From the NCBI GenBank assembly GCA_018613055.1, contig JAGGQZ010000009.1, forward strand, positions 62,001-126,000: a stretch of DNA of 64,000 nt, in the 5' to 3' direction. The position numbers were made by a program, and so were the translations under genes. The stretch is from Chryseobacterium sp. ISL-80 (GTDB lineage Bacteria; Bacillota; Bacilli; Bacillales; Cytobacillaceae). Under the pieces are notes generated by a model. The model was not told where the DNA came from and ran no database searches. It worked only from the letters and a program-made list of their open reading frames with translations. Positions 1 to 64,000 of the stretch are shown piece by piece (the stretch's first letter is position 1; each line of letters opens with the position of its first letter).

Positions 1-636
1 GGTGCATACAGAGAAGGACAAAATTCCCAAAGTATAAAGGATATAAAGGGTTTATACTTATGGGTGAAATTAAATGAATCCAATAAGTTTAACTACTTAT
101 ATGATAAAGTGTTAGAAGAAGAAGGTTATTCTAATAAAGAGGTATTGCTCCTTCAAGATGAAAATAACGACTTAAGATCAAGTGTTGCTTTAGGAATTTT
201 ACAATATATATTGAGTAAGCAACCAAAAGATTTCTTACCGAATAATCAAGAAGAACTTAAATTAAATGCTTGGGACATATCTGCTGGTAAGTTAATTCAT
301 AGCGGAGATAATACTATTGAATTAGAAGTACATGATCATCATATTATTCCTTTAGGTGATGCGACTACAATTGAAGAATCTTCAAAAAAAATTAGATCTA
401 ATAAAAAACATGTATTAAATAGCCCATTAAATCGAACTTATATATCATCTGTGGCTAACTTGAAAATCCGTGATAAATCTCCAGACAAATATCTTGAGTA
501 TGTTAATGAATCTTCTAAATGGGGCCATTGCTTACCGGAGCAAGAAATCTCTTCGAATTATGTTAATTATCTAAATGAAAGGTTCAAAGAACTCAGGAAA
601 GAAATTAAAAAGGAATTAGAAGTACTCCAAGGATAA
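1..636 (+). CDS. DUF262/HNH-type nuclease, C-terminal part (5' end outside window)
   Basis: The frame is open to the left edge, so the start lies outside the window; 211 residues are visible and the GTG at 64 is internal. An HNH-like core begins at 'DHHIIPLGD', followed by 'NRTYIS' and 'KIRDKSPDKYLEYV', which resembles the C-terminal HNH (DUF1524-like) part of DUF262 proteins of the GmrSD restriction family. Such proteins cut modified or foreign DNA; with the N-terminal part unseen, function here is inferred from the HNH segment alone. The C-terminus is a charged helix rich in Lys and Glu. It is followed by a hairpin terminator and sits in an AT-rich accessory stretch. It could be a complete nuclease or a remnant. 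Confidence 0.6.
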   Translation, partial: GAYREGQNSQSIKDIKGLYLWVKLNESNKFNYLYDKVLEEEGYSNKEVLLLQDENNDLRSSVALGILQYILSKQPKDFLPNNQEELKLNAWDISAGKLIHSGDNTIELEVHDHHIIPLGDATTIEESSKKIRSNKKHVLNSPLNRTYISSVANLKIRDKSPDKYLEYVNESSKWGHCLPEQEISSNYVNYLNERFKELRKEIKKELEVLQG

Positions 637-643
637 AAAAGTA

Positions 644-675
644 AACACCAACTAATAATATAGTTGGTGTTTCTT
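644..675 (+). terminator. Intrinsic terminator after the HNH gene
   Basis: Inverted repeat AACACCAACTA / TAGTTGGTGTT with a 6-nt loop, followed by TTCTTT, lies 8 nt after the stop codon. Confidence 0.75.
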
Positions 676-784
676 TGATAATAAGGGAAACAGTAAAATG
701 AAAACATTACCTAATAAAGTAATTTACGTATAGCGCTCAAGTTAGGGTGCAATTAGACATGTGTATATCTAATTAAAATTTTAC

Positions 785-1165
785 TTAATATCCGAATTCC
801 AAATCTTTTGGGTCTGGTTCAATTGTGTATACTACAAACCAATCATGTTCTTCTTTGTCAAGTTGTTCAATTTCAGTTTCGTCATTGTTAGCTTCTGCAT
901 CTCTTACCTTCCTACATATAAAATGAACAGTAAAATCCTCGCGAGCTAATAAAAGGGTTTCTTCTTCATCGTATTGGAGTACTAACGGAGTATTACAAAC
1001 TTCACAATTTCCTATGTTATAATTACCGAACCCATTTTTAACATATAGTAAAAAGCAATCAGGGCAATAATTTTTTACTTCAGACCCAAACTTTTTAAAT
1101 TCATCAGTCTTAATTAAATCTTTTTCTAAAATAACCTTATTACATTTACAACATTGATTTTCCAT
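785..1165 (-). CDS. Small CxxC-rich (zinc-binding-like) protein, unknown function
   Basis: A 126-residue acidic protein. Three Cys pairs are visible: CCKC near the N-terminus, CPDC around residue 34 and CEVC around residue 54, the arrangement of a zinc ribbon or zinc-finger fold. The C-terminal third is acidic and ends 'DPKDLEFGY'. The start is supported by TAAGGGGG seven bases upstream on the minus strand. I do not recognise a named family. It lies between two accessory genes, and the surroundings are AT-rich like the protein's own codons. No membrane segment or signal peptide is visible. Confidence 0.65.
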   Translation of the reverse strand: MENQCCKCNKVILEKDLIKTDEFKKFGSEVKNYCPDCFLLYVKNGFGNYNIGNCEVCNTPLVLQYDEEETLLLAREDFTVHFICRKVRDAEANNDETEIEQLDKEEHDWFVVYTIEPDPKDLEFGY

Positions 1166-1362
1166 TTTTTTACCCCCTTATAAATTATTAAACTAATGAT
1201 ATTAGTTATTACTAATAGGTTCTATATTTAGATATTATATCAAAAAAGGGTTCTTAATTGTGACATTAAAAATAATTAGGACTAATCCAATTATTTCGTA
1301 ATTTCTGCTATAATTTATAATTATAAATCATTTACTAAGGTTTTTTAGTGGGGGAAATTTAC

Positions 1363-3675
1363 TTGGATCAAAGAGATATAAAGGAAGAACAAAAGATCCT
1401 GGATAGTACTATTGGAAAGATTAAGGATCAGACTTATTACGTTTGGGAGCTCCTTGAAAGAAAACGGGAGCAATTCAAAGAACATACCAATTCTACTGGA
1501 GATGAGGTATCATTTAGACGCGGAATCAACGATAATGAAATTTTAAGAAAAGCTATAAAAGAACCATACTTTGGGCGGTTTGATATAATTTCCAATGAAG
1601 AAGGAGAGGAAACATTCTATATTGGGAAGCATGGAGTTAGAGACAAAGATGAAAATGTTATAGTTGTGGATTGGAGAATGCCTATTGCCTCCGTGTATTA
1701 TAATTTTACACCGGGAAAGGCTACACAAACCTATACTGTCGAGAATTCAAGATTAAGGAAAAAGCATATTTTTTCTGTTGAGGTTTTAAGAAAGAAAGAG
1801 TTTACCATAAAAGATCAAATAATCACTAAAATAATTCAACAAGGATCTAAAAATGATAGTCACTTAAATAAAACAATTACTGAAAAAGGTGAAGAGTTAG
1901 TAATTATTGATGGTTTTTTGAGAGAAATAATTGAAAGTAGTGAAACAACTGGATATTTAAAAGAAATTATCTCCACCATCCAAAAGGAACAGGATAAAGC
2001 AATTCGTCAGCCACTAGATCGGAATGTAATAGTGCAAGGGGTAGCTGGATCAGGTAAATCTTCTATTGCTCTACATAGATTATCTTATCTTCTATATAAC
2101 AATAAACACATTAAGCCAGAGGATGTATTAATTTTAGGACCGTCACAACTTTTTATTAGTTCTGTAACGGAATTATTACCAGAGCTAAACTTAGAAGGAA
2201 TTAAACAGGCTACATTTCAAAAATTAATTGTTGATGTTTTAAAGCCACATATTAAAGACAAGATAGATTTATCAATAAATAATTACTTTGAAGATGTATT
2301 GTTCAATAATGAAAAAAGTTCTGAAAGGCAAATAGTAGAATTTAAGGGAACAGAAAAATTATCTGTTATTTTGGATATTTTTGTTAATGAGTTAATTAGT
2401 CAATACGAAAAAAGAATTCAACCCATTATTTTATTTGATGAAAGATTAAATAGAGAGAATCTACTAGATATTTTTAATGGTTATAAATATCTTCCTTTTA
2501 TTAAGAAAGTTGAAAAATTTCAACAACACATAGAAAAACACTTCACTGGGATTTTAGATAGTAAAATTGTAGATATAGAGAAACAATATGAATTTATTAT
2601 TAACACATTCTTAAAAAACGGGGGACTAGACAACACTGCTTTATTGAAAATATCAGAGGATTTAAGATATGTATTAAATTATAAAGTGAAGAACTTACGG
2701 AATGAGTATAAACAAGCCTTAACTGCCTGGAAAACTACGACCCAAGCACCTAGCCTCCTAGGTATCTATAAGAGTATTTTAACATACGAAGTTTTGTATT
2801 CATTTGAAAATGAAGTAGGCACGGAAATCCCAAAACTTTTTAAGGGTTATAATTTAGATAGGATTACTTATTTTGACCTGGCTCCGCTTTTTTATATTTA
2901 CTTATTGTTATATGATAAACCATTTCAATATTCTCATATTGTTGTTGATGAAGGGCAAGACCTTAGTTATATTCACTATTCTTCCTTGGCTAAAATAACA
3001 AAAACTATGACTGTACTAGGGGACACTGATCAGTCTATTTTCATGGGTTTTGGACAGGATAATTGGGAAACAATTAATGAATCTTTATTTGATTCTTATG
3101 ACGATGCTATTTCGGAACTGAATACAAGTTACCGCTCCACAAAAGAAATTGTTAATGTAGCAAATACAGTTTTGAAAAATCAAAAAGGAGGTAGCTTAAG
3201 AGTCATAACTCCATTAAATAGGAGTGGTCCTCCAGTTACTATAGAAAAGGTCAACTCTGGAAAAGATCTGCTGGATCAAATAGTTTTCACAATAAAAGAA
3301 TGGAAAAAAAAATATAAACGAATTGCAATAATCCATAAAACCGAGCAAAAGGCAAAACGCCTAGCTGACTTAATAAAACAGGAATATAAAGAAGATGTTA
3401 TATATATAAATCCTGAGCAAGAAGTTACAAATAAACCTATATCAGTATTAGCATCATATTATAGTAAAGGAATGGAATTTGATGCTGTTATTCTTGCTAA
3501 TGTAAACGAAGAAAGTTTTCCAAAAAACGAACTTCATGCGAGGCTGCTTTATGTAATGTTAACACGGGCCCAACAAGAGGTTAAGTTATTTTATCAGGAC
3601 ACTAATTCCTTGTTATTAAAGGGTTTGGTTGAAACACCAGTTGTTTCAAATTCAATTTATGATGATATTTTATAG
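1363..3675 (+). CDS. HelD-like UvrD/Rep superfamily helicase (divergent paralogue)
   Basis: About 770 residues, the usual HelD length. N-terminal coiled-coil-like region (residues 1-60), then 'EPYFGRFD' and 'DWRMPIASVYYNF', both typical of HelD. Walker A is GVAGSGKSS near residue 225 and Walker B 'VVDEGQDLSY' near 526; 'LGDTDQSIF' and 'NTSYRST' are superfamily-1 helicase motifs. Known HelD proteins use ATP to strip and recycle RNA polymerase. The TTG at 1363 is preferred because GGGGGAA lies eight bases before it; a GTG at 1348 is possible. A second HelD at 55298 is closer to the canonical B. subtilis protein as I remember it, so this copy is probably specialised. It lies in an AT-rich segment. 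Confidence 0.8.
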   Translation: MDQRDIKEEQKILDSTIGKIKDQTYYVWELLERKREQFKEHTNSTGDEVSFRRGINDNEILRKAIKEPYFGRFDIISNEEGEETFYIGKHGVRDKDENVIVVDWRMPIASVYYNFTPGKATQTYTVENSRLRKKHIFSVEVLRKKEFTIKDQIITKIIQQGSKNDSHLNKTITEKGEELVIIDGFLREIIESSETTGYLKEIISTIQKEQDKAIRQPLDRNVIVQGVAGSGKSSIALHRLSYLLYNNKHIKPEDVLILGPSQLFISSVTELLPELNLEGIKQATFQKLIVDVLKPHIKDKIDLSINNYFEDVLFNNEKSSERQIVEFKGTEKLSVILDIFVNELISQYEKRIQPIILFDERLNRENLLDIFNGYKYLPFIKKVEKFQQHIEKHFTGILDSKIVDIEKQYEFIINTFLKNGGLDNTALLKISEDLRYVLNYKVKNLRNEYKQALTAWKTTTQAPSLLGIYKSILTYEVLYSFENEVGTEIPKLFKGYNLDRITYFDLAPLFYIYLLLYDKPFQYSHIVVDEGQDLSYIHYSSLAKITKTMTVLGDTDQSIFMGFGQDNWETINESLFDSYDDAISELNTSYRSTKEIVNVANTVLKNQKGGSLRVITPLNRSGPPVTIEKVNSGKDLLDQIVFTIKEWKKKYKRIAIIHKTEQKAKRLADLIKQEYKEDVIYINPEQEVTNKPISVLASYYSKGMEFDAVILANVNEESFPKNELHARLLYVMLTRAQQEVKLFYQDTNSLLLKGLVETPVVSNSIYDDIL

Positions 3676-3705
3676 TTAACTTTTTAAATCTCTAAAATAA
3701 TTTAT

Positions 3706-3742
3706 AAAAGGCAATTTCTTATTCTTAGAAATTGCCTTTTTA
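3706..3742 (+). terminator. Intrinsic terminator after helD-like gene
   Basis: AAAGGCAATTTCT / AGAAATTGCCTTTTT hairpin with a 7-nt loop and T-run, 30 nt after the stop. Confidence 0.85.
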
Positions 3743-3919
3743 TCGTGTGGTTTTGTGAGACCATGTTAAAGATTTCGAAGTCCTATATTGTTAGATTATA
3801 AAACAGTTAACTTTAAGAAAAGTTTTGAAGAGACTCTCCTTTTTCTATGAAGATATCACTTTTAAAATTCCCAATGGTATAATTTAACTAAAGTATATTC
3901 TGAATAGGGGGAAAAAGAC

Positions 3920-4762
3920 ATGGCATCTTTTACTGAGGAAAAATTTAATTTGCCGCGAAACTTAAGAGGCAGAAATATTCATTTAAATGTTATTCCAACT
4001 GTGTCCAACTTAAAGAATTTGATTAATAAATTGATTGTAGTTGATGGGGATGTAAGTAAATTAAAGCAATGGGAAAAAAGGAGTTATGCAGCTTATCAGA
4101 TTAGTAAAATCAAAAGAGAAGTAATGAATGCACCAACAAAGGATAGCAGAACGAATCTTGTGAAACAACATATTTTATACCAGGATCCTAATGAATTAGG
4201 TGCAAGCTGTATTGATATTTATTTGGTTGCGTATGTTGCCGAAACCGTTAAACCAGGAAAACAAGCATTTGTAGATTATGTGGTGAATCACGGAATTACT
4301 GATAAGCCGAACTCGGCTCAGGCTATTTGGCAGGTAGGAAAAGGGGATGGCAACTACCTTGGAGTGTTAAATGAAGATGGTTCTGTACGGGATTGGGACT
4401 TTTTCAGGAAGTGGGTTAATGGTCTTAACATGGGCAAGTCAAAAGTGTATAACAAGTTAGTCCGAGACCGAATACCTGAAATCATTCATCAATCTGGAAA
4501 ATCATTTAATACAATAAAACTACAACAAGAGGAATTTATCAAAGAGTTGAAAAATAAAGCATTTGAGGAACTGAACGAATACACAAATAGTGCTGGCAAT
4601 CAAGAAGCAGGTGAAGAACTGGCGGATTTATTAGAAGTAATGCATTCGTTAGCAGAAGTACATGGATATACTTTTGATCAGATTGAGAAAATACGTCAAC
4701 GGAAGGCAGAGGAAAAAGGCGGGTTTAGGGAAAGGATTTTTTTGATTGATGTTGAGGGGTAG
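3920..4762 (+). CDS. Fusion: unrecognised N-terminal domain + MazG-like NTP pyrophosphohydrolase
   Basis: 280 residues. Residues about 175-280 begin 'YNKLVRDRIPEII' and carry EELNE, a 12-residue gap and ELAD, matching the EExxE...ExxD magnesium-binding pattern of all-alpha NTP pyrophosphohydrolases (MazG/phosphoribosyl-ATP pyrophosphohydrolase-like). Free-standing members of this group are about 100 residues and start near that point, so the preceding 170 residues are an added domain that I do not recognise. Start has GGGGGAAAAAGAC before it. The next gene starts 23 nt downstream and is probably co-transcribed. A -10-like TATAAT lies at about 3878. The function of the fusion is unknown; a nucleotide-clearing or defence role is only a guess. 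Confidence 0.7.
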   Translation: MASFTEEKFNLPRNLRGRNIHLNVIPTVSNLKNLINKLIVVDGDVSKLKQWEKRSYAAYQISKIKREVMNAPTKDSRTNLVKQHILYQDPNELGASCIDIYLVAYVAETVKPGKQAFVDYVVNHGITDKPNSAQAIWQVGKGDGNYLGVLNEDGSVRDWDFFRKWVNGLNMGKSKVYNKLVRDRIPEIIHQSGKSFNTIKLQQEEFIKELKNKAFEELNEYTNSAGNQEAGEELADLLEVMHSLAEVHGYTFDQIEKIRQRKAEEKGGFRERIFLIDVEG

Positions 4763-4785
4763 ATAAAGATAACTAGGGAGAACAG

Positions 4786-5271
4786 ATGATGGATAAAAAG
4801 ACTTTTAAGATAACCTTTAATAGATTGCTAGAAGCTTCTGTAGATGGAATATCAAATGAAGAAAAGATTAAGTATATGAAGAAATGGATTAGAGATCATG
4901 AGAAAATGGAAGAAAACACTATATCTGAATCCAATACGTTGCCTAACTCTATAATCGTTGAAAGTTCTGAGAAGATAGGTGAACTGGTAAGAACAAAATT
5001 AGCACGAATAATCAGGAATAACCTACTTAGTCCAGAAAAGGTGCGAGCTTTGCAAGATGCAAGACAATGTAAGAATTTATTTGATATAAATTATCCGATG
5101 TTTAAAAAGGTTACATATGACCGTCCCTTAATAGAACAAAGAACTGTGAATGGATATTTCCGTTTTTGGGCAAAGCCGGTTACTATACATAATGAGAAGT
5201 ATCTTGTGTGTAATGATTGGTATGAGAGGAATAGAACAAAGTTCATAAATTGGGTGGAGGGTTTGAATTAA
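4786..5271 (+). CDS. Conserved-looking hypothetical protein, operon partner of the MazG fusion
   Basis: 161 residues, starting at an ATGATG behind AGGGAG. The N-terminal 70 residues are helical and charged. The C-terminal 90 residues, with 'LLSPEKVRALQDA', 'FRFWAKPVTI' and a final 'NDWYERNRTKFINWV', look like a compact folded domain that I have seen attached to diverse restriction or phage-type proteins but cannot name. There are no membrane segments. It follows the MazG-fusion gene by 23 nt and likely forms a two-gene unit with it. Confidence 0.6.
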   Translation: MMDKKTFKITFNRLLEASVDGISNEEKIKYMKKWIRDHEKMEENTISESNTLPNSIIVESSEKIGELVRTKLARIIRNNLLSPEKVRALQDARQCKNLFDINYPMFKKVTYDRPLIEQRTVNGYFRFWAKPVTIHNEKYLVCNDWYERNRTKFINWVEGLN

Positions 5272-5375
5272 TATATTCAGTGTTATTTCCTAACGATATT
5301 AAGCTGTTTAGTAGGAAAGCGGAACAGTTCTAAATGGCTGTTGTTATCAAAAGAAGTTCTTGGGGAGAAGTGAGG

Positions 5376-5891
5376 ATGGTTTTTTTTAGAAGTATTTTTA
5401 AAGGTGTAGGCTACATATTTATATTTGGCTGGTTAATGGGATTCTTATTCAATTTCGTTTCAGCCATATCAGGATTCATCATTCAACCTGGGATGCCTGA
5501 AAATGCAAATAACTTAATATGGTCACTGGTGAGTATTCTGATTGTGCTGGTTTCATTTTTGATCAACCGAAAAATCGTCCTTGATGTAATTGGCTTTTGT
5601 TTGACTTTTGGCTTTATGGGATATCCTATTTTGCATGGCATGCTAGCTATGATTCCGACTTTTCTTTTGCTGTTTAAATTTGAGAATAACGGATGGATTC
5701 ATGAAGTAATTATTGGATCTGTTCTAATCCTCGTCTTTATCTTTGTTGTAAGTCCTTTCTATCAAAAATTTGTCAAGTGGTATTTTAAAAAGAAAGAGAG
5801 ATTACTGGAAAAGAAGGATACATTAGAACCTGTAACTCCTCCATCCAGTGGCAGAAACAAAAAGAAACGTAAAAAGAAAAAACTTAGTTAA
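5376..5891 (+). CDS. Integral membrane protein with basic C-terminal tail, unknown
   Basis: 171 residues from the ATG at 5376, chosen because GGGGAG lies about ten bases upstream; an ATG at 5334 in the same frame has no ribosome binding site. Four to five hydrophobic segments are visible (around residues 8-35, 50-68, 72-100 and 118-138), followed by a Lys/Arg-rich cytoplasmic tail ending KKKRKKKKLS. I do not recognise a family. It is the last gene of the AT-rich left block. Confidence 0.55.
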   Translation: MVFFRSIFKGVGYIFIFGWLMGFLFNFVSAISGFIIQPGMPENANNLIWSLVSILIVLVSFLINRKIVLDVIGFCLTFGFMGYPILHGMLAMIPTFLLLFKFENNGWIHEVIIGSVLILVFIFVVSPFYQKFVKWYFKKKERLLEKKDTLEPVTPPSSGRNKKKRKKKKLS

Positions 5892-6023
5892 AAAGAAGAA
5901 GAAATTTGATAACTGAGTATTTTTTATTTCCATGTATTATAATTCGCTAAAGTTATCAAGATTACTAGCAATGGGTTTGAGAACAAGCATAAGATACGTC
6001 TCTTTGTTCGAAGGAGGATAAAA

Positions 6024-6803
6024 ATGACCAATCTAAAAGGCAAAATTGCAATAGTAACTGGCGCAAGCCGTTCAAAAGGAATAGGGGCTGCGATTTGTCG
6101 CTCACTTGCGAATGCTGGGGCAGATGTATTTTTTACACATTGGTCTCCATTTGATGAGGTTAGCGGAAATGGCTCAGACAAAGATTTTCCAAATAATTTA
6201 TGTGAAGAGTTGAAGGATGTAGGAGTTAATGCTGCTCATATGGAGGTTGACTTGAGTAGGAGTGAATCACCTGGTCTTATCATGGACCGGGTTGAAGAAA
6301 CCTTGGGGACACCTAGTATATTAGTGAACAATGCTACTTTTGAATCACCAGCTAATTTTCGTACTTTGAACAGAGAGATTCTGGACAAGCATTACAAAGT
6401 GAATAACAGTGGGACTTTAATGCTATCTATGGAATTTGCGAAAAGGTATGAAAAGGCATTTCCTGAGGGGAAGGATGGCCGAATCATTAATATGGTATCT
6501 AAAGGGCCTGACCCTAACAATCTGGCCTATATAGCGACTAAAGGTATGATCATCGCGATAACCGAGCCTTTATCAGTTGGATTAGCACCCATCGGTATCA
6601 CTGTGAATTCTGTCGATCCTGGTCCCACTGATTCTGGTTGGATCAATGATTAATTAAGAGAACAGCTGCTGCCACTTTTTCCAACTGGAAGAATAGGTGT
6701 ACCGGAAGATGCTGCTCGGTTAGTAACGTTCCTTGCCAGTGACGATTCTGGCTGGATTACTGGACAAACGATAAAATCTGAGGGTGGATTTTTGGGGAAA
6801 TAG
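6024..6803 (+). pseudogene. SDR-family oxidoreductase interrupted by an in-frame TAA
   Basis: The first 209 codons encode a short-chain dehydrogenase: TGASRSKGIG cofactor loop, 'LVNNA', and a YxxxK pair in 'LAYIATKG'. Translation then meets TAA at 6651-6653. Beyond it the same frame continues for 49 codons with the expected end of the family ('PTGRIGVPEDAARLVTFLAS', then 'GWITGQTIKSEGGF') to a TAG at 6801. A single substitution therefore separates this from an intact roughly 259-residue gene. The ribosome binding site GAAGGAGG is intact, so the mutation may be recent. The shortened product lacks the last strand and helices and is unlikely to fold normally. Confidence 0.85.
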
Positions 6804-6830
6804 TTCTAGAATGCTATTATGAAAGATAAT

Positions 6831-6867
6831 AACCTGATTTCTTGCTTATATACGAAGGAATCAGGTT
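6831..6867. terminator. Probable bidirectional terminator
   Basis: AACCTGATT / AATCAGGTT inverted repeat between the convergent SDR remnant and the HXXEE gene; flanking T/A-rich runs are weak. Confidence 0.45.
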
Positions 6868-6908
6868 ACTTTATGTCCTCCTTGAATACATCGTGTTATT
6901 TTTATCCT

Positions 6909-7448
6909 TTATCGAATAAAATACCGCCCCAAAAGGTTCCCAACCAGGAAAACCAGGATCATGATCAAACTAACCGGAAGACTGGTGAAGATCAATTGCC
7001 AGTCCAACAGTCCAGATTCAGCTAAAAAATAATAGGTAACAAGACAGTAAGGTATTAGGAGGAACAGAGACGTTATGATGCCAGGTGTATAGGCCCTGAA
7101 CTTGATGCTTTGAACGATATGCATGGATGCCTGCAAAACAAATAAATTAAGAATGGCTGTAAACAGAAGAAAACCTTCTCCGTTAGATGAAAACTTAGCG
7201 GTCATTACTGCAGTGAAGGAGATAATAAGTAAGATCCATGTAGCTGAAACAGCAAGCTCGGCAGCGGTGGAACCTAGCTTTTTCCTCATTCTTAATGTCG
7301 TCTCGACGAACTTGGTCTTCGGATATTTGTCTGCAGCCATGGAAGACTCAATGGTTATGATTTCTTCTAGGTCATGGAAAATAAAAATGATGGGAAATAA
7401 CCAGATTAATGTTTTCAGGTCTAAAAAATGGTGGAGTGCCTCTAGCAT
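6909..7448 (-). CDS. HXXEE-domain integral membrane protein
   Basis: 179 residues. The name-giving motif is seen as H25-D-L-E28-E29 in the first hydrophobic segment; hydrophobic segments follow at about 65-85, 90-110, 120-140 and 148-172. The family is of unknown function, membrane-bound, and found mainly in Firmicutes. The gene starts 90 nt downstream of the sqhC stop on the same strand and may be read through from it. Confidence 0.75.
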   Translation of the reverse strand: MLEALHHFLDLKTLIWLFPIIFIFHDLEEIITIESSMAADKYPKTKFVETTLRMRKKLGSTAAELAVSATWILLIISFTAVMTAKFSSNGEGFLLFTAILNLFVLQASMHIVQSIKFRAYTPGIITSLFLLIPYCLVTYYFLAESGLLDWQLIFTSLPVSLIMILVFLVGNLLGRYFIR

Positions 7449-7538
7449 CTTTTTTGCTACCTCCTTGTACTGTCATCTATTGTGAATTTTATGGGACAGG
7501 ATTTAATAATATGCCAAAGGCAAATCAAGAGAGGTATG

Positions 7539-9425
7539 TTATTCACCAGTCAGGAGCTGTCCGCCAGCTAATTTTTGATAATGGGCCAGAGCTAACAATG
7601 GAAAGACATATTCATAACAATGGTAATTGATATAAAAAGCGCCTGCCATTCCTCTTCCTTTTGGGTAGGTCGTCGTCCACTCTTTTTCCTTTCGATCCAC
7701 TAAAAAAGCTGCCCCTTTTTCAATCTCAGGCGTAACTTCAGTTGCTGCCGAAATCAGTGTGTCAAGAGCCCATGAGGTATGAGTGCGGGTACTTTCGCCC
7801 AGCGGCACATAACGATTTTTGATATCACTTTTACAGGATTCTCCCCATCCGCCGTCTGGATTCTGTATTGTCCTCAACCATGTTTGTGCCTTTTGAATAG
7901 CTGGATGCTTCGGGGAGACCCCAACTGCAATCATTCCCGTTACAGCCGCCCAAGTGCCATAAATATACACGCCCCAACGCCCAACCCAGGAACCATCTGG
8001 ATTTTGATGCTTCAACAGCCAGCGAATACCATCTTTAATCATATTGTGGTGAAAATCCAGATTGGTATAGTTACCGAAGAACTCTAATGTTCTTCCCGTT
8101 AAATCAACCGTGGACGGATCGATCAATAAATCCTTTCCACCCTCTATCGGTAAGAAGGTCAATAATTTCTTATCTACATTCTTTTCGAATGCCGGCCAAC
8201 CTCCATCATTGTTTTGCATGGAAGTGAGCCAGTTTACTCCGCGATCCCATGCCTGCCTGCAATCCACTTTCTCTGTAGCCAATGTACATATCGACCTTAG
8301 TGCAGCGGTTGTATCGTCAATATCTGGGTGGAAGGTGTTCAAGTCCGCGAATCCCCAGCCTCCTGGTAACAGGTCTGGTGCATGCATGGCCCAATCCCCG
8401 TATTTGAGATGCTGACGGGAGAGGATGTATTCATTTGCCTTTTGAACAGTGTTGGATGAATATGGAATACCGGATTCTTGCAGAGCATAATTAATTAATG
8501 TCGTATTCCAGACGGTCGCCGTCGTGTACTGGCAGTGAAGTTTTCCGTCAATCCGGGTGGCCATTGCTTTTAACCCTTGGACTGCACGAGTAATCACCGG
8601 ATGTGTTTTATGATAGCCCCTGGCCATTAAGGCAAAAATCATCAGGGTAGTACAGCTGAAATAATTCAAGAAGGTGCCGTCGGGTTCGAATCGGTCCAGC
8701 ATATATTTTTCGGCACGATATAATGCCAGCTCGCGAAGGTTTCCATGGGATTTCAAACTCTTTATCCCTTGTTCAACCCATTTAATCAGCGAGCGGGCAT
8801 CTTCTTCTTGATCCTCTGTAAAAAAACGAACTTCTTTGTTTTGAAACAAATCGGAGAGAGTGGGCGATCGTGGGGTTAGCTTACGGAAATTCGTATTGGC
8901 GAGAATCAAAAAAGGGATAATGTTGGCCCTTCCGTATACGGATATGTCAAAAAGATTGATAGGGAAGGAGTCGGGTATAAGCATTACTTCAATATTAATG
9001 GGGAGGTGCGGCCACTCACATTGTCCTGTCAGGGCCAGCATGATTTTTAAAAACAAATGGACTTCCGAGGCACCTCCATTGTCCAAAATAAACTGCCTGG
9101 CTGCCTGGATTTTCGGATCTTTTTTATCCCGGTAACCAGAATAAAGAAGGGCATAATAAGCTTCCACAGTGGATGTCAGATCTCCTTTTTCCTGATCGTG
9201 AAACAACTTCCATGACCCATCTTCCTGCTGTTCTCCGGCAATCCGATCCACCAATTCTTTTATGAATTCTTCATCATCTATCTCCAATGTCCGTAATAAG
9301 ATAATCATACTGCAGTCCGTTGCGATCCCGGTCTCGAATGGATATTGCCAAGCACCGTTTTCTGATTGGTCCTGGATCAACTGATCAACGATTCTGCTCA
9401 TTTCCTTATATACGCGATGCCTCAT
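7539..9425 (-). CDS. sqhC: Squalene-hopene / sporulenol (tetraprenyl-curcumene) cyclase
   Basis: 628 residues, the length of the B. subtilis enzyme. The catalytic DxDDT motif is visible as 'HPDIDDTTAAL' near residue 370, and QW repeats are present (for example QNNDGGW, QNPDGSW, QNPDGGW), the hallmark of class II triterpene cyclases. These enzymes protonate and cyclise C30 or C35 polyprenes; in Bacillus the product is the spore lipid sporulenol. The protein acts as a monotopic membrane enzyme. It is divergently transcribed from the DUF2515 gene across 105 bp. I cannot tell squalene from tetraprenyl-curcumene as substrate by eye; host type favours the latter. Confidence 0.9.
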   Translation of the reverse strand: MRHRVYKEMSRIVDQLIQDQSENGAWQYPFETGIATDCSMIILLRTLEIDDEEFIKELVDRIAGEQQEDGSWKLFHDQEKGDLTSTVEAYYALLYSGYRDKKDPKIQAARQFILDNGGASEVHLFLKIMLALTGQCEWPHLPINIEVMLIPDSFPINLFDISVYGRANIIPFLILANTNFRKLTPRSPTLSDLFQNKEVRFFTEDQEEDARSLIKWVEQGIKSLKSHGNLRELALYRAEKYMLDRFEPDGTFLNYFSCTTLMIFALMARGYHKTHPVITRAVQGLKAMATRIDGKLHCQYTTATVWNTTLINYALQESGIPYSSNTVQKANEYILSRQHLKYGDWAMHAPDLLPGGWGFADLNTFHPDIDDTTAALRSICTLATEKVDCRQAWDRGVNWLTSMQNNDGGWPAFEKNVDKKLLTFLPIEGGKDLLIDPSTVDLTGRTLEFFGNYTNLDFHHNMIKDGIRWLLKHQNPDGSWVGRWGVYIYGTWAAVTGMIAVGVSPKHPAIQKAQTWLRTIQNPDGGWGESCKSDIKNRYVPLGESTRTHTSWALDTLISAATEVTPEIEKGAAFLVDRKEKEWTTTYPKGRGMAGAFYINYHCYEYVFPLLALAHYQKLAGGQLLTGE

Positions 9426-9530
9426 TTAACCCATCCTCTCCCGAATATTCATCTTTGTATTCATATTCCTTGTGAAAAATGAATATGCATTCCTTTGATG
9501 GGAATGACTGAACCACTAAAATGAACTCTT

Positions 9531-10673
9531 ATGAAGGATGATGCCTTCTTGCTGAACTCTTTATCAGATGTAAAAAAAGAATTAAAGAAAAAGGTGAAAA
9601 AGAAAACTTCCGGACTTCCCGATTTATCAGAAAAAGATAAAAGATGGATTCAAGTTATAAGAGAACAGACAAGAAAACTTAATCAAAACAATGTAACACG
9701 GACGCAAGCGTATTTTGATTTTTACCTTCAGCACCCTGAAATACAATGGGCATTTCTCGGTCATATGGTATCGCGAAACGTTGGATGGAACATGACGGAT
9801 TTAAAAGGGGATTTGTTGACAAAGCTTTTGCCTGAAAGAGATCAGAAAGATTATTTTTCGTTTTTGGAACGCGGCAGCTGGCTGATTTTTCAAGATGTGT
9901 ATCCTCAATTTTTGATCTATGACCTGAGTGTGAAGGGCAGAAAGGATATGTTCCATCTTTTACGGTATTTTCATGTTTCCACCTTTATGGAAACGATGTG
10001 GCGTTATTTTTGGAACAGTAGTGATCAAACTGCTCTGGCGATTGCGATGGTGATCAATGAACAAAGCTATTTGGAAAAAAGTTTGATTCAAAATCAGCAT
10101 TATAAAAAAATCGTAACAGGTACGGTCAGTTTTAAGATGTATGAATTTTTAAGTCTCAATAACATTATTTTCCCCTACTGTTCAGGAGATAAAAGGGAGA
10201 AAGCTTTAATTACAGGCGCTATTTCACGGTATTTCACTTCACTCCACGAAAGGATACTAATCGGCAAAAAACTGTATTCCCTTCTTTTTGAACGTAAAGA
10301 AATCCTGGTTAAAGTCTTAAAATGGGCCCATGATCATCCTCACACCGGCTCAAGAAAAGATTATTGGCCTCATTTGTTTAATGATATAAATGAATCATTT
10401 CCCCGATCCCTTTATAAGCTGCGGGTCAAGAATTGCGAGTTGAGAAAAGGTGCCGAGCGGCTATACAGCCCGCCTTTGAAATACGCCTGGGCAGATAGCC
10501 CACATGAAGAGTCAGAGAGCGGAGATTGGTTTGAGGATTGGCGTGTCCTGGAATATTTTCATAAGGAAGTCAATTCGGATGGAGAGATTTTAACTAATTA
10601 CTGCAAAACCATTGGAAAAATTGAACTTGCGGTTATGGCAAAGGAAGGACTTCTATTGCGAGAAGAAGAATAA
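9531..10673 (+). CDS. DUF2515 family protein (YppC-like)
   Basis: 380 residues. The block 'NNVTRTQAYFDFYLQHPEI' followed by 'WAFLGHMVSRNVGWNMTDLKG' is the signature I recall for DUF2515/YppC. The protein is soluble, rich in aromatic residues and largely helical; function unknown. The N-terminal 40 residues are very Lys-rich. No convincing ribosome binding site precedes the ATG at 9531, so the true start could differ slightly. Divergent from sqhC. Confidence 0.75.
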   Translation: MKDDAFLLNSLSDVKKELKKKVKKKTSGLPDLSEKDKRWIQVIREQTRKLNQNNVTRTQAYFDFYLQHPEIQWAFLGHMVSRNVGWNMTDLKGDLLTKLLPERDQKDYFSFLERGSWLIFQDVYPQFLIYDLSVKGRKDMFHLLRYFHVSTFMETMWRYFWNSSDQTALAIAMVINEQSYLEKSLIQNQHYKKIVTGTVSFKMYEFLSLNNIIFPYCSGDKREKALITGAISRYFTSLHERILIGKKLYSLLFERKEILVKVLKWAHDHPHTGSRKDYWPHLFNDINESFPRSLYKLRVKNCELRKGAERLYSPPLKYAWADSPHEESESGDWFEDWRVLEYFHKEVNSDGEILTNYCKTIGKIELAVMAKEGLLLREEE

Positions 10674-10832
10674 TACTTTATGAGCGGTGGCCCTGACACT
10701 ATTTAAAAAGGCAATGTATTGATACAAGGCCATTCCTTTGGCGTGCAGCCACTTTGTTTAAAAACTGATTAATTTAATATTGATAAAAGAAACTATCTGT
10801 TTATTTTTTACAGTGGAAGAGGTTAAGAGTCT

Positions 10833-10955
10833 ATGATAATTATTGGAATAGCAATAGTAATAACAATTTTTTCAATAGAAGTTCAGCTGAGGAAGTTGAA
10901 TAAAACAAACCAACAGATCGTTGAATTATTAACTGAAATTAAGGATAAGGCATGA
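10833..10955 (+). CDS. 40-residue single-pass membrane microprotein
   Basis: Short frame: a hydrophobic stretch of about 14 residues (MIIIGIAIVITIFS) followed by an amphipathic helix ending 'IVELLTEIKDKA'. The layout (membrane anchor plus short cytoplasmic coiled coil) is that of small Bacillus membrane proteins. GGAAGAGG lies about 14 bases before the ATG, slightly far. It stands alone between the DUF2515 and VOC genes. Confidence 0.5.
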   Translation: MIIIGIAIVITIFSIEVQLRKLNKTNQQIVELLTEIKDKA

Positions 10956-11078
10956 TTATTTTTAACTACTGGTTTCCAGTTGGCTAAATGAAAATAAAAC
11001 AGGGTCATTCCAGGAGGATTTTTACTTCCAACCAAGAATAGTAATTCAAATAATACTTTTAAAAGGAAGTGATGGCGT

Positions 11079-11459
11079 TTGCTTAGTAAAGTCGGTCAAA
11101 TTATGTTGTATGTCAATAATCAGGATGAGGCAGTAAAATTCTGGACAGAAAAATTGGGCTTTTCTGTTATAGCAGAAGAGAACAATAATCAGGGATTCAG
11201 ATGGATTGAAATAGCCCCAACACAAGGTGCAGAAACAAGTATAGTTTTACACAATAAGGATTTCGTTTCTAAAATGTCTCCTGGAGTAAATCTCGGCACT
11301 CCTTCTTTAATGTTTTATACAGAGAATCTTGAACAATTACACAGTGACTTATTGGATAAAAAAATTACAGTCGGAGAAATTGTAAATATGCCTTCTGGCA
11401 GAGTATTTAACTTTGCCGATCATGAAGAGAACTATTTTGCAGTAACGGAAAAAGGGTAA
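11079..11459 (+). CDS. VOC-family (glyoxalase/bleomycin-resistance fold) protein
   Basis: 126 residues in two beta-alpha-beta-beta-beta modules: 'KVGQIMLYVNNQDEAVKFW' with 'LGFSVIAE', and a second half from 'PSLMFYTENLEQLHSDL' to 'VFNFADHEENYFAV', the usual ends of each VOC module. Family members bind a metal and act on glyoxals, aromatic diols or antibiotics; the substrate cannot be told. TTG start at 11079 behind GGAAGTGATG. A terminator lies at 11534-11575. Confidence 0.8.
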   Translation: MLSKVGQIMLYVNNQDEAVKFWTEKLGFSVIAEENNNQGFRWIEIAPTQGAETSIVLHNKDFVSKMSPGVNLGTPSLMFYTENLEQLHSDLLDKKITVGEIVNMPSGRVFNFADHEENYFAVTEKG

Positions 11460-11533
11460 TTACCTACACAATGAGTTGAGAGCTACTGATAGAGCTGCCA
11501 AATCTAGGTGGCTTTTTTCTTTTTTCGTAATGT

Positions 11534-11575
11534 AATAGGTCTTGCATGTGAGTATAGGCACGACCTATTTTTTTA
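11534..11575 (+). terminator. Intrinsic terminator between VOC gene and paiB
   Basis: AATAGGTC / GACCTATT stem with a 20-nt loop and seven Ts; about 60 nt before the paiB start, so it could also act as an attenuator for paiB. Confidence 0.6.
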
Positions 11576-11631
11576 AGATTACTAATCTTAGGCTTAGTAA
11601 AAATCAAAACAAATAAAGGGGAGAACATGCG

Positions 11632-12237
11632 ATGTACATACCCAAACATTTTAAGATTGAGGATGACGAAAAGATTTATGAGTTCATTGAAAAGTATAAT
11701 TTTGCAACATTATACTCGACTCATCTGGGAGAACCTTATGCTACACACCTGCCATTGATTCTAAAGAAAGATGAAAATGCGTTATATGGCCATTTTGCTC
11801 GCCCTAATGGTCAGTGGAAGGATATTGAGAAACAATCTGTTCTTGTGGTTTTCCAGGGTCCACATTGTTATATTTCACCTTCCTGGTATGAAATAACTGA
11901 TGCCGTTCCAACCTGGAATTACGTGTCCATCCATATATATGGAAAGGTCGAGATCGTTGAAGATGAAAAAGTAATTTTTAATTCTTTGGATGAGATGGTC
12001 AATAAGTATGAAAAGCCAGATAGTCCTTACATTTTGAAAAATGTAGACTCCAAATATATTGAAGGAATGAGTAAGGGCATAGTTGCGTTTAAGATTGCCA
12101 TTACTAAAATAGAGGCAAAGGCGAAGCTGAGTCAAAACCATCCAGCGGAAAGGCAAGAGTTAATTATTGAGAATTTAAATAGATCTTCGAACCAAAGTGA
12201 TATAGAAGTAGCTTCACTTATGAAGAAGAACTGGTGA
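11632..12237 (+). CDS. paiB: PaiB-like FMN-binding regulator
   Basis: 201 residues beginning 'MYIPKHF', with 'YGHFARPNGQW', 'FQGPHCYISPSWY' and 'VPTWNY' as in PaiB proteins. The C-terminal 'KAKLSQNHPAERQ' resembles the family's 'KLSQN' block. PaiB has a split-barrel FMN-binding fold and in B. subtilis acts with the acetyltransferase PaiA to repress sporulation and protease genes. No paiA lies next to it here. Start has GGGGAG upstream. A strong terminator follows. Confidence 0.85.
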   Translation: MYIPKHFKIEDDEKIYEFIEKYNFATLYSTHLGEPYATHLPLILKKDENALYGHFARPNGQWKDIEKQSVLVVFQGPHCYISPSWYEITDAVPTWNYVSIHIYGKVEIVEDEKVIFNSLDEMVNKYEKPDSPYILKNVDSKYIEGMSKGIVAFKIAITKIEAKAKLSQNHPAERQELIIENLNRSSNQSDIEVASLMKKNW

Positions 12238-12260
12238 GATTACTTATCTGCCAACAAACT

Positions 12261-12293
12261 AAAACAGACAGGAACTCATCCTGTCTGTTTTTT
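12261..12293 (+). terminator. Intrinsic terminator after paiB
   Basis: AAAACAGACAGGA / TCCTGTCTGTTTT hairpin with T-run. The same stem recurs at 31300-31331. Confidence 0.9.
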
Positions 12294-12556
12294 ACATATT
12301 TTTTTCATAAGGGTCTCTAAGTTTGTGTTAAAACAAATAATCCAGGTAACTGGCCCTTAAGAGTTGATCAAAAGTGCAAAGAGGTCGATATCACTTAAAA
12401 AATCGTGGTAAATGTTGCGAACCAATTCGGGACACCATAAGAATTCAATTAGAAAAAAATTGTTGATAGCACTGACCTAAAACGTCCAACGAGTCGAACG
12501 ATAACATTAAAATTGTCCTCTATGTAATGAAGACATATGTTTAAATCCTAATTAAA
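12294..12556. other. Intergenic stretch, nothing recognised
   Basis: Between the paiB terminator and the MBL-fold gene I see no open frame with a ribosome binding site, no strong hairpin and no clear promoter apart from AT-rich runs. Confidence 0.4.
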
Positions 12557-12574
12557 ATGAGGCGAATGAATAGC

Positions 12575-13462
12575 ATGAAAAAGCTGATCTTTATTCTAAC
12601 TCTAATTCTTTCCTTTCTTCTAGCAGGGAGCGCTTATGCTGTTAAGAAAAGTGACTACAGTATAAAGCTTATGGAGTATGGGGGTATCCAAAACTATCCG
12701 AAATCCGGATTGGTGTATGGTGCCCATAATCAAGGTACCACGTATCTGCCGTTCTTTTATATTTTGATACAGAATAAGGATCACAATATCCTTTTTGACG
12801 TAGGGTATCGAAATGATGCTGCAAAAGGCCAAAAGGATTGGTCCAAATTATTTGGAGGGACCAATATCGAAGCTCCAGCCCAGGTTTTGAAAAAAGTAAA
12901 CTTAACTCCCAATGACATAGATATCGTTATTTTAAGCCATCTTCACTTTGACCATGCCGGGAATATTGATCAGTTTCCAAAAGCCCAGTTTTATGTACAA
13001 AAAGAGGAGCTGGATGGCTGGATGTCTTCACTGTCATTGCCTGACAAGGTACGTGAATGGGTTTGGCAGGCAACCGATCTGGACCATATAAATGATCTGT
13101 TGGACGTGGCTGCTGAAAATAGGCTGACGCTGATCGAAGAGGACAATTTTGAAGTAGCAGAAGGAGTAAAGGCTTATAAAGCAAAAGGTCATACATTCGG
13201 CACCCAAGCCATTACGGTTGAGACGAGGAATGGAACATATGTGCTTACCCAGGATGTTGCGTACACATACGAAAATGTTACTGACTATAAACCTATGGGA
13301 CTTGGACTTGATAACATAGAACAACTCATGTCCATTCATAAAGTAAATAAATTGGTCGGAGAAAATGTAGACTTTATCATACCCGGACATGACATGGCTG
13401 TATTTGATAAATACCAAACAGAGCAAGTAGGCAAGAACCGCATAGTTACGGTTGTTAAGTAA
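12575..13462 (+). CDS. Exported metallo-beta-lactamase-fold hydrolase (AHL-lactonase-like)
   Basis: 295 residues from the ATG at 12575, favoured because GAGGCG precedes it; ATGs at 12557 and 12566 are in frame. A clear Sec signal peptide (MKKLIF, hydrophobic core, AYA cleavage site near residue 22) is followed by an MBL-fold core with the zinc motif HLHFDHAG, then 'GHTFGTQA' and 'IIPGHDM' supplying further metal ligands. The family includes N-acyl-homoserine lactonases, but those are usually cytoplasmic, so the substrate is uncertain. There is no lipobox. Confidence 0.8.
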   Translation: MKKLIFILTLILSFLLAGSAYAVKKSDYSIKLMEYGGIQNYPKSGLVYGAHNQGTTYLPFFYILIQNKDHNILFDVGYRNDAAKGQKDWSKLFGGTNIEAPAQVLKKVNLTPNDIDIVILSHLHFDHAGNIDQFPKAQFYVQKEELDGWMSSLSLPDKVREWVWQATDLDHINDLLDVAAENRLTLIEEDNFEVAEGVKAYKAKGHTFGTQAITVETRNGTYVLTQDVAYTYENVTDYKPMGLGLDNIEQLMSIHKVNKLVGENVDFIIPGHDMAVFDKYQTEQVGKNRIVTVVK

Positions 13463-13790
13463 AAGGAAGACCAGGTTGCAGGATACAATTGTATTTGGCA
13501 TTTTTGGGCTGCTTTCTGTTCAGCTAAAACTTTAGAATTTTCTTCTTTCCATATTTCTTTCTGATCATTTTTAAATTTCCGAGACTCTAACTCCAAGTGG
13601 GTCAATAAACCGATAATCTTTTTTAATTAGTATATAAATAAGGACAGCATGTTTTTTAGAAATGGATTCTTGAGGACAATAGCTATGTTTCCCGCAGTAT
13701 ATATTTTTAATTGAAGTCCATACCTTTAAAATTTGTTATGAATAAAATATTGCGATTAACAAAATGGCAATTTTGAAGGGAGGTTAGTGT
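13463..13790. other. Intergenic, holds a sigma-E-like promoter
   Basis: 328 bp without a supported gene. The only signal I see is the sigma-E-like element at 13697-13726 described separately. Confidence 0.4.
13697..13726 (+). promoter_or_regulatory. Possible sigma-E (mother-cell) promoter
   Basis: ATATT (13701-13705), a 13-nt spacer, then CATACCTT (13719-13726), close to the sigma-E consensus (ATATT, 13-14 nt, CATACAnT). It lies 64 nt before the start of the putative spore-surface gene. Based on motif match only. Confidence 0.35.
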
Positions 13791-14786
13791 ATGGCACATT
13801 TTATTAGTTACGAAAAACCTCCAAGCAAAGTAGCTCCGGCGCAAGCTAGTGACTTTGAAATCATATGTGAGGACAATTGCGGAATGACAACGTTTGAAGG
13901 GCCTCCAACCTTTACCCTCGTTCCACCTCTGGATTTATGTGTTTCCACTGTTACGTTTAATAATTGGCGTACAATCACTGATGGCAATGTTGCGAATTGG
14001 CCATCGCCCCGTACTGTGATCTATTGGCTCGAAGGCAATGAGCGGGATATGACCTTTAGTCCTGAAGTGTCTTCAATCAGTTTTTATTATTCGTCTTCAG
14101 TGCAGGTAACAATAGATGCTTTTGATACTGCTGGCAACCTGATTGCAAGATTAATAAAACCGGCAAACTTCAGGGAACCAGTATATGATGAATGGGATTT
14201 AGTCACAGTGGATGTAGGTACGAATGCGATCGCCAGACTTAGAATTATCGGTGGCTCTAATCAAACCGCAATAGATAATTTGCAGGTGTGCAGGCTCATT
14301 TGTCCTGTTGCCAATCCTCAGACATGCTGTAAGCAAATGATTGAACATAAGACTCAGCTTGTTCCGCCTGCTTTGATTGGTGATGAATTTACCCCTGTTA
14401 CCTATACAAATGTGATAGAAGCAGCAGTTGAAGCTGTTTGTCCAGAGGAGGTCATGATTTGCGGAGTCCTTCGTAAAACAATTACCTATGATACGATTTT
14501 ATTCAACCCCGAAACAGGAAGGGATGGCATCTTCACAGGCTACCAGGTCCAGGATGAGGTCCCATTTCAATGCATGATTAACCGTGAAGATGCAAATGCT
14601 GGCGATACCTTTTACATTTCAGGAGCTGCTATCCTTTGCAATGTATTTGCACGCACAGATAATATCGGGACGGTTCAGGACCCCAGAGAACCTGAAAATG
14701 ATTTAGAAGTTGCCTGGTCATTTAAGGAGAAGGATATCGTGAAGGTTTGTGTGCGAAAGGGAACTGCACCTGTTCCTCCACAATAA
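13791..14786 (+). CDS. Two-domain Cys-containing protein, putative spore coat/exosporium component
   Basis: 331 residues. Domain 1 (about 25-170) is beta-rich, with 'TFTLVPPLDLCVSTVTFNNW' and 'AIDNLQVC', resembling a carbohydrate-binding-like sandwich. Domain 2 (about 175-325) starts with 'CCKQMIEHKTQLVPP' and includes 'CGVLRKTITYD', 'DEVPFQCMI' and 'VKVCVRKG', which resembles SPOCS/DUF3794-type domains of spore proteins. No signal peptide or membrane segment, as usual for mother-cell coat proteins. The ribosome binding site is GGGAGG. The family assignment rests on motif memory; the sporulation link is supported by the sigma-E-like promoter and the neighbouring yyaC. Confidence 0.55.
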   Translation: MAHFISYEKPPSKVAPAQASDFEIICEDNCGMTTFEGPPTFTLVPPLDLCVSTVTFNNWRTITDGNVANWPSPRTVIYWLEGNERDMTFSPEVSSISFYYSSSVQVTIDAFDTAGNLIARLIKPANFREPVYDEWDLVTVDVGTNAIARLRIIGGSNQTAIDNLQVCRLICPVANPQTCCKQMIEHKTQLVPPALIGDEFTPVTYTNVIEAAVEAVCPEEVMICGVLRKTITYDTILFNPETGRDGIFTGYQVQDEVPFQCMINREDANAGDTFYISGAAILCNVFARTDNIGTVQDPREPENDLEVAWSFKEKDIVKVCVRKGTAPVPPQ

Positions 14787-14869
14787 AAGGGCAGGGGTGA
14801 TTATAAAGAATACAGACTGTAAGCATTTTAGGCACACAGTCATGGCAAGTATCATTGTCGTGTGTTTAG

Positions 14870-14908
14870 GTCAGGTTATTCCAGTTAAAGGATGTACCTG
14901 ACTTTTTG
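14870..14908 (+). terminator. Intrinsic terminator after the spore-surface-like gene
   Basis: GTCAGGT / ACCTGAC stem with a 19-nt loop followed by TTTTTG. Confidence 0.6.
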
Positions 14909-15152
14909 ATTGTTTTGGAAAGCGCAGGGACGTACCTAATGCTTCTTTTACGAAAGTATAAACTAAACTAGTCTTAAGCTGAAGTGCGTGCAAAGATACA
15001 AAATATTAATATTTCCCTTTTTTGCATACATTGTTTACACTAAGGATAATTATCATACCGAGAATAGAAATACTGCAATAAAAGCGGTTATTACTTTACT
15101 ATAAAGAATATTTTACATATATATCGTTACAGGAAAGGAGGAAAAACAGATA
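14909..15152. other. Intergenic upstream of yyaC
   Basis: No open frame of note. Contains the forespore-type promoter candidate at 15024-15053. Confidence 0.4.
15024..15053 (+). promoter_or_regulatory. Possible forespore (sigma-F/G) promoter for yyaC
   Basis: GCATA (15024-15028), a 15-nt spacer, then GGATAATTAT, partly matching the sigma-F/sigma-G pattern. YyaC of B. subtilis is forespore-expressed, which agrees, but the match is imperfect. Confidence 0.3.
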
Positions 15153-15773
15153 ATGTGGCCTTTTCCAATAAACAAAAAAAGAAAAAAACTAGTGGATGCG
15201 GCTAGTTATATATCAGTAAAGGAAACGACGGAAGAAGCTGAAATTGAAAAAATGGTTTCCAAACTTGAAGATATCTTTTACAGTACTTCAAAGGAAATTG
15301 TTATATTATGCATTGGTTCTGACCGATCGACAGGAGATGCACTAGGTCCATTGGTTGGCAAACTTTTGAATGAACGGAATATTCCTTACCCTGTATATGG
15401 AACTCTTAAAGAGCCAGTCCATGCATTAAATATCAAGAAAGTCTTAAAAAAAATATATGAAACCCATCCTGATCCGTTTGTTTTCGGGATTGATGCTTGT
15501 CTGGGAGATGAGCGGCAAATTGGCTTTATATTAATTAGGGAAGGTCCATTTATTCCCGGGAATGCTGTCAATAGGGTTTTACCAAGTGTGGGGGATTACC
15601 ATTTGAAGGCAATCGTCAATACTCTGGATCCTTTATCGCCTGTCCATTCCTTAAACAGTACTCGATTATACACTGTTTTAAAGCTGGCTGAGATTATCGG
15701 TGAAATTATAGAACGCGTGGCAGTAAATGACCAAATACCAAGAGGGAATGAAAAAAAGATAATAGTAACCTAA
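15153..15773 (+). CDS. yyaC: YyaC-type spore protein (DUF1256, hydrogenase-maturation-protease fold)
   Basis: 206 residues. 'ILCIGSDRSTGDALGPLVG' and 'FGIDACLG' are the conserved blocks of DUF1256/YyaC, also close to the GPR-like and HybD-like protease fold. In B. subtilis yyaC is a sporulation gene of the forespore. AAAGGAGG lies 11 bases before the ATG. The N-terminus has a very basic stretch (KKRKKL). Transcribed alone, with a possible forespore promoter upstream. Confidence 0.85.
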   Translation: MWPFPINKKRKKLVDAASYISVKETTEEAEIEKMVSKLEDIFYSTSKEIVILCIGSDRSTGDALGPLVGKLLNERNIPYPVYGTLKEPVHALNIKKVLKKIYETHPDPFVFGIDACLGDERQIGFILIREGPFIPGNAVNRVLPSVGDYHLKAIVNTLDPLSPVHSLNSTRLYTVLKLAEIIGEIIERVAVNDQIPRGNEKKIIVT

Positions 15774-15804
15774 ATCATATTTTTGGTTAAAACAACCAGG
15801 GGAA

Positions 15805-15834
15805 TTGCTGTTCAGCAAATAGGTACGTTATAAT
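15805..15834 (+). promoter_or_regulatory. Sigma-A promoter of the first GntR gene
   Basis: TTGCTG, 18-nt spacer, TATAAT. The WTGGTATACAAT-type operator sits directly downstream, near the expected transcription start, as for an autoregulated gene. Confidence 0.6.
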
Positions 15835-15839
15835 TAGTA

Positions 15840-15853
15840 TAAAGTATACCAAG
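15840..15853. promoter_or_regulatory. GntR operator site 1 (TGGTATAC class)
   Basis: GTATAC core at 15844-15849; reads CTTGGTATACTTT on the minus strand. Lies between the -10 box and the ribosome binding site of the GntR gene at 15871. Confidence 0.65.
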
Positions 15854-15870
15854 GAGAAAGAGGGAAGTTA

Positions 15871-16545
15871 ATGGGGAAAAATTGGACGGAAGATAATTTA
15901 ATCTCTATTCGTGAGAGAGTTTATCTTCATATTAAGGATTTAATATTGGATGGTGAATTTAAAGCGGGAGACCGTCTGGTGGAACGGGAACTTGCTGAAA
16001 GGCTGAACATCAGCAGGACGCCAATTAGAGAAGCGCTTTTTCGCCTGGAATCTCAAGGGTTTGTCAAAACCGTACCCAGAAAAGGGGTTATCGTCGCTGA
16101 TATTTCTGAAAAAGAGATAATAGAAGTATTCACAATCCTTTCTTCCCTTGAGGTTCTGGCTGCAAAACTGGCAGTGCAAAAGCTGGATGATGTGACGAAA
16201 AGTAACTTCTCAGCAAGCATTAAAAAGGTGGAAGATTACCTGAAGAATCCTGATGAGGATACTTCTGACCTTCATAGGGACCTGAATCAACTCCTTTACA
16301 GCTCGGCAAAAAATGTGAAGCTTTATGAAATGTTAAGCGGACTATCCGATTATATCCGGGCTTTTGCAAAGATTGGCCATAAAAACCCTGGCAGGGCGAA
16401 ACAGTCTATGGAAGAGCATTTGAAAATCATGGAAGCTATTGTCAATAAAGAAATTGAAATGGCAGAATATTTGACAAAAATACATATTGAAAACTCAAAA
16501 AAAGCTTACATAGAAGCTATACAGCAAAACGAAAAGAAAGGTTAA
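15871..16545 (+). CDS. GntR-family regulator, FadR/FCD subfamily (paralogue 1)
   Basis: 224 residues. Winged helix at 10-75 with recognition region 'LNISRTPIREALFRLESQGF', then an all-helical FCD ligand-binding domain with the usual His positions in 'DLHRDLN', 'EEHLKIMEAI' and 'KIHIENS' that bind a metal and a carboxylate ligand. The DNA-binding half is almost identical to the regulator at 28733, while the effector half differs more. An operator overlaps its own transcription start. I infer that it represses the surrounding catabolic cluster until its acid-type inducer is present. Confidence 0.9.
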   Translation: MGKNWTEDNLISIRERVYLHIKDLILDGEFKAGDRLVERELAERLNISRTPIREALFRLESQGFVKTVPRKGVIVADISEKEIIEVFTILSSLEVLAAKLAVQKLDDVTKSNFSASIKKVEDYLKNPDEDTSDLHRDLNQLLYSSAKNVKLYEMLSGLSDYIRAFAKIGHKNPGRAKQSMEEHLKIMEAIVNKEIEMAEYLTKIHIENSKKAYIEAIQQNEKKG

Positions 16546-16577
16546 GAAAGAGCGATCTGTCTCTTTCTTATTTTTTT
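16544..16577 (+). terminator. Intrinsic terminator after GntR gene
   Basis: AAGAAAGAG / CTCTTTCTT hairpin with T-run, overlapping the stop codon. Confidence 0.85.
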
Positions 16578-16758
16578 TCAGGCTTTACCAACTCATTTAT
16601 TTTATTCTTATTGTTAATTTACTGGTTTGAACTCCAAATACTAGAACGAATGCCAGGCAACCTTTTTTAATCAGTTCGATTAACAAATAGAGTGAGTGTC
16701 CGGAAATCGTGTTAATCACCTCAAAAAACTACATAGCTACTAAAATTACCCCAAGTGT

Positions 16759-17565
16759 TTATACTCCGATCACTAAAGGTGAGGTTATATTTTTCAAGAC
16801 TTTTGCCACACTCATAGCTACAATAGGACTGGATTTAGGGTTGGTTTCATAGGGTACGTTTGAAACGGAAATCTCAGTTTCACCAAAATAGCCCTTTGCT
16901 TTAATAGTATGGGTATTTGTCTGAATGGTCGGATCAGCAAAAACTTGTACTTTTGTATTTTCAAAGCCGACTCCGGCAAGACTTAAAGCAGCTGAAACAT
17001 TTACGCTTTGTGGGAATAATTTCGAGGACTCACGTGCGTTGCCTTCATAAATGCAAACTGGCTCGGTTAAAGTTGCTAAATCAACTTTTTCCTCTGCAAT
17101 AGTGCCTGTCCAGCTTCTCGGGTGTTTCCTGGTTATAAGGGTGATTTCTTCAATTTCACCCAAAGCGCCGGCAGCGATTCGGTCCAGTCCGGCAATTGCT
17201 GCAGAAGGAATAAATATTTGCTGATTGTACTTTTGTGCTGTATCTTGAAGATTATCCAAGAAATCTGTTTCACCTAACGCCCCCACAGAAAGAACAATGA
17301 GGCTGCTGCCGCTTGCCAGTGCTTTTTCACCATACATTTGTAATGCTTGATGACCTGCTGCTTCAATGATAATATCTAAATCCCCATTAAAGAACTCTTC
17401 TACATCTGTAGTAAAACCAACAGTTTGCTGAGATGCCTTCATAGATTCTGTTTTTCTTCTTACTAATATGTTTTTTAAATTAATATTGCCAGCCTGTTTT
17501 CCCAATATTAATTCTGCAATGCTTTTTCCGAGCGTTCCGTAACCAATAATTCCAGCTTTTAGCAT
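16759..17565 (-). CDS. Aspartate-dehydrogenase-like oxidoreductase (NadX/DUF108 family)
   Basis: 268 residues from the ATG at 17565, chosen for its AGGGG eight bases upstream. The N-terminal Rossmann fold has GIIGYGTLGKSIAEL; 'IIEAAGHQAL' and 'SAAIAGLDRIAAGALG' and 'RKHPRSW' match the DUF108 L-aspartate dehydrogenase family, which deaminates aspartate to iminosuccinate with NAD(P). In catabolic clusters relatives may act on other amino acids. Convergent with the GntR gene. Operator site 2 lies about 110 nt upstream of its start, placing it in the same regulon. Confidence 0.75.
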   Translation of the reverse strand: MLKAGIIGYGTLGKSIAELILGKQAGNINLKNILVRRKTESMKASQQTVGFTTDVEEFFNGDLDIIIEAAGHQALQMYGEKALASGSSLIVLSVGALGETDFLDNLQDTAQKYNQQIFIPSAAIAGLDRIAAGALGEIEEITLITRKHPRSWTGTIAEEKVDLATLTEPVCIYEGNARESSKLFPQSVNVSAALSLAGVGFENTKVQVFADPTIQTNTHTIKAKGYFGETEISVSNVPYETNPKSSPIVAMSVAKVLKNITSPLVIGV

Positions 17566-17673
17566 AATGTACACCCCTCATTATTTTTGATTGATCAGTT
17601 TTGTTTAGGCCTAGATATATTTAAACAGCATTTGGAGGCACCCTTATTTCTTTAGCGCAAAGAAATGACAGAA

Positions 17674-17687
17674 GATGGTATACAGAA
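17674..17687. promoter_or_regulatory. GntR operator site 2
   Basis: GATGGTATACAGAA, upstream of the aspartate-dehydrogenase-like gene. Confidence 0.6.
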
Positions 17688-17784
17688 TACTATATACAAA
17701 TATTAAATAGATTTTACCGAAGGGAAGATAAAAGTGCAAGGGATTTTTAAGAAAATAGTAAAACATCTAAATTTTCAAAATTGT

Positions 17785-17814
17785 TTGCATAATGTTTAAT
17801 TTTAGTGTTATTAT
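17785..17814 (+). promoter_or_regulatory. Sigma-A promoter upstream of permease 1
   Basis: TTGCAT, 18-nt spacer, TATTAT, about 340 nt before the permease start. Confidence 0.45.
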
Positions 17815-17966
17815 AGTTTACAAGGTATTAATAGGATTATAGGGAGGTGCTTCGGAGGGTAGGTATCACTTGTCTCGTAGAGTAAATAAATGCAAGATGA
17901 ATCATTAATTTGTAGAGTAGTACATTCAAGAGTTAATTTTAGTAAGGGAACCTGGCTTTTTATCTA

Positions 17967-17980
17967 ATTGGTATACAATC
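17967..17980. promoter_or_regulatory. GntR operator site 3
   Basis: AATTGGTATACAATCC context, an exact match to the TTGGTATACAAT consensus, 190 nt before permease 1. Confidence 0.7.
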
Positions 17981-18046
17981 CACCAAATGCAATGTACTGT
18001 TTGGTAAGTTTTTCTTATTCTCCTGTCATTTCTTCTTTTATGGTAA

Positions 18047-18060
18047 TGAGGTATACATAG
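18047..18060. promoter_or_regulatory. GntR operator site 4
   Basis: TGAGGTATACATAG, a weaker copy, 104 nt before permease 1 and 80 bp from site 3. Confidence 0.5.
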
Positions 18061-18163
18061 ACAGCTTTGCAGAGCATGATCAATGCCTCTATTGAAACCG
18101 CAAGATTAGATTCAAGAATCGGTCTTACTAAGTTATATTTCATACTTATATGGAGGGGAATAT

Positions 18164-19609
18164 ATGGAATTAACGTTAGCTCACTGGGTATATGCAATAG
18201 TTACTGTGTCTGTTATTGCCACGATGCTTTTTAGGAGAGGTGTTGTCCTGCCGGTTATTTTGGGCACTTTCTTAGTGGCAGTCATTTACAAAGGAAATTT
18301 GATATCAGGTTTCCAGGCTGTTTTTAATGCGAACCTCCTTGCTGCAAAAGAACTTTTTAGTATTTTCTTAATCATTTCCCTCATGATTGCCCTGCTTAAT
18401 TCTTTGAAAGACCTGGGAGCTGATAAGAGGCTTATTGGTCCGATTGAAAAGATTATGGTAAACGGGCATATTTCGTACGTTGTTTTAATGATTACAACAT
18501 ATGTCATTTCACTATTTTTCTGGCCAACTCCTGCGGTTCCGCTTATATGTGCCTTACTAGTGCCTGCAGCTGTGCGTGCCGGCCTGCCGGTCATGACTTC
18601 TGCAATGGTCATTGTCATCGCTGGCCAGGGTATGGCCCTTTCTTCAGATTATATTATGCAAGTAGCGCCAATGCTAAGTGCGAAAGCAGCTGGCATTGAT
18701 AAAGTAATGGTTGCTGATAAGACGTTAGTACTTTCATTGATTACTGGAGTAACTGCTCTTGCATATGTCTATTTTGCTCATAGGAAATTAATTGTAAAGA
18801 ATGATAACACTGAATCTGAGATTAATAATGAACATGCAGCTTTTTTTGGGGTAGCTAATGAACTTGCTGCCACTGCTGAAGAAAGTGTTGAATCGATCCA
18901 GAGAAAAAACACATGGGGAAAGGTATTTGCCGTTTTAGTCCCATTATCCATGCTTGCTGTTATGGTTTATATGTTCCAGTCAAAATTAACTGGAGAAACA
19001 GGCTTTGAAGGAACAGATGGAGCTGCATTTATTGGAGGCGTTGCAACGCTTCTGTTGGTGCTTGCGACCATAGCATTTAACCGCATCCATGCTTTAGATA
19101 AGATAAGTGATCATTTGACAGAAGGTTTTGTGTTCGCGTTCAGGGCGATGGCACCGGTTATACCGATTGCAGGGTTCTTCTTTATGGGAAGTTCAGACTT
19201 CACAGGCACAATTTTATCATTAGATGAAAGCGCTGCCAAACCTGCGTTCTTGTTTGATATGATCCAGGCAGGTCAATCTTATATTCCTGAAAATGCGTTT
19301 ATTGCAGGTTTTGGTATTTTAATTGTCGGCCTTATCACAGGATTGGACGGTTCAGGTTTTTCTGGTCTGCCGTTAACCGGTGCTTTATCTGGTGCATTGG
19401 CAAATGGCAGCGGCATCGATGCATCCACATTGGCAGCGATTGGACAAATGGGTGCCATTTGGGGAGGGGGAACGATTGTTGCATGGTCCTCTCTAGTGGC
19501 AGTAGCTGGTTTCTTGCAGCTTTCTCCGCTCGAATTGGCCAGGAAAAACTTTATCCCAGTTGTCGTCAGTTTATTCTTTGCAACTCTAATAGGAATATTG
19601 ATCTGGTAA
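18164..19609 (+). CDS. Polytopic permease, ion-transporter-superfamily type (substrate unknown)
   Basis: 481 residues with about 11-12 hydrophobic segments, and a long hydrophilic loop near 215-255. A re-entrant-like 'FWPTPAVPLI' and the late 'GLDGSGFSGLPLTGALSGAL' recall the arrangement of CitM/GntP-type carboxylate transporters, but I cannot name the family. Ribosome binding site GGAGGGG. Preceded by two operator copies, so most likely the uptake system for the substrate of the regulated pathway. Confidence 0.65.
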   Translation: MELTLAHWVYAIVTVSVIATMLFRRGVVLPVILGTFLVAVIYKGNLISGFQAVFNANLLAAKELFSIFLIISLMIALLNSLKDLGADKRLIGPIEKIMVNGHISYVVLMITTYVISLFFWPTPAVPLICALLVPAAVRAGLPVMTSAMVIVIAGQGMALSSDYIMQVAPMLSAKAAGIDKVMVADKTLVLSLITGVTALAYVYFAHRKLIVKNDNTESEINNEHAAFFGVANELAATAEESVESIQRKNTWGKVFAVLVPLSMLAVMVYMFQSKLTGETGFEGTDGAAFIGGVATLLLVLATIAFNRIHALDKISDHLTEGFVFAFRAMAPVIPIAGFFFMGSSDFTGTILSLDESAAKPAFLFDMIQAGQSYIPENAFIAGFGILIVGLITGLDGSGFSGLPLTGALSGALANGSGIDASTLAAIGQMGAIWGGGTIVAWSSLVAVAGFLQLSPLELARKNFIPVVVSLFFATLIGILIW

Positions 19610-19637
19610 AATAATTTACACCTTGCTTGAAAATTGA

Positions 19638-19690
19638 GGGGTATCCTGTAAAGTTAGAAATAAACTAACTGAAGGGATGCCTTTTTTATA
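19638..19690 (+). terminator. Terminator-like hairpin after permease 1
   Basis: GGGTATCC / GGGATGCC arms with an inner AGTTAG / CTAACT stem, followed by TTTTTT. Confidence 0.55.
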
Positions 19691-19715
19691 GTTTTAAAGG
19701 AGAGGGAGGGATCGA

Positions 19716-20402
19716 ATGAAGAATCTCAAAGTTGGCTTGGCCGGCATTGGAAAATTGGGTTCTGCAATGATGGCGCATTGGAATGCAGAAAATATCCAAA
19801 TAGGTGTCTATCATCCAAGCAGGACGAAGGCCGATCAATTTATTCAGCGTTTTCCAAACGGTTATTTATTAACGGAACAGGATTTGAGGGAGCTGGATAT
19901 ACTCATACTAGCTTTGCCGGCCGGCAAGATGATGCCCTTTATGGATAGCATAACAATCGATGGACTTTCTTCCTCGGTAATCTTTATCAATATGGCTACA
20001 GCTTTGCCTACTAAAATAGTGTACGAGAGATTCCCAGATTACAATGTTTATGGCATAAAATATATGGGTCATTCCAGAGATTTATTGGAGAAGGGAAATG
20101 GTTTGTTTATTACCGAGACGAACTTGCCAGATCAAGTAAGGGAACTATACGAACCATTGGGAAAAATAATTAAAGATCAGGAAGAAAGATTAGTCGAAAT
20201 TAACAAACTGGCTACCTATTATGCCGTAAAAACAGCAGTAGAAATCGAAAAGGAATTCTCCAAAAAAGGCTATCCGCCTGCTTATTTAAAAAGGGCACTC
20301 ACATCACTCGCACCTGAAGTCATCCGATCCTATAGCGAAGGGAATTTGGGTCATTTTGGACAGGAGATTGTGAGAGAAATAAGAGAAAAAGATGCTGATT
20401 AA
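19716..20402 (+). CDS. NAD(P)-binding reductase of the ProC/F420-oxidoreductase-like fold
   Basis: 228 residues. 'KVGLAGIGKLGSAMMAHW' is an N-terminal dinucleotide-binding loop (GxGxxGxxM), followed by 'HPSRTKADQF' and 'DILILALPAGKM' as in pyrroline-5-carboxylate reductase and NADP-dependent F420 reductases. The C-terminal half is helical. The precise reaction is unknown; an imine or keto-acid reductase would fit a cluster with an amino-acid dehydrogenase and RidA. Separated from permease 1 by a terminator-like hairpin, so it may be expressed partly on its own. Confidence 0.65.
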   Translation: MKNLKVGLAGIGKLGSAMMAHWNAENIQIGVYHPSRTKADQFIQRFPNGYLLTEQDLRELDILILALPAGKMMPFMDSITIDGLSSSVIFINMATALPTKIVYERFPDYNVYGIKYMGHSRDLLEKGNGLFITETNLPDQVRELYEPLGKIIKDQEERLVEINKLATYYAVKTAVEIEKEFSKKGYPPAYLKRALTSLAPEVIRSYSEGNLGHFGQEIVREIREKDAD

Positions 20403-20423
20403 CGATATCAGCATCTTTTTTCC
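20391..20423 (+). terminator. Intrinsic terminator
   Basis: GATGCTGAT / ATCAGCATC stem with TTTTTT, overlapping the end of the reductase gene. Confidence 0.85.
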
Positions 20424-20518
20424 ATGGAGTTAATAAATAATGTTAAAAGAACATTCTTCAAAATATTATGGTATTTCATTTTATCGGCCTTTTGGTCTGG
20501 CACCGTGGACCTCTCAAT

Positions 20519-21910
20519 TTAATTTAACAGTCTTTCTAATAAGAACAAATAAAGCATGACACAAGCCACATAAACAGCTGCAAATGGTATGTTCCAGTTG
20601 GACACTTTATAGGAATTGACTTTAATAATGTTAGACATAAGGCCGAGTGTAGCATTATAAGGACCTACTAAAAAGGAGGAAACCGCTCCTGACAGCATCG
20701 CGACTGTCAGAAGATGCGGAGAGATTCCAATTGCATCCGGGTTTACGCCTTCAATCATTAAAGCGAGTGATACTGCAGGGTGAAGGCCCAAAAAGGCTAG
20801 TCCCAATGGAATGAGAGGCAGGATGATCAGAAAAACTTCTACTCCTGCAACGTTAATAAAAGCTGCAATCCAGCCATACAACTTTTCATTGAAATTGGAA
20901 AAATTTATAGCTGAAATAAAAAATCCGGTGGATAGAAAGATAAAGAACTGATCCTTCATGCTCATAGAAAAAGTTTTAAGGTGTTCAATAAGCTGATTGC
21001 CAAATTCTTTTCCTTTTTTCAGGAAAAGCGACCAGCTAAACGCAAATGGAATGACGATCAAGGAGACTAGAATTAAGAACGGCAATGAAAATTTAGTTTC
21101 TGCAAGGGAAACAATAAGATTAAAGATTGCTATTGCAGCCAGAATTTGAAAAACCCGTCCAGGCCGTCCAGCATAGCCAGTTTCCAGGGCTGCTGCCGTT
21201 TCATGTGCTGATTCACCTAAGGGCGGGATGACCATTGCTTGGGATTTGCGGGAACCAATAAACCAATCCAATCCTAATCCCAGCATACTTAACGGAATGA
21301 CATAGGGAAGGATCGATCCCCAGCTTACTCCTGTCATTGTAATAACAATCCCGACAATTGGTGTAACGGGAGCCCATAATAAAGGCATTGCAAAGCCTCT
21401 TGAAATCGCCCTGCTCATAAACCGTTCCTTATTCCGTACAGGAAAGCTTCCCAGCGCTGGACGGATGGAATAGTAGGTCATAGGAAGGGTTGCAAGGTTC
21501 ATAAAAATGCTAAAAAAGTAAGAGATACCGGAAGTCATCATATATAGTTGTCCGGAAGTCTTAACTTTTTTCTGAATAATCGCTTGTATCCCTTCGCCAT
21601 ATCTCCCAATCTTAATAGGAATCCCCAAGATAGGTATCAAGGTAAACATTGTAAGCAAGTCAAGCATAGGCCCAAAAGCAAAGAGATAATCTTGCCATTG
21701 TGAGCCGCTTGTCCAAAGCAGTAAAACCCCTAGACCAAGGAAGATACCCCCTAAGACTTGGACAAATCGCTTAGCAAGCCTGAATGTTAAAACAACTATA
21801 ATGAAACATAAAATGGAGAGGAGTGGACCGATCTCCCATTCTGGTTTCAGAGTGGACAGCAAATATAGGCTAATTACAGATAAAAATAAAATTCTAAGCA
21901 TATCAGACAC
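20519..21910 (-). CDS. Polytopic permease 2 (unassigned family)
   Basis: 463 residues with roughly 12 hydrophobic segments; a soluble linker near 225-245 splits it into two halves, as in ion-transporter-superfamily carriers. 'LPMTYYSIRPALGSFP' and 'GAVSSFLVGPYNATLG' look like functional loops. The family cannot be named by eye. Operator site 5 lies about 70 nt upstream of its start, so it belongs to the same regulon as permease 1; the two may import different compounds or serve as importer and exporter. Confidence 0.6.
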   Translation of the reverse strand: MSDMLRILFLSVISLYLLSTLKPEWEIGPLLSILCFIIVVLTFRLAKRFVQVLGGIFLGLGVLLLWTSGSQWQDYLFAFGPMLDLLTMFTLIPILGIPIKIGRYGEGIQAIIQKKVKTSGQLYMMTSGISYFFSIFMNLATLPMTYYSIRPALGSFPVRNKERFMSRAISRGFAMPLLWAPVTPIVGIVITMTGVSWGSILPYVIPLSMLGLGLDWFIGSRKSQAMVIPPLGESAHETAAALETGYAGRPGRVFQILAAIAIFNLIVSLAETKFSLPFLILVSLIVIPFAFSWSLFLKKGKEFGNQLIEHLKTFSMSMKDQFFIFLSTGFFISAINFSNFNEKLYGWIAAFINVAGVEVFLIILPLIPLGLAFLGLHPAVSLALMIEGVNPDAIGISPHLLTVAMLSGAVSSFLVGPYNATLGLMSNIIKVNSYKVSNWNIPFAAVYVACVMLYLFLLERLLN

Positions 21911-21978
21911 CCTCGCAATAATTAAGAATCCTTCGTCTAATCATATTTCAAAATGCAATCCTTATCATTTTAAAAAGT

Positions 21979-21992
21979 GATTGTATACCAAA
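21979..21992. promoter_or_regulatory. GntR operator site 5
   Basis: Reads TTTGGTATACAATC on the minus strand, upstream of permease 2. Confidence 0.7.
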
Positions 21993-22050
21993 AATAAAAT
22001 AACATAAGATAATTTCATGATTTAGCCATTATTTTATTAAAAATATGGTA

Positions 22051-22064
22051 TTTGGTATACAATT
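22051..22064. promoter_or_regulatory. GntR operator site 6
   Basis: ATTTGGTATACAATTA context, 74 nt before the microprotein gene; TATACA could itself be a -10 box with TTTATT 17 nt upstream. Confidence 0.65.
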
Positions 22065-22134
22065 ATATTGTAAATAAGTAAAACTCGTTATATACTTATA
22101 TTAATTAGAAAGATAAAAAAAGGAGGAAATGAAA

Positions 22135-22221
22135 ATGTTCAACTTTCTATTTGGTTCAAAATATGCACTTGAAAAATCCGAAAGAAAATTAGCCCGATTA
22201 AGAAAGACATTAAAATTCTAA
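22135..22221 (+). CDS. 28-residue basic microprotein with its own operator and terminator
   Basis: A short frame starts at the ATG at 22135, eight bases after a perfect AGGAGG, and encodes an aromatic N-terminus (MFNFLFGSKYALEK) followed by a strongly basic helix 'RKLARLRKTLKF'. The stop is followed four bases later by a perfect GACCGCC / GGCGGTC terminator with eight Ts. Upstream lies operator site 6. An isolated transcription unit for so short a frame, with the best ribosome binding site in the region, argues that it is real. The amphipathic basic character suggests membrane or protein binding; function unknown. Confidence 0.7.
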   Translation: MFNFLFGSKYALEKSERKLARLRKTLKF

Positions 22222-22224
22222 CCA

Positions 22225-22251
22225 GACCGCCATCTTGGCGGTCTTTTTTTT
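22225..22251 (+). terminator. Perfect intrinsic terminator after the microprotein gene
   Basis: GACCGCC-atctt-GGCGGTC followed by eight Ts. Confidence 0.95.
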
Positions 22252-22344
22252 GCCGGAGACCATTGAAAGTTCCTAGTTGACCCATTGCTATTGAAGCGGT
22301 TATTTCAGAAGGTGGTGTGCAAAAGCATTCTGTTCCTGAACAAC

Positions 22345-22377
22345 AAACCCGGAAGAAGAGAAGCTTCCTCCGGGTTT
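22345..22377 (-). terminator. Terminator of the gene at 22401-22736
   Basis: AAACCCGGA / TCCGGGTTT hairpin with GAAG/CTTC inside, just past the stop codon of the minus-strand gene. Confidence 0.7.
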
Positions 22378-22400
22378 AATGTCTACTTATTAACAGAAGG

Positions 22401-22736
22401 TTACACAGCTACTTCATCAGATTTAACAAGCTTAGAATGGATGGAGTCCTCACTGTTGCCTGATGCTTTTACAATCTCATCTAATTCCTCGCGTGCAGCC
22501 TCAATGGTTTCAAATCGCTCAAAGAATTTCACACCGATATGGTTAACATATTCTTTCCCTTCATATTCCTCAAACAATTGGATTTTCATATTCTCATCCA
22601 AAACCTCTGCGATCGTATATTTTGCCTTTAATTTATCGAAGAAATAAAAATGATAAGTTTCAACCGGCTTTAAGCCGTCATTTTCAAGAATCGTTTGGAA
22701 AGTATCCTTATTCGTTAATATAATGTATTTTGCCAC
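22401..22736 (-). CDS. Small hypothetical protein of the GntR regulon
   Basis: 111 residues from a GTG at 22736, which has AAAGGAG eight bases upstream; longer in-frame starts lack a ribosome binding site and would overlap the operator. The sequence has an alternating beta/alpha look ('KYIILTNKDTFQTILENDGL', 'YHFYFFDKLKAKYTIAEV', 'GKEYVNHIGVKFFERF') and no Cys clusters or membrane segments. I do not recognise it. Operator site 7 lies 96-110 nt upstream, so it is co-regulated with the surrounding catabolic genes. Confidence 0.65.
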   Translation of the reverse strand: MAKYIILTNKDTFQTILENDGLKPVETYHFYFFDKLKAKYTIAEVLDENMKIQLFEEYEGKEYVNHIGVKFFERFETIEAAREELDEIVKASGNSEDSIHSKLVKSDEVAV

Positions 22737-22831
22737 ATTTAACACTCCTTTAATATTTTTAGAATCTGCAAGAGCAGGTGAATAAAAGTCTCTTATAGTA
22801 TGTAGGTTCCTGTATCTCCCCCATTCTGGAA

Positions 22832-22845
22832 TATTGTATACCATA
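22832..22845. promoter_or_regulatory. GntR operator site 7
   Basis: Reads TTATGGTATACAATAT on the minus strand, upstream of the small gene at 22401. Confidence 0.65.
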
Positions 22846-23101
22846 AGCTTACAAGTATTTTATAACAAGGAAAAGAAATGTTCAATGATATATTCTAAAT
22901 TTTTTAATAATTCGGTTAAAGAAAGAATGAAAAATAGAATGATTAGATGTTAAACTGAGGTGCTGACTTCGCTGCAAAACTCACTGTGCGCTTGCTATCG
23001 TTAGCAAACTTTACCTACTAATGTTGCAGAGTAGCGAATCTTTCCCTTCCGAGATTCAAAATGAGCAGGCAGTTTATTATAGATAAAAAATAAAATCTTA
23101 T

Positions 23102-23130
23102 TTGCCAATCTTCAAGAAAGGTTGTATACT
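23102..23130 (+). promoter_or_regulatory. Sigma-A promoter of ferredoxin 1
   Basis: TTGCCA, exactly 17 nt, TATACT. The -10 hexamer overlaps operator site 8, so binding there would block RNA polymerase. Confidence 0.75.
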
Positions 23131-23133
23131 CTT
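23120..23133. promoter_or_regulatory. GntR operator site 8
   Basis: GGTTGTATACTCTT; GTATAC core overlapping the -10 box, with weaker flanks than the other sites. Confidence 0.5.
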
Positions 23134-23177
23134 GTAAAGTATCTAAATTTTTAGAATAAACTGAAAGGGGAAATGAT

Positions 23178-23510
23178 ATGCCAAAGGTTACTCTTCATGT
23201 TGATGGGAAGAAAGTGGAACAGCAAGTAAAAGATAATGCTAATTTAGTAGTATTAGCAGGGATCCGCCAATTTCCAGAGTTAAAGTATGGGTGCGGAATG
23301 GGAAGGTGCACTAAATGCACTTGTGTAGTTATTAATGGGGGAGAAGATTTAGCGCCGCCAAATTGGAAAGAGGAAAAAATGTTAGGTGAGAAGGTAAATG
23401 AGGGCTACAGACTAACTTGCCAGTTAACGATTCAGAAGGATATTGAAATCTCCCAGGAAAATATATCTGTAAATCCGCCAAAGAAGACAACAGCGGCCAT
23501 TACGAAATAG
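23178..23510 (+). CDS. 2Fe-2S ferredoxin (plant/adrenodoxin-type fold), copy 1
   Basis: 110 residues with cluster ligands Cys39, Cys44, Cys47 and Cys81 (CX4CX2C...C), within 'KYGCGMGRCTKC' and 'YRLTCQL'. It is a small soluble electron carrier. No reductase or oxygenase domain is fused. Ribosome binding site AAAGGGGAA. Its position just before a creatininase-family gene and the diiron HDO protein suggests that it passes electrons to the oxygenase; this is inference. Confidence 0.9.
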   Translation: MPKVTLHVDGKKVEQQVKDNANLVVLAGIRQFPELKYGCGMGRCTKCTCVVINGGEDLAPPNWKEEKMLGEKVNEGYRLTCQLTIQKDIEISQENISVNPPKKTTAAITK

Positions 23511-23532
23511 TTTTTTATTTTTTTAATTTTTT

Positions 23533-23546
23533 ATTGGTATACAAAA
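23533..23546. promoter_or_regulatory. GntR operator site 9
   Basis: TATTGGTATACAAAATA context, 31 nt before the creatininase-family gene. Confidence 0.7.
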
Positions 23547-23573
23547 TACCTTTTGATAGTAGGTGCTTTTTAA

Positions 23574-24344
23574 ATGAATTGTTATGATTTAACTAAAATG
23601 ACTTGGAAAGAAGTAGAAGAGTCACTGCAAACCGTTGAATTGGCGATCATTCCAGTCGGTGCGCATGAACAGCATGGACCGCATATGGCTGAAAGCTGTG
23701 ATGCAGTGCTTGCGGAAAAGATGGCAATAAAGCTGGGAGAAAAATTGTTTCCATATGCCATAGTTACTCCTGTTGTGAATATGGGTGTCTCCGAACATCA
23801 TATGCATTTTCCAGGAACAATCGCCCTGCAGCCAGCTACTTTGATTGCTGTTTTGAAAGACATGGTTTCTTCATTAAAGCAGCACGGCATCAAGAAGTTT
23901 CTTTTCCTGAATTCACATGGCGGTAACCAATCCACTCTCAATCTGGCTGCCATGATGATTACAAAAGAACTGGACGTTGAAGTCTATTATGCAAAAACAA
24001 CCGCATCAGCCAAAGAATCAATTGGAAAATATATCAAGTCTTCTCTTTTTGGCCACAGCTGTGAGCGGGAAGTTTCAGAAGCATTATACCTGGCTCCTGA
24101 ATTGGTCAGAACCGGACTATTAGAAAAAGGCGATATTCGAGAAGATGGAAGGTGGAAGCAGCTGAGACCAGGCAAAGCCGTTCAGGGATTCTATTTCTAT
24201 GAAGAAATGACCCAAAACGGGTGTATTGGAGATGGCAGACAGGGCACTCGGGAAATCGGCGAGCAAATTGTAGAAGAAGCTTTAACCAATCTTACAGAGG
24301 AACTTTCAGTGCTGCTTGATCTCAAAACTGAGCTGTTATATTAG
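23574..24344 (+). CDS. Creatininase-family amidohydrolase
   Basis: 256 residues. 'LAIIPVGAHEQHGPHM' with 'SCDAVLAE', then 'GVSEHHMHFPGTI' and 'FLNSHGGNQ' give the metal-binding Glu, His and Asp pattern of creatinine amidohydrolase relatives (also MftE and ArfB). These zinc or iron enzymes open lactams or cleave amides. Substrate here unknown, but not obviously creatinine, since no creatinase or sarcosine genes are near. Operator site 9 lies immediately upstream. Confidence 0.85.
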   Translation: MNCYDLTKMTWKEVEESLQTVELAIIPVGAHEQHGPHMAESCDAVLAEKMAIKLGEKLFPYAIVTPVVNMGVSEHHMHFPGTIALQPATLIAVLKDMVSSLKQHGIKKFLFLNSHGGNQSTLNLAAMMITKELDVEVYYAKTTASAKESIGKYIKSSLFGHSCEREVSEALYLAPELVRTGLLEKGDIREDGRWKQLRPGKAVQGFYFYEEMTQNGCIGDGRQGTREIGEQIVEEALTNLTEELSVLLDLKTELLY

Positions 24345-24396
24345 GCTACGTATTGCGAAAGATTATTAAAATCTTTAAAAGATTCTAAAAATTGTG

Positions 24397-24425
24397 TTTA
24401 CAAGCTAAAAATAATAGGTTATTAT
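24397..24425 (+). promoter_or_regulatory. Sigma-A promoter of the HDO gene
   Basis: TTTACA, exactly 17 nt, TATTAT; operator site 10 follows 6-19 nt downstream, roughly at the transcription start. Confidence 0.65.
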
Positions 24426-24430
24426 TCTAT

Positions 24431-24444
24431 TAAGGTATACCAAA
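24431..24444. promoter_or_regulatory. GntR operator site 10
   Basis: Reads TTTGGTATACCTTA on the minus strand; just downstream of the HDO -10 box. Confidence 0.7.
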
Positions 24445-24506
24445 GACCAAAGAAGGAAATAAGAAAAGACTTTATATTTAGAATCACTCTTATTTTTTTA
24501 AAAGTT

Positions 24507-24520
24507 TTTGGTATACAAAA
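24507..24520. promoter_or_regulatory. GntR operator site 11
   Basis: TTTTTGGTATACAAAATA context, 76 bp from site 10, in the 5' leader of the HDO gene. The pair could bind cooperatively. Confidence 0.7.
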
Positions 24521-24565
24521 TATCAAATGCCAAAAGTCTACATAAAATCAAGGAGGAGTTTATAC

Positions 24566-25297
24566 ATGTCAGAATTATTATCAAAAGATGAATTTCGAAA
24601 AGAACTAGAGGAAGCAATTAAAGGAAATCATAGCCAGAAAGCTCCATTTACAGTAGCTTGGGCTGAAGGGAAGCTTGAAAGAAAGCACTTTGCGAGATGG
24701 GCTGAAAACCATTACCACTATGTAGGGCCTTTCGCAGACTACTTAGCGTATATCTATCACAATACTCCGTCTGATCCTAAATTCGAAGCAGCAAAAGATT
24801 TCACACTTCAGAATATGTATGAAGAAGAAATCGCTGCTGATCGTCATACGGACTTACTGATTCGTTTTGCGGAAGCTTGCGGCACAACCCGCGAACGAGT
24901 AATCAATCCTGAAAACATGGCTCCCACAACATTAGGTCTGCAAAGCTGGTGTTACTCAGTGGCTGCTCGAGAAAACTTTGTTGTTGCCACAGCAGCTCTA
25001 GTGGTTGGCCTGGAGTCTCAGGTACCAGATATCTATCGTAAACAGACCCCTGCTCTTCGTGCACAATATGGATTCACAGATGAAGAAATTGAATTCTTCG
25101 ACCTTCACATTGTATCCGATGAAATCCATGGGGAACGCGGCTACAAAATTGTTCTGGACCACGCAGACACTCCAGAACTTCAGCAGCGCTGCCTTGAAGT
25201 CGTCCGCACAGGTGCCAAAATGCGCCGCATGTACATGGATGGCCTTTGGAGAGAGTACCTTGAACAGGATTTGGGAGCTTTAGTAGAAGCTAAATAA
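24566..25297 (+). CDS. Heme-oxygenase-like diiron oxidase/oxygenase (HDO; CADD/PqqC/TenA fold)
   Basis: 243 residues from the ATG at 24566, behind AGGAGGAG. The seven-helix fold is recognisable from 'FARWAENHYHYVGPFADYLAYI'. All six diiron ligands expected from CADD-type enzymes are present with matching spacing: Glu87-x6-His94, Glu150, and His181-x3-Asp185-x2-His188. This separates it from metal-free TenA and PqqC. HDO enzymes activate oxygen to cleave or hydroxylate amino-acid or fatty-acid-like substrates, or rearrange them. Two operator copies precede it and a ferredoxin gene lies 1.4 kb upstream. The substrate is unknown. Confidence 0.8.
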   Translation: MSELLSKDEFRKELEEAIKGNHSQKAPFTVAWAEGKLERKHFARWAENHYHYVGPFADYLAYIYHNTPSDPKFEAAKDFTLQNMYEEEIAADRHTDLLIRFAEACGTTRERVINPENMAPTTLGLQSWCYSVAARENFVVATAALVVGLESQVPDIYRKQTPALRAQYGFTDEEIEFFDLHIVSDEIHGERGYKIVLDHADTPELQQRCLEVVRTGAKMRRMYMDGLWREYLEQDLGALVEAK

Positions 25298-25404
25298 TTT
25301 AAGGAAAACTGGCTGAATCATAATGCTGAAGCGGAAATAAGCAAGCCAGGTTACCGGAGCTAAATAACCAAAAGACTCATTCAGTTTAAGAATTTACAAT
25401 TTCA

Positions 25405-25455
25405 GGCCGTCACATTAAATCTTGTCAATCGAGGTCTAAGTGGCGGCTGTTTTAT
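25405..25455 (+). terminator. Terminator after the HDO gene
   Basis: GCCGTCAC / GTGGCGGC arms (one G-U pair) followed by TGTTTTATT. Confidence 0.6.
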
Positions 25456-25512
25456 TAAATAGTGAATTTGGCACAGTAAAGTGAGAAATAAACAGAGAGT
25501 AAGGTGATAGTT

Positions 25513-26976
25513 TTGATTACAACGAAAGTAGAAACTTTCAATAACTATATTAACGGAGAATGGCAGGAATCAGTCAGCCAAAAGAAGTTTTATAGCGTAA
25601 ACCCTGCAAACACAGAAGATGTAGTTGGTGTTTTTCAGGCATCGAATCAAACCGATGTAAAGCTGGCAATCGAAGCTGCAAACGAAGCATTTCCGGAATG
25701 GGCAAAAACAGCCCCATCCAAGCGTGCTGCCATTTTAAACAAAGCGGCTTCAATTCTGGAAGAGAATGCGGCCCAATATGCAGAAGAATTGTCAAGAGAA
25801 GAAGGAAAACATGTTAGTGATGCTAAAAATGAAGTGCTTAGATCGGCCCAGACGCTGCGCTATTATGCGGTTGAAGGACAAAGCTTCACAGGTGAAACCT
25901 TCCCGAATGATGACCCGAATATGAAGGTATCGACGGAAAGAGAACCCCTAGGGGTTGTGAGCGTGATTACACCTTGGAACTTTCCAATTTCCATTGCTGC
26001 CAGAAAAATTGCTCCTGCTTTAATTACAGGGAACACTGTTGTCTTTAAACCTTCTTCAGATACGCCACTAATAGCTGTCCGTCTTGTTGAAGCATTGCAG
26101 CAGGCTGGCATACCAAAAGGTGTCCTTAACTTTGTCACTGGAAGGGCATCTGATGTTGGCGACCCATTAGTCACTCATCCTGCTGTTAAAGCAGTTACTT
26201 TTACCGGTTCGACAGCAGCAGGGGAGGATATCCACAGAAAAACCCCATTCACTACCCGCACTCAAATGGAACTTGGCGGAAAAAATCCCCTCGTTGTCAT
26301 GGATGATGCAGATTTAGACCTTGCTGCGACTTTAACCGTGAATGGCGGATTCTCACTGACAGGGCAAGCGTGTACGGGGACGAGCAGAGTCATCGTCATG
26401 AAAGAAGTAAAAGAAGCATATGTGCAAAAATTGATTGAGAAAACAAGCGCTCTGAAAATCGGCAACGGTTTTGAAGAGGGAGTTAAAATCGGTCCGCTTG
26501 CAAATGAAAAGCAATTAAAAAATGTCCTGAAGTACATTGAGTTCGGTAAAGAAGATGGAGCGGAACTTATATATGGAGGTGAACATTTATCCGCTGGTGC
26601 ATATGAGAAAGGGTTCTTTGTAACGCCTGCTATTTTCACCAATGTAAAACCAGATCACCGCATTGCCCAAGAAGAAATATTTGGTCCGGTGATTGCCGTT
26701 ATCGAAGTAGATACATATGAAGAAGCCATCGCAATTGCCAATGATGTCGACTATGGATTATCTGCTTCAATAGTTACCAATAATTTGAAAACGGCAAATA
26801 GGTTCACAAAAGACATTCAGGCAGGGACGGTAAAAGTGAACCGGACAACGACCGGCAACTTGATTAATGCACCGTTTGGAGGCATGAAGCAATCAAGCAC
26901 GGCAACATTCCGTGAATCCGGCAGAGTGGGCCTTGAATTCTTCACGCAAGTCAAAACTGTTTATATTGGCTACTAA
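25513..26976 (+). CDS. NAD(P)-dependent aldehyde dehydrogenase (2-oxoglutarate-semialdehyde-DH-like)
   Basis: 487 residues. TTG at 25513 fits the AAGGTGAT site; a GTG at 25504 is an alternative. Core features: 'TPWNFPI', 'FTGSTAAG', the general base in 'MELGGKN' near residue 252 and the nucleophilic Cys in 'GQACTG' near 286, 'EEIFGPV'. The C-terminus 'FFTQVKTVYIGY' recalls alpha-ketoglutarate semialdehyde dehydrogenases such as YcbD. It heads a unit with the GlcG-like gene 21 nt downstream. No TGGTATAC operator lies directly upstream, so its control may differ from that of its neighbours. Confidence 0.9.
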   Translation: MITTKVETFNNYINGEWQESVSQKKFYSVNPANTEDVVGVFQASNQTDVKLAIEAANEAFPEWAKTAPSKRAAILNKAASILEENAAQYAEELSREEGKHVSDAKNEVLRSAQTLRYYAVEGQSFTGETFPNDDPNMKVSTEREPLGVVSVITPWNFPISIAARKIAPALITGNTVVFKPSSDTPLIAVRLVEALQQAGIPKGVLNFVTGRASDVGDPLVTHPAVKAVTFTGSTAAGEDIHRKTPFTTRTQMELGGKNPLVVMDDADLDLAATLTVNGGFSLTGQACTGTSRVIVMKEVKEAYVQKLIEKTSALKIGNGFEEGVKIGPLANEKQLKNVLKYIEFGKEDGAELIYGGEHLSAGAYEKGFFVTPAIFTNVKPDHRIAQEEIFGPVIAVIEVDTYEEAIAIANDVDYGLSASIVTNNLKTANRFTKDIQAGTVKVNRTTTGNLINAPFGGMKQSSTATFRESGRVGLEFFTQVKTVYIGY

Positions 26977-26997
26977 TCAGATAGAAGGAGAATGAAC

Positions 26998-27477
26998 ATG
27001 AAAACAGCTCTTAAACTTGAATTAGAAGAAGCAAAATTAATGATTGAAGCAGCGAAGGAAAAATCAGCAGAAATTAACGTCCTTGAAACCATTGCAATTG
27101 TAGACGATGGTGGAAGTGTGATTGCACTTGAAAGAATGAACGGAGCAAGAATCACAGGTCCTGAAATTGCCATCGCTAAAGCTTATACAGCTTCTGGCCA
27201 TAAACGTTCGACTCATTTATTTAATAAAGAACCAAACGGCCCGGCATTGCCAGGAAATGAAGCATTCGGCATCCAGCATATGCTAAATGGCAAGTTTGCT
27301 GTATTTGTTGGAGGTTTCCCAATAGTGGTAAACGGAGAAGTGGTTGGAGGGATCGGCATTAGCGGCGGGAATGGCGAACAAGATACGGCTGTTGGAACTG
27401 CTGCTTTAAAAGCTCTTCAGTCCTACTTGGAAAAAGACGGATACGAAGTCGTTACAGAAGCAGACATTAAAAAATAA
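26998..27477 (+). CDS. GlcG/HbpS family protein (DUF336)
   Basis: 159 residues from the ATG at 26998, six bases inside an earlier ATG, because AAGGAG sits at the right distance. 'IAIVDDGGSVIALERMNGA' near the start and 'GGFPIVVNGEVVGGIGISGG' near the end are typical of the GlcG/HbpS family (haem or cofactor binding, often in catabolic operons of unknown mechanism). Probably co-translated with the aldehyde dehydrogenase. A hairpin terminator follows. Confidence 0.85.
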   Translation: MKTALKLELEEAKLMIEAAKEKSAEINVLETIAIVDDGGSVIALERMNGARITGPEIAIAKAYTASGHKRSTHLFNKEPNGPALPGNEAFGIQHMLNGKFAVFVGGFPIVVNGEVVGGIGISGGNGEQDTAVGTAALKALQSYLEKDGYEVVTEADIKK

Positions 27478-27482
27478 TAGAA

Positions 27483-27528
27483 TAGGGCCTCATTCGCTAG
27501 ATGGAAAGCGGAATGAGGTCCTTATTCA
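27483..27528 (+). terminator. Terminator after the ALDH-GlcG unit
   Basis: GCCTCATTC / GAATGAGGTC hairpin with further pairing inside, then CTTATTC. Confidence 0.65.
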
Positions 27529-27569
27529 ATCATAGGGACTTTAAAGAATGACTAAAGGGGGAGGATAGC

Positions 27570-28166
27570 ATGAAACCTTATCTTGAATTGGCGATTGGAT
27601 TTGCTCGCACCGGTGTGACAGGGTATGGAGGAGGGCCTTCGACCATACCGCTAATCGAATTTGAGGCAGTTAAAAAATACAAGTGGATGAATGAAGAAGA
27701 ATTTGGGGAGATTTTAGCGTTGGCCAATACGATGCCCGGGCCTATTGCAACAAAAATGGCAGCTTATATTGGCTTTAAAGTAAAAGGAGGTCTAGGCGCT
27801 ACCATAGCAATCCTTACGCATATCCTTCCATCTATCATTGCCATGATCGCCTTGCTAGGCGTGCTTTACTCGTTCCGCCAATCCCCAATCGTAAGCGGGA
27901 TGGTCCAGGGTGTAACACCTGTAATCGGCTTTATGCTAGCGGAAATGGCTTACCGGTTTTTCCAGAAAGGCAGCAAGGGTCTGGGTATGACCAAAACACT
28001 TTTGCTCGCGGCGGTATCATTAATTTTTGTCCAGTTTATGGAATGGCATCCGGGAATATTGATTGCGGCTGTGCTGATTTCTGCTTTTTATATTGCCCAT
28101 CGGAAAGAAAAAGCTGAAAAAAGTGTTAATAAAGAATTGTTTACTGTAAGGGAGAAAAGCTCATGA
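27570..28166 (+). CDS. Chromate-transporter family subunit A (ChrA half protein)
   Basis: 198 residues, a single CHR domain: 'GYGGGPSTIPLIEFEAV' and 'ANTMPGPIATKMAAYIGF' are the conserved blocks, followed by four hydrophobic segments. Short CHR proteins occur in pairs that together make one transporter (B. subtilis YwrA/YwrB). Ribosome binding site GGGGGAGG. The stop overlaps the start of the next gene (ATGA). Despite the name, members in catabolic clusters may export other oxyanions or organic anions. Confidence 0.9.
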   Translation: MKPYLELAIGFARTGVTGYGGGPSTIPLIEFEAVKKYKWMNEEEFGEILALANTMPGPIATKMAAYIGFKVKGGLGATIAILTHILPSIIAMIALLGVLYSFRQSPIVSGMVQGVTPVIGFMLAEMAYRFFQKGSKGLGMTKTLLLAAVSLIFVQFMEWHPGILIAAVLISAFYIAHRKEKAEKSVNKELFTVREKSS

Positions 28167-28693
28167 TTTATTGGGATATATTCTGGTCATTTTTGATCGC
28201 GAATTTACTTGGCTACGGCGGCGGACCGGCAACTATACCGCTGATTCAGATTGAAGTGGTAAACAAAAATGGATGGATGACAATTTCTGAATTCGGCGAT
28301 GTGCTTGCTATCGCCAATGCTTTGCCGGGACCCATAGCAACAAAAATGGCGGGCTTTATCGGCTACGAATTAGGTGGGGTTTTAGGAGCAGTTTTAGCTC
28401 TTGCAGCAACCATTCTTCCATCCGCTTTGGCAGTCATCTTGCTATTTAAGTTTGTGAACTTATTCAAAGACTCGCCTAAGGTAAAACTTATGACGAAGTC
28501 CGTGCAGCCGGTCATAGCTGTTCTACTGGCTGTTATGGCATATCAATTTTTTCTAACAGCTTTCGAAGACAGCGGAGCTCTTCATCTTATATTACTGGCA
28601 GTGGTAAGTTATTTAACATTAATAAGGTATAAGGTACATCCTTCTCTCGTTATATTTGGTGCATTGTTTTATGGAGGGATTTTCTTATCTTAA
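28163..28693 (+). CDS. Chromate-transporter family subunit B (ChrA half protein)
   Basis: 176 residues, the partner of the preceding gene, overlapping it by four bases, which implies translational coupling. It repeats the CHR signature ('GYGGGPATIPLIQIEVV', 'ANALPGPIATKMAGFIGY'). Four to six hydrophobic segments. The pair has opposite-topology halves in the known short-chain CHR systems. Confidence 0.9.
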   Translation: MIYWDIFWSFLIANLLGYGGGPATIPLIQIEVVNKNGWMTISEFGDVLAIANALPGPIATKMAGFIGYELGGVLGAVLALAATILPSALAVILLFKFVNLFKDSPKVKLMTKSVQPVIAVLLAVMAYQFFLTAFEDSGALHLILLAVVSYLTLIRYKVHPSLVIFGALFYGGIFLS

Positions 28694-28732
28694 TTTCAAT
28701 CGGTCTATAAAAATATAATAGCAGGTGAAAAA

Positions 28733-29419
28733 ATGGAGAAAACATGGGAGGAAAATCAACTTATATCCATACGCGAACATGCTTATCTGTACTTAAAAAG
28801 GCGCATTTTAGAAGGGGAGTACCAGGCTGGTGACCGTCTCGTTGAGAGAGAGCTGGCTGCCAAGCTGAACATAAGCCGTACCCCGATACGCGAGGCTTTG
28901 TTCCGGCTCGAATCACAAGGCTTTGTGAAAACCGTGCCTAGGAAAGGAGTTGTTATTTCTAATATTTCAGAAGATGAAGTATTGGAAGTATTTACGATTC
29001 TCTCTTCCCTGGAAGTCCTTGCTGTAAAATTGGCTGCAAAAAGAATGGATACAGACACACAAAAAGAATTGGACCGGAAAATCCAGGAACTGATGGAACT
29101 GGATGACCAGGCTGAAGAGAACTTTAATTCGGAGCATATTCAAATGAACAGGTTAATTAATAAAGCCTCTAAAAGCCCTAAATTATACGAACTTCTTTCC
29201 GGACTTATCGATTATATTCATATGGCTGCCAATATGGGCTATGAAACACCAGGCAGAAGGAAGGATTCATTAAAAGAACATATCGATATCATGAAGGCTC
29301 TGCGTGACAAAGATTCTGAAATAGCTGAGTACCTAATGAGGATTCATATTGAAAATTCAAAGAAAGCCTATATAGCTTATATGGAAGATATTAAAAAGAA
29401 GTTTAATAACTGGTCTTAA
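28733..29419 (+). CDS. GntR-family regulator, FadR/FCD subfamily (paralogue 2)
   Basis: 228 residues. The winged helix, including 'LNISRTPIREALFRLESQGF' and 'KTVPRKGV', is identical to paralogue 1 over that stretch, so both should bind the same operator. The FCD half ('SEHIQMN', 'LKEHIDIM', 'RIHIENS') keeps the metal His residues but differs elsewhere, suggesting a different or related inducer. It follows the transporter pair by 39 nt and may be part of that operon. No TGGTATAC copy precedes it, unlike paralogue 1. Confidence 0.9.
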   Translation: MEKTWEENQLISIREHAYLYLKRRILEGEYQAGDRLVERELAAKLNISRTPIREALFRLESQGFVKTVPRKGVVISNISEDEVLEVFTILSSLEVLAVKLAAKRMDTDTQKELDRKIQELMELDDQAEENFNSEHIQMNRLINKASKSPKLYELLSGLIDYIHMAANMGYETPGRRKDSLKEHIDIMKALRDKDSEIAEYLMRIHIENSKKAYIAYMEDIKKKFNNWS

Positions 29420-29655
29420 ACGGGCAGTTACCAGGATTAGACTGTGTTCCATTGAATGGTAAGTAAAAAAGTATAAAGATAAGTTCAGGACCAAAGAGTG
29501 TTGTTCTTATATAGGAATTCTGGAAAGGATCAGTGCGAGCTTGGATTAGTAGATTGGAAGTCCTGATCATTGGAAATCAATCTTTTACTGTTAAATAGTA
29601 ATAGGGATTTTTCTTTTGAAAACAAGCAAAACTTTAATTTTTTAAAAGTTTAATA
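29420..29655. other. Intergenic, nothing recognised
   Basis: AT-rich region between the second GntR gene and the promoter of ferredoxin 2; no frame or strong hairpin supported. Confidence 0.35.
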
Positions 29656-29684
29656 TTGTCTGAAAATTATTAATATGGTATATT
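29656..29684 (+). promoter_or_regulatory. Sigma-A promoter of ferredoxin 2
   Basis: TTGTCT, exactly 17 nt, TATATT; operator site 12 starts at the next base. Confidence 0.65.
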
Positions 29685-29694
29685 GTATACCATA
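29681..29694. promoter_or_regulatory. GntR operator site 12
   Basis: Reads TTATGGTATACAATAT on the minus strand; abuts the -10 box of ferredoxin 2. A partial second copy, ATGGTATAT, lies just upstream. Confidence 0.7.
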
Positions 29695-29720
29695 AAGATA
29701 CAACAAGGAGGAATTCGATC

Positions 29721-30071
29721 ATGCCAAACATCCATTTTGTTAACAGCAATAAGAAGCTAGAAGTGCCGGAGGATTCAAATATATTAAGAATGTCCCTTCG
29801 CTATGATGGAGAACTTCCAAACCGATGCGGCGGCGGAATTTGCGGAACATGTGTTTTTAAAGCAGAAGAAGGGTCGGAATACTTGGATAATGTCAAAATC
29901 CAGGAAAGAAGAAAGCTAGGGGAAGAGTGGCTCGAGAAAGGCTACCGGTTAGGTTGCCAGACATTTGTCACTAACGGTGATATCGCCATCTCCTGGGACG
30001 AGGAAGTAACCAGCCAGGTAAAGAAAAGAAAGCCGGATAAATTAAAGCCGACGGTATCTGCAAGCAAATAA
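29721..30071 (+). CDS. 2Fe-2S ferredoxin, copy 2
   Basis: 116 residues; ligands Cys36, Cys41, Cys44 and Cys79 (CX4CX2C...C) in 'RCGGGICGTC' and 'YRLGCQT'. A basic C-terminal tail (KKRKPDKLK) extends beyond the fold. Ribosome binding site AAGGAGG. It shares layout and regulation with ferredoxin 1, but the sequences have diverged clearly, so they may serve different partners. Confidence 0.9.
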   Translation: MPNIHFVNSNKKLEVPEDSNILRMSLRYDGELPNRCGGGICGTCVFKAEEGSEYLDNVKIQERRKLGEEWLEKGYRLGCQTFVTNGDIAISWDEEVTSQVKKRKPDKLKPTVSASK

Positions 30072-30385
30072 TCAAAAGATCTTCCATTTGTAATGGCCGT
30101 AACAAACCGAAATGATGTGACAAAAAAACCTTCCGTAAACATTGTTGCTTTTTAAACTTAGTTTAATTTGCAGAAGAGACTGGAGGGGGATTTGATTCTC
30201 TAAAGGAGATCGATTTCGTATCGTTGCAAAGCCTAGGAAGCAAATTGTATGTCCTGAAAGAGTAGAGGAATGTAGGAGACCCAAACGGCGAAGTCGAGGA
30301 ACCCCGCCCCCAAGGTTCGCCATAGTACCTGTAGCGGGAATCAACGGAAGCAATAGAGTCGAAAAAACTAAAAGAAGGTGAAATC
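30072..30385. other. Unexplained 314-bp segment with a GC-richer core
   Basis: From about 30230 to 30350 the composition rises well above the surroundings (CGGCGAAGTCGAGG, CCCCGCCCCC). One plus-strand frame stays open without a start codon from about 30199 and encodes a basic stretch with 'RRPKRRSRGTPPP' before TGA at 30379. It may be a repeat element, a decayed gene or a structured RNA; not identified. Confidence 0.4.
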
Positions 30386-30583
30386 ATGTGGGTTTGCAAT
30401 AGCCATCTGAAAGAAGTCATCAAATTATTGAAAACGCCTCATATTCGAAAAGCTCCGTACGAAATAAAATGCTCGCTTTGTGAAAATCATGCTTTTGCCA
30501 AAGTTTATTATACTCACCGTTCCTACGAGTCCACCAAAAAGCTTTATTCTTCATTAAGACAAAGTGTTTCCCAGGAGGCTTAG
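30386..30583 (+). CDS. Small CxxC protein upstream of ridA
   Basis: 65 residues with one Cys pair (CSLC) in the middle plus His residues nearby (CSLCENHAF), which might bind zinc with another subunit. AAGAAGGTG lies before the ATG. The stop is followed two bases later by the ridA start, whose AGGAGG site is inside this gene, so the two are co-translated. I do not recognise the family. Confidence 0.65.
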   Translation: MWVCNSHLKEVIKLLKTPHIRKAPYEIKCSLCENHAFAKVYYTHRSYESTKKLYSSLRQSVSQEA

Positions 30584-30585
30584 CA

Positions 30586-31059
30586 ATGGAAGGGGTGAAA
30601 AAGGGTATTGAAGAAAGGCTGAAAGAGTTAAATATCCAGCTGCCTGTTCTAGTTGATATCAAGATGCCGTTTCAACCGGGGGTTATCTCTGGAAATATGG
30701 TTTACCTATCCGGCCAAACGCCAAGAGTGAATGGTGTTCAGAAGTACTCTGGGACTCTTGGAGTTGACATTAGTATCGAGGAAGCACAAGAAGCAGCAAG
30801 AATCTGTACGCTAAATTTACTGGCAGCCCTAAAAGGAACCATTGGAGATTTAAATAAAGTAAAGAGAGTAGTCAAAATGGATGGATACGTTGCTGCGACC
30901 AGCGACTTTAAAGACCATCCTGCCGTTATCAATGTTGCATCAAATCTACTTAATGAAATTTTCGGTAAAGAAAATGGACATGCACGCAAAGCAGTAGGGA
31001 TGGTTTCTCTCCCAGGAGGAGCCCCGGTAGAAATTGAAATGGTAGTTGAAATTAAATAG
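30586..31059 (+). CDS. RidA family (YjgF/YER057c/UK114) protein
   Basis: 157 residues, slightly longer than the minimal 128-residue RidA because of an N-terminal helix, as in the YjgF-like subgroup with 'LPVLVDIKMPFQPGVISGNMVYLSGQTP' split over two strands. RidA proteins hydrolyse reactive enamines or imines such as 2-aminoacrylate, or act as deaminases in catabolic operons. An iminosuccinate or other imine from the dehydrogenase nearby would be a suitable substrate; inference. Confidence 0.85.
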   Translation: MEGVKKGIEERLKELNIQLPVLVDIKMPFQPGVISGNMVYLSGQTPRVNGVQKYSGTLGVDISIEEAQEAARICTLNLLAALKGTIGDLNKVKRVVKMDGYVAATSDFKDHPAVINVASNLLNEIFGKENGHARKAVGMVSLPGGAPVEIEMVVEIK

Positions 31060-31075
31060 CTTACATTCTTTCATG

Positions 31076-31104
31076 GGCTGCTCTGTAATATGGGCAGTTT
31101 TTTA
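31076..31104 (+). terminator. Weak terminator after ridA
   Basis: CTGC / GCAG short stem followed by TTTTTTATTTG. Confidence 0.4.
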
Positions 31105-31299
31105 TTTGTTCCCTTTCTGTCTATGACATGTTAAAGTCAATCGGCTTTCAGCTTCAGTCAGGCAGTTTTGAATGGCTGGTGTAAATAGCCTATCCTTTCT
31201 TATACACCTTAGAAAGGTGGTCGAACTAACCTTGGCAGACGAATTTAAGCTATTGTCTGATTAACAAGGTCGTATCTTCTCTTCAAACGTTCTTGAACT

Positions 31300-31331
31300 A
31301 AAACAGACAGGAAGTAATCCTGTCTGTTTTA
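31300..31331. terminator. Terminator of the amidase gene, shared stem with 12261
   Basis: AAAACAGACAGGA / TCCTGTCTGTTTT, nearly the same as the hairpin after paiB; placed just past the stop of the minus-strand amidase gene. Confidence 0.85.
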
Positions 31332-31335
31332 CATA

Positions 31336-32646
31336 CTATTTTTCCAAAAGGTCACGATACTGATCTTTAATCAAATGCGTTAATCCCATTTGATCAATAT
31401 AACTGGTTGGGGCAAGGAAGGTCACAGTGACGACTCCAGGGTGCCGGCCGATTTCGATAGAACCTGTAATGGTGGCTCTGTTCATGACCTCTGGAACAGT
31501 GATTCCGAATGCTTCGGCTGCACGCTGCAAGCCATTTTCGGTTGCTTCGTTCAAGTTGGCTCCGGTGCCGATAAAGGAGATTGGCAGAGATTCCTCCAAC
31601 TTGCGGACACCCCATTGTCCGGCTACTTTTTGAGCGGTTGCCTTTTCTTTTTTTGTGATTGGTTTTGCCAGGTAAGGGAGGTCTTCACCCACAGGCAGCA
31701 GGATCGGTCCATCGATGTTCAATCCTTTTATGACGATGGTTTGAAGGGTGACAATACCTGAGACATCTGTTGTATGACCTGCAATCTCACCGTCTCCCTG
31801 CATCGCATGCATATCCCCGATATACACTCCGCCGCCTTCTACTTTTACAGGGCAAATCAGGATGGCGCCCTCGCGAACTCTATTAATGTCCATGTGGCCG
31901 TCTGTTCGGTCTTCAAGCTGTTCTCTGGTAATTCCATATTCGTGAGGGGCATCCACCAGGAATTGGCCAAAGTCACCAGCATTATGTGAATCAGGTAAGG
32001 CTCTGCCAGGCGTTGTCCCGAGCTGGCCAAGGAAAGGACGAAGCCTTGCGACTGTGCCGACCAAATCATGTGGGGCAAAAGCGACGATTGGGTTTTGTAC
32101 GGAATTTTCCGGCGTGTTCATAAATTCGCGCCCTTGCTTTGCTGCTTCTTCTGCGGCTTGCTTATGTAAAGTGACACCCACCTGTCTGTTTGAGTCAAAC
32201 GCGATTGTATAGCCATTTGTAAAAACAAAAGGGGTTACATCTGTACCACACTTGCTGCATCGAACCGATTCAGGGCCAGTGCCTACAACCTTCGTATCCG
32301 GATAAAGCTCTCCGCAACCCGGACATTTCACTGCGACAAAAGGATCGCCAACAAACCTTCCTTCAACCGGTGCATCGTTCCCAGAGGAAGTTCCCATGGA
32401 AGTGACCTGGATGGACTTTATGCGGATGGCAATCGCATCGCCGACCTCCGCGCCTTCAACAAATACCGGTTTGGTTACTTCATGTCCTCCACGGATGCAA
32501 GGTGTAATCATCGGTCCCCAGCATCCCGGCGTCGTGTTGGCAATGATATGCCCGCCATTTTTTACAGGACCGAGCATTTCTTGTGCAGGGTCAAGGATGC
32601 CATTGGTAAACTCATTCACATACACAGTTTGCTGCGCTTCTCTCAT
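31336..32646 (-). CDS. Acetamidase/formamidase family amidohydrolase
   Basis: 436 residues, full length for FmdA/AmdA. 'NTTPGCWGPMITPCIRGGHEV' at the start, 'GDMHAMQGDGEI' in the middle and 'EIGRHPGV' late are recognisable family blocks. A CPGC...CSKC pair (about residues 110-135) looks like a zinc ribbon inserted in the N-terminal half. The family hydrolyses small amides to acid plus ammonia. Monocistronic on the minus strand, next to the catabolic cluster but without a TGGTATAC operator. Ribosome binding site AAAGGGTG. Confidence 0.85.
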   Translation of the reverse strand: MREAQQTVYVNEFTNGILDPAQEMLGPVKNGGHIIANTTPGCWGPMITPCIRGGHEVTKPVFVEGAEVGDAIAIRIKSIQVTSMGTSSGNDAPVEGRFVGDPFVAVKCPGCGELYPDTKVVGTGPESVRCSKCGTDVTPFVFTNGYTIAFDSNRQVGVTLHKQAAEEAAKQGREFMNTPENSVQNPIVAFAPHDLVGTVARLRPFLGQLGTTPGRALPDSHNAGDFGQFLVDAPHEYGITREQLEDRTDGHMDINRVREGAILICPVKVEGGGVYIGDMHAMQGDGEIAGHTTDVSGIVTLQTIVIKGLNIDGPILLPVGEDLPYLAKPITKKEKATAQKVAGQWGVRKLEESLPISFIGTGANLNEATENGLQRAAEAFGITVPEVMNRATITGSIEIGRHPGVVTVTFLAPTSYIDQMGLTHLIKDQYRDLLEK

Positions 32647-32871
32647 TGTAAATCACCCTTTCAAATTTTTGGTACAAAAGTTGTCTGAAGATGCCGCTGG
32701 TTTGGACACCTTTTCACCTGTGAGTACTAATTTAATTATAGTTGTATTTAAAGGGGGAGGCGAAGGAAATGAATTATATTTAGGGACGTATTTATTTTGT
32801 GAGAAAATTTAAAAGAGAGTAACAATAACTAATTCACGTAAAATTACCCAGTATTTTTCTTTAGCTCTAAA

Positions 32872-32899
32872 TTGAATTTTCGAAATATTCGTGTATAAT
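32872..32899 (+). promoter_or_regulatory. Sigma-A promoter of the abg operon
   Basis: TTGAAT, 16 nt, TATAAT, about 120 nt before the first start codon. Confidence 0.65.
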
Positions 32900-32915
32900 T
32901 ACATTTAAGGTAATT
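32897..32915. promoter_or_regulatory. Candidate abg operator A
   Basis: Perfect inverted repeat AATTAC-atttaag-GTAATT overlapping the end of the -10 box. Confidence 0.45.
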
Positions 32916-32917
32916 AA

Positions 32918-32932
32918 ACGGAAAATGTCCGT
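32918..32932. promoter_or_regulatory. Candidate abg operator B
   Basis: ACGGA-aaatg-TCCGT palindrome at the expected +15 to +30; a related half (TTTCCGTTT) follows at about 32957. Confidence 0.35.
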
Positions 32933-33020
32933 AATACCAGATTTATATATGGCAACTTTCCGTTTGTAGTCTATAATTGCCGGTTCATACATAAAATTTT
33001 TACAGAGAGGAGAGACATCA

Positions 33021-34319
33021 ATGACAAGTAGTTTCGTAAAAGATTTAACTCCAAGATTAATTGAATGGCGACGTTCCTTACATGCCTTACCTGAACTGGG
33101 TTTTATGGAGTATATCACAACATACAGGATCGGGAAGGAGCTTGAAGCCCTTGGTTTTAAGCTGTTTGTCGGGAAGGAAGCGCTTGATGAGGAATCGCGT
33201 ATGGGAGTTCCTCCGGAGAGTGATTTGATGGCGCATGAGTTGAAGGCACTTGACTGGGGAGTGGATGAGTCGTGGCTGGATAAAATGCGTGGGGGCAACA
33301 CGGGATTGGTGGCTATATGGGATACAGCGAAAGAAGGGGACCATGTTGGTTTCCGCTTTGATATTGATGCTTTGCCGATTAATGAATCGCTGGATTCGAA
33401 GCATTTCCCGGCAAAACATCAATTCGTATCCAAGAAACAGAACGTCATGCATGCATGCGGACATGATGGACACACCAGTATCGGTATTGGAGTCGCCAAT
33501 TATATTGCAAAGCATAATGATACCTTGCATGGCCGTTTTACCTTGCTATTTCAACCTGCCGAAGAAGGTGGACGCGGAGCTCGGGCGATGGTGGCTAAAG
33601 GCTGGCTTGATGATGTCGATTATTTCTATTCCGGGCACATCGGCATTCAAACTCTTCCGGTTGGAACGATTGCCGCTACGACACCAGGATTCCTTGCTTC
33701 AACGAAATACAATGCATATTTTAAAGGCGTTTCTTCCCATGCGGGGATGAATCCTGAGCTTGGCAAAAATGCGCTGCTGGCAGCTACTACTGCGGCCAAT
33801 AACTTATATGCTATCCCCCGTCACCACGACGGTGTGACCCGGGTGAACGTTGGAAGATTAGTTGCTGGAAGCGGACGGAATATCATTCCAGAAAATAGTT
33901 ACATGGAAATCGAAGTCCGTGGGGAAACAGTTGAAATTGCCGAATACATGGCTGAAAAAGCGACGAGGATTCTCCAGGCTGCAGCCGATATGCACGATGT
34001 AACCTGCACGATTGAACCGGTTGGCTTGACCGAAGTGGTTGTCTGCAATGAGGAGCTGATCCCGAAAATTACTGAATGGTGTGCAGAAAGCGATTATGTA
34101 AAAGAAGTATTGCCATCAGTGACTGTTTCTGGCTCTGAAGATGTCAGTCTGATGATGAACCGGGTTCAACAGCACGGCGGGCAGGCGACTTATATGCTTT
34201 TCGGGACAAAGCTTGACCATCCGCACCATCATCCTGAGTTTGATTTTCAAGAGGAGGTTCTGATGGTTGCGGTGGATACATTCATCTCGATCATTAATGG
34301 CGGCTCTAGAATTAATTGA
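33021..34319 (+). CDS. abgA: M20 amidohydrolase, aminobenzoyl-glutamate hydrolase subunit A-like
   Basis: 432 residues. 'ACGHDGHTSIG', 'QPAEEGGRGA' and 'SSHAGMNPELGKNAL' supply the di-metal ligands and dimerisation domain of M20D peptidases; 'FRFDIDALPI' is also typical. The insertion near 60-90 (ESRMGVPPES) matches AbgA rather than simple IAA-amino-acid hydrolases. AbgA with AbgB cleaves p-aminobenzoyl-glutamate to p-aminobenzoate and glutamate in the cytoplasm. AGAGGAGAG precedes the ATG. First gene of a five- to six-gene run. Confidence 0.85.
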   Translation: MTSSFVKDLTPRLIEWRRSLHALPELGFMEYITTYRIGKELEALGFKLFVGKEALDEESRMGVPPESDLMAHELKALDWGVDESWLDKMRGGNTGLVAIWDTAKEGDHVGFRFDIDALPINESLDSKHFPAKHQFVSKKQNVMHACGHDGHTSIGIGVANYIAKHNDTLHGRFTLLFQPAEEGGRGARAMVAKGWLDDVDYFYSGHIGIQTLPVGTIAATTPGFLASTKYNAYFKGVSSHAGMNPELGKNALLAATTAANNLYAIPRHHDGVTRVNVGRLVAGSGRNIIPENSYMEIEVRGETVEIAEYMAEKATRILQAAADMHDVTCTIEPVGLTEVVVCNEELIPKITEWCAESDYVKEVLPSVTVSGSEDVSLMMNRVQQHGGQATYMLFGTKLDHPHHHPEFDFQEEVLMVAVDTFISIINGGSRIN

Positions 34320-34345
34320 TAAATAGTTTTATTCAAGGAGGAGAC

Positions 34346-35773
34346 ATGAAAAACACCGATGTGAAAACGTATCTCGCCGAAAACAAAGAGACTTTTGAGA
34401 GAATCAGCAAGTATATTTATGATCATCCGGAAACTAGATTCGAAGAATACGAGTCAGCGGAGTATTTGGCATCTGAGTGTGAAAAAGCCGGTTTCTCTGT
34501 AGAAAGGAATGCAGGCGGTATAGAAACTGCATTTGTTGCTACTTTTGGAAGCGGTTTCCCGGTGATAGGGTTCCTTGGAGAATTTGATGCTCTTTCTGGT
34601 TTGGGACAGGAACCAGACAAAACAGGTTATGAGCCAACAGAAGTGAATGTTGGTCATGGCTGTGGCCATAACCTACTCGGAACTGGTGCTTTTGCCGCTG
34701 CATGCGCCGCTAAAAAGTACCTGGAAGATCATAACCTCTCCGGTACCGTGAAATTTTTCGGGTGTCCGGGGGAAGAAGGCGGTTCAGGAAAGACGTTCAT
34801 GGTCAGGGAAGGCGTGTTTGACGGAGTAGATGCTGCGTTATCCTGGCATCCTTCCCCAGCAAACGCCATCATGAGCCTTTCCAGTCTGGCAAACTATCAG
34901 GTGTATTTCAGGCTTAAAGGAGTCTCCTCCCATGCTGCAAACTCACCGCATTTGGGCAGAAGCGCGCTGGATGCAGTCGAACTGATGAATGTGGGAGTTA
35001 ATTATCTAAGAGAGCATATCGTTCCTGAAGCAAGAATTCATTATGCCGTTACCAACACTGGCGGCATTTCGCCAAATGTCGTACAGGCTGATGCAGAAGT
35101 GCTGTATCTGATCCGAGCTCCTAAAGTGCAGCAGGTGGATGGCATCTACAAACGTGTCTGCAAGATTGCAGAAGGTGCAGCATTGATGACAGAAACGGAG
35201 CTTTCCATTGAATTTGACAAGGCTTGTTCGAACTATATACCAAACCGTAGTCTTGAAAAAATCCTCCATGAAAGCCTAGTGGAAGCTGGTACTGAAGAAC
35301 CCGCAGTAGAAGAAGTGACTTTTGCCAAAGAAATTTGGTCCACACTGTCAGACGGGGAAAAAGAGAGTTATTTGGACCTGTTAAAAGGGTTTGGATATGT
35401 TGGGAACGGAAGTGAATTCGAGGGGAAGTATCTCTCGGACAGCATCTCGCCGTATGAAGCATCCAATGAAATCCTTGCCGGCTCCACGGATGTCTCAGAT
35501 GTCAGTTGGATTGTTCCCACTGCGCAATTGACCGTTGCGACTTCAGCATTGGGTACTCCGCTGCACACGTGGCAGATGACCACCCAGGGAATAAGCAGCT
35601 TTGCCCATAAAGGAATGCTTCGGGCAGCAAAATCAATGGCATTGACAGCGGTTCAATTGTTTGAGGATGAGGCAAAATTGAAGGCTGTTAAACAGGAATT
35701 CGATGAGTTCCGCAAAGCCAATCCTTATACATGTCCAATACCAAAAGACGTTAAGCCATCAACATTAAAATAA
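34346..35773 (+). CDS. abgB: M20 amidohydrolase, aminobenzoyl-glutamate hydrolase subunit B-like
   Basis: 475 residues from the ATG at 34346, behind AAGGAGGAG; an upstream in-frame ATG overlaps abgA. 'GHGCGHNLLG', 'GCPGEEGGSGKTF' and 'SSHAANSPHLGRSALD' mark the metal sites; the late 'WIVPTAQLTVATSALGTPLH' is typical of AbgB. It should pair with the abgA product as a heterodimer. Gap to abgA 26 nt, to abgT 21 nt. Confidence 0.85.
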   Translation: MKNTDVKTYLAENKETFERISKYIYDHPETRFEEYESAEYLASECEKAGFSVERNAGGIETAFVATFGSGFPVIGFLGEFDALSGLGQEPDKTGYEPTEVNVGHGCGHNLLGTGAFAAACAAKKYLEDHNLSGTVKFFGCPGEEGGSGKTFMVREGVFDGVDAALSWHPSPANAIMSLSSLANYQVYFRLKGVSSHAANSPHLGRSALDAVELMNVGVNYLREHIVPEARIHYAVTNTGGISPNVVQADAEVLYLIRAPKVQQVDGIYKRVCKIAEGAALMTETELSIEFDKACSNYIPNRSLEKILHESLVEAGTEEPAVEEVTFAKEIWSTLSDGEKESYLDLLKGFGYVGNGSEFEGKYLSDSISPYEASNEILAGSTDVSDVSWIVPTAQLTVATSALGTPLHTWQMTTQGISSFAHKGMLRAAKSMALTAVQLFEDEAKLKAVKQEFDEFRKANPYTCPIPKDVKPSTLK

Positions 35774-35794
35774 ATTAAAAAGTGAGGCGAAAAT

Positions 35795-37315
35795 ATGGTT
35801 ACAGAGAAGAAGAAAGCAAGCTTAGCCCAGCGATTTCTGAATGGAATTGAAAGAGTAGGGAACAAGCTTCCCGACCCGTTTATTTTATTTGCAATCCTTG
35901 CAGTGCTGGTCATCATTGCTTCAGCTATTTTCAGTGCCTTTGGTGCATCTGTCACACACCCGGGTACAGGAGAGGAGCTTGCAGTAAAAAACCTTGCTTC
36001 TGCTGAAGGCCTGAAGTATATTTTGACATCTATGCTGGATAATTTCACTGGTTTTGCGCCTCTTGGATTAGTATTATCGATGATGCTTGGTATTGGTCTT
36101 GCTGAAAAAGTCGGCATGCTTGATTATGCGATCAAGAGAACAATTCTGAAAGCACCTCCTGCACTGATCACATACACAGTTGTTTTTGTAGGTATTATGG
36201 GGAATATCGCTTCCGATGCAGCAATGGTTCTGATTCCCCCTCTAGCTGCAATGGTTTTCTACAAAGTTGGCCGGAATCCGATTGCCGGCTTGGCTGCAGG
36301 ATACGCTTCAGCGGGTGCTGGTTTTACAGCGAATCTGTTGATTGCAGGAACAGACGCACTGCTAGCGGGCATATCCACAGAAGCTGCACAGATTATTGAT
36401 GAGAATATTGTCGTAACACCAGTTGACAACTGGTATTTCAATATTGTATCCGTGTTTGTCCTTACAATCGTTGGCGGACTTATCACAACTAAATTCATTG
36501 AACCGCGCCTTGGTAAGTATAAAGGGGATGCAGTAGAGGAAGCACTTACAGAAGATCCTCCTAAAGCAGGTAAAGCTTTACGCAATGCCGCTATTGCTGG
36601 TGGGCTTTATATTGCGGTTATTCTAGCTGCGATTCTGTTGCCGAACAGTCCATTGACTAATGAGGATGGCGGCCTGGTTCCATCACCATTCCTCGATGGC
36701 ATTATCCCGATTATTCTGTTCTTCTTTATCATTATCGGTACCGTCTATGGAATAACCGTTGGTAATATTAAGAGCAGTAAAGATGTTGCCAGCTTTATGG
36801 CTGAAGCGATGAAGGATCTTTCGTCTTATATTGTCCTAATATTCGCAATTTCACAGTTTATCGCATATTTTAGCTGGTCCAATATTGCAACATGGATTGC
36901 GGTCAACGGAGCGGAATTCCTGAAGGATATTGAGTTTACTGGAATAGGATTGATCATTGGCTATATTTTCTTTACCGCAGCATTGAACTTCCTGATCACT
37001 TCAGGTTCTGCAAAATGGGCACTAGAAGCTCCCGTATTCGTACCGATGTTCATGCAGCTTGGTTACCATCCAGCATTTACACAGGTAGCCTATCGAATTG
37101 CGGATTCATCAACAAACATCGTGACTCCATTAATGCCGTATATGGTCATCGTCCTGTCGTTCATGCAGAAGTATGATAAAAAAGCCGGTATTGGAACGTT
37201 TATTGCCTTGATGCTTCCATATTCTGTGATGTTCTTATTGACATGGATCATCATGATTTTAATCTTCTTCTTTTTTGAACTACCGTTTGGCCCTGGTATT
37301 ACACCATTTCTTTAA
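35795..37315 (+). CDS. abgT: AbgT-family transporter (p-aminobenzoyl-glutamate importer or drug exporter type)
   Basis: 506 residues with about 11-12 hydrophobic segments. 'NKLPDPFILFAILAVLV', 'GNIASDAAMVLIPPLAAMVF', 'AGYASAGAGFTANLLIAGTDALLAG' and 'SGSAKWALEAPVFVPMFM' are signature AbgT stretches. Context between abgB and a second abgA indicates uptake of aminobenzoyl-glutamate, a folate breakdown product, rather than sulfonamide export. Confidence 0.95.
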   Translation: MVTEKKKASLAQRFLNGIERVGNKLPDPFILFAILAVLVIIASAIFSAFGASVTHPGTGEELAVKNLASAEGLKYILTSMLDNFTGFAPLGLVLSMMLGIGLAEKVGMLDYAIKRTILKAPPALITYTVVFVGIMGNIASDAAMVLIPPLAAMVFYKVGRNPIAGLAAGYASAGAGFTANLLIAGTDALLAGISTEAAQIIDENIVVTPVDNWYFNIVSVFVLTIVGGLITTKFIEPRLGKYKGDAVEEALTEDPPKAGKALRNAAIAGGLYIAVILAAILLPNSPLTNEDGGLVPSPFLDGIIPIILFFFIIIGTVYGITVGNIKSSKDVASFMAEAMKDLSSYIVLIFAISQFIAYFSWSNIATWIAVNGAEFLKDIEFTGIGLIIGYIFFTAALNFLITSGSAKWALEAPVFVPMFMQLGYHPAFTQVAYRIADSSTNIVTPLMPYMVIVLSFMQKYDKKAGIGTFIALMLPYSVMFLLTWIIMILIFFFFELPFGPGITPFL

Positions 37316-37338
37316 GAAAAAAGGATGTGAAATATACA

Positions 37339-38613
37339 ATGAACAATCTAGAAGAAAAATTAATAGAATGGCGTCGAGATTTCCATCGCCATCCTGAAAC
37401 TGGATTTTTGGAAATGCGGACAGCTTCCATTGTTGCTTCAATTCTTGACAATCTTGGCTTTGAGCTTCAAGCGGGAAAAGACGTTATGTCGTCTGACCAT
37501 TGTATGGGTAAGCCCGGAAAAGAGGAAACGGAAGCACATTATCAATGGTCACTTCAAAACGGAGCCAAAAAAGATTATATAGAGCCTTTTTCAGAGGGAT
37601 ATACAGGGATTGTCGCCACATGGGATACGAAAAAGGAAGGTCCAACGATTGCTTTCCGTATTGATATGGATGCTTTGGACATAAATGAATCTCAGGAGGA
37701 AAGCCACTTCCCGAAAAAAGAAGGGTTCCGGTCGACTCTTCCGTATAAGATGCATGCTTGTGGCCATGACGCCCATACAACAATCGGATTGGGACTGGCA
37801 ACCTTGATAGCTGAGAATAAGGACAGTCTCAAAGGGAAAATCAAATTGATTTTCCAGGCAGCTGAGGAGGGAACCCGAGGAGCCCGCTCAATGGTTGAAG
37901 CGAATGTAGTCGATGATGTCGATTATTTTATCGCCTCCCATGTAGGAACCGGGGTTCCAGATGGACATTTTGTCGCTTCCAAAAATGGATTCCTGGCTAC
38001 TTCGAAGCTTGACATCACTTTTAAGGGCGTAGCCTCACATGCTGGGGGAAACCCTGAACAGGGGAAAAACGCTTTGCTGGCAGCTGCGTCTGCAACACTT
38101 AATATTTATGCCATTCCTCGTCATTCTGAAGGTGCGACAAGAATCAATGTCGGTGAACTTCATGCAGGCTCTGGCAGAAACATCATCGCTGACCGTGCCT
38201 TTTTAAAGGTAGAAACCCGCGGGGAAAACACAGAGATCAATGAGTTTGTCAAAGCACAGGCGGAAGCAGTAATCGCCGGTTCTGCTCAAATGTACAGTGT
38301 AGAATATGAAATCCAAACCGTTGGTGAAGCAATTAGTGCCAAAGGTTCGAGAGAGCTAGCCAGTGTGCTACATGCTTGTGCCGAAGAATCACCATATATT
38401 CTGGAAAGTGTGTTTGAGGATAACTCACCTGCAGGTTCTGAAGATGCCACCTACTTTATTGAAAGAGTGCAGAAAAACGGCGGGCAGGCAACATACTGTA
38501 TTTTCGGAACAGAGCTTGCGGCCGGCCATCATAATGAAAAGTTTGATATCAATGAAAAGACTTTGCTATCTGCTGTCCATGTTCTTTTTGAATCAATCCA
38601 GAAACTAAATTAA
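37339..38613 (+). CDS. Second AbgA-like M20 amidohydrolase
   Basis: 424 residues from the ATG at 37339; a GTG at 37327 is in frame but sits inside the likely ribosome binding site (AAGGATG). It has the same blocks as the first copy ('ACGHDAHTTIG', 'QAAEEGTRGARSM', 'ASHAGGNPEQGKNALLAA', 'GSGRNII'). It aligns along its whole length with the gene at 33021 but the two are well diverged. Whether it replaces subunit A or acts on another aminoacyl amide is unknown. A terminator follows. Confidence 0.85.
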   Translation: MNNLEEKLIEWRRDFHRHPETGFLEMRTASIVASILDNLGFELQAGKDVMSSDHCMGKPGKEETEAHYQWSLQNGAKKDYIEPFSEGYTGIVATWDTKKEGPTIAFRIDMDALDINESQEESHFPKKEGFRSTLPYKMHACGHDAHTTIGLGLATLIAENKDSLKGKIKLIFQAAEEGTRGARSMVEANVVDDVDYFIASHVGTGVPDGHFVASKNGFLATSKLDITFKGVASHAGGNPEQGKNALLAAASATLNIYAIPRHSEGATRINVGELHAGSGRNIIADRAFLKVETRGENTEINEFVKAQAEAVIAGSAQMYSVEYEIQTVGEAISAKGSRELASVLHACAEESPYILESVFEDNSPAGSEDATYFIERVQKNGGQATYCIFGTELAAGHHNEKFDINEKTLLSAVHVLFESIQKLN

Positions 38614-38622
38614 CTCTTGGAG

Positions 38623-38650
38623 TGAGGCAGAGACATCTGCCTCATTTTCA
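38623..38650 (+). terminator. Internal terminator of the abg run
   Basis: Perfect TGAGGCAGA-gaca-TCTGCCTCA hairpin with TTTTC, between the second abgA and the carbamoylase-like gene. Confidence 0.75.
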
Positions 38651-38678
38651 ATCTATTCATTTGAAGGGAGAAATGGCC

Positions 38679-39920
38679 ATGAAGGATTGGCTTGAGAAGC
38701 ATCTGTGCGAGTTGAATTTAACAGAAACAATGAATCGTCCGGAGGGTTTTTGTCGGCTAGGCTATACGGATGGAGAGTGGAAGGCGATTGATGTTTTTGT
38801 TTCGCTTGCTGAGACTCTGGGCTTGAACGTACATAGGGATAAAGCGGGGAATGCCATTGCCAGGTGGGAAACAGACGCGGGTGAATCTTTACCTGCAGTT
38901 GCTGTTGGTTCCCATCTGGATACCGTAAAAGACGGTGGTGGATATGATGGAGTTGCAGGTGTACTTTGCGGCCTTGCTGCTATTAAGAAGTTAAAAGAAG
39001 AAGAATTCAAGCCCGCTTTCCCAATTGAGGTGATTTGTTTTGCCTCCGAGGAATCATCGCGATTCGGCGTTTCGACAATTGGCAGCAAAGCGATGAGCGG
39101 GTTATTGAATAAGAAGGAACTCGAGAGTATTAAAGATGAGCATGGTATCACAATCCGCCAGGCAGTTGAAAGCATGGGACTTAAATGGGAGAAAATTGAC
39201 CAGGCACATAGGACTGAGTCCGAACTGAAAAGTTTTATTGAGCTGCACATTGAACAAGGTACCAGGGTTGAGGACAATGGGGCAGAATTTGGTGTTGTTT
39301 CTGCGATCGCTTGCCCGATTCGCTTAAAAGTAACGATTACCGGGCAAATGGGGCATACGGGAACGACACCAATGGGGAAAAGAAAGGATGCACTTGTAGC
39401 AGCTGCGCCTTTGATAAGTTTTATCTCAGAAACAGCTGAGGCCCTGTCGGCTGCAAGTGAAGTCCCAATCGTTGCCACGGCCAGCACCATCGAACTAAAA
39501 CCTAACGCCATGAATGTTATCCCAGGAACCTTACAACTTGGTGTGGATATCCGCAGTGTCGATGATCAGCTAAAAGAGAAAATGAAAGAGCATATTTACG
39601 ATAAATGTATACAGCTTGAACAGTCATTTGGTGTTAAAATTGAAATGACTACTCTGGTAAATAATTCATCCGTCCAGTTAGATGAAATAGTGAGAAGTAA
39701 ACTGCAGGCTGCTGGAGAATCTCTAGGCTATAAAGCTATGGTTCTCGAAAGCGGCGCAGGTCACGATGTGATGAACATGGCCGCTCAATGGCCATCCGGC
39801 TTGATTTTTATCAAGTGTCGAAACGGTTTAAGTCACCATCCTGAAGAATTTGCCTCACTTGATGATTTACAAATAGGTACAGACATTATCACACAATATT
39901 TTAAAAATGAAGCAGGTTAA
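38679..39920 (+). CDS. M20-family Zn-dependent N-carbamoyl-amino-acid / ureidoglycolate-type amidohydrolase
   Basis: 413 residues from the ATG at 38679, eight bases after AAGGGAG. 'GSHLDTVKDGGGYDGVAGVL', 'CFASEESSRFG', 'ELHIEQGTRVED', 'GQMGHTGTTPM' and 'RNGLSHHPEE' are the markers of the hydantoinase/carbamoylase and allantoate amidohydrolase group. It frees ammonia or carbamate from ureido-acids. Its place after abg genes suggests removal of another nitrogen group from related substrates. Exact specificity is not readable. Confidence 0.85.
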   Translation: MKDWLEKHLCELNLTETMNRPEGFCRLGYTDGEWKAIDVFVSLAETLGLNVHRDKAGNAIARWETDAGESLPAVAVGSHLDTVKDGGGYDGVAGVLCGLAAIKKLKEEEFKPAFPIEVICFASEESSRFGVSTIGSKAMSGLLNKKELESIKDEHGITIRQAVESMGLKWEKIDQAHRTESELKSFIELHIEQGTRVEDNGAEFGVVSAIACPIRLKVTITGQMGHTGTTPMGKRKDALVAAAPLISFISETAEALSAASEVPIVATASTIELKPNAMNVIPGTLQLGVDIRSVDDQLKEKMKEHIYDKCIQLEQSFGVKIEMTTLVNNSSVQLDEIVRSKLQAAGESLGYKAMVLESGAGHDVMNMAAQWPSGLIFIKCRNGLSHHPEEFASLDDLQIGTDIITQYFKNEAG

Positions 39921-39951
39921 TAGCTGAAGAGAAAAAAAGTAGGTGTAAAAG

Positions 39952-41262
39952 ATGAAAATCCGTGTCGGGTTAGTGGGCCCAGAAGACTCTGTTGGCCACA
40001 TCCTTGCTTTAGGGCGGGAACATATTGATCTTGAAATGGTTCCGTATATTTATAAAGAAACAAAGGAGACAGAAATCATCATCCGTGACTATCAAGATGA
40101 AGTGGATTTTTGGTTTTTCTCCGGCCAGGCTCCATACTATTATGCACGCTCTAAAGGATTGATCCGGGAAGATAATGCTTATTTTCCGCCATTGTATGGT
40201 TCAAGCTTGCTAGGGACCCTCCTGGGAGCTCATTTAAAGGAAGGCGTTATACAGAATGCCAGCCTTGATACCATCAAACAATCAGAACTGGATACATTGA
40301 CCAGTACATATTATTTGGGTGATATAAAAATACATTCTTTTTCCTATAACGAATACAAACCAGCCGAGGAAATCATCTCATTCCATAAAAAACTACATGA
40401 TGAAGGTAAAATTGAAGTGGCTTTTACCTGTGTTCAGGAAGTTCATGACCGGCTGAAGGAAATGGGAATTCCTTGTTACCGAGTAATTCCTTCCCCAGTT
40501 GCCATCAAGCTGGTTCTGCAAAACTTGAAGGAGAGAGGACAATCCAACTGGTACAAACAGTCACAGATTGCGATTATTGGACTTGAGGTGATCCATTCAG
40601 CAAGTTCGCTGGATCAGCAGTATTTTAGTTACGAAATGAAGCGGCGTGAACTTGAGATCAAGCAGGTCATGCTTGATCATGCCGAAAAACTGCAAGGCTC
40701 ATTCGTACAAATCGGCGATGGCTTGTTCTTTATCTATACGACCAGGGGCGAGATGGATATGCAGTTTCAAGAGTCCGCTATGTATTCCCTGATAGAAGAA
40801 GCAAAAGTCCACAGCAAATTAAAGCTCAGAATTGGGATAGGCTACGGATTGACCGCCTATGATGCGGAACAAAATGTGAGACTTGCCTTGCATTATGCCA
40901 GAGAAAAACAGACCCCATCTGTTGTCAGTGTTGATGAAAAGAAACAGATTAATGAGCACCGGTCAGAAACGGGAGAACTGAACATCTCCTATCAGCAGCG
41001 TAAATGGGGAGAAGACTGGGAAGAGCGCTTTAAAGAAGCCAGGATCAGCCCCGGGATCGTAAGCAAAATCGAGTATCTCTCAAGACATTACAAAAAAAAT
41101 ATTGTGACAGCACAAGAAGTCTCAAGATGGCTGAAAAGAACTGAACGCAATTCAAGGAGAATCATGGTCGAACTCGAACGTCTTGGCCTTGCCAAAGTCA
41201 CGGGTGAAGAACAGCCAGGACAAAGAGGCAGACCACGGAAGGTTTATGAATTGTTGTTTTAA
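39952..41262 (+). CDS. Putative transcriptional regulator: sensor-like + cyclase-like + winged-helix domains
   Basis: 436 residues. N-terminal 1-190 looks like a periplasmic-binding or PrpR-like alpha/beta sensor ('RVGLVGPEDSVGHILALGRE', 'AFTCVQEVHDRLKEMGIPCYRVIPS'). Residues about 200-325 resemble a degenerate GGDEF/GTP-cyclohydrolase-III-like module ('VQIGDGLFFIYT', 'LRIGIGYGLTAYDAEQNVRLALHYAREK'). The last 70 residues form a winged helix ending 'GQRGRPRKVYEL'. Position directly after the abg genes makes it their likely regulator. I have no named family for this combination. Confidence 0.6.
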   Translation: MKIRVGLVGPEDSVGHILALGREHIDLEMVPYIYKETKETEIIIRDYQDEVDFWFFSGQAPYYYARSKGLIREDNAYFPPLYGSSLLGTLLGAHLKEGVIQNASLDTIKQSELDTLTSTYYLGDIKIHSFSYNEYKPAEEIISFHKKLHDEGKIEVAFTCVQEVHDRLKEMGIPCYRVIPSPVAIKLVLQNLKERGQSNWYKQSQIAIIGLEVIHSASSLDQQYFSYEMKRRELEIKQVMLDHAEKLQGSFVQIGDGLFFIYTTRGEMDMQFQESAMYSLIEEAKVHSKLKLRIGIGYGLTAYDAEQNVRLALHYAREKQTPSVVSVDEKKQINEHRSETGELNISYQQRKWGEDWEERFKEARISPGIVSKIEYLSRHYKKNIVTAQEVSRWLKRTERNSRRIMVELERLGLAKVTGEEQPGQRGRPRKVYELLF

Positions 41263-41307
41263 CAGGAATGGTCTAAAGATAAAAATTAATTACTTATTGA
41301 TATTCGG

Positions 41308-41337
41308 ACTGCAGACAAACTTATCTGCAGTTTTTTA
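41308..41337 (+). terminator. Terminator of the abg/regulator run
   Basis: ACTGCAGA / TCTGCAGT stem with TTTTTT. Confidence 0.85.
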
Positions 41338-41488
41338 TTTTCATGCTGAACTGTTTTTAGTGTAGCTATCTTTGAAACTTAAATGAAAGAGGCTGTATTT
41401 AATTCATTGGTTGTAAATTGCATTTGAGGGATAAAAGGTTTAAATGGTCTGGCAAGATTCTAAATTCAAAAGTATAGCAAAAAGAAAA

Positions 41489-41523
41489 GAGGCTATCAAA
41501 ATAATCATTTTTGACAGCCTCTC
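41489..41523. terminator. Bidirectional terminator by the DedA remnant
   Basis: GAGGCTATCAAAA / TTTTGACAGCCTC stem (one mismatch). Confidence 0.7.
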
Positions 41524-41794
41524 ATAAATCTTAACGCTTGTTTTTTCTTCAAAAGGAAAAAGACGATTCCTGCTATCAATGCAATGACGGCGACTGGAAT
41601 GATATAAGGTTTTCCAGCATCTTTAATTCCAGCCCAGTTTTCGCCAAGGACTATTCCCAAATACAGAAAGAACATTGTCCATGGAATGACTGCAGCCACA
41701 GTATAAAGTGTGAACTTTACAAAAAACATTCTCGCAATTCCGGCTGGAAATCTTGCACGAAAATCTCCACTCCTAACTATATAACCGATTTTTT
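41505..41794 (-). pseudogene. DedA-family membrane protein, C-terminal remnant
   Basis: Only the last 80-odd residues of a DedA (SNARE-associated) protein remain: 'FPAGIARMFFVKFTLYTV' through 'LGENWAGIKDAGKPYIIPV' and a final hydrophobic helix. The conserved start of the family (about 110 residues including the first membrane segments and the Arg-rich 'GRFIPGVRT' loop) is absent; sequence before the 'FPAGIARM' block diverges at once. There is no ribosome binding site at the internal ATG at 41729. A deletion has removed the 5' part. Confidence 0.7.
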
Positions 41795-41890
41795 CATTAG
41801 AGTAGTTTTATGAAAATGATGTAAATAACATTATTTTATGTAGTATGAGTTTCGGATATTTTAACACTTTAATAAGGTAAAATTTTCTCT

Positions 41891-41920
41891 TTGACAACCT
41901 TGTAGATTCTTATGTATGAT
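41891..41920 (+). promoter_or_regulatory. Sigma-A promoter of the permease gene
   Basis: TTGACA, 18 nt, TATGAT, about 250 nt before the start codon. Confidence 0.65.
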
Positions 41921-41959
41921 TACCTAGTCTTTTGCATATTTATCCTTTCTTGCATTTTT

Positions 41960-42028
41960 TCAGAGGGTAGAGGAGTGGATTAATTAGGGGAAGAGTAAAT
42001 CATAGGAGATTAATCCTGATTTTTTTTA
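41960..42028 (+). promoter_or_regulatory. Possible degenerate L-box (lysine riboswitch) start and terminator
   Basis: GGGTAGAGGAG followed 16 nt later by GGAAGAGTA resembles the GGTAGAGG...AAGAGTA beginning of lysine riboswitches, but the rest of the aptamer is not visible. GGATTAAT / ATTAATCC forms a hairpin with a T-run here. Confidence 0.3.
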
Positions 42029-42082
42029 TTCAATAAATCTGTCTAGTATAAAACGGGACATTTGCATGTAATATCACCAGGC

Positions 42083-42113
42083 AAATCACCATTAGATTGG
42101 TGTGTTTTTTATT
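42083..42113 (+). terminator. Leader terminator upstream of the permease
   Basis: CACCA / TGGTG hairpin followed by TGTTTTTTATTT, about 55 nt before the start codon; compatible with attenuation. Confidence 0.5.
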
Positions 42114-42170
42114 TATCAGGGAATGCTGATAAATGAGTTCTTTTAATTACCTTTTAAGGAGAAGATCATC

Positions 42171-43586
42171 TTGGGTCAATCAAATAAATTAGGTGTGTGG
42201 ATCCTGACAGCCCTGGTTGTCGGGAATATGGTAGGTTCGGGAATTTTCATGATTCCGCGTTCTCTTTCGGAGGCTGCAAGCCCACTGGGAGTTTTGCTTG
42301 GGTGGCTTCTGACTGGTTTTGGTGTTTTGATGACGGCATTGGTCTTTGGAAATTTGGCATTAAGAAAGCCTCATCTGACCGGCGGTCCGCAAATCTATGC
42401 AAAAGAATTGTTCCCCCGAGGGTCTCACGCAGGGACTTTATCAGGATTCATGGCCTCCTGGGGATACTGGATTGGTAATTTTGCCGGCAATATAGCCATC
42501 ATCACTACATTCGCGAGCTATCTATCTACGTTTTTCCCTGTCTTAACCAGCCAGGCGGAGATGTTTACTGTTGGAAATAATGTAATCACAATCGGGAATT
42601 TAATGACTTTCATTGTTTGCACAATCCTCTTGTGGGGAACACACTTCATCATTTTGTCGGGAATGGAACATGCAGGTAAGCTGAATTTTGCTGCTACAGC
42701 TGCGAAGGTAATTGGCTTTTTCCTATTCATAATAATTGGATTATTTGCTTTCCAAAAATCGAACATTCTTCCTTTCTCTGCACCGCGCTTCGATGAATCA
42801 GGAAATACAATTGGACTGTATGGGCAGATTAATAGCGCAGCCATCACTACACTATGGGCATTCATTGGGGTTGAATCTGCTATCGTGTTTGCTTCAAGGG
42901 CAAAACGCCCAGCGGATGTAAAACGTGCTACAGTTCTTGGACTATTGATCGCTCTGGCGATTTACATTGGAATCAGCATGCTTGTCATGGGGATGCTTGA
43001 CCAAAAGGCATTGATTGCTTCTGAAAAACCGCTGATTGACGCAATTGAAACCGTATTGGGTCCAGTTGGCGGCCAAATCCTCGCCATATTGGGACTGATC
43101 AGCCTTTTCGGTTCCACCATTGGTTGGGTATGGTTAAGTGCAGAGGTGCCGTACCAGGCGGCGAGACAAGGTCTATTTCTACCTTCATTTTTAAAGGAGA
43201 ATAAGAAGGGGCTGCCGGCATATTCATTAGTCATAACAAATTTATTGGGACAGCTGTTTGTTTTCTCTACGATTTCCAATTCGATTTCAAATGCTTTTGA
43301 TTTTATCATTTTTATTGCTACCTTAGCTTATTTAATTCCGTATTATATTTCTTCTGTATTCCAATTAAAGTTGGTGATTACTGGGGAGACCTACTCTAAC
43401 CTTGCATCAAGGATTATCGATGGAATCATAGCATTCCTATCGACGATTTACTCGATCTGGGTAATTATTGCTGGGACTGCTGATATCAAGACTTTTACCT
43501 TTGGAGTCATCCTGCTAGCGAGCGGAATTGTTTTTTACAGTAAAGTAGCACCACAAAGATTAAAGACGAAAAAAGAATTAGCTTAA
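42171..43586 (+). CDS. APC-family basic amino acid/polyamine antiporter
   Basis: 471 residues with about 12 membrane segments. 'GNMVGSGIFMIPRSL' is the consensus start of APA transporters, then 'AFIGVESAIVFASRAKRP' and 'VWLSAEVPYQAARQGLF'. Related B. subtilis carriers (YvsH type) move lysine or arginine. TTG start at 42171 behind AAGGAG. The long leader with two hairpins suggests control by attenuation. A terminator follows. Confidence 0.9.
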   Translation: MGQSNKLGVWILTALVVGNMVGSGIFMIPRSLSEAASPLGVLLGWLLTGFGVLMTALVFGNLALRKPHLTGGPQIYAKELFPRGSHAGTLSGFMASWGYWIGNFAGNIAIITTFASYLSTFFPVLTSQAEMFTVGNNVITIGNLMTFIVCTILLWGTHFIILSGMEHAGKLNFAATAAKVIGFFLFIIIGLFAFQKSNILPFSAPRFDESGNTIGLYGQINSAAITTLWAFIGVESAIVFASRAKRPADVKRATVLGLLIALAIYIGISMLVMGMLDQKALIASEKPLIDAIETVLGPVGGQILAILGLISLFGSTIGWVWLSAEVPYQAARQGLFLPSFLKENKKGLPAYSLVITNLLGQLFVFSTISNSISNAFDFIIFIATLAYLIPYYISSVFQLKLVITGETYSNLASRIIDGIIAFLSTIYSIWVIIAGTADIKTFTFGVILLASGIVFYSKVAPQRLKTKKELA

Positions 43587-43596
43587 TGACTGGAAG

Positions 43597-43622
43597 CCTG
43601 CCAGTGTGGCAGGTTCTTTTTG
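43597..43622 (+). terminator. Terminator after the permease
   Basis: CCTGCCA-gtg-TGGCAGG stem with TTCTTTTTG. Confidence 0.85.
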
Positions 43623-43758
43623 TATAAAAATCTTATCATGTGTTTGGAATGACAATCTGATACTTTCATTGACCTGTATACATTTCTTAACTTTTGATAG
43701 AAAGACAAATTCAATATCATTGAAATACACAAACTAAATTGCAAGCTTCCTTTAAATG

Positions 43759-43793
43759 CCGATCAATCTGTTTTTTTCGTCGGGTTTGATCGG
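43759..43793. repeat. Inverted repeat CCGATCAA / TTGATCGG
   Basis: Perfect 8-bp arms with a 19-nt T-rich loop in the gap between the permease and Nudix genes. Could be an operator or a second terminator arm. Confidence 0.4.
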
Positions 43794-43797
43794 TTAA

Positions 43798-43823
43798 AAA
43801 AGGCAAGCGAGCATGCCTTTTAT
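43798..43823. terminator. Terminator of the Nudix gene
   Basis: AAAAGGCA / TGCCTTTT palindrome overlapping the Nudix stop codon. Confidence 0.75.
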
Positions 43824-44359
43824 ATTTTTGAGTGGTAACAATCGGTTCGAAAAGCGCGCATTTCTCTTAAGTGTTTTAAAACAGATGTCTCCCGCTTCAA
43901 CCAGCTGTTTTTCTCTAGTTTATTAATCAGTGTTTCATTTTGGGTAATGGCTTCCTCCAGGGAAACCCATTTTGCGGTGAATTCAAGTTTTGCTTCGTAA
44001 TCATCTAGTTGCTGGGATTCTTTTTCATCTGTTTCCAATTCGCATAGGTAGTAATGGGATGTCATTTGAAATAATGTATGATCTTCATATTCATCCATTT
44101 TCCGTTCTATGATCGTCCCAACCTTGTCTTTAACCGTGCAATTTACATAACCGGTTTCTTCTCTCACTTCTCGCATTAGGCACTCTTCATGAGTTTCATT
44201 TTCATCCAGTCCGCCTCCGGGAAATTTGTAATCTCCTCTGTTGGATTGAACTAGTAGAATACGATTATTAGTCATAATGATGGCTCTGGTTGCGACTCGC
44301 TCGATGGTTCTCTCAAAACTTTTTAAATTAGGTTCGTTCATTGTCTGATTGAAGTTCAT
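43820..44359 (-). CDS. Nudix hydrolase
   Basis: 179 residues from the ATG at 44359 (AAAGGTG upstream; an earlier in-frame ATG has none). The Nudix box is complete: G-x5-E-x7-REVREETGY within 'GGLDENETHEECLMREVREETG'-type spacing. The family hydrolyses nucleoside diphosphates linked to another group; 'IMTNNRILLVQSNRGDYKFPGGGL' is typical of MutT-like members. Substrate unknown. Confidence 0.9.
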   Translation of the reverse strand: MNFNQTMNEPNLKSFERTIERVATRAIIMTNNRILLVQSNRGDYKFPGGGLDENETHEECLMREVREETGYVNCTVKDKVGTIIERKMDEYEDHTLFQMTSHYYLCELETDEKESQQLDDYEAKLEFTAKWVSLEEAITQNETLINKLEKNSWLKRETSVLKHLREMRAFRTDCYHSKI

Positions 44360-44469
44360 GTTTTCACCTTTTAATAGAATTTTATAGTGAAATATTTCCA
44401 TTAATAGATTATCATATTTTTAACCAGATTTTGGCCTGTTCTTTCATTTCGTGTTTTAGGGGGGAAAGC

Positions 44470-45003
44470 ATGTTCAGCTTTCAAGTGAGCGATTCTATTA
44501 GTCTAGAGTTATTGCAGCAGCATCAAGCGGAGGAAATCTTCCAGCTGATTGATGCCAATAGGGCGCATTTAAGAGAATGGTTACTTTGGGTGGATAAAAG
44601 AAAAACGGCTGAGGATATGGTTCCGGTCATTAAGTATTGGCTGGAGAACCTGGCGAATAATCAAGGGTTTGATGTGGCGATCAGGTACAATGCCGATCTT
44701 GTAGGCATGATTGGCGTTCAGTTTGATTGGGGAAATCGAACCGCAAGTATCGGTTATTTTCTTGCAAGGGACTGTGAAGGAAAAGGAATCATTACAACTA
44801 GTTTACAGAGTCTCATTCGTGAATTATTTGACCGGTATTCCATGAATCGAATTGAGATTCAGTGTGCCGCCAATAACGTAAAAAGTCAGAGAGTGCCTGA
44901 GAGATTAGGTTTTAAAAGGGAAGGAATCAAGAGGGCCGGGCAACTTGTTTATGATCATTTTGAAGACTTGATTATTTATAGCCTTCTGAAAAGTGAAGTC
45001 TAA
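44470..45003 (+). CDS. GNAT acetyltransferase, RimJ/RimL type
   Basis: 177 residues from the ATG at 44470, preceded by GGGGGGAAAG. 'REWLLWVDKRKTAED', 'GMIGVQFDWGNRTASIGYFLARDCEGKGIITTS' and 'RIEIQCAANNVKSQRVPERLGFKREG' give the acetyl-CoA binding loop and ribosomal-protein-serine acetyltransferase pattern (B. subtilis YdaF-like). It acetylates an amino group of an unknown substrate. Confidence 0.9.
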   Translation: MFSFQVSDSISLELLQQHQAEEIFQLIDANRAHLREWLLWVDKRKTAEDMVPVIKYWLENLANNQGFDVAIRYNADLVGMIGVQFDWGNRTASIGYFLARDCEGKGIITTSLQSLIRELFDRYSMNRIEIQCAANNVKSQRVPERLGFKREGIKRAGQLVYDHFEDLIIYSLLKSEV

Positions 45004-45025
45004 TCGAAAAGCAGCAAACAGAATC

Positions 45026-45055
45026 GCCCTGGTTTCTATCCAGGCGTTTCTGGTC
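45026..45055. terminator. Bidirectional terminator
   Basis: CGCCCTGG / CCAGGCG hairpin between the convergent GNAT and hydrolase genes. Confidence 0.65.
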
Positions 45056-45058
45056 CTA

Positions 45059-45931
45059 TTAGCTCACCGACGTTTTAAGAATTTCATCCCAATGAGATAA
45101 ATAGAGTAAATGTCCTGCTTGATCAATGAAATTATAAGTTGAATGAGAATACTTTTGGCGAAGGTAATTTGAAGTTTCTGAAGTCCATATTGTATCTGCG
45201 CCACCCTGCCATATATGTACTTTTCCATTAAAGGTTTTATTTTTTGGTGCATTTATTTTTTTGCACAATGCACGAGCATCGTAATATACTCCCTTGCCGC
45301 TATTACGGTAACCTTCTACTGTTCCTTTTATAATAGCCGGTTTTATGATCGGGTCATTTATCACTATTTTATCCTCTTCCACCATCTGTTTGACCGATTC
45401 CTGAATGACAGCATCCAGATTTTTGCTTACTTTTTTACTGAGACTTTTAAAATAAGACTTTGTCATAAAAGGGATATACCTGTTCATATTCCTGATCATT
45501 TTCCAATTGCCAGACAGAACTGCTTTGGTTTCACCACTATTAAGCGGTATAGCACTGCTGACCAGGTTCAGGGATGTAACTTTTTCTGGATATTTATCTG
45601 TGAAAACCTGACTGTATAGGCCGCCAGCAGACCAACCAATAAGGGAGGTCTTATCAATCGCATTTGCGAACATGAATTCATTTACCCAGTCCGCATAATC
45701 CTCCATGCTATAATCCAATTTTAATTCTGAATCTCCATAACCAGGACGATTAACAGCGAAAAATCGAATATTATATTGATCTAGTATGTTTGTATCAGGG
45801 TGAATAGCATGAACAGAGGAACCAAATCCATGGAAAAAGAACACCGTGTTTTGATTGTTATCCCCATACCCCATATATGATAATTTCCGATTATTTGATA
45901 AAGGAAAAAAAGATTCATAGTAATTTTGCAT
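45059..45931 (-). CDS. Alpha/beta-hydrolase
   Basis: 290 residues from the ATG at 45931 (GTGAGG upstream; a TTG at 45976 is possible). 'VFFFHGFGSS' gives the oxyanion HG, 'GWSAGG' the Ser nucleophile elbow, 'GGADTIW' the Asp and 'AGHLLYLSHW' the His. No signal peptide. Substrate unknown; a soluble esterase or similar. Confidence 0.85.
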   Translation of the reverse strand: MQNYYESFFPLSNNRKLSYMGYGDNNQNTVFFFHGFGSSVHAIHPDTNILDQYNIRFFAVNRPGYGDSELKLDYSMEDYADWVNEFMFANAIDKTSLIGWSAGGLYSQVFTDKYPEKVTSLNLVSSAIPLNSGETKAVLSGNWKMIRNMNRYIPFMTKSYFKSLSKKVSKNLDAVIQESVKQMVEEDKIVINDPIIKPAIIKGTVEGYRNSGKGVYYDARALCKKINAPKNKTFNGKVHIWQGGADTIWTSETSNYLRQKYSHSTYNFIDQAGHLLYLSHWDEILKTSVS

Positions 45932-46068
45932 GATTTGAAAAACCTCACTTTTGTACTTTCCTTTATTATTCAACAAGGCAATTTAAATTCCTTTTTTAGC
46001 CATCTGCTTAGCAGAGCGAATTGGAGGACTCTTGAAGACTTGCTTTACAGAAAAAGTTTTGAAGAAAA

Positions 46069-46107
46069 TGTATAGTGTACTTTACAAAATGTAAAGCACA
46101 CTATACA
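46069..46107. promoter_or_regulatory. Palindromic operator/hairpin upstream of XRE gene (copy 1)
   Basis: TGTATAGTGT and ACACTATACA arms flank CTTTACA-aaa-TGTAAAG, a near-perfect 39-bp palindrome. Confidence 0.6.
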
Positions 46108-46153
46108 ATAAGGTTAATATAGGGAAATAAGGAATGATTTTTTTTAATCAGAA

Positions 46154-46178
46154 TGTATAGTTGACTTTACAAAATGTA
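46154..46178. promoter_or_regulatory. Operator copy 2, half of the palindrome repeated
   Basis: A 25-bp direct repeat of the left part of copy 1 with two mismatches, ending at the XRE gene; TTGACT inside it may be a -35 box. Confidence 0.5.
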
Positions 46179-46215
46179 TGCATTCAAGCTGTGTATGGTA
46201 GGGAGGGTGATGCCG

Positions 46216-46428
46216 ATGGGGTTAACAAATCGTGTCAAAGAATTAAGAGCAAAACATCATTATACGCAAAATGATCTGGCAATGGAGGTTGACGTTACAA
46301 GGCAGACGATTGTTGCATTGGAGAAGGGAAGCTATATACCGTCATTATTGCTGGCCATGAAGATTGCGCGCACGTTCAAGTTGCCAATTGAAGAGATCTT
46401 TTATATGGAGGGGGAAGAAATACAATGA
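46216..46428 (+). CDS. XRE-family (Cro/CI-like) small regulator
   Basis: 70 residues from the ATG at 46216, nine bases after GGGAGG. Helix-turn-helix 'YTQNDLAMEVDVTRQTIVALEKGSY' is textbook for the YozG-like group that carries only the DNA-binding domain. It overlaps the next gene by four bases, so the pair is co-translated; such pairs often control a membrane protein. Two operator copies lie just upstream, indicating autoregulation. Confidence 0.9.
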   Translation: MGLTNRVKELRAKHHYTQNDLAMEVDVTRQTIVALEKGSYIPSLLLAMKIARTFKLPIEEIFYMEGEEIQ

Positions 46429-46889
46429 ATCAAAAATTTCTAATGACAATCGGGATTTTCGTTTTATTTGGTTGGGCCATGATTGCTTTTTATTATGCGC
46501 AAATGGATTTTGCGGAAGTGATTAAAAATCCAGAGCCGCCATGGACAGTGACTATCAATGCAACTCCTGTTTTTGCAGCCCTGGTTTTCGGTGGAATCCT
46601 GACAGCCATCTTGTTCATGAAAAGCAAAAAGAAGAACAAATCAATTGCCAAGGCGCTTTTCCTGCCGCCAGAGTTTGAGGAAACAGATGAGCGAGAACAA
46701 GAGATTACAGCTAAAGCATGCAGGGCATCCTATGTAACGATGTGGTATGCCTTTCCAATCCTGACCGCTCTCATGCTTCTTTATCCGTTGATCTCCCAAA
46801 CCGTTCCGTATTATCCAATCATAATCGTCATGCTGTATCCAATTGTCCAATCGATTGCTTATTTTCTTTCGTGGAGAAAGTATTATTGA
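46425..46889 (+). CDS. DUF2178-like membrane protein, partner of the XRE regulator
   Basis: 154 residues with four hydrophobic segments (5-25, 50-68, 105-122, 125-145). Between segments two and three is a cytoplasmic loop with 'ETDEREQEITAKACRASY', the conserved DERE...KA stretch of DUF2178. Start overlaps the regulator stop. Function unknown. Confidence 0.75.
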   Translation: MNQKFLMTIGIFVLFGWAMIAFYYAQMDFAEVIKNPEPPWTVTINATPVFAALVFGGILTAILFMKSKKKNKSIAKALFLPPEFEETDEREQEITAKACRASYVTMWYAFPILTALMLLYPLISQTVPYYPIIIVMLYPIVQSIAYFLSWRKYY

Positions 46890-46905
46890 ATGGGAAAAAT
46901 TAATC

Positions 46906-46945
46906 AAAGCAAACGGAATCTTTAGCGATTTCGTTTGCTTTTTCG
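46906..46945 (+). terminator. Terminator after the XRE-membrane pair
   Basis: AAAGCAAACG / CGTTTGCTTT stem with T-run. Confidence 0.85.
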
Positions 46946-47267
46946 TTTTATAGATAAAATGTTACTGTGTTACCATTTATCAGGATTCGGGACTCCAATA
47001 TGGAAAATATCGCTCAGAATTTCCAGTTTGCGAATAAACGTATCGTTTTTGCGAATAAATGTATCGTTTTTTCGAACAAAAATAAATTTTAGCGAATAAA
47101 ATGTTGGTCTTGGCCAAAGAAGGCTGACCCATATGATTATTCCTTTTAAAAGATAGCACGGAATCGTGGTCGCTCCATTCTTATGCTTGTATTCACCTAG
47201 AAAAATATACCAATCTACCACCGTTTATATTATACTTTTAGAAATATCAAAAAACGGGGTGGTTTCT
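46946..47267. other. Intergenic with short tandem repeat
   Basis: Holds the gcgaataaa repeat (47030-47100). No gene supported. Confidence 0.4.
47030..47100. repeat. Short tandem repeat, 21-22 bp units
   Basis: Two full units (GCGAATAAACGTATCGTTTT and the same with ATG for ACG), then degraded pieces (CGAACAAA, AGCGAATAAA). Confidence 0.7.
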
Positions 47268-47720
47268 TTGCGTGATTGTTTTATCTGCAATAAACACAGG
47301 GGCAATATTCAAACTTCGGGGATATCGATTTACGAGGATGAGTTGGTGTATGTTGGTCATATCGATCGAAATGGGAAGCCTAACTACTTGGGTCATATTA
47401 TGATTGATTTAAAAAGACATGTTCCCACACTTGGAGAGATGAATATGGAGGAAGCGAAAGCGTTTGGGATGACGATGGCCAAAGTGAGTAAAGCTCTTAT
47501 GGAGAGTGAGGGTGCTGAACATATTTATTCATTTGTTTCTGGGGATTCGGTGCCGCACCTTCATATGCACCTGGTAGCTCGATATCCAAACACACCTAAG
47601 GAGTTTTGGGGACCTAATGCTGTTTACGACTGGGAAGATGCACCTATGGGAAACAATGAAGAAGTTATTGCGCTTTGCAGACGCCTTAAAACGTATTTAG
47701 AGAATCATCCATATGAGTAA
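47268..47720 (+). CDS. HIT-family nucleotide hydrolase
   Basis: 150 residues from a TTG at 47268 with GGGGTGG upstream. 'CFICNKHRG' at the start could bind zinc, and the HIT motif HLHMHLVARYP is complete. It cleaves nucleotide phosphoramidates or dinucleoside phosphates, with the middle His as nucleophile. It overlaps the next gene by eight bases. Confidence 0.9.
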   Translation: MRDCFICNKHRGNIQTSGISIYEDELVYVGHIDRNGKPNYLGHIMIDLKRHVPTLGEMNMEEAKAFGMTMAKVSKALMESEGAEHIYSFVSGDSVPHLHMHLVARYPNTPKEFWGPNAVYDWEDAPMGNNEEVIALCRRLKTYLENHPYE

Positions 47721-48528
47721 TAATCGTCAAGAATTCAGCTGGGTAGGCAGCCAGGAAAATTTCATTGACCAGCCACATACTCTTCAGCTAGGTAAAGTTG
47801 TAATTGGGCGTTATGGCGGTAATTCAAGTGCTGGACAGTATAAGAATGAAGATGGGTGTTTGGTATGGATTGATGAGCAGCAGGATTGGGAGTTTGCGAT
47901 GATCCTAGATGCACATAATACTTCCGAGAGCGCGGAGTTAATTATTGAACAATTTGCAGAAGAAGAACCTGATCTTAAACGTCTACTTTCTTTGCCGGCA
48001 AACCAGCAAACTTTTAAAAGGTTAGAAGAAAAGATTCTAAGTATCTTTCAAGCTGAAGAATTTTTATCATCCTGTCGGGAAGTTACCGGGGAGACTGCTT
48101 GTTTAATTGTAGCAAGGAAGGATAAGTATGTCTGGTGGTTCTCGGTTGGGGATTGTGTGCTGTATTTATTCCACCAGGATCTTACTGCTTTGGGCCAATA
48201 TCAGGTCAATCAAAGACAATTTTATGAATGGATTGGACAGGTCAATACTTTCGATTCGCAAGTCCCTTGTTATAGTACTGGCATAAAGGAATTAAGAAAA
48301 GGGAAGAATCGTCTATTTCTGACAACTGATGGGTTGATTGAATGCCCAAATGAACCATTCACAGATCCTATTCGTATTTATGATTCTTTTTCAGAGTGCA
48401 AAAATGATGAAAAGAATATCCTTTCCATGTTGGAGAAGATTAAAAATCATAATGTTCGAGACAGTACAACGGTCCTTTCCTGGATTGTAGAAGTTGACAA
48501 GGAATGTACTATACCAAGTGATCAATGA
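47713..48528 (+). CDS. PP2C-type Ser/Thr phosphatase-like protein
   Basis: 271 residues. 'GQYKNEDGCLVW' corresponds to the first metal-binding block, 'AMILDAHNTSES' stands where DGHGG is usual, 'FSVGDCVLYLF' and 'LTTDGLIE' are the later blocks, and 'RDSTTVLSWIV' the final Asp strand. Most metal Asp residues remain, so it may be active, but the DGHGG change is unusual. Translation coupled to the HIT gene by an 8-nt overlap suggests that the two act on one nucleotide-linked pathway. Confidence 0.7.
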   Translation: MSNNRQEFSWVGSQENFIDQPHTLQLGKVVIGRYGGNSSAGQYKNEDGCLVWIDEQQDWEFAMILDAHNTSESAELIIEQFAEEEPDLKRLLSLPANQQTFKRLEEKILSIFQAEEFLSSCREVTGETACLIVARKDKYVWWFSVGDCVLYLFHQDLTALGQYQVNQRQFYEWIGQVNTFDSQVPCYSTGIKELRKGKNRLFLTTDGLIECPNEPFTDPIRIYDSFSECKNDEKNILSMLEKIKNHNVRDSTTVLSWIVEVDKECTIPSDQ

Positions 48529-48540
48529 TATTCAAAGAAG

Positions 48541-48567
48541 CGCAGGGATGATCATCCTGTGCTTTTT
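48541..48567 (+). terminator. Terminator after the HIT-PP2C pair
   Basis: GCAGGGATG / CATCCTGTGC stem with TTTTTT. Confidence 0.8.
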
Positions 48568-48604
48568 TAATGAGTTAATCTTTGATTTGCCTTAAAATAT
48601 CTGA

Positions 48605-48619
48605 TACGATTTAATCGTA
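48605..48619. promoter_or_regulatory. OhrR-type operator upstream of gpx
   Basis: Perfect palindrome TACGATT-T-AATCGTA; a degenerate second copy (CACGATTTAAATA) follows. Resembles the paired AT-rich sites of OhrR. Confidence 0.65.
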
Positions 48620-48653
48620 CACGATTTAAATATTTATCGAGGAGGAAAAGTTA

Positions 48654-49130
48654 ATGAAAACGGTATATGATTTTACGGTTAAAAAGGCAAATGGGGATTC
48701 TCAATCTTTACGAGACTTCGAAGGGAAGCCGATGCTCATTGTCAATACTGCTAGTAAGTGCGGTCTGACTCCTCAATTTGAAGGCCTTCAGGAACTTTAT
48801 GACCAACACCATGAAAAAGGATTGGAAATTTTCGGTTTTCCTTGTGGACAGTTCAATAATCAGGAATACGACAATATTGAAGAGACGACTCAGTTTTGCC
48901 AGTTGAATTACGGTGTGACTTTTCCAATGTTTGCGAAAATCGATGTGAATGGCGCCAATACAGATCCGCTTTTTGCTTTTTTAAAAGAACAGAAAGGCGG
49001 CGTTCTGACGAAGGATATAAAATGGAATTTCACGAAATTCCTTGTTGACCGAAATGGACATGTGGTGAAACGGTATGCCCCAACGACTGAGCCTGAAAAA
49101 ATTAAGAATGATCTTTCTGAATTACTTTAA
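48654..49130 (+). CDS. gpx: Glutathione-peroxidase-type thiol peroxidase
   Basis: 158 residues. Peroxidatic Cys36 in 'NTASKCGLTPQFEGL', the partner Gln in 'FPCGQFNNQE' and Trp in 'DIKWNFTKFLVDRNG' are all present; resolving Cys in 'FCQLNYG'. Bacterial members (B. subtilis BsaA) are mostly thioredoxin-dependent. Operator and downstream OhrR-type gene suggest induction by organic peroxide. Confidence 0.95.
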   Translation: MKTVYDFTVKKANGDSQSLRDFEGKPMLIVNTASKCGLTPQFEGLQELYDQHHEKGLEIFGFPCGQFNNQEYDNIEETTQFCQLNYGVTFPMFAKIDVNGANTDPLFAFLKEQKGGVLTKDIKWNFTKFLVDRNGHVVKRYAPTTEPEKIKNDLSELL

Positions 49131-49151
49131 TCAGCATAAAGGGTGAGTCAA

Positions 49152-49589
49152 ATGAAGGATTTACTAACATTGGAAAATCAGCTGTGCTTTGCAGTCTATG
49201 ACGCAGGGAGCCAGTTTACCAAACTTTATACGAAAGCCCTGGATTCCTTCGGGCTCACCTATCCTCAATATCTGGCTTTATTAGCGCTTTGGGAGAAGGA
49301 TGGGGTTACTGCTAAGGAACTGGGTGAAAGGTTGAACTTAGGCACAGGCACATTGACTCCGATGGTCAAAAGGATGGAAGCCAATGGCTGGCTAATGAGG
49401 GAGCGTTCGAATGAGGATGAAAGGAAGGTCTCTATAAGTCTTCTTTCTAAAGCCAAAGAACAAAAGGAAGCCATTGTGCAAAAGATTGCCGCTGAGTTGA
49501 AACTATGCAATATTGAGTTTGCAGAGTATGAGCAGCTAATGAAGTTATTAGGCGTATTGCGGGGGAAATTGAGCGCATATAATCGTTGA
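49152..49589 (+). CDS. ohrR: MarR/OhrR-type peroxide-sensing repressor
   Basis: 145 residues from the ATG at 49152 (AAAGGGTGAG upstream; a GTG at 49143 is in frame). The start 'LENQLCFAVYDAG' with the redox Cys12 matches the N-terminus of OhrR, where this Cys reacts with organic hydroperoxides. Then 'LTYPQYLALLALWE' and winged helix 'LNLGTGTLTPMVKRMEANGW'. It lies 22 nt after gpx and should repress it through the palindrome at 48605. No ohr gene is nearby, so the gpx replaces it as target. Confidence 0.85.
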   Translation: MKDLLTLENQLCFAVYDAGSQFTKLYTKALDSFGLTYPQYLALLALWEKDGVTAKELGERLNLGTGTLTPMVKRMEANGWLMRERSNEDERKVSISLLSKAKEQKEAIVQKIAAELKLCNIEFAEYEQLMKLLGVLRGKLSAYNR

Positions 49590-49644
49590 AGATGAACACG
49601 AAAATAAATTTCTTGTTGGATTAATTGATTCACCAAAAACTATA

Positions 49645-49674
49645 TTGACAAAAAATTAGCAAAAGTATTATATT
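49645..49674 (+). promoter_or_regulatory. Sigma-A promoter of cdd
   Basis: TTGACA, 18 nt, TATATT, about 75 nt before the cdd start; a GCCAAC / GTTGGC hairpin lies in the leader. Confidence 0.6.
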
Positions 49675-49750
49675 AGAAGTCCTGCCAACTATTTGTTGGC
49701 GTATAGGGGACTGTTAAAAGTTCATTCTTGTGGGAAAGGGAATGATGAAA

Positions 49751-50149
49751 ATGAACAAAGAGCAATTAGTGGAAAGTGCACGCGAGACGAAAAAGAATGC
49801 CTATGTGCCTTATTCCAAATTTCCTGTTGGAGCAGCTTTGCTTCTGAAAGACGGCAGTGTCATTAACGGTGTGAACGTTGAAAACGTTTCATTCGGTGCG
49901 ACGAACTGCGCTGAGAGAACAGCTATTTTTACGGCCGTGGCGAAGGGTTACAAAAAGGGTGATTTCCAGGCAATCGCAGTTGCAGGTGATACGGTGGATT
50001 TCCTGCCGCCTTGCAGCATTTGCAGACAAGTGATGGTTGAATTCTGTTCACCTGATATGCCAGTCTATTTGACAAATGACAAGCAAGAAATCCGGGAGCT
50101 GGCATTAAAAGAACTGTTGCCATATGCTTTTACAGATTTAGATATGTAA
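49751..50149 (+). CDS. cdd: Cytidine deaminase
   Basis: 132 residues from the ATG at 49751, the position that matches the family start (MNKEQLV); earlier in-frame starts exist from 49730. 'VPYSKFPVGAALL', the catalytic 'NCAERTAIF' and zinc-binding 'PPCSICRQV' are complete. It deaminates cytidine and deoxycytidine in pyrimidine salvage. Usual tetrameric length. Confidence 0.95.
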   Translation: MNKEQLVESARETKKNAYVPYSKFPVGAALLLKDGSVINGVNVENVSFGATNCAERTAIFTAVAKGYKKGDFQAIAVAGDTVDFLPPCSICRQVMVEFCSPDMPVYLTNDKQEIRELALKELLPYAFTDLDM

Positions 50150-50163
50150 TTATTGAATAGACA

Positions 50164-50200
50164 AGAGCATGTTTTGAGCAATCAAAATATGCTCTTTATT
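50164..50200 (+). terminator. Terminator after cdd
   Basis: AGAGCATGTTTTGA / TCAAAATATGCTCTT stem followed by TATTTTAT. Confidence 0.75.
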
Positions 50201-50231
50201 TTATATCTTCAAAACTATTAAATAGAGGAAG

Positions 50232-50277
50232 AGACGATTCGAGCCTATCACAAATGAAAAAGCAATTATAGAATCGT
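50232..50277 (-). terminator. Inverted repeat after the RsbR gene
   Basis: GACGATTC / GAATCGTC arms with a 30-nt loop, close to the minus-strand stop; weak T-run. Confidence 0.4.
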
Positions 50278-50295
50278 CCCGGGATCTAACTCATT

Positions 50296-51144
50296 TTATA
50301 TAATGCTTACCTGTTTAAAGCCCAGATCTGATAAAGCGTTTTCAACAGAACTGTTGATTTCTGTTGGATTAAAATTTATGCCGGTCCGGTTAATGACATG
50401 GGCGATTGAAGGACGTACTCCTGTGATAATAATTTCTACACCTATTAATCTTAATGTTTTCACTATTTGAAAAAGAGAGTTTGCAACAACACTGTCCATG
50501 TTTGAGACTCCAGATAGATCCATTATGAAAAAGTTTAAATTCAGTCTAGTTGCTTCATTTAACGAAATCTCCATAATCCTGTGTGCACGTTCGTAATCAA
50601 CTGATCCCCTCACTGCCAGGACGGCAATACCAGAAGAAATAGAAACAACTGGGACAGACAGCTCCTCAAGTTCTGTAAATGCCGATTTCATCTGGCCATT
50701 GTAATGCCGTTCATGCACCTCTCCAGTTATTCTGAAGACCGAATCAATAAGCTTGTCAAATCTGCTGGCTATTTCTACGATTGTTTTACAGGAAAATCGA
50801 TTTTGCTCTAATTCCTCGGTGAATATTTCCCAAATGACCAGGCGGAAAAGGGATATGACTCTTAAAACCTGTGTTAAAGAAATACCATATCGAATGGTTA
50901 AATCTGCTACATCCTTTGCCCATTTGCCAACAGATTTAAAAACTTCTTCTTCATTTTTGTAGAGTGCTTCTCCTAAATAACCTATTAATTGTGATCGGTA
51001 ATTCAAATATTCCGACTCCGGAATTGTGAATTTTTCAGAATGCTCTTTTGTAAATTCAAGGATATTTCTATTTAATAATCTCGCTAGTTCAACACGATTT
51101 TTAAAGATTTTTTTGCCTATGAATTCGAACTCTTCTTTCGACAT
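50296..51144 (-). CDS. RsbR-paralogue stressosome protein (N-terminal sensor + STAS)
   Basis: 282 residues. N-terminal 1-150 is helical, of the RsbRD-like type without a globin fold; the C-terminal 165-280 is a STAS domain ('VPVVSISSGIAVLAVRGSVDYERAHRI', 'FIMDLSGVSNMDSVVANSLFQIVKTL'). The residue matching the phosphorylated Thr of RsbRA appears here as Ser in 'NMDS'. It should form stressosomes with RsbS and RsbT, which are not in the window, so this is a stand-alone paralogue. Start has AGGAG upstream. Confidence 0.8.
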   Translation of the reverse strand: MSKEEFEFIGKKIFKNRVELARLLNRNILEFTKEHSEKFTIPESEYLNYRSQLIGYLGEALYKNEEEVFKSVGKWAKDVADLTIRYGISLTQVLRVISLFRLVIWEIFTEELEQNRFSCKTIVEIASRFDKLIDSVFRITGEVHERHYNGQMKSAFTELEELSVPVVSISSGIAVLAVRGSVDYERAHRIMEISLNEATRLNLNFFIMDLSGVSNMDSVVANSLFQIVKTLRLIGVEIIITGVRPSIAHVINRTGINFNPTEINSSVENALSDLGFKQVSII

Positions 51145-51410
51145 TTCGCATCTCCTAAGGTTTGAATTCTTGAAAACCGGGTTTTCCTTTCTCGAAAAAT
51201 GGATAGGGTTTACTGGTATGGATCTTTCTTGTGAAGAAAAATTAAAACAGTAGATGAAGAGGTTGAGATACGGTGATGCTCATGAGGATTTATGAAGATT
51301 TCAGAATGTTCCCTAACCCTAACATAAAGGTTCAGTAAAAGCGAGGAGTTAAACAAAAATAACTCTAAAAAATATCCTTCAAAACCTATAAGGGACAGTG
51401 AATTGGGTTC

Positions 51411-51438
51411 TTGACATTTATTCTATTCTGTCTATCAT
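51411..51438 (+). promoter_or_regulatory. Sigma-A promoter in the 612-bp gap
   Basis: TTGACA, 16 nt, TATCAT. Confidence 0.5.
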
Positions 51439-51556
51439 TCTCTCGTTTAATTTTGTCAGGTTTATCAGGCCCGTTTTTACGGGAGATACAATTGTCTGTC
51501 AGGTGAAAATAGAACAATATGAAAAGCAGGAAAATCTGCGTACCGCAATCGGGCAA

Positions 51557-51586
51557 CCTTTTCATGTGTGAACCAAAATGAAAAGG
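51557..51586. repeat. Perfect inverted repeat CCTTTTCAT / ATGAAAAGG
   Basis: 9-bp arms, 12-nt loop, no T-run, so not a standard terminator. Confidence 0.4.
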
Positions 51587-51756
51587 AAGTATTGAAAGAC
51601 ATTATTTCCGGGGGTTATCCTTTAGCATTCCTGATTACTTTTAAGCATGGGTATTTTTCCTGTGCTTATTTTTATATACTGCTGGAAAATTTTGTTTTAC
51701 TATTATTTTATATGATATATCGTCTTAGATAACATTTTTAAAAAGAGGAGCAAGCT

Positions 51757-52065
51757 ATGGTGTATTCAGGAGGTCCAATGACGAAAGCGACGTATTTTGT
51801 CCTGCTCGCTTTAATTCGTCCCAATCATGGCTACCAGCTCATGCACGCAATTACAGAGGTCTCATGGCCGAGTGAATATGAGACCAGGGACATTGTGCGG
51901 AGTCCTTCCGCGGATGAAGAAGGACGGTCTGATTGCTTTGTCTGAGAATGATTGCAGGAGGATGACTTACGAAATGTCGCAGGAGGGCTGCGGAATGAGT
52001 ATGATCAGCTGGAAGCGTTGATTCAGGACTGTTGGATCCTAAAGGAGATGAGGGAAATTGACTAG
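51757..52065 (+). pseudogene. PadR-family regulator broken by frameshifts
   Basis: Three frames together give a PadR protein: 'TKATYFVLLALIRPNHGYQLMHAITEVS' in the first, then 'GRVNMRPGTLCGVLPRMKKDGLIALSEND' in the second from about 51857, then 'LRNEYDQLEALIQDCWILKEMREID' in the third from about 51988. At least two indels are needed, and several residues differ from consensus (Cys where Tyr or Gly is usual, as in 'GTLCG'). It ends overlapping the DUF2812 start, its usual operon partner. The ribosome binding site is intact. Confidence 0.8.
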
Positions 52066-53257
52066 ACCGGTTTATAAGATCCGCCCCAGTGTTTATTGGA
52101 GAATCGGAGAGCATGAATGCTGGTTTGCAGATATGGCGGCACAGGGACTCTTCTTAAAAAAAATGGGCATCCATTTTGCCAGGTTCGAAAAAGGTGAACC
52201 GCGGAGGATGAAATATAGAATCTATGTAACCGAGAAAAAGAAAATCCCTGCTGAACAAATTGAGATTTATGCTGAGAGTGGCTGGAATTTTCTCACCAGC
52301 TATGGGAATTTTCACGTCTTTTCATCACCAGAAGAGCTGAATGCCCCTGAACTTCATCCGGATCCTGCAGAGCAGGCTTATTTATTAAGGGGACTGGATA
52401 AAAAGCTGGCATGGAATGCAATTGGCGTGATTGTTTGCCTTGTTCTAATAATTGGCATGATGGCTTCAATTTGGTTTCTTGATGGCACACCTGCCTTCGC
52501 GATGGTAGAGGGTGCAGCCATCCAGCAGATGATTTTAATGCTTTTTATTGCTTATACTGCCTATCATTCACTTCGTGCAGCTTTTTCCATCCGAACATTG
52601 CGTAAAAAACTAGCAGAAGGTAAACCGATTGACCATAGAGCTCCATGGAAGAAAAAACATCGCACCCACACTACCGCTGCTTTTCTGTTTACAGTGTTAG
52701 CTGGTGCGAGTGCGGTTATTCCTTTCATGCAGCTGGTGAAAATGGATACCAAAACCTTGCCCGAAACAAGCCTGGACTTGCCGATTGTCAGATTGGCAGA
52801 AGTGGAGCAGAATCCCGATTTGGTTCGTTCCGAAATAGTTTATATGAGTGACAATGTCGATTGGGGAAATCGTTACTCGTACAAATGGAGTCCACTGGCA
52901 CCCGTACAATATGAAACAGATGAATCTGGGCAGGTTCCCGGAAAGCTGTGGGACGATAAAAGTGGTGAGTATTCACCAGCGATCCATACACAGTTCTACA
53001 AGCTGACATTTGAAAACATGGCGGATGAGCTAGTTTCTGACTTGATCAAACGATACAAATATGAAAACACCCAGGACGAATATCGGAAGAAGAACCATCC
53101 CGACCTGGATTTGCTGGTTGTCCATGTAGAGAAAGACAAGAAAGAGGTATTTGCCTCAAGAGGTAATGTTGTTATGTATGTCCGGTATCATGGGGATGCT
53201 GAGTTAGGTACGGTTATAGAAAAGGTAGTTGAAAAGACACGTTTACTTCCAGATTAA
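52058..53257 (+). CDS. DUF2812 membrane protein, partner of the PadR gene
   Basis: 399 residues from a TTG at 52058 behind GATGAGGGAAA, overlapping the end of the PadR remnant. The first 90 residues ('HECWFADMAAQGLFLKKMG', 'RIYVTEKK', 'SGWNFLTSYGNFHVFSSP') form the DUF2812 domain; four hydrophobic segments follow (about 122-145, 150-172, 206-230). The C-terminal 160 residues are soluble and probably outside. PadR-DUF2812 pairs often respond to envelope stress. With the regulator broken this gene may be unregulated. Confidence 0.8.
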   Translation: MTRPVYKIRPSVYWRIGEHECWFADMAAQGLFLKKMGIHFARFEKGEPRRMKYRIYVTEKKKIPAEQIEIYAESGWNFLTSYGNFHVFSSPEELNAPELHPDPAEQAYLLRGLDKKLAWNAIGVIVCLVLIIGMMASIWFLDGTPAFAMVEGAAIQQMILMLFIAYTAYHSLRAAFSIRTLRKKLAEGKPIDHRAPWKKKHRTHTTAAFLFTVLAGASAVIPFMQLVKMDTKTLPETSLDLPIVRLAEVEQNPDLVRSEIVYMSDNVDWGNRYSYKWSPLAPVQYETDESGQVPGKLWDDKSGEYSPAIHTQFYKLTFENMADELVSDLIKRYKYENTQDEYRKKNHPDLDLLVVHVEKDKKEVFASRGNVVMYVRYHGDAELGTVIEKVVEKTRLLPD

Positions 53258-53312
53258 AGATGTATGTAAGCATCCATCGCGGGTTGGTCAGATAAGTAGT
53301 TATAGGGATTAG
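53258..53312. other. Short gap before the tandem array
   Basis: No features beyond the DUF2812 stop and TTGGTCAG sequence leading into the array. Confidence 0.3.
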
Positions 53313-53790
53313 TTATTTTGACAGGTTTTATGGTGGCGAGCGAAAAGCTGTCAAAAAACAGTTGTTATTTTGACAGGTTTGATGGCGTAGAGAGAAAAGC
53401 TGTCAAGAATCCGCGGTTATTTTGACAGGTTTGACTGTGTAGAGAGAAAAGCTGTCAAGAAACCATCGTTATTTTGACAGGTTTGATGGTGTAGAGAGAA
53501 AAGCTGTCAAGACTCCGCGGTTATTTTGACAGGTTTGATGGTGTAGAGAGAAAAGCTGTCAAGAATCCGTGGTTATTTTGACAGGTTTGATGGTGTAGAG
53601 AGAAAAGCTGTCAAGAAACCATCGTTATTTTGACAGGTTAGATGGTGTAGAGAGAAAAGCTGTCAAGAATCCGTGGTTATTTTGACAGGTTTGATGGTGT
53701 AGAGAGTAAAGTTGTCAAGAATCCGTGGTTATTTTGACAGGTTGAGAGTTGTTGAGCGAAAAGCTGTCAAAAAATCGTTGTTATTTTGAC
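53313..53790. repeat. 52-bp tandem array, nine full units plus a truncated tenth
   Basis: Units start at 53313, 53365, 53417, 53469, 53521, 53573, 53625, 53677 and 53729, exactly 52 bp apart; a tenth breaks off after TTATTTTGAC at 53781. Each unit holds TTGACAG and CTGTCAA about 23 nt apart, so each can form a hairpin, and neighbouring units can also pair. Inner units differ at few positions; units 1 and 9 are the most divergent and resemble each other. No unique spacers, so not a CRISPR array. Confidence 0.9.
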
Positions 53791-53992
53791 TGTCATCTTA
53801 TCGAGCGTGATCCCTTAAGGATTAACGCTTATTTTTATTGAACATTTCTACTGAATTACCTAGCGGGGTAGCTAGGAAGATATACTCAAAAATATATTTC
53901 GATAAGTAAGTTATTTAAAATGTTATTTTCAATATAAATAAGTTTATAAAGAAGGGATGGGATTTAAATCGAATGGATTCGGAGGAAAATGA
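53791..53992. other. AT-rich gap before the MDR gene
   Basis: No frame or hairpin of note; a ribosome binding site (GGAGG) precedes the MDR start. Confidence 0.3.
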
Positions 53993-54961
53993 ATGAAAGC
54001 CATCGTTTATGACAAATATGGTTCACCCGATGTTCTTCAGTTTGCAGAAGTCAATAAACCTATTCCTCAAGACAACCAGGTACTGGTAAAGATTCATGCT
54101 GCATCCTTAAATTATGGGAATTTAGTGCTTCTAAAAGGAGAGCCCTTCTTAGCGCGCTTCGCCTTTGGCCTTGTAAAACCAAAATACTCCATACCTGGAG
54201 GTGACATTGCAGGCCGTGTCGAAGCAGTTGGTAAAGATGTTAAACAGTTTGAGCTAGGTCAAGATGTATTTGGAGACCTCTCTCGTTGTGGCTGGGGAGG
54301 ATTTGCTGAATATGTAGCTGTTCCCGAGAATGCACTGGCATTGAAACCGGTAAACACCACTTTTGAAGAAGCAGCCTCGGTACCTATGGCCGCAGTTACA
54401 GCCTTACAAGGTTTAAAAGATAAAGGCAAGATTCAGGCGGGACAAAAGGTGTTGATTAATGGTGCCTCCGGAGGTGTAGGAACTTTTGCCGTACAAATCG
54501 CCAAATCATTCGGAGCGAACGTAACTGGTGTTTGCAGTACGAGGAATTTAGAAATTCTGCGATCCATTGGTGCAGATCATGTCATTGATTATACGAAAGA
54601 GGATTTTACCGAAAAAGGACAGAAGTATGACTTGATTCTTGGGGTTAACGGACACCATCCGATTAATGCTTATAAGCGGTCATTGAATGAGGATGGAACT
54701 TTTGTACACGTTGGGGGTTCGGGGTCCCAAATGTTTCAAACAATGACCTTAGGATCCTGGTTCTCACTCACTGGAAAGAAAAATATGTCTAGCTTATTAC
54801 AAAGGCAAAAGCAAAAAGATTTAATCTATATCAAAGAACTCCTTGAAGCCGGAAAAGTGAAGCCTGTCATTGATAGAACTTTTAAGTTGAGTGAAGTGAA
54901 AGAAGCTTTCGAGTATTTTGAACAAGGGCACGCTCAAGGAAAAGTAGTTATGACAATATGA
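53993..54961 (+). CDS. NAD(P)-dependent MDR (zinc-independent quinone-oxidoreductase-like) alcohol dehydrogenase
   Basis: 322 residues. 'MKAIVYDKYGSPDVLQFAEV' and 'GGDIAGRVEAVGKDV' are the MDR start; nucleotide loop 'VLINGASGGVGTFAVQIAKSFGA' with the AxxGGVG pattern; 'GADHVIDYTKEDF' is typical of this group. The catalytic zinc Cys set is absent, so it is a zinc-free reductase of quinones or enones. Terminator-like hairpin after the stop. Confidence 0.9.
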   Translation: MKAIVYDKYGSPDVLQFAEVNKPIPQDNQVLVKIHAASLNYGNLVLLKGEPFLARFAFGLVKPKYSIPGGDIAGRVEAVGKDVKQFELGQDVFGDLSRCGWGGFAEYVAVPENALALKPVNTTFEEAASVPMAAVTALQGLKDKGKIQAGQKVLINGASGGVGTFAVQIAKSFGANVTGVCSTRNLEILRSIGADHVIDYTKEDFTEKGQKYDLILGVNGHHPINAYKRSLNEDGTFVHVGGSGSQMFQTMTLGSWFSLTGKKNMSSLLQRQKQKDLIYIKELLEAGKVKPVIDRTFKLSEVKEAFEYFEQGHAQGKVVMTI

Positions 54962-54999
54962 AAATTTTGAATCGATGTAAAAGTGAATAGAATGAAGGG

Positions 55000-55031
55000 T
55001 GGCGATACTTAAGACAGTATCGTCTTTTTTG
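55000..55031 (+). terminator. Terminator after the MDR gene
   Basis: CGATAC / GTATCG stem with TCTTTTTTG. Confidence 0.7.
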
Positions 55032-55088
55032 TTGGGAGATTCGTTCGGAAACAAGACTCGAGGCCAGTGAAGGGGAACAGAACAAGAA

Positions 55089-55128
55089 AAGAGCAGTATT
55101 TACGTTGTAGAACGTAAATGCTGCTCTT
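55089..55128. repeat. 40-bp near-perfect palindrome
   Basis: AAGAGCAG-t-ATTTACGTT-gtag-AACGTAAAT-g-CTGCTCTT, one T-G pair. On the minus strand it is followed by TTCTTGTT. Confidence 0.65.
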
Positions 55129-55297
55129 AATAAATAACAAAATCGTAAAACCCCATTGAAAATAGAAGGATCCTGTGATAAATTTATATAGATATGCATC
55201 GTTTTATTAAAATAAATTATAATTATCCCTATTTTAATTATACAATGCATTCGCTTTGTTAGTCAACTCTTTTATAAAAAAAATTAGGGGTGTTGCT

Positions 55298-57643
55298 ATG
55301 AGTATGGAACTTCAGCGGGAGCAAAAGCGATTGAACGGGGTAATGGAGACGATCCGGAATGAAATCGGCAAAATGGAAAAAGAAACATCCAGGCTGAAAA
55401 ACGAGGTCGTTCATATCCGTAAGCACTTTTGGGATGAGGTGAGAGTAAATACGGACACTTTTGATGATTTCCTGGAGACCATCATCGGCTTAAGACAGGA
55501 GGCACAAGCACTTTCTGTTAGCCAGAGTACCCATCGTCATTCATCCAAGCGTCTGGCCACTCTCCGCCGAATGCAGGAGATTCCATATTTCGGGCGGATT
55601 GATTTTACAGAAGAAGGTACTTCTGCACCGGAACACATCTATATTGGCATCTCCTCGCTTAGTGATGCTTCAGGTGAAGAGTTCCTGATTTACGACTGGA
55701 GGGCTCCCATCTCCAGTGTTTACTACGATTATCAGCCAGGACCAGCAATGTACCGAACACCCGGGGGGCCAATCGAGGGCAGTTTAGAGAAAAAGTGGCA
55801 ATACTTGATCAGCGGGGGTGTTCTTCAATCTATGTTCGATACGAGCTTGACGATTGGAGACGAGATTTTGCAGCAGGTGCTAGGCAAAGGCACTGATAAG
55901 CATATGCATAATATAGTCGCGACGATTCAACAAGAGCAAAACAAGATTATCCGGCATGACCGCGGCAGGCTGCTCATCGTCCATGGTGCGGCTGGAAGCG
56001 GAAAAACTTCGGCCGCGATGCAGCGTATTGCTTATATGCTCTACAAGCACCGTGACCATTTGAATGCTGATCAAATTATTCTGTTCTCTCCGAATAAAAT
56101 GTTCAGCAGTTATGTATCCAATGTTCTGCCTGAACTTGGAGAAGAGAATATGCAGCAGGCGACATTCCAGGAATATCTGGACCACCGCTTGAGTAAGGAA
56201 TTTGATGTTGAAACTCCATATGAGCAGCTGGAATATGTTTTAACCGCAACGAATACCCCTTCTTACAGCTCGAGAATCCCCGGTATCCGATTCAAGGCTT
56301 CAGCCGATTTTTTCGAAGCAATTCAATCCTACAGGAAGTCACTTGAGTCTTCTGGAATGGTATTCAAGAGCATCAATTTTAGAGGAGAGCCCCTGGTAAC
56401 CTCCCAACAAATAGCGGATAGATTTTATCATGGTGATGATTCTTCAAAGTTCCATAGCCGTCTTGATCAAGTGAAGGATTGGCTGTTGAAGCAAATTGCA
56501 GAAGCCGAAAAGCTTGAAAGGACTAAGCCTTGGGTGCAGGAGGAAATCGAGCTGCTTAGCGATGAAGAATACCATAAGGCATATACCTATTTAGCCCAAA
56601 AAAGGGGATATAAAGGAGAATCCATTCACGATTATGAGATCGAGGATGAAGCGTTGGCGCGTTTGGTCGTTCGCCGGAAGTTTCAACCATTGCGAAAACG
56701 GATTAAGGCATACCGCTTTGTTAACATCAAGGAAATATACAGGCAGCTATTTACCGATCACACGAAGATCAACCAGTTGAATGCTGGAGGAGTACCCGGG
56801 GAGTGGCCTGATACTTGCGCGTTAACTATAACTATACTCGACGAAGGAAAACTGTATTATGAGGACGCCACACCATATTTATTTTTAAAAGAACTGATAT
56901 TTGGTTTTCAGACGAATAGTTCGATTAGACACATTGTGGTAGATGAAGCGCAGGATTATTCAGCTTTCCAATTCGAATTTTTAAAGCGTCTGTTCCCAGC
57001 TGCAAGGATGACTGTGTTAGGCGACTTTAATCAGGCGATCTTCGCACATGCCAGCGAAGTGGTTGATTTTCACCGACTGACCAACCTTTACGGACATGAT
57101 GCTACAGAAGTGGTCAATATGGCGCGAAGCTACCGATCGACAAAACCGATTATTGAGTTTACACGAAGACTTGTTCCAAACGGCGAAAGAATCATTCCTT
57201 TTGAACGAGACGGGGAACGTCCGGTGCTGACTCAATTGGCCGATCACAAGGAACTGCACAGATACATTGCCTCCAAAGTTGGGGATTTGCGAGAAAAGGG
57301 TTACGACAGTATTGCCATTATCTGCAAATCTGCCGAGGAAAGTTTAAAGGCATTCAAATCGTTGTCCGGTATAGAAGGTATTAAACACATAGAAAGTGGT
57401 ACGCTTGAGTATGAACAAGGAGTAGTCGTCATCCCTTCTTATCTGTCCAAGGGAATCGAATTCGATGCTGTCATCATATACGATGCATCGGCGGAAGTTT
57501 ATGGAGAAGAGAGTCTGCGCAGAATCTTTTATACTGCATGCACCAGGGCCATGCATTATTTGCAGTTATTCAGTGTAGGGAAACCCAGCCCATTTTTAAG
57601 GGACGGTATACAGGAAGGCTTCATTCATACGGAATCTGTATGA
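55298..57643 (+). CDS. helD: HelD, RNA-polymerase-recycling helicase
   Basis: 781 residues from the ATG at 55298, behind TTAGGGGTG. The N-terminal 70 residues are a long coiled coil, the arm that enters the RNA polymerase secondary channel; 'VVHIRKHFWDEVRVN', 'IPYFGRIDF' and 'LIYDWRAPISSVYYDY' match B. subtilis HelD as I recall it. Walker A GAAGSGKTS near residue 230, Walker B 'VVDEAQDYS' near 547, 'VLGDFNQAIF' and 'MARSYRST' follow. It displaces polymerase from stalled complexes with ATP. A second HelD-like gene is at 1363. Confidence 0.9.
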   Translation: MSMELQREQKRLNGVMETIRNEIGKMEKETSRLKNEVVHIRKHFWDEVRVNTDTFDDFLETIIGLRQEAQALSVSQSTHRHSSKRLATLRRMQEIPYFGRIDFTEEGTSAPEHIYIGISSLSDASGEEFLIYDWRAPISSVYYDYQPGPAMYRTPGGPIEGSLEKKWQYLISGGVLQSMFDTSLTIGDEILQQVLGKGTDKHMHNIVATIQQEQNKIIRHDRGRLLIVHGAAGSGKTSAAMQRIAYMLYKHRDHLNADQIILFSPNKMFSSYVSNVLPELGEENMQQATFQEYLDHRLSKEFDVETPYEQLEYVLTATNTPSYSSRIPGIRFKASADFFEAIQSYRKSLESSGMVFKSINFRGEPLVTSQQIADRFYHGDDSSKFHSRLDQVKDWLLKQIAEAEKLERTKPWVQEEIELLSDEEYHKAYTYLAQKRGYKGESIHDYEIEDEALARLVVRRKFQPLRKRIKAYRFVNIKEIYRQLFTDHTKINQLNAGGVPGEWPDTCALTITILDEGKLYYEDATPYLFLKELIFGFQTNSSIRHIVVDEAQDYSAFQFEFLKRLFPAARMTVLGDFNQAIFAHASEVVDFHRLTNLYGHDATEVVNMARSYRSTKPIIEFTRRLVPNGERIIPFERDGERPVLTQLADHKELHRYIASKVGDLREKGYDSIAIICKSAEESLKAFKSLSGIEGIKHIESGTLEYEQGVVVIPSYLSKGIEFDAVIIYDASAEVYGEESLRRIFYTACTRAMHYLQLFSVGKPSPFLRDGIQEGFIHTESV

Positions 57644-57686
57644 AATTAGGGGATTGTCACATTTAAGGCAGAGGCTTTTAAAAAAA

Positions 57687-57727
57687 CTGAAGAGGTTCTT
57701 TGAGCATTTGATCCTCTTCAGCTTTTT
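57687..57727. terminator. Bidirectional terminator after helD
   Basis: CTGAAGAGG / CCTCTTCAG stem with CTTTTTATT, between helD and the convergent DUF3231 gene. Confidence 0.85.
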
Positions 57728-57733
57728 ATTCCT

Positions 57734-58729
57734 TTATTTGCGTGTAATCATTTGTGGCGGCTCTTCCATCCAGCCATTTTTGATCATGATTTTCGCGCCT
57801 TTATGAGCGTACTCAAAAACATCTTTTGTAAAAATGCCCATTTTGGCAGGCAGGTCATTTCTTAAACTAAAAGCTGTTCCGAGAGAGTTGCTTCCCAATG
57901 AGAAGCTGCAAAACAGGCTTGTGCAATACATCATTAACTTGTCTGAAAATGGAGCCTCTGTAGATTTGGTCGCATTACCTCCAGCTGTTTGCGGGACAGG
58001 GAGGTCGTCCTGGATCATTAGCTCACTCAATTCTTTTACGATTCCTTTTGCGAGTTCAGCACCCTCAAAAAAGAATTTCTTTACCTCTTTGTCTTTTGCG
58101 GACTGGGCAAACCCCAAAATCATTTGCGTGCCTGTGAGATTTGATTCAATTCCTTTATGAATATGGGCAACCTCAACCGCATTGAAGGTCCTTTTTTGAG
58201 TGAACGGATTTATGGCACTAGCGCTTAGATAGTCTTTATCTTTAACAAACTCCACTGACTTTGGCATTGAAACGAAAGGGGTCCTGACAAGAAGCCCTTT
58301 CTCAAGCAAATACTGTGAACAAATCCTGAAATACTTCTGGGTAAGTGCTGTCAAATCTTCAAATAGGATATTGATATCTTCCCTGAACGTCATCGACAGA
58401 TTCAAAGCATGAAGTCCCATGCTGATTTCCTTTAACAACCTGACGAACATGATGTCAAAGCCGTTATCATATAACTTTGGTACATCCTTATAAACGTCCT
58501 GTGATGTATAGCCAGTTGGGGTGACGGCGCCTTCCAGTTCATAAATGGCTGTGATCCTACTCACAAAAACCTCTAGTTCACTATGTAGACTTGTCATGAT
58601 TTCCTTTGCTTTTTCATCATCGGCTTTCTCGATAAAGTATTCCAGCATCCGTAAAATCATCGTTTTTTCCTGATAGGTGAGCCATAACGACCCTAATTCG
58701 GAAGAGGTTATAGGAGCTTTTTCCGGCAT
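57734..58729 (-). CDS. DUF3231 family protein
   Basis: 331 residues built of two helical halves of about 165 residues each; 'PITSSELGSLWLTYQEKTMILRMLEYF' and the repeat-like 'LTGTQMILGFAQSAKDKEVKKFFFEGAELAKGIVKEL' are typical of DUF3231, which has a ferritin-like helical fold. Common in spore formers; function unknown. The start has CAGGGAGGATTC upstream. Convergent with helD. Confidence 0.8.
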   Translation of the reverse strand: MPEKAPITSSELGSLWLTYQEKTMILRMLEYFIEKADDEKAKEIMTSLHSELEVFVSRITAIYELEGAVTPTGYTSQDVYKDVPKLYDNGFDIMFVRLLKEISMGLHALNLSMTFREDINILFEDLTALTQKYFRICSQYLLEKGLLVRTPFVSMPKSVEFVKDKDYLSASAINPFTQKRTFNAVEVAHIHKGIESNLTGTQMILGFAQSAKDKEVKKFFFEGAELAKGIVKELSELMIQDDLPVPQTAGGNATKSTEAPFSDKLMMYCTSLFCSFSLGSNSLGTAFSLRNDLPAKMGIFTKDVFEYAHKGAKIMIKNGWMEEPPQMITRK

Positions 58730-58962
58730 GGTGAATCCTCCCTGAACATGTTTTTTTTAGAGTGTGCTGAAAAACCATTTTTGATTCCTTTATGTAAATA
58801 GATGTAAGTGATCAGTAAAGAAAAACATAACGCATATTACTCATTCATTGGTAAAAAATACACAAATCTCAATTCTAACAACCCTCTATTTTTTCAAACT
58901 GAAAAGTGGACGTCCTGCAAAGCAGTATTTAAAATATATGTATTAGATACAGGAGGTGTTAC

Positions 58963-61149
58963 ATGAAAACAGTAGTGAATGAGCCGTCACTTTTTGAACA
59001 TATGTTCAAAAATTTAGCATTTCCGGTGCTGATATATGAAATTGCTGATGAAAATTTGAGGGAATATCGGATTTTTGAAGTGAATGAAGCTGCATGTACC
59101 TTATTGAAGTATTCCAAAGAAGAGTTACTTTCCAGAGAGGTTTTGTCTCTATACAGTCATTTAACGCCAAAAGCATTAGGGACTGTAAAGGAACTTCTAT
59201 TTACGGATGGCAAAATTTGTACTGTACTTGACCTTCCTGATCGACATGAAAAGATGATTACGGTAGAAGTCAATGCTTCATTGATGAGTATTGGCAATCA
59301 ATCATTTATTTTTTGTATGTTAAAAGAATTTTCAACCCGACACTGTCATCACGATGCACTTGAAGAAGAAAACCACTATTTGCGTACTGTGATTGACACG
59401 ACACAGTCATTTGTATTAATTCTTGATAAAGATGGACGAATTAATAATTGGAACCAATACACAGAACGGATGTCAGGGTACAGCCTTGAAGAAGTACAGT
59501 ACAAAAAGTTTTGGGACTTTTTTATCGATAATATGGAGAAACAGCGGATTGTTAAAAATTATTTATCCGGTAAAATTCCTACAGAATACGAAAATTTCTG
59601 GCGAATGAAAAATGGCGAAAAAAGATTTATCAAATGGAAGAGTAAAACGGTTGAAGATCCTGAAGGGAATATTCAATTTGTTTTAGCAACCGGTGTTGAT
59701 ATTACGGATACAGTTCTTTCTTTTAAGGAGTTGGAGAAAAGCAGGGAAAAATATAAAGCACTGGTCTCCTCGATGCAAGACATCGTCATTACGATTGACA
59801 CCTCCTTCAAGATCACCAGTGTACATGGAAAATGGATTAAATCGAATGGTTTTAACAGTGAAGTCTTTGAAGGAAAATCGGTACATGATCTCTTTAACGA
59901 TTCAAGGATCCAACAGGAAGTCCAAAGAGCTCTTTCAGGAAAAAGTGCAGAAATTGAATGGGATATAGAGATCAATGGTAAGAGCCATTATTTTCACAGT
60001 GTTTTGTCACCGATTATATTAAATAACAATGTGATTAAAGAGGTTGTCGGAGTTACTCGTGACATAACAGAAAAGAAAAACCTTGAGGAGCACCATAAGA
60101 GAATTTATGAAGCCTTAACAAGCGGAATGATTCTTCAGGACACAACCGGGAAAATTGTCTACGCGAATAAAAACGCAAGCGAAATATTGGGATATAGCGA
60201 ACAAGTGCTAGTTAATATGACCTCTCTTAATGTGGAATGGGATGCCGAAAATGGTTCAGGAGATCCATTCAAGGGCGAGGAGCATCCTGCAATGAAAACG
60301 TTAGAGACTGGTGAAGAATTCAGTAATATTGAAATGTTTGTATTCAACCCTAGGAAGGATGAAAAAAGGTGGATCCTAGTTGACACCAGGGCAATTTATG
60401 AAGCGGGCAGCAGCAATAAAATAGAGTACGTCCTATCTACTTTCCATGATATTACAGAAAAAAAGGAAATGGATCAGATTATGCAGCAATCGCAAAAGCT
60501 TGCACTGATTGGCAGATTGGCTTCTGGAGTGGTTCATGAAATACGCAACCCTCTAACGAGTATCATGGGACTTCTGAAATTCGTGGAAGAAGGCCAGGAT
60601 CAGAATAAGATTTTTGATTACCTTCCTGTCATGAAAATGGAATTGGAACAAATAAATAGGTTCACGAACGAGTTTATCGAACTTTCATATTCAAATGAAT
60701 ACAACTGGACCGTAGCGGATATTGACAGCATCATTCGATATTCAGTAAATTCACTGCAGTCGGAAATCGCTGATCACAATATTAAGACCCTTATTGAAAA
60801 CAACTGTAATAAGAATCTACTGGTGAAATGCATTGAGCCCCACCTAAAGCTTCTGTTTATCAATCTGTTTAAAAACTCGATTGAGGCTATGCCTTACGGA
60901 GGAAGCCTGACGGCCAAAATGGAATGCATGGAAGATAAAGTCCTGGTAAGTGTCATCGATACAGGAAAGGGAATCAGTCCTGAACGGTTAAAACATCTTT
61001 GCGAGCCTTACTATTCCACCAAAGAAAAAGGGACAGGCCTGGGGTTAATGCGCAGTCTGAAGGTCGTCCATGATCATAATGGGAAAATCGATTTTTCTAG
61101 TGAAGAAGGGAAAGGAACGGTTGTCACAATCGAACTTCCTCTAAACTAA
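58963..61149 (+). CDS. Multi-PAS sensor histidine kinase (sporulation-kinase-like)
   Basis: 728 residues, cytoplasmic: no membrane segments. Four PAS domains by motif (about 10-125, 135-255, 256-375, 376-505; 'VVGVTRDITEKK' and 'TFHDITEKKEM' mark their ends). Then HisKA with the phospho-acceptor His near residue 525 in 'SGVVHEIRNPLTSIMGLL', N-box 'INLFKNSIEAM', G-boxes 'DTGKGISPE' and 'GTGLGLMRS'. No receiver domain and no response regulator next door, the usual pattern of orphan Kin kinases that feed Spo0F. Ribosome binding site CAGGAGG. Confidence 0.9.
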   Translation: MKTVVNEPSLFEHMFKNLAFPVLIYEIADENLREYRIFEVNEAACTLLKYSKEELLSREVLSLYSHLTPKALGTVKELLFTDGKICTVLDLPDRHEKMITVEVNASLMSIGNQSFIFCMLKEFSTRHCHHDALEEENHYLRTVIDTTQSFVLILDKDGRINNWNQYTERMSGYSLEEVQYKKFWDFFIDNMEKQRIVKNYLSGKIPTEYENFWRMKNGEKRFIKWKSKTVEDPEGNIQFVLATGVDITDTVLSFKELEKSREKYKALVSSMQDIVITIDTSFKITSVHGKWIKSNGFNSEVFEGKSVHDLFNDSRIQQEVQRALSGKSAEIEWDIEINGKSHYFHSVLSPIILNNNVIKEVVGVTRDITEKKNLEEHHKRIYEALTSGMILQDTTGKIVYANKNASEILGYSEQVLVNMTSLNVEWDAENGSGDPFKGEEHPAMKTLETGEEFSNIEMFVFNPRKDEKRWILVDTRAIYEAGSSNKIEYVLSTFHDITEKKEMDQIMQQSQKLALIGRLASGVVHEIRNPLTSIMGLLKFVEEGQDQNKIFDYLPVMKMELEQINRFTNEFIELSYSNEYNWTVADIDSIIRYSVNSLQSEIADHNIKTLIENNCNKNLLVKCIEPHLKLLFINLFKNSIEAMPYGGSLTAKMECMEDKVLVSVIDTGKGISPERLKHLCEPYYSTKEKGTGLGLMRSLKVVHDHNGKIDFSSEEGKGTVVTIELPLN

Positions 61150-61403
61150 TATGTAATGGGGACACATGCAGTTATATTACAATTGCCATAGTGTTTGTCT
61201 TGAATTGGAGCTCTTCTAAGCTGGAGGACTTTATTTTTTTGTTTAAAATCAAGAATGTTTCCCGGGTAATCATGTTGACCGGCTTAGAGAACCAAATAAA
61301 TGAAGGATCTTCAATGAATGTGTGTTGTACTCCTGAAATACGGTGTCATGAAGCAGGCTTCTTCGATAGGGAATAAGCAATCTGGAAAAATTAAATCATC
61401 TAC
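61150..61403. other. Gap after the kinase, nothing supported
   Basis: A 61-codon GTG frame at 61191-61376 has no good ribosome binding site or conserved look. Confidence 0.35.
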
Positions 61404-61447
61404 CTTGAAAACCAGGGCAGCCCTATACTCAGAGCTGCCTTAAGTTT
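61404..61447 (-). terminator. Terminator of the ger operon
   Basis: AGGGCAGC / GCTGCCTT stem with a 12-nt loop, directly beyond the gerXC stop; weak T-run. Confidence 0.55.
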
Positions 61448-61448
61448 C

Positions 61449-62636
61449 TTATCTGGAGTAGATTGATTTTTGTTCCCAGATGTTTGTCCGAGTTTTTAAC
61501 TTATAGTTATAGGTTGAATGTAGGTTAATTGTGACTTTAATATTCCTGAGAGAGTTTTCCTCCAGATAAAGCGTATTCGGAGTGTTCTTTTTTATATAAT
61601 CCAGGTAAGAGCCTTTGTGAATCCTGAACCATTCGATGCCCAGGCGGAGCACATCCGAATTAATAGTTAGCCCTTCCTTAAAGCTCTGATTTATTTCCTC
61701 ATGAATGATTTCTTCTATTTCTTCTTTTATTTGCGTTTCTGATACGTTTTGAATGCTTTCGAGGATATCTGCATCCCCATTTACTGAAACTTCAAAAATA
61801 GGTTTATCTTTTTGCTGTACTAATTGAATATCCATTTTTGACGTTTTCACCCTCACGACAGTATGCGGATTTTCTTTTTCACCGAGGATATAGGTATTCT
61901 TCATAGGTGCATGTTCTCTCCATCTGATTCCCTTGATTTTATCAATAGATTTATAACCTTGATAGGTCTGGTTTTCATAAAAGTAAGCTCCTATAAAGGT
62001 TAAATTTTTATAGGATGTTTGATTTTCACTCCATTTATCCTCTAGCCCAATTGAAGGTATATAAGATGCTCCCACTGGTTCATAGAACTTAGAAATAAAT
62101 TCCCTGTATGTAAAATGCTTCAGAAGACTTTCGGTATCTTCTTTCCTTGGTTTCAAGAGAATCGTGTAAAGTGGAGGATAAAAGAATAACCCATGGGTAG
62201 TGAAAATATCTGGAATAGATTCCTTTGTACCAAGGATAAAATTGGTTTGACGAAAAAAATCCAGCCTGCCAAGTTCTTGAGTGACTTTTAAAAATCTTGT
62301 TTGAAGAACTTCTTCAGATAACAAAATAGTCCGTACATGTCGCAGATATAATTGCGGCTGGGAACTTCTCTGCAATTCTGCAAGGATTTCACTCAAGGTT
62401 TTGCCGGAGCTTTTCCCAATCCAAATAGGAGAGGGTCCTGCAGGTTTTGCACTTTCTGTTTTGGCCACACCTGAAAAATCCAGGGCCATTGTATAAATAA
62501 TGTAGTCATTTTTCTCTTTATCGAAGTCAATCCCGATGGCTACTACATAGGTGAAATCCTGGATATTTTGGCTTGCCCCACAGCTTGTTAAAATCGGGAC
62601 CAACAGTACTATTGCAATTATTTTTAAAAGCCGCAT
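61449..62636 (-). CDS. GerXC, spore germinant receptor lipoprotein
   Basis: 395 residues from the ATG at 62636, behind AGGAGG; it starts one base after the gerXA stop. Lipoprotein signal MRLLKIIAIVL with lipobox LTSC (Cys19). Then 'FTYVVAIGIDFDKEKNDYIIY' and 'HVRTILLSEE', typical of the GerAC/Ger(x)C family, and 'TSLLK...FYEPVGASYIPSIGL'-like middle. It is the third subunit of a germinant receptor in the inner spore membrane. Confidence 0.9.
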   Translation of the reverse strand: MRLLKIIAIVLLVPILTSCGASQNIQDFTYVVAIGIDFDKEKNDYIIYTMALDFSGVAKTESAKPAGPSPIWIGKSSGKTLSEILAELQRSSQPQLYLRHVRTILLSEEVLQTRFLKVTQELGRLDFFRQTNFILGTKESIPDIFTTHGLFFYPPLYTILLKPRKEDTESLLKHFTYREFISKFYEPVGASYIPSIGLEDKWSENQTSYKNLTFIGAYFYENQTYQGYKSIDKIKGIRWREHAPMKNTYILGEKENPHTVVRVKTSKMDIQLVQQKDKPIFEVSVNGDADILESIQNVSETQIKEEIEEIIHEEINQSFKEGLTINSDVLRLGIEWFRIHKGSYLDYIKKNTPNTLYLEENSLRNIKVTINLHSTYNYKLKTRTNIWEQKSIYSR

Positions 62637-62637
62637 T

Positions 62638-64000
62638 CTAATCCTCCTGTCGGGTTGGATCATTTGACCTTAAGGAAGCATCTCTTCTCGCCAGCATATT
62701 CCATGGCATTTTGAAAAAAGATACACCCAGTTTTGACAATGAAAATGGATAGGAGAAGGACAAATAGGGTACTCCATGGGATGTCAAAGTTGAAAAATAA
62801 GAAATAATCAACAGCGTTCCAACGACAATCCCGAAGATACCGAAAAAAGTACCTAATATTAGAATGACAATCCTTAGTAACGTTGCTGCGCCTCCTAGAG
62901 TGGGATTCACAAGGGTATAACCGCTGACGAAAACGATACCCCCAACAACCAGCATGGAAGGAGAAGTCAGACCAGAACGAATGGCTGCATCACCGACAAT
63001 CAATCCGCCAAGAACCGAAACGGTTTGTCCGACTGAACGTGGCAGCCTCATTCCGGCCTCATGGAAAAGTTCGAAAAGAAAGAGCATAATGATCATTTCC
63101 ATGGATGTAGAAAGTGGGATGCCTAATCGCGAAACACTGATAGTGGCAACCAGTTGAAAAGGGATTTGATCAATATTATGGGTGGTGAGAGCAACCCAAA
63201 ATCCGGGTAAAAGGATGGAGATGAACAGCGAACTGAGACGCAGCAACCTCTCAAATGAGACATATAAATAATTTTGATTTAAATCCTCTGGCGATTTTAT
63301 TAAGTTGGTAAGATGGACGGGGGCTATTGAAACTAATGGCTGTCCATCAATCATCAATGCATACCTTCCTTGGTTTAAGGCTTCAATAACATAATCAGGT
63401 CTGCCGCTATTATCGGATGTTGTCATGAGAGACCTGGGTTGATCTGCCAGCAATTTCTCTATTTGTTGAAGACTTGTCACTACATCCAAATCAAGATTTT
63501 GAATCTTGTTTTTTATATCATTCAACAACGGCTGATTGATAATGTCATCAATATAAATAAGTGCCATGTTCACATTGCTTCTTTTGCCTATAACAAACTT
63601 CTCCACTTTTAATTGATTGGATTTAAAACGCTTTCTGATCAGCGCCAGGTTGGTATTCAGATCTTCGATAAAGCCGTCTCTCGGGCCCTGTACTGATGGT
63701 TCGATTGAAGATTCTTCCGGGGTCCTAGAAGGAATTTTTGTTACACTGATTGCCAGTATGGTTTTCTCTAAAAAAATAAGAAGGCTTCCAGAGAGAAGTT
63801 TCAGCTGTATGTCAGCCAGGGGAGAATCAGACATATCGTTGACGAGAAATTCGTCCTTAATAAAATTTGTAAAATCCTGTACCTTGCCTTCAGCGTTTTT
63901 CAACTTTGGTAATATGACCTGGTCAATATAATTCACATCGGCAAGACTTACGAAATATGAAAGTTCAAGGGAGAAATGTGTGTACCTCTTTTGTGTGAAA
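62638..64000 (-). CDS. GerXA, spore germinant receptor A subunit (5' end outside window)
   Basis: The frame stays open past the right edge, so the GTG at 63936 is internal; codons before it encode 'SYFVSLADV', which fits the family. Visible part about 453 residues: soluble N-domain with 'VQGPRDGFIEDLNTNLALIRKRF', then five or six membrane segments ('LPGFWVALTTHNIDQIPFQL', 'EMIIMLFLFELFHEAGMRLP', 'GGLIVGDAAIRSGLTSPSML'). GerA-type receptors sense amino acids or sugars. Directly followed by gerXC; the B subunit is not in the window. Confidence 0.9.
   Translation of the reverse strand, partial: FTQKRYTHFSLELSYFVSLADVNYIDQVILPKLKNAEGKVQDFTNFIKDEFLVNDMSDSPLADIQLKLLSGSLLIFLEKTILAISVTKIPSRTPEESSIEPSVQGPRDGFIEDLNTNLALIRKRFKSNQLKVEKFVIGKRSNVNMALIYIDDIINQPLLNDIKNKIQNLDLDVVTSLQQIEKLLADQPRSLMTTSDNSGRPDYVIEALNQGRYALMIDGQPLVSIAPVHLTNLIKSPEDLNQNYLYVSFERLLRLSSLFISILLPGFWVALTTHNIDQIPFQLVATISVSRLGIPLSTSMEMIIMLFLFELFHEAGMRLPRSVGQTVSVLGGLIVGDAAIRSGLTSPSMLVVGGIVFVSGYTLVNPTLGGAATLLRIVILILGTFFGIFGIVVGTLLIISYFSTLTSHGVPYLSFSYPFSLSKLGVSFFKMPWNMLARRDASLRSNDPTRQED

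Follow-up and report, generated by a model that had tools for sequence, protein, structure and literature searches.

The array and its neighbours

Within the window, by which we mean the whole 64,000-nucleotide stretch of DNA analysed here, a tandem array lies between two genes on the + strand and is sense to both of them. The upstream gene (52058..53257, 399 aa) encodes a product that is membrane-protein-like by eye, and its stop codon falls 55 bp before the array start. The downstream gene (53993..54961, 322 aa) is, also by eye, quinone-oxidoreductase-like; used as a probe for the orthologous site it gave a good match in one genome only (G001). The array runs from 53313 to 53780 on the + strand and comprises nine units of exactly 52 bp without indels, with starts at 53313 + 52k (53313, 53365, 53417, 53469, 53521, 53573, 53625, 53677 and 53729). 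TRF on the window reports 53312-53790 with a period of 52, 9.2 copies, 88% matches and 0% indels, which together with the unit alignment confirms the strict nine-unit period proposed by an earlier reading made from the letters alone, referred to below as the sequence-only reading.

Every unit contains a pair of inverted arms. In unit 1 the left arm (53318..53324, +) is TTGACAG, with GACAG as its core, and the right arm (53348..53354, +) is CTGTCAA; both recur every 52 bp, and the base following the left arm and the base preceding the right arm are the conserved Gs of a G.G mismatch. Between the arms lies a G/A-rich loop of 15 nt (53329..53343, +), whose equivalent in every unit contributes to the polarity of the array. 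The alternation of TTGACAG and CTGTCAA that had been claimed for the array holds almost throughout, the left arm being present in nine of nine units and the right arm in eight, with TTGTCAA in unit 8. The recurring tail types are likewise as described (CCATC in units 3 and 6, CCGTG in units 5, 7 and 8, CCGCG in units 2 and 4), and the internal block duplication read from them is supported, with homogenised inner units. The 5' edge unit (53313..53364, +) and the 3' edge unit (53729..53780, +) are decayed as stated, agreeing with inner units at 39-44 of 52 positions where inner units agree with one another at 45-51 of 52, although the supposed likeness of the two edges to each other is weak (43/52). 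Beyond the last full unit a decayed remnant of a tenth, consisting of the left arm only, occupies 53781..53797 (+), with TTATTTTGACTGTCA from 53781 and the remnant read as TTATTTTGACTGTCATC.

Abundance and relation to the 52-nt repeat class

The source genome (G000, genus Mesobacillus, a 4.75-Mb draft in 35 contigs) holds about 40 (35-40) arrays of this 52-bp family, and the number of units differs between species at orthologous sites, for example 9 against 11, 10 against 20 and 13 against 5; the array is thus neither unique nor fixed in copy number, the two properties together that the sequence-only reading had held against its own interpretation. A loosened core pattern finds 778 matches on both strands of the complete genome G011, as against one for the reversed control, far more than chance would give. 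Counted per strand, this pattern gives 319 matches in G011, 343 in the source genome, 14 in G002 and none in G014, which has no units; G006 has 241 pattern matches and G008 none. Since the arrays are absent from some species (G014, G008), they are dispensable. Most Mesobacillus genomes were matched and practically none from other genera of the order, and the named records that carry the family are those of M. selenatarsenatis, M. boroniphilus and relatives. Outside the genus, 306 matches with both the period and the 33-nt core of Mesobacillus come from G331 (5.43 Mb), which belongs to another family; genus g92 has related 52-bp arrays, and when a two-unit pattern is used, three more genomes of the class prove to contain a few. 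No array match came from plasmids, phages or viral contigs. Several contigs of the source genome (C1, C10, C12, C13, C15, C21) end in arrays, where short-read assemblies break, so that array copy numbers at these ends are unreliable and possibly too low.

These arrays belong to a class that has already been published. Tandem repeats of 52 nt were described in about 30% of the Bacillus species studied by Subirana and Messeguer (PMC8161180), with carriers that include B. selenatarsenatis, B. boroniphilus and B. subterraneus, now placed in Mesobacillus. The class was delimited by a repeat length of 51-53 nt, at least four repeats, a non-coding location, several occurrences per genome and specificity to species groups; its members keep a constant length without sequence conservation and have no known function, although nucleoid proteins or small RNA were suggested (PMC8161180). 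The window array agrees with this description in length and number, in being non-coding, in having several relatives per genome and in its taxon-specific, Mesobacillus-centred distribution. We infer in addition that the AAAGCTGTC signal of G331 fits the B. alkalitelluris of PMC8161180.

Where the present arrays go beyond that description is in their inverted arms, which are under strong constraint, in their orientation with respect to replication and in the conservation of their sites. Term searches in the texts of PMC8161180 and two sister papers turned up nothing about the orientation of these repeats relative to replication or about palindromes or hairpins in them, and these features, inverted repeats included, are new here relative to the literature searched, a comparison that carries no claim to priority because subscription literature lay mostly outside the search. 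Inverted repeats are not confined to Mesobacillus: 16 of 27 published 52-nt consensus repeats contain them above shuffles at p <= 0.05, with about 1.4 expected, the 27 including related families of one species and so not being independent cases. The over-represented arm pairs among these families are GACA with TGTC (6) and ATGA with TCAT (8), and dyad symmetry recurs though the sequence differs. In Table 1 of PMC8161180 the arms vary from genus to genus, and families whose arms are unrelated can occur together in a single genome.

Anatomy of the unit

The general layout of the unit is TTATTTTGACAGGTTT, a 15-nt loop, AAAGCTGTCAAGAA and a spacer. GACA and TGTC are practically invariant, GACA across 36 unlinked arrays. 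Pairs 7-43 and 8-42 covary between subfamilies (T-A to C-G and T-A to G-C respectively), which was attained for neither when the columns were shuffled 1000 times. By contrast, 35 of 36 G011 arrays have a G.G mismatch at position 14/36, and A.A predominates at 4/46. The loop is 72-75% purine with a GC skew of 0.47-0.52 (0.52 and 0.47), and this G/A bias is confined to one loop, the spacer and flanks having a skew of 0.04-0.06; the conserved G.G mismatch and the G/A-rich loop together give the unit its polarity. Spacing between units is exactly 52 bp in 699 of 726 cases from two genomes (51 in seven, 53 in four). At 10.4 bp per turn this is five turns of the helix, which may be a numerical coincidence.

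The earlier suggestion that each unit can form a hairpin is borne out by folding, in which units do better than shuffles. For single-stranded DNA of two Mesobacillus units the + strand is the stabler (-7.3 vs -3.8 and -12.9 vs -9.3 kcal/mol), and for co-oriented arrays this strand is the lagging-strand template. One way to account for the arrays is as a selfish or neutral hairpin satellite that spreads by slippage or single-strand annealing at the hairpins, is founded preferentially on the lagging-strand template, which would fix its orientation, and serves no host function; we regard this as possible if rather doubtful. A single G331 unit, when folded, has the reverse strand preference (-10.4 for the opposite strand vs -8.5), and a satellite of this kind leaves the constant 52-bp period across genera unexplained. 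Nor does it suit the letters of the arms. Arms that had only to pair should be free to change so long as each change was compensated, whereas GACA hardly varies over the 36 unlinked arrays, and at pair 7-43 a wobble has no advantage over a C.A mismatch. As non-wobble mismatches are tolerated, coevolving half-sites account for the data no less well than a hairpin does.

Constraint and turnover

The contrast between arms and loops becomes clearest when arrays are compared at increasing distance. Between the source genome and G011 at 20 orthologous sites, with unrelated arrays taken from G011, arm identity is 0.941 within arrays, 0.940 between orthologous arrays and 0.928 between unrelated (paralogous) arrays; it is partly a matter of ascertainment, since arrays were detected by their arms with at most 6 mismatches in 20, although the observed arms are far closer than this limit. 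Loop identity falls over the same comparisons from 0.733 through 0.616 to 0.386, and the spacers fall likewise. Homogenisation within arrays cannot make arms alike in unlinked arrays, but selection by a reader of GACAG/CTGTC could, and the constancy of arms against the drift of loops is better explained by a factor acting in trans than solely by the capacity to form hairpins.

Conserved parts alternating with variable parts at a fixed spacing recall CRISPR. In the present arrays the variable parts are homogenised, loops and spacers being 72-73% identical within an array, there are two of them per unit, and a genome has dozens of arrays; the unique spacers of a CRISPR array are not seen.

Among 54 arrays with eight or more units, drawn from two genomes, both ends agree with the consensus of their array at 0.77-0.79 and the middle at 0.90. 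Such similar decay of the two ends is as expected of homogenisation by unequal recombination or slippage, and directional growth was not seen. Array sites and orientation are conserved between species, the orientation being the same in all 262 confident ordered pairs and different in none. At one locus (L185) the gap is empty in relatives of one clade, where the adjoining gap has an array in the same direction. Homogenised interiors with decayed edges, unit numbers that vary between species and this empty site with its neighbour are all in keeping with a hairpin satellite, which would explain the hairpins, the turnover and possibly the orientation, though not the invariance of the arm letters.

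Gene context and transcription

None of the arrays in the source genome and G011 spans an ORF. Their neighbours are tandem genes in 36 cases, convergent genes in nine and divergent genes in nine. An array transcribed into RNA hairpins, acting as a small-RNA source, a sponge or a 3' UTR structure, has been proposed (PMC8161180, PMC8625621) and draws on the RNA-seq transcription of 52-nt repeats in B. coagulans reported there, to which may be added that the units beat shuffles in folding and that in the window the array has the same sense as the gene upstream. The wider context makes this account quite unlikely for the present family: of the 36 arrays flanked by tandem genes, 12 run antisense to both neighbours, nine arrays lie between divergent genes, and the array at L185 is found beyond the intrinsic terminator of the upstream gene. 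The G.G mismatch kept in 35 of 36 G011 arrays also speaks against it. No Rfam family matched in the window, and the TTGACA to which the sequence-only reading had drawn attention is not supported as part of a promoter, as no sigma-70 promoter-like site (TTGACA followed at 16-18 nt by a -10 hexamer) was found inside the window array. The role as a transcript hairpin suggested at that stage is further weakened by the finding that arrays are oriented by replication rather than by gene strand; others on the same list of roles are still live hypotheses.

Orientation with respect to replication

In the complete genome G011, with dnaA at 1 and dif at 2,548,034, 31 of the 34 arrays whose orientation is confident run with the replication fork (binomial p about 4e-7 by our own arithmetic), among the fork-oriented ones the array at 2,325,486 that is orthologous to that of the window. 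This count uses the full 53-column profile and is preferred to the 34/36 given by a core-only call; with the full profile, apparent flips at orthologous sites turn out to be misassigned near-palindromic arrays. The flanking genes of these arrays are fork-oriented in only 42 of 62 cases, and arrays follow the fork irrespective of whether two (14/15), one (13/15) or none (4/4) of their flanking genes do. When orientation is taken from the BLAST strand and placed by dnaA, the corresponding counts are 32/32 in G009, 18/21 in G015 and 25/31 in G018, the Mesobacillus counts not being independent of one another because orthologous sites are inherited in common; in G331, from the other family, the bias is not significant (18/28). 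As orientation never differs at orthologous sites, polarity is inherited and dates to the founding events. Local strand skew was rejected as the source of the polarity, the spacer and flanks being unskewed and the loop skew keeping to unit orientation in two of three anti-oriented arrays.

The genes for IS200-like Y1 transposases in G011 (C1: 983832, 1725920, 2047242, 2959158, 3209395 and 3863957) are fork-oriented in six of six cases. Such an orientation is known for single-strand transposition. As these elements insert into single-stranded DNA, the fork orientation that they share with the arrays lends some support to a hairpin satellite, and it also invites the view that the arrays derive from a non-autonomous mobile element, of REP/BIME-like or IS200-type single-stranded DNA kind, which inserted in replication orientation and was then amplified. 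The imperfect intergenic hairpin with its mismatch is shared with REP/BIME and IS200/IS605 ends, the lagging-strand orientation with the IS200 type (PMC6006769), and gain or loss at neighbouring gaps would also agree. We nonetheless consider this origin unlikely. Y1 transposases or RAYTs do not correlate with the arrays and were rejected as their partners, G006 having 241 matches and no Y1 transposase match while the array-poor G002 and the array-less G008 have Y1. Moreover, the arrays are strictly head-to-tail at 52 bp, their sites are stably common to species, no plasmid, phage or viral contig was found to have them, and at the empty L185 site, the one site compared by eye, no clear target-site duplication was seen.

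An origin-to-terminus polarity like that of the G011 arrays (31/34) is also found in KOPS, read by FtsK, and SRS, read by SpoIIIE, and with the G/A-rich loop lying on the fork-oriented strand the arrays might be thought to be guide sequences in which SpoIIIE, SftA or FtsK reads the loop. This we judge very improbable. KOPS and SRS are dispersed single octamers, whereas the arrays are tandem and have inverted arms; the octamer read by the gamma domain, the B. subtilis SRS GAGAAGGG, occurs in the loops of none of 36 arrays, where shuffled loops would give 0.8, KOPS-like octamers show no enrichment beyond composition, and it is the arms that are conserved, not the loop.

A proposed phased polar binding array

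We favour, tentatively and with somewhat less than even confidence, a polar binding array, helically phased (52 = 5 x 10.4 bp), for a candidate factor that would recognise a specific sequence and act in connection with replication or segregation. Its main rival is the hairpin satellite; an RNA array, a mobile element and KOPS/SRS-like guides fit the observations less well. The arms GACAG ... CTGTC would constitute two inverted half-sites per unit, parted by the G/A-rich 15-nt loop, and a period of five turns would place equivalent half-sites on the same face of the DNA, where a putative sequence-specific factor may bind them cooperatively. A fixed orientation toward the terminus would make the bound complex directional, and its likely role would be in replication-linked chromosome organisation or segregation. 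Unequal recombination or slippage would keep array interiors homogeneous while selection held the arms. What has been observed in Mesobacillus is the arrays themselves, the strictness of their period, the conservation of their arms and sites, the drift of their loops and their orientation by replication; the factor, its cooperativity and its role we infer. No binding factor was identified. Against a binding array stand its dispensability in G014 and G008, the lack of significant polarity in G331 (18/28), and the arms that differ between genera or are unrelated within one genome (PMC8161180), which do not suit a single factor.

A broader form of this proposal we think conceivable but doubtful. 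Dozens of phased arrays, running from origin to terminus on both replichores, would form a polar chromosome element for a predicted factor that reads the direction of replication, and the 52-nt class of Firmicutes would represent lineage-specific versions of one system, in which dyad symmetry and length may be conserved while the recognised letters evolve. The puzzle of the 52-nt repeats, a constant length with changing sequence and no function, becomes open to testing once they are seen as inverted-repeat units with constrained arms and an orientation set by replication, the questions being which factor might bind the arms and whether array direction matters in replication or segregation.

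Other repeats

Repeats of other kinds were seen alongside the arrays. Tandem repeats of 20-21 nt that share TTTGCGAATAAA lie at 47027-47080 in the window and at 6362-6443 of locus L188, in 2.6 and about 4 copies, and look like the second, 20-21-nt, repeat class described in the same genus in PMC8161180. TRF lists 46065-46108 of the window as a weak repeat of 21 bp; the inverted pair GTATAGTGTACTTTACA ... TGTAAAGCACACTATAC lying there is probably an operator or terminator-like palindrome. In other Bacillales (G060, G099, G207, G228, G262, G311, G371 and others) there are dispersed single palindromes GACAGGTTCNTTGTCCC...GGGACAANGAACCTGTC, REP-like in look, that have GACAGGTT in common with the array arms. 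Finally, contig C1 of G308 contains a 36-bp palindrome GACAGGTTCCTTATTATACCAAATCAGGAACCTGTC (e.g. at 564460, 1361295, 1362114 and 1362933), three copies of which are 819 bp apart; with 17 pattern matches per strand across that genome, the copies are possibly the ends of an element.
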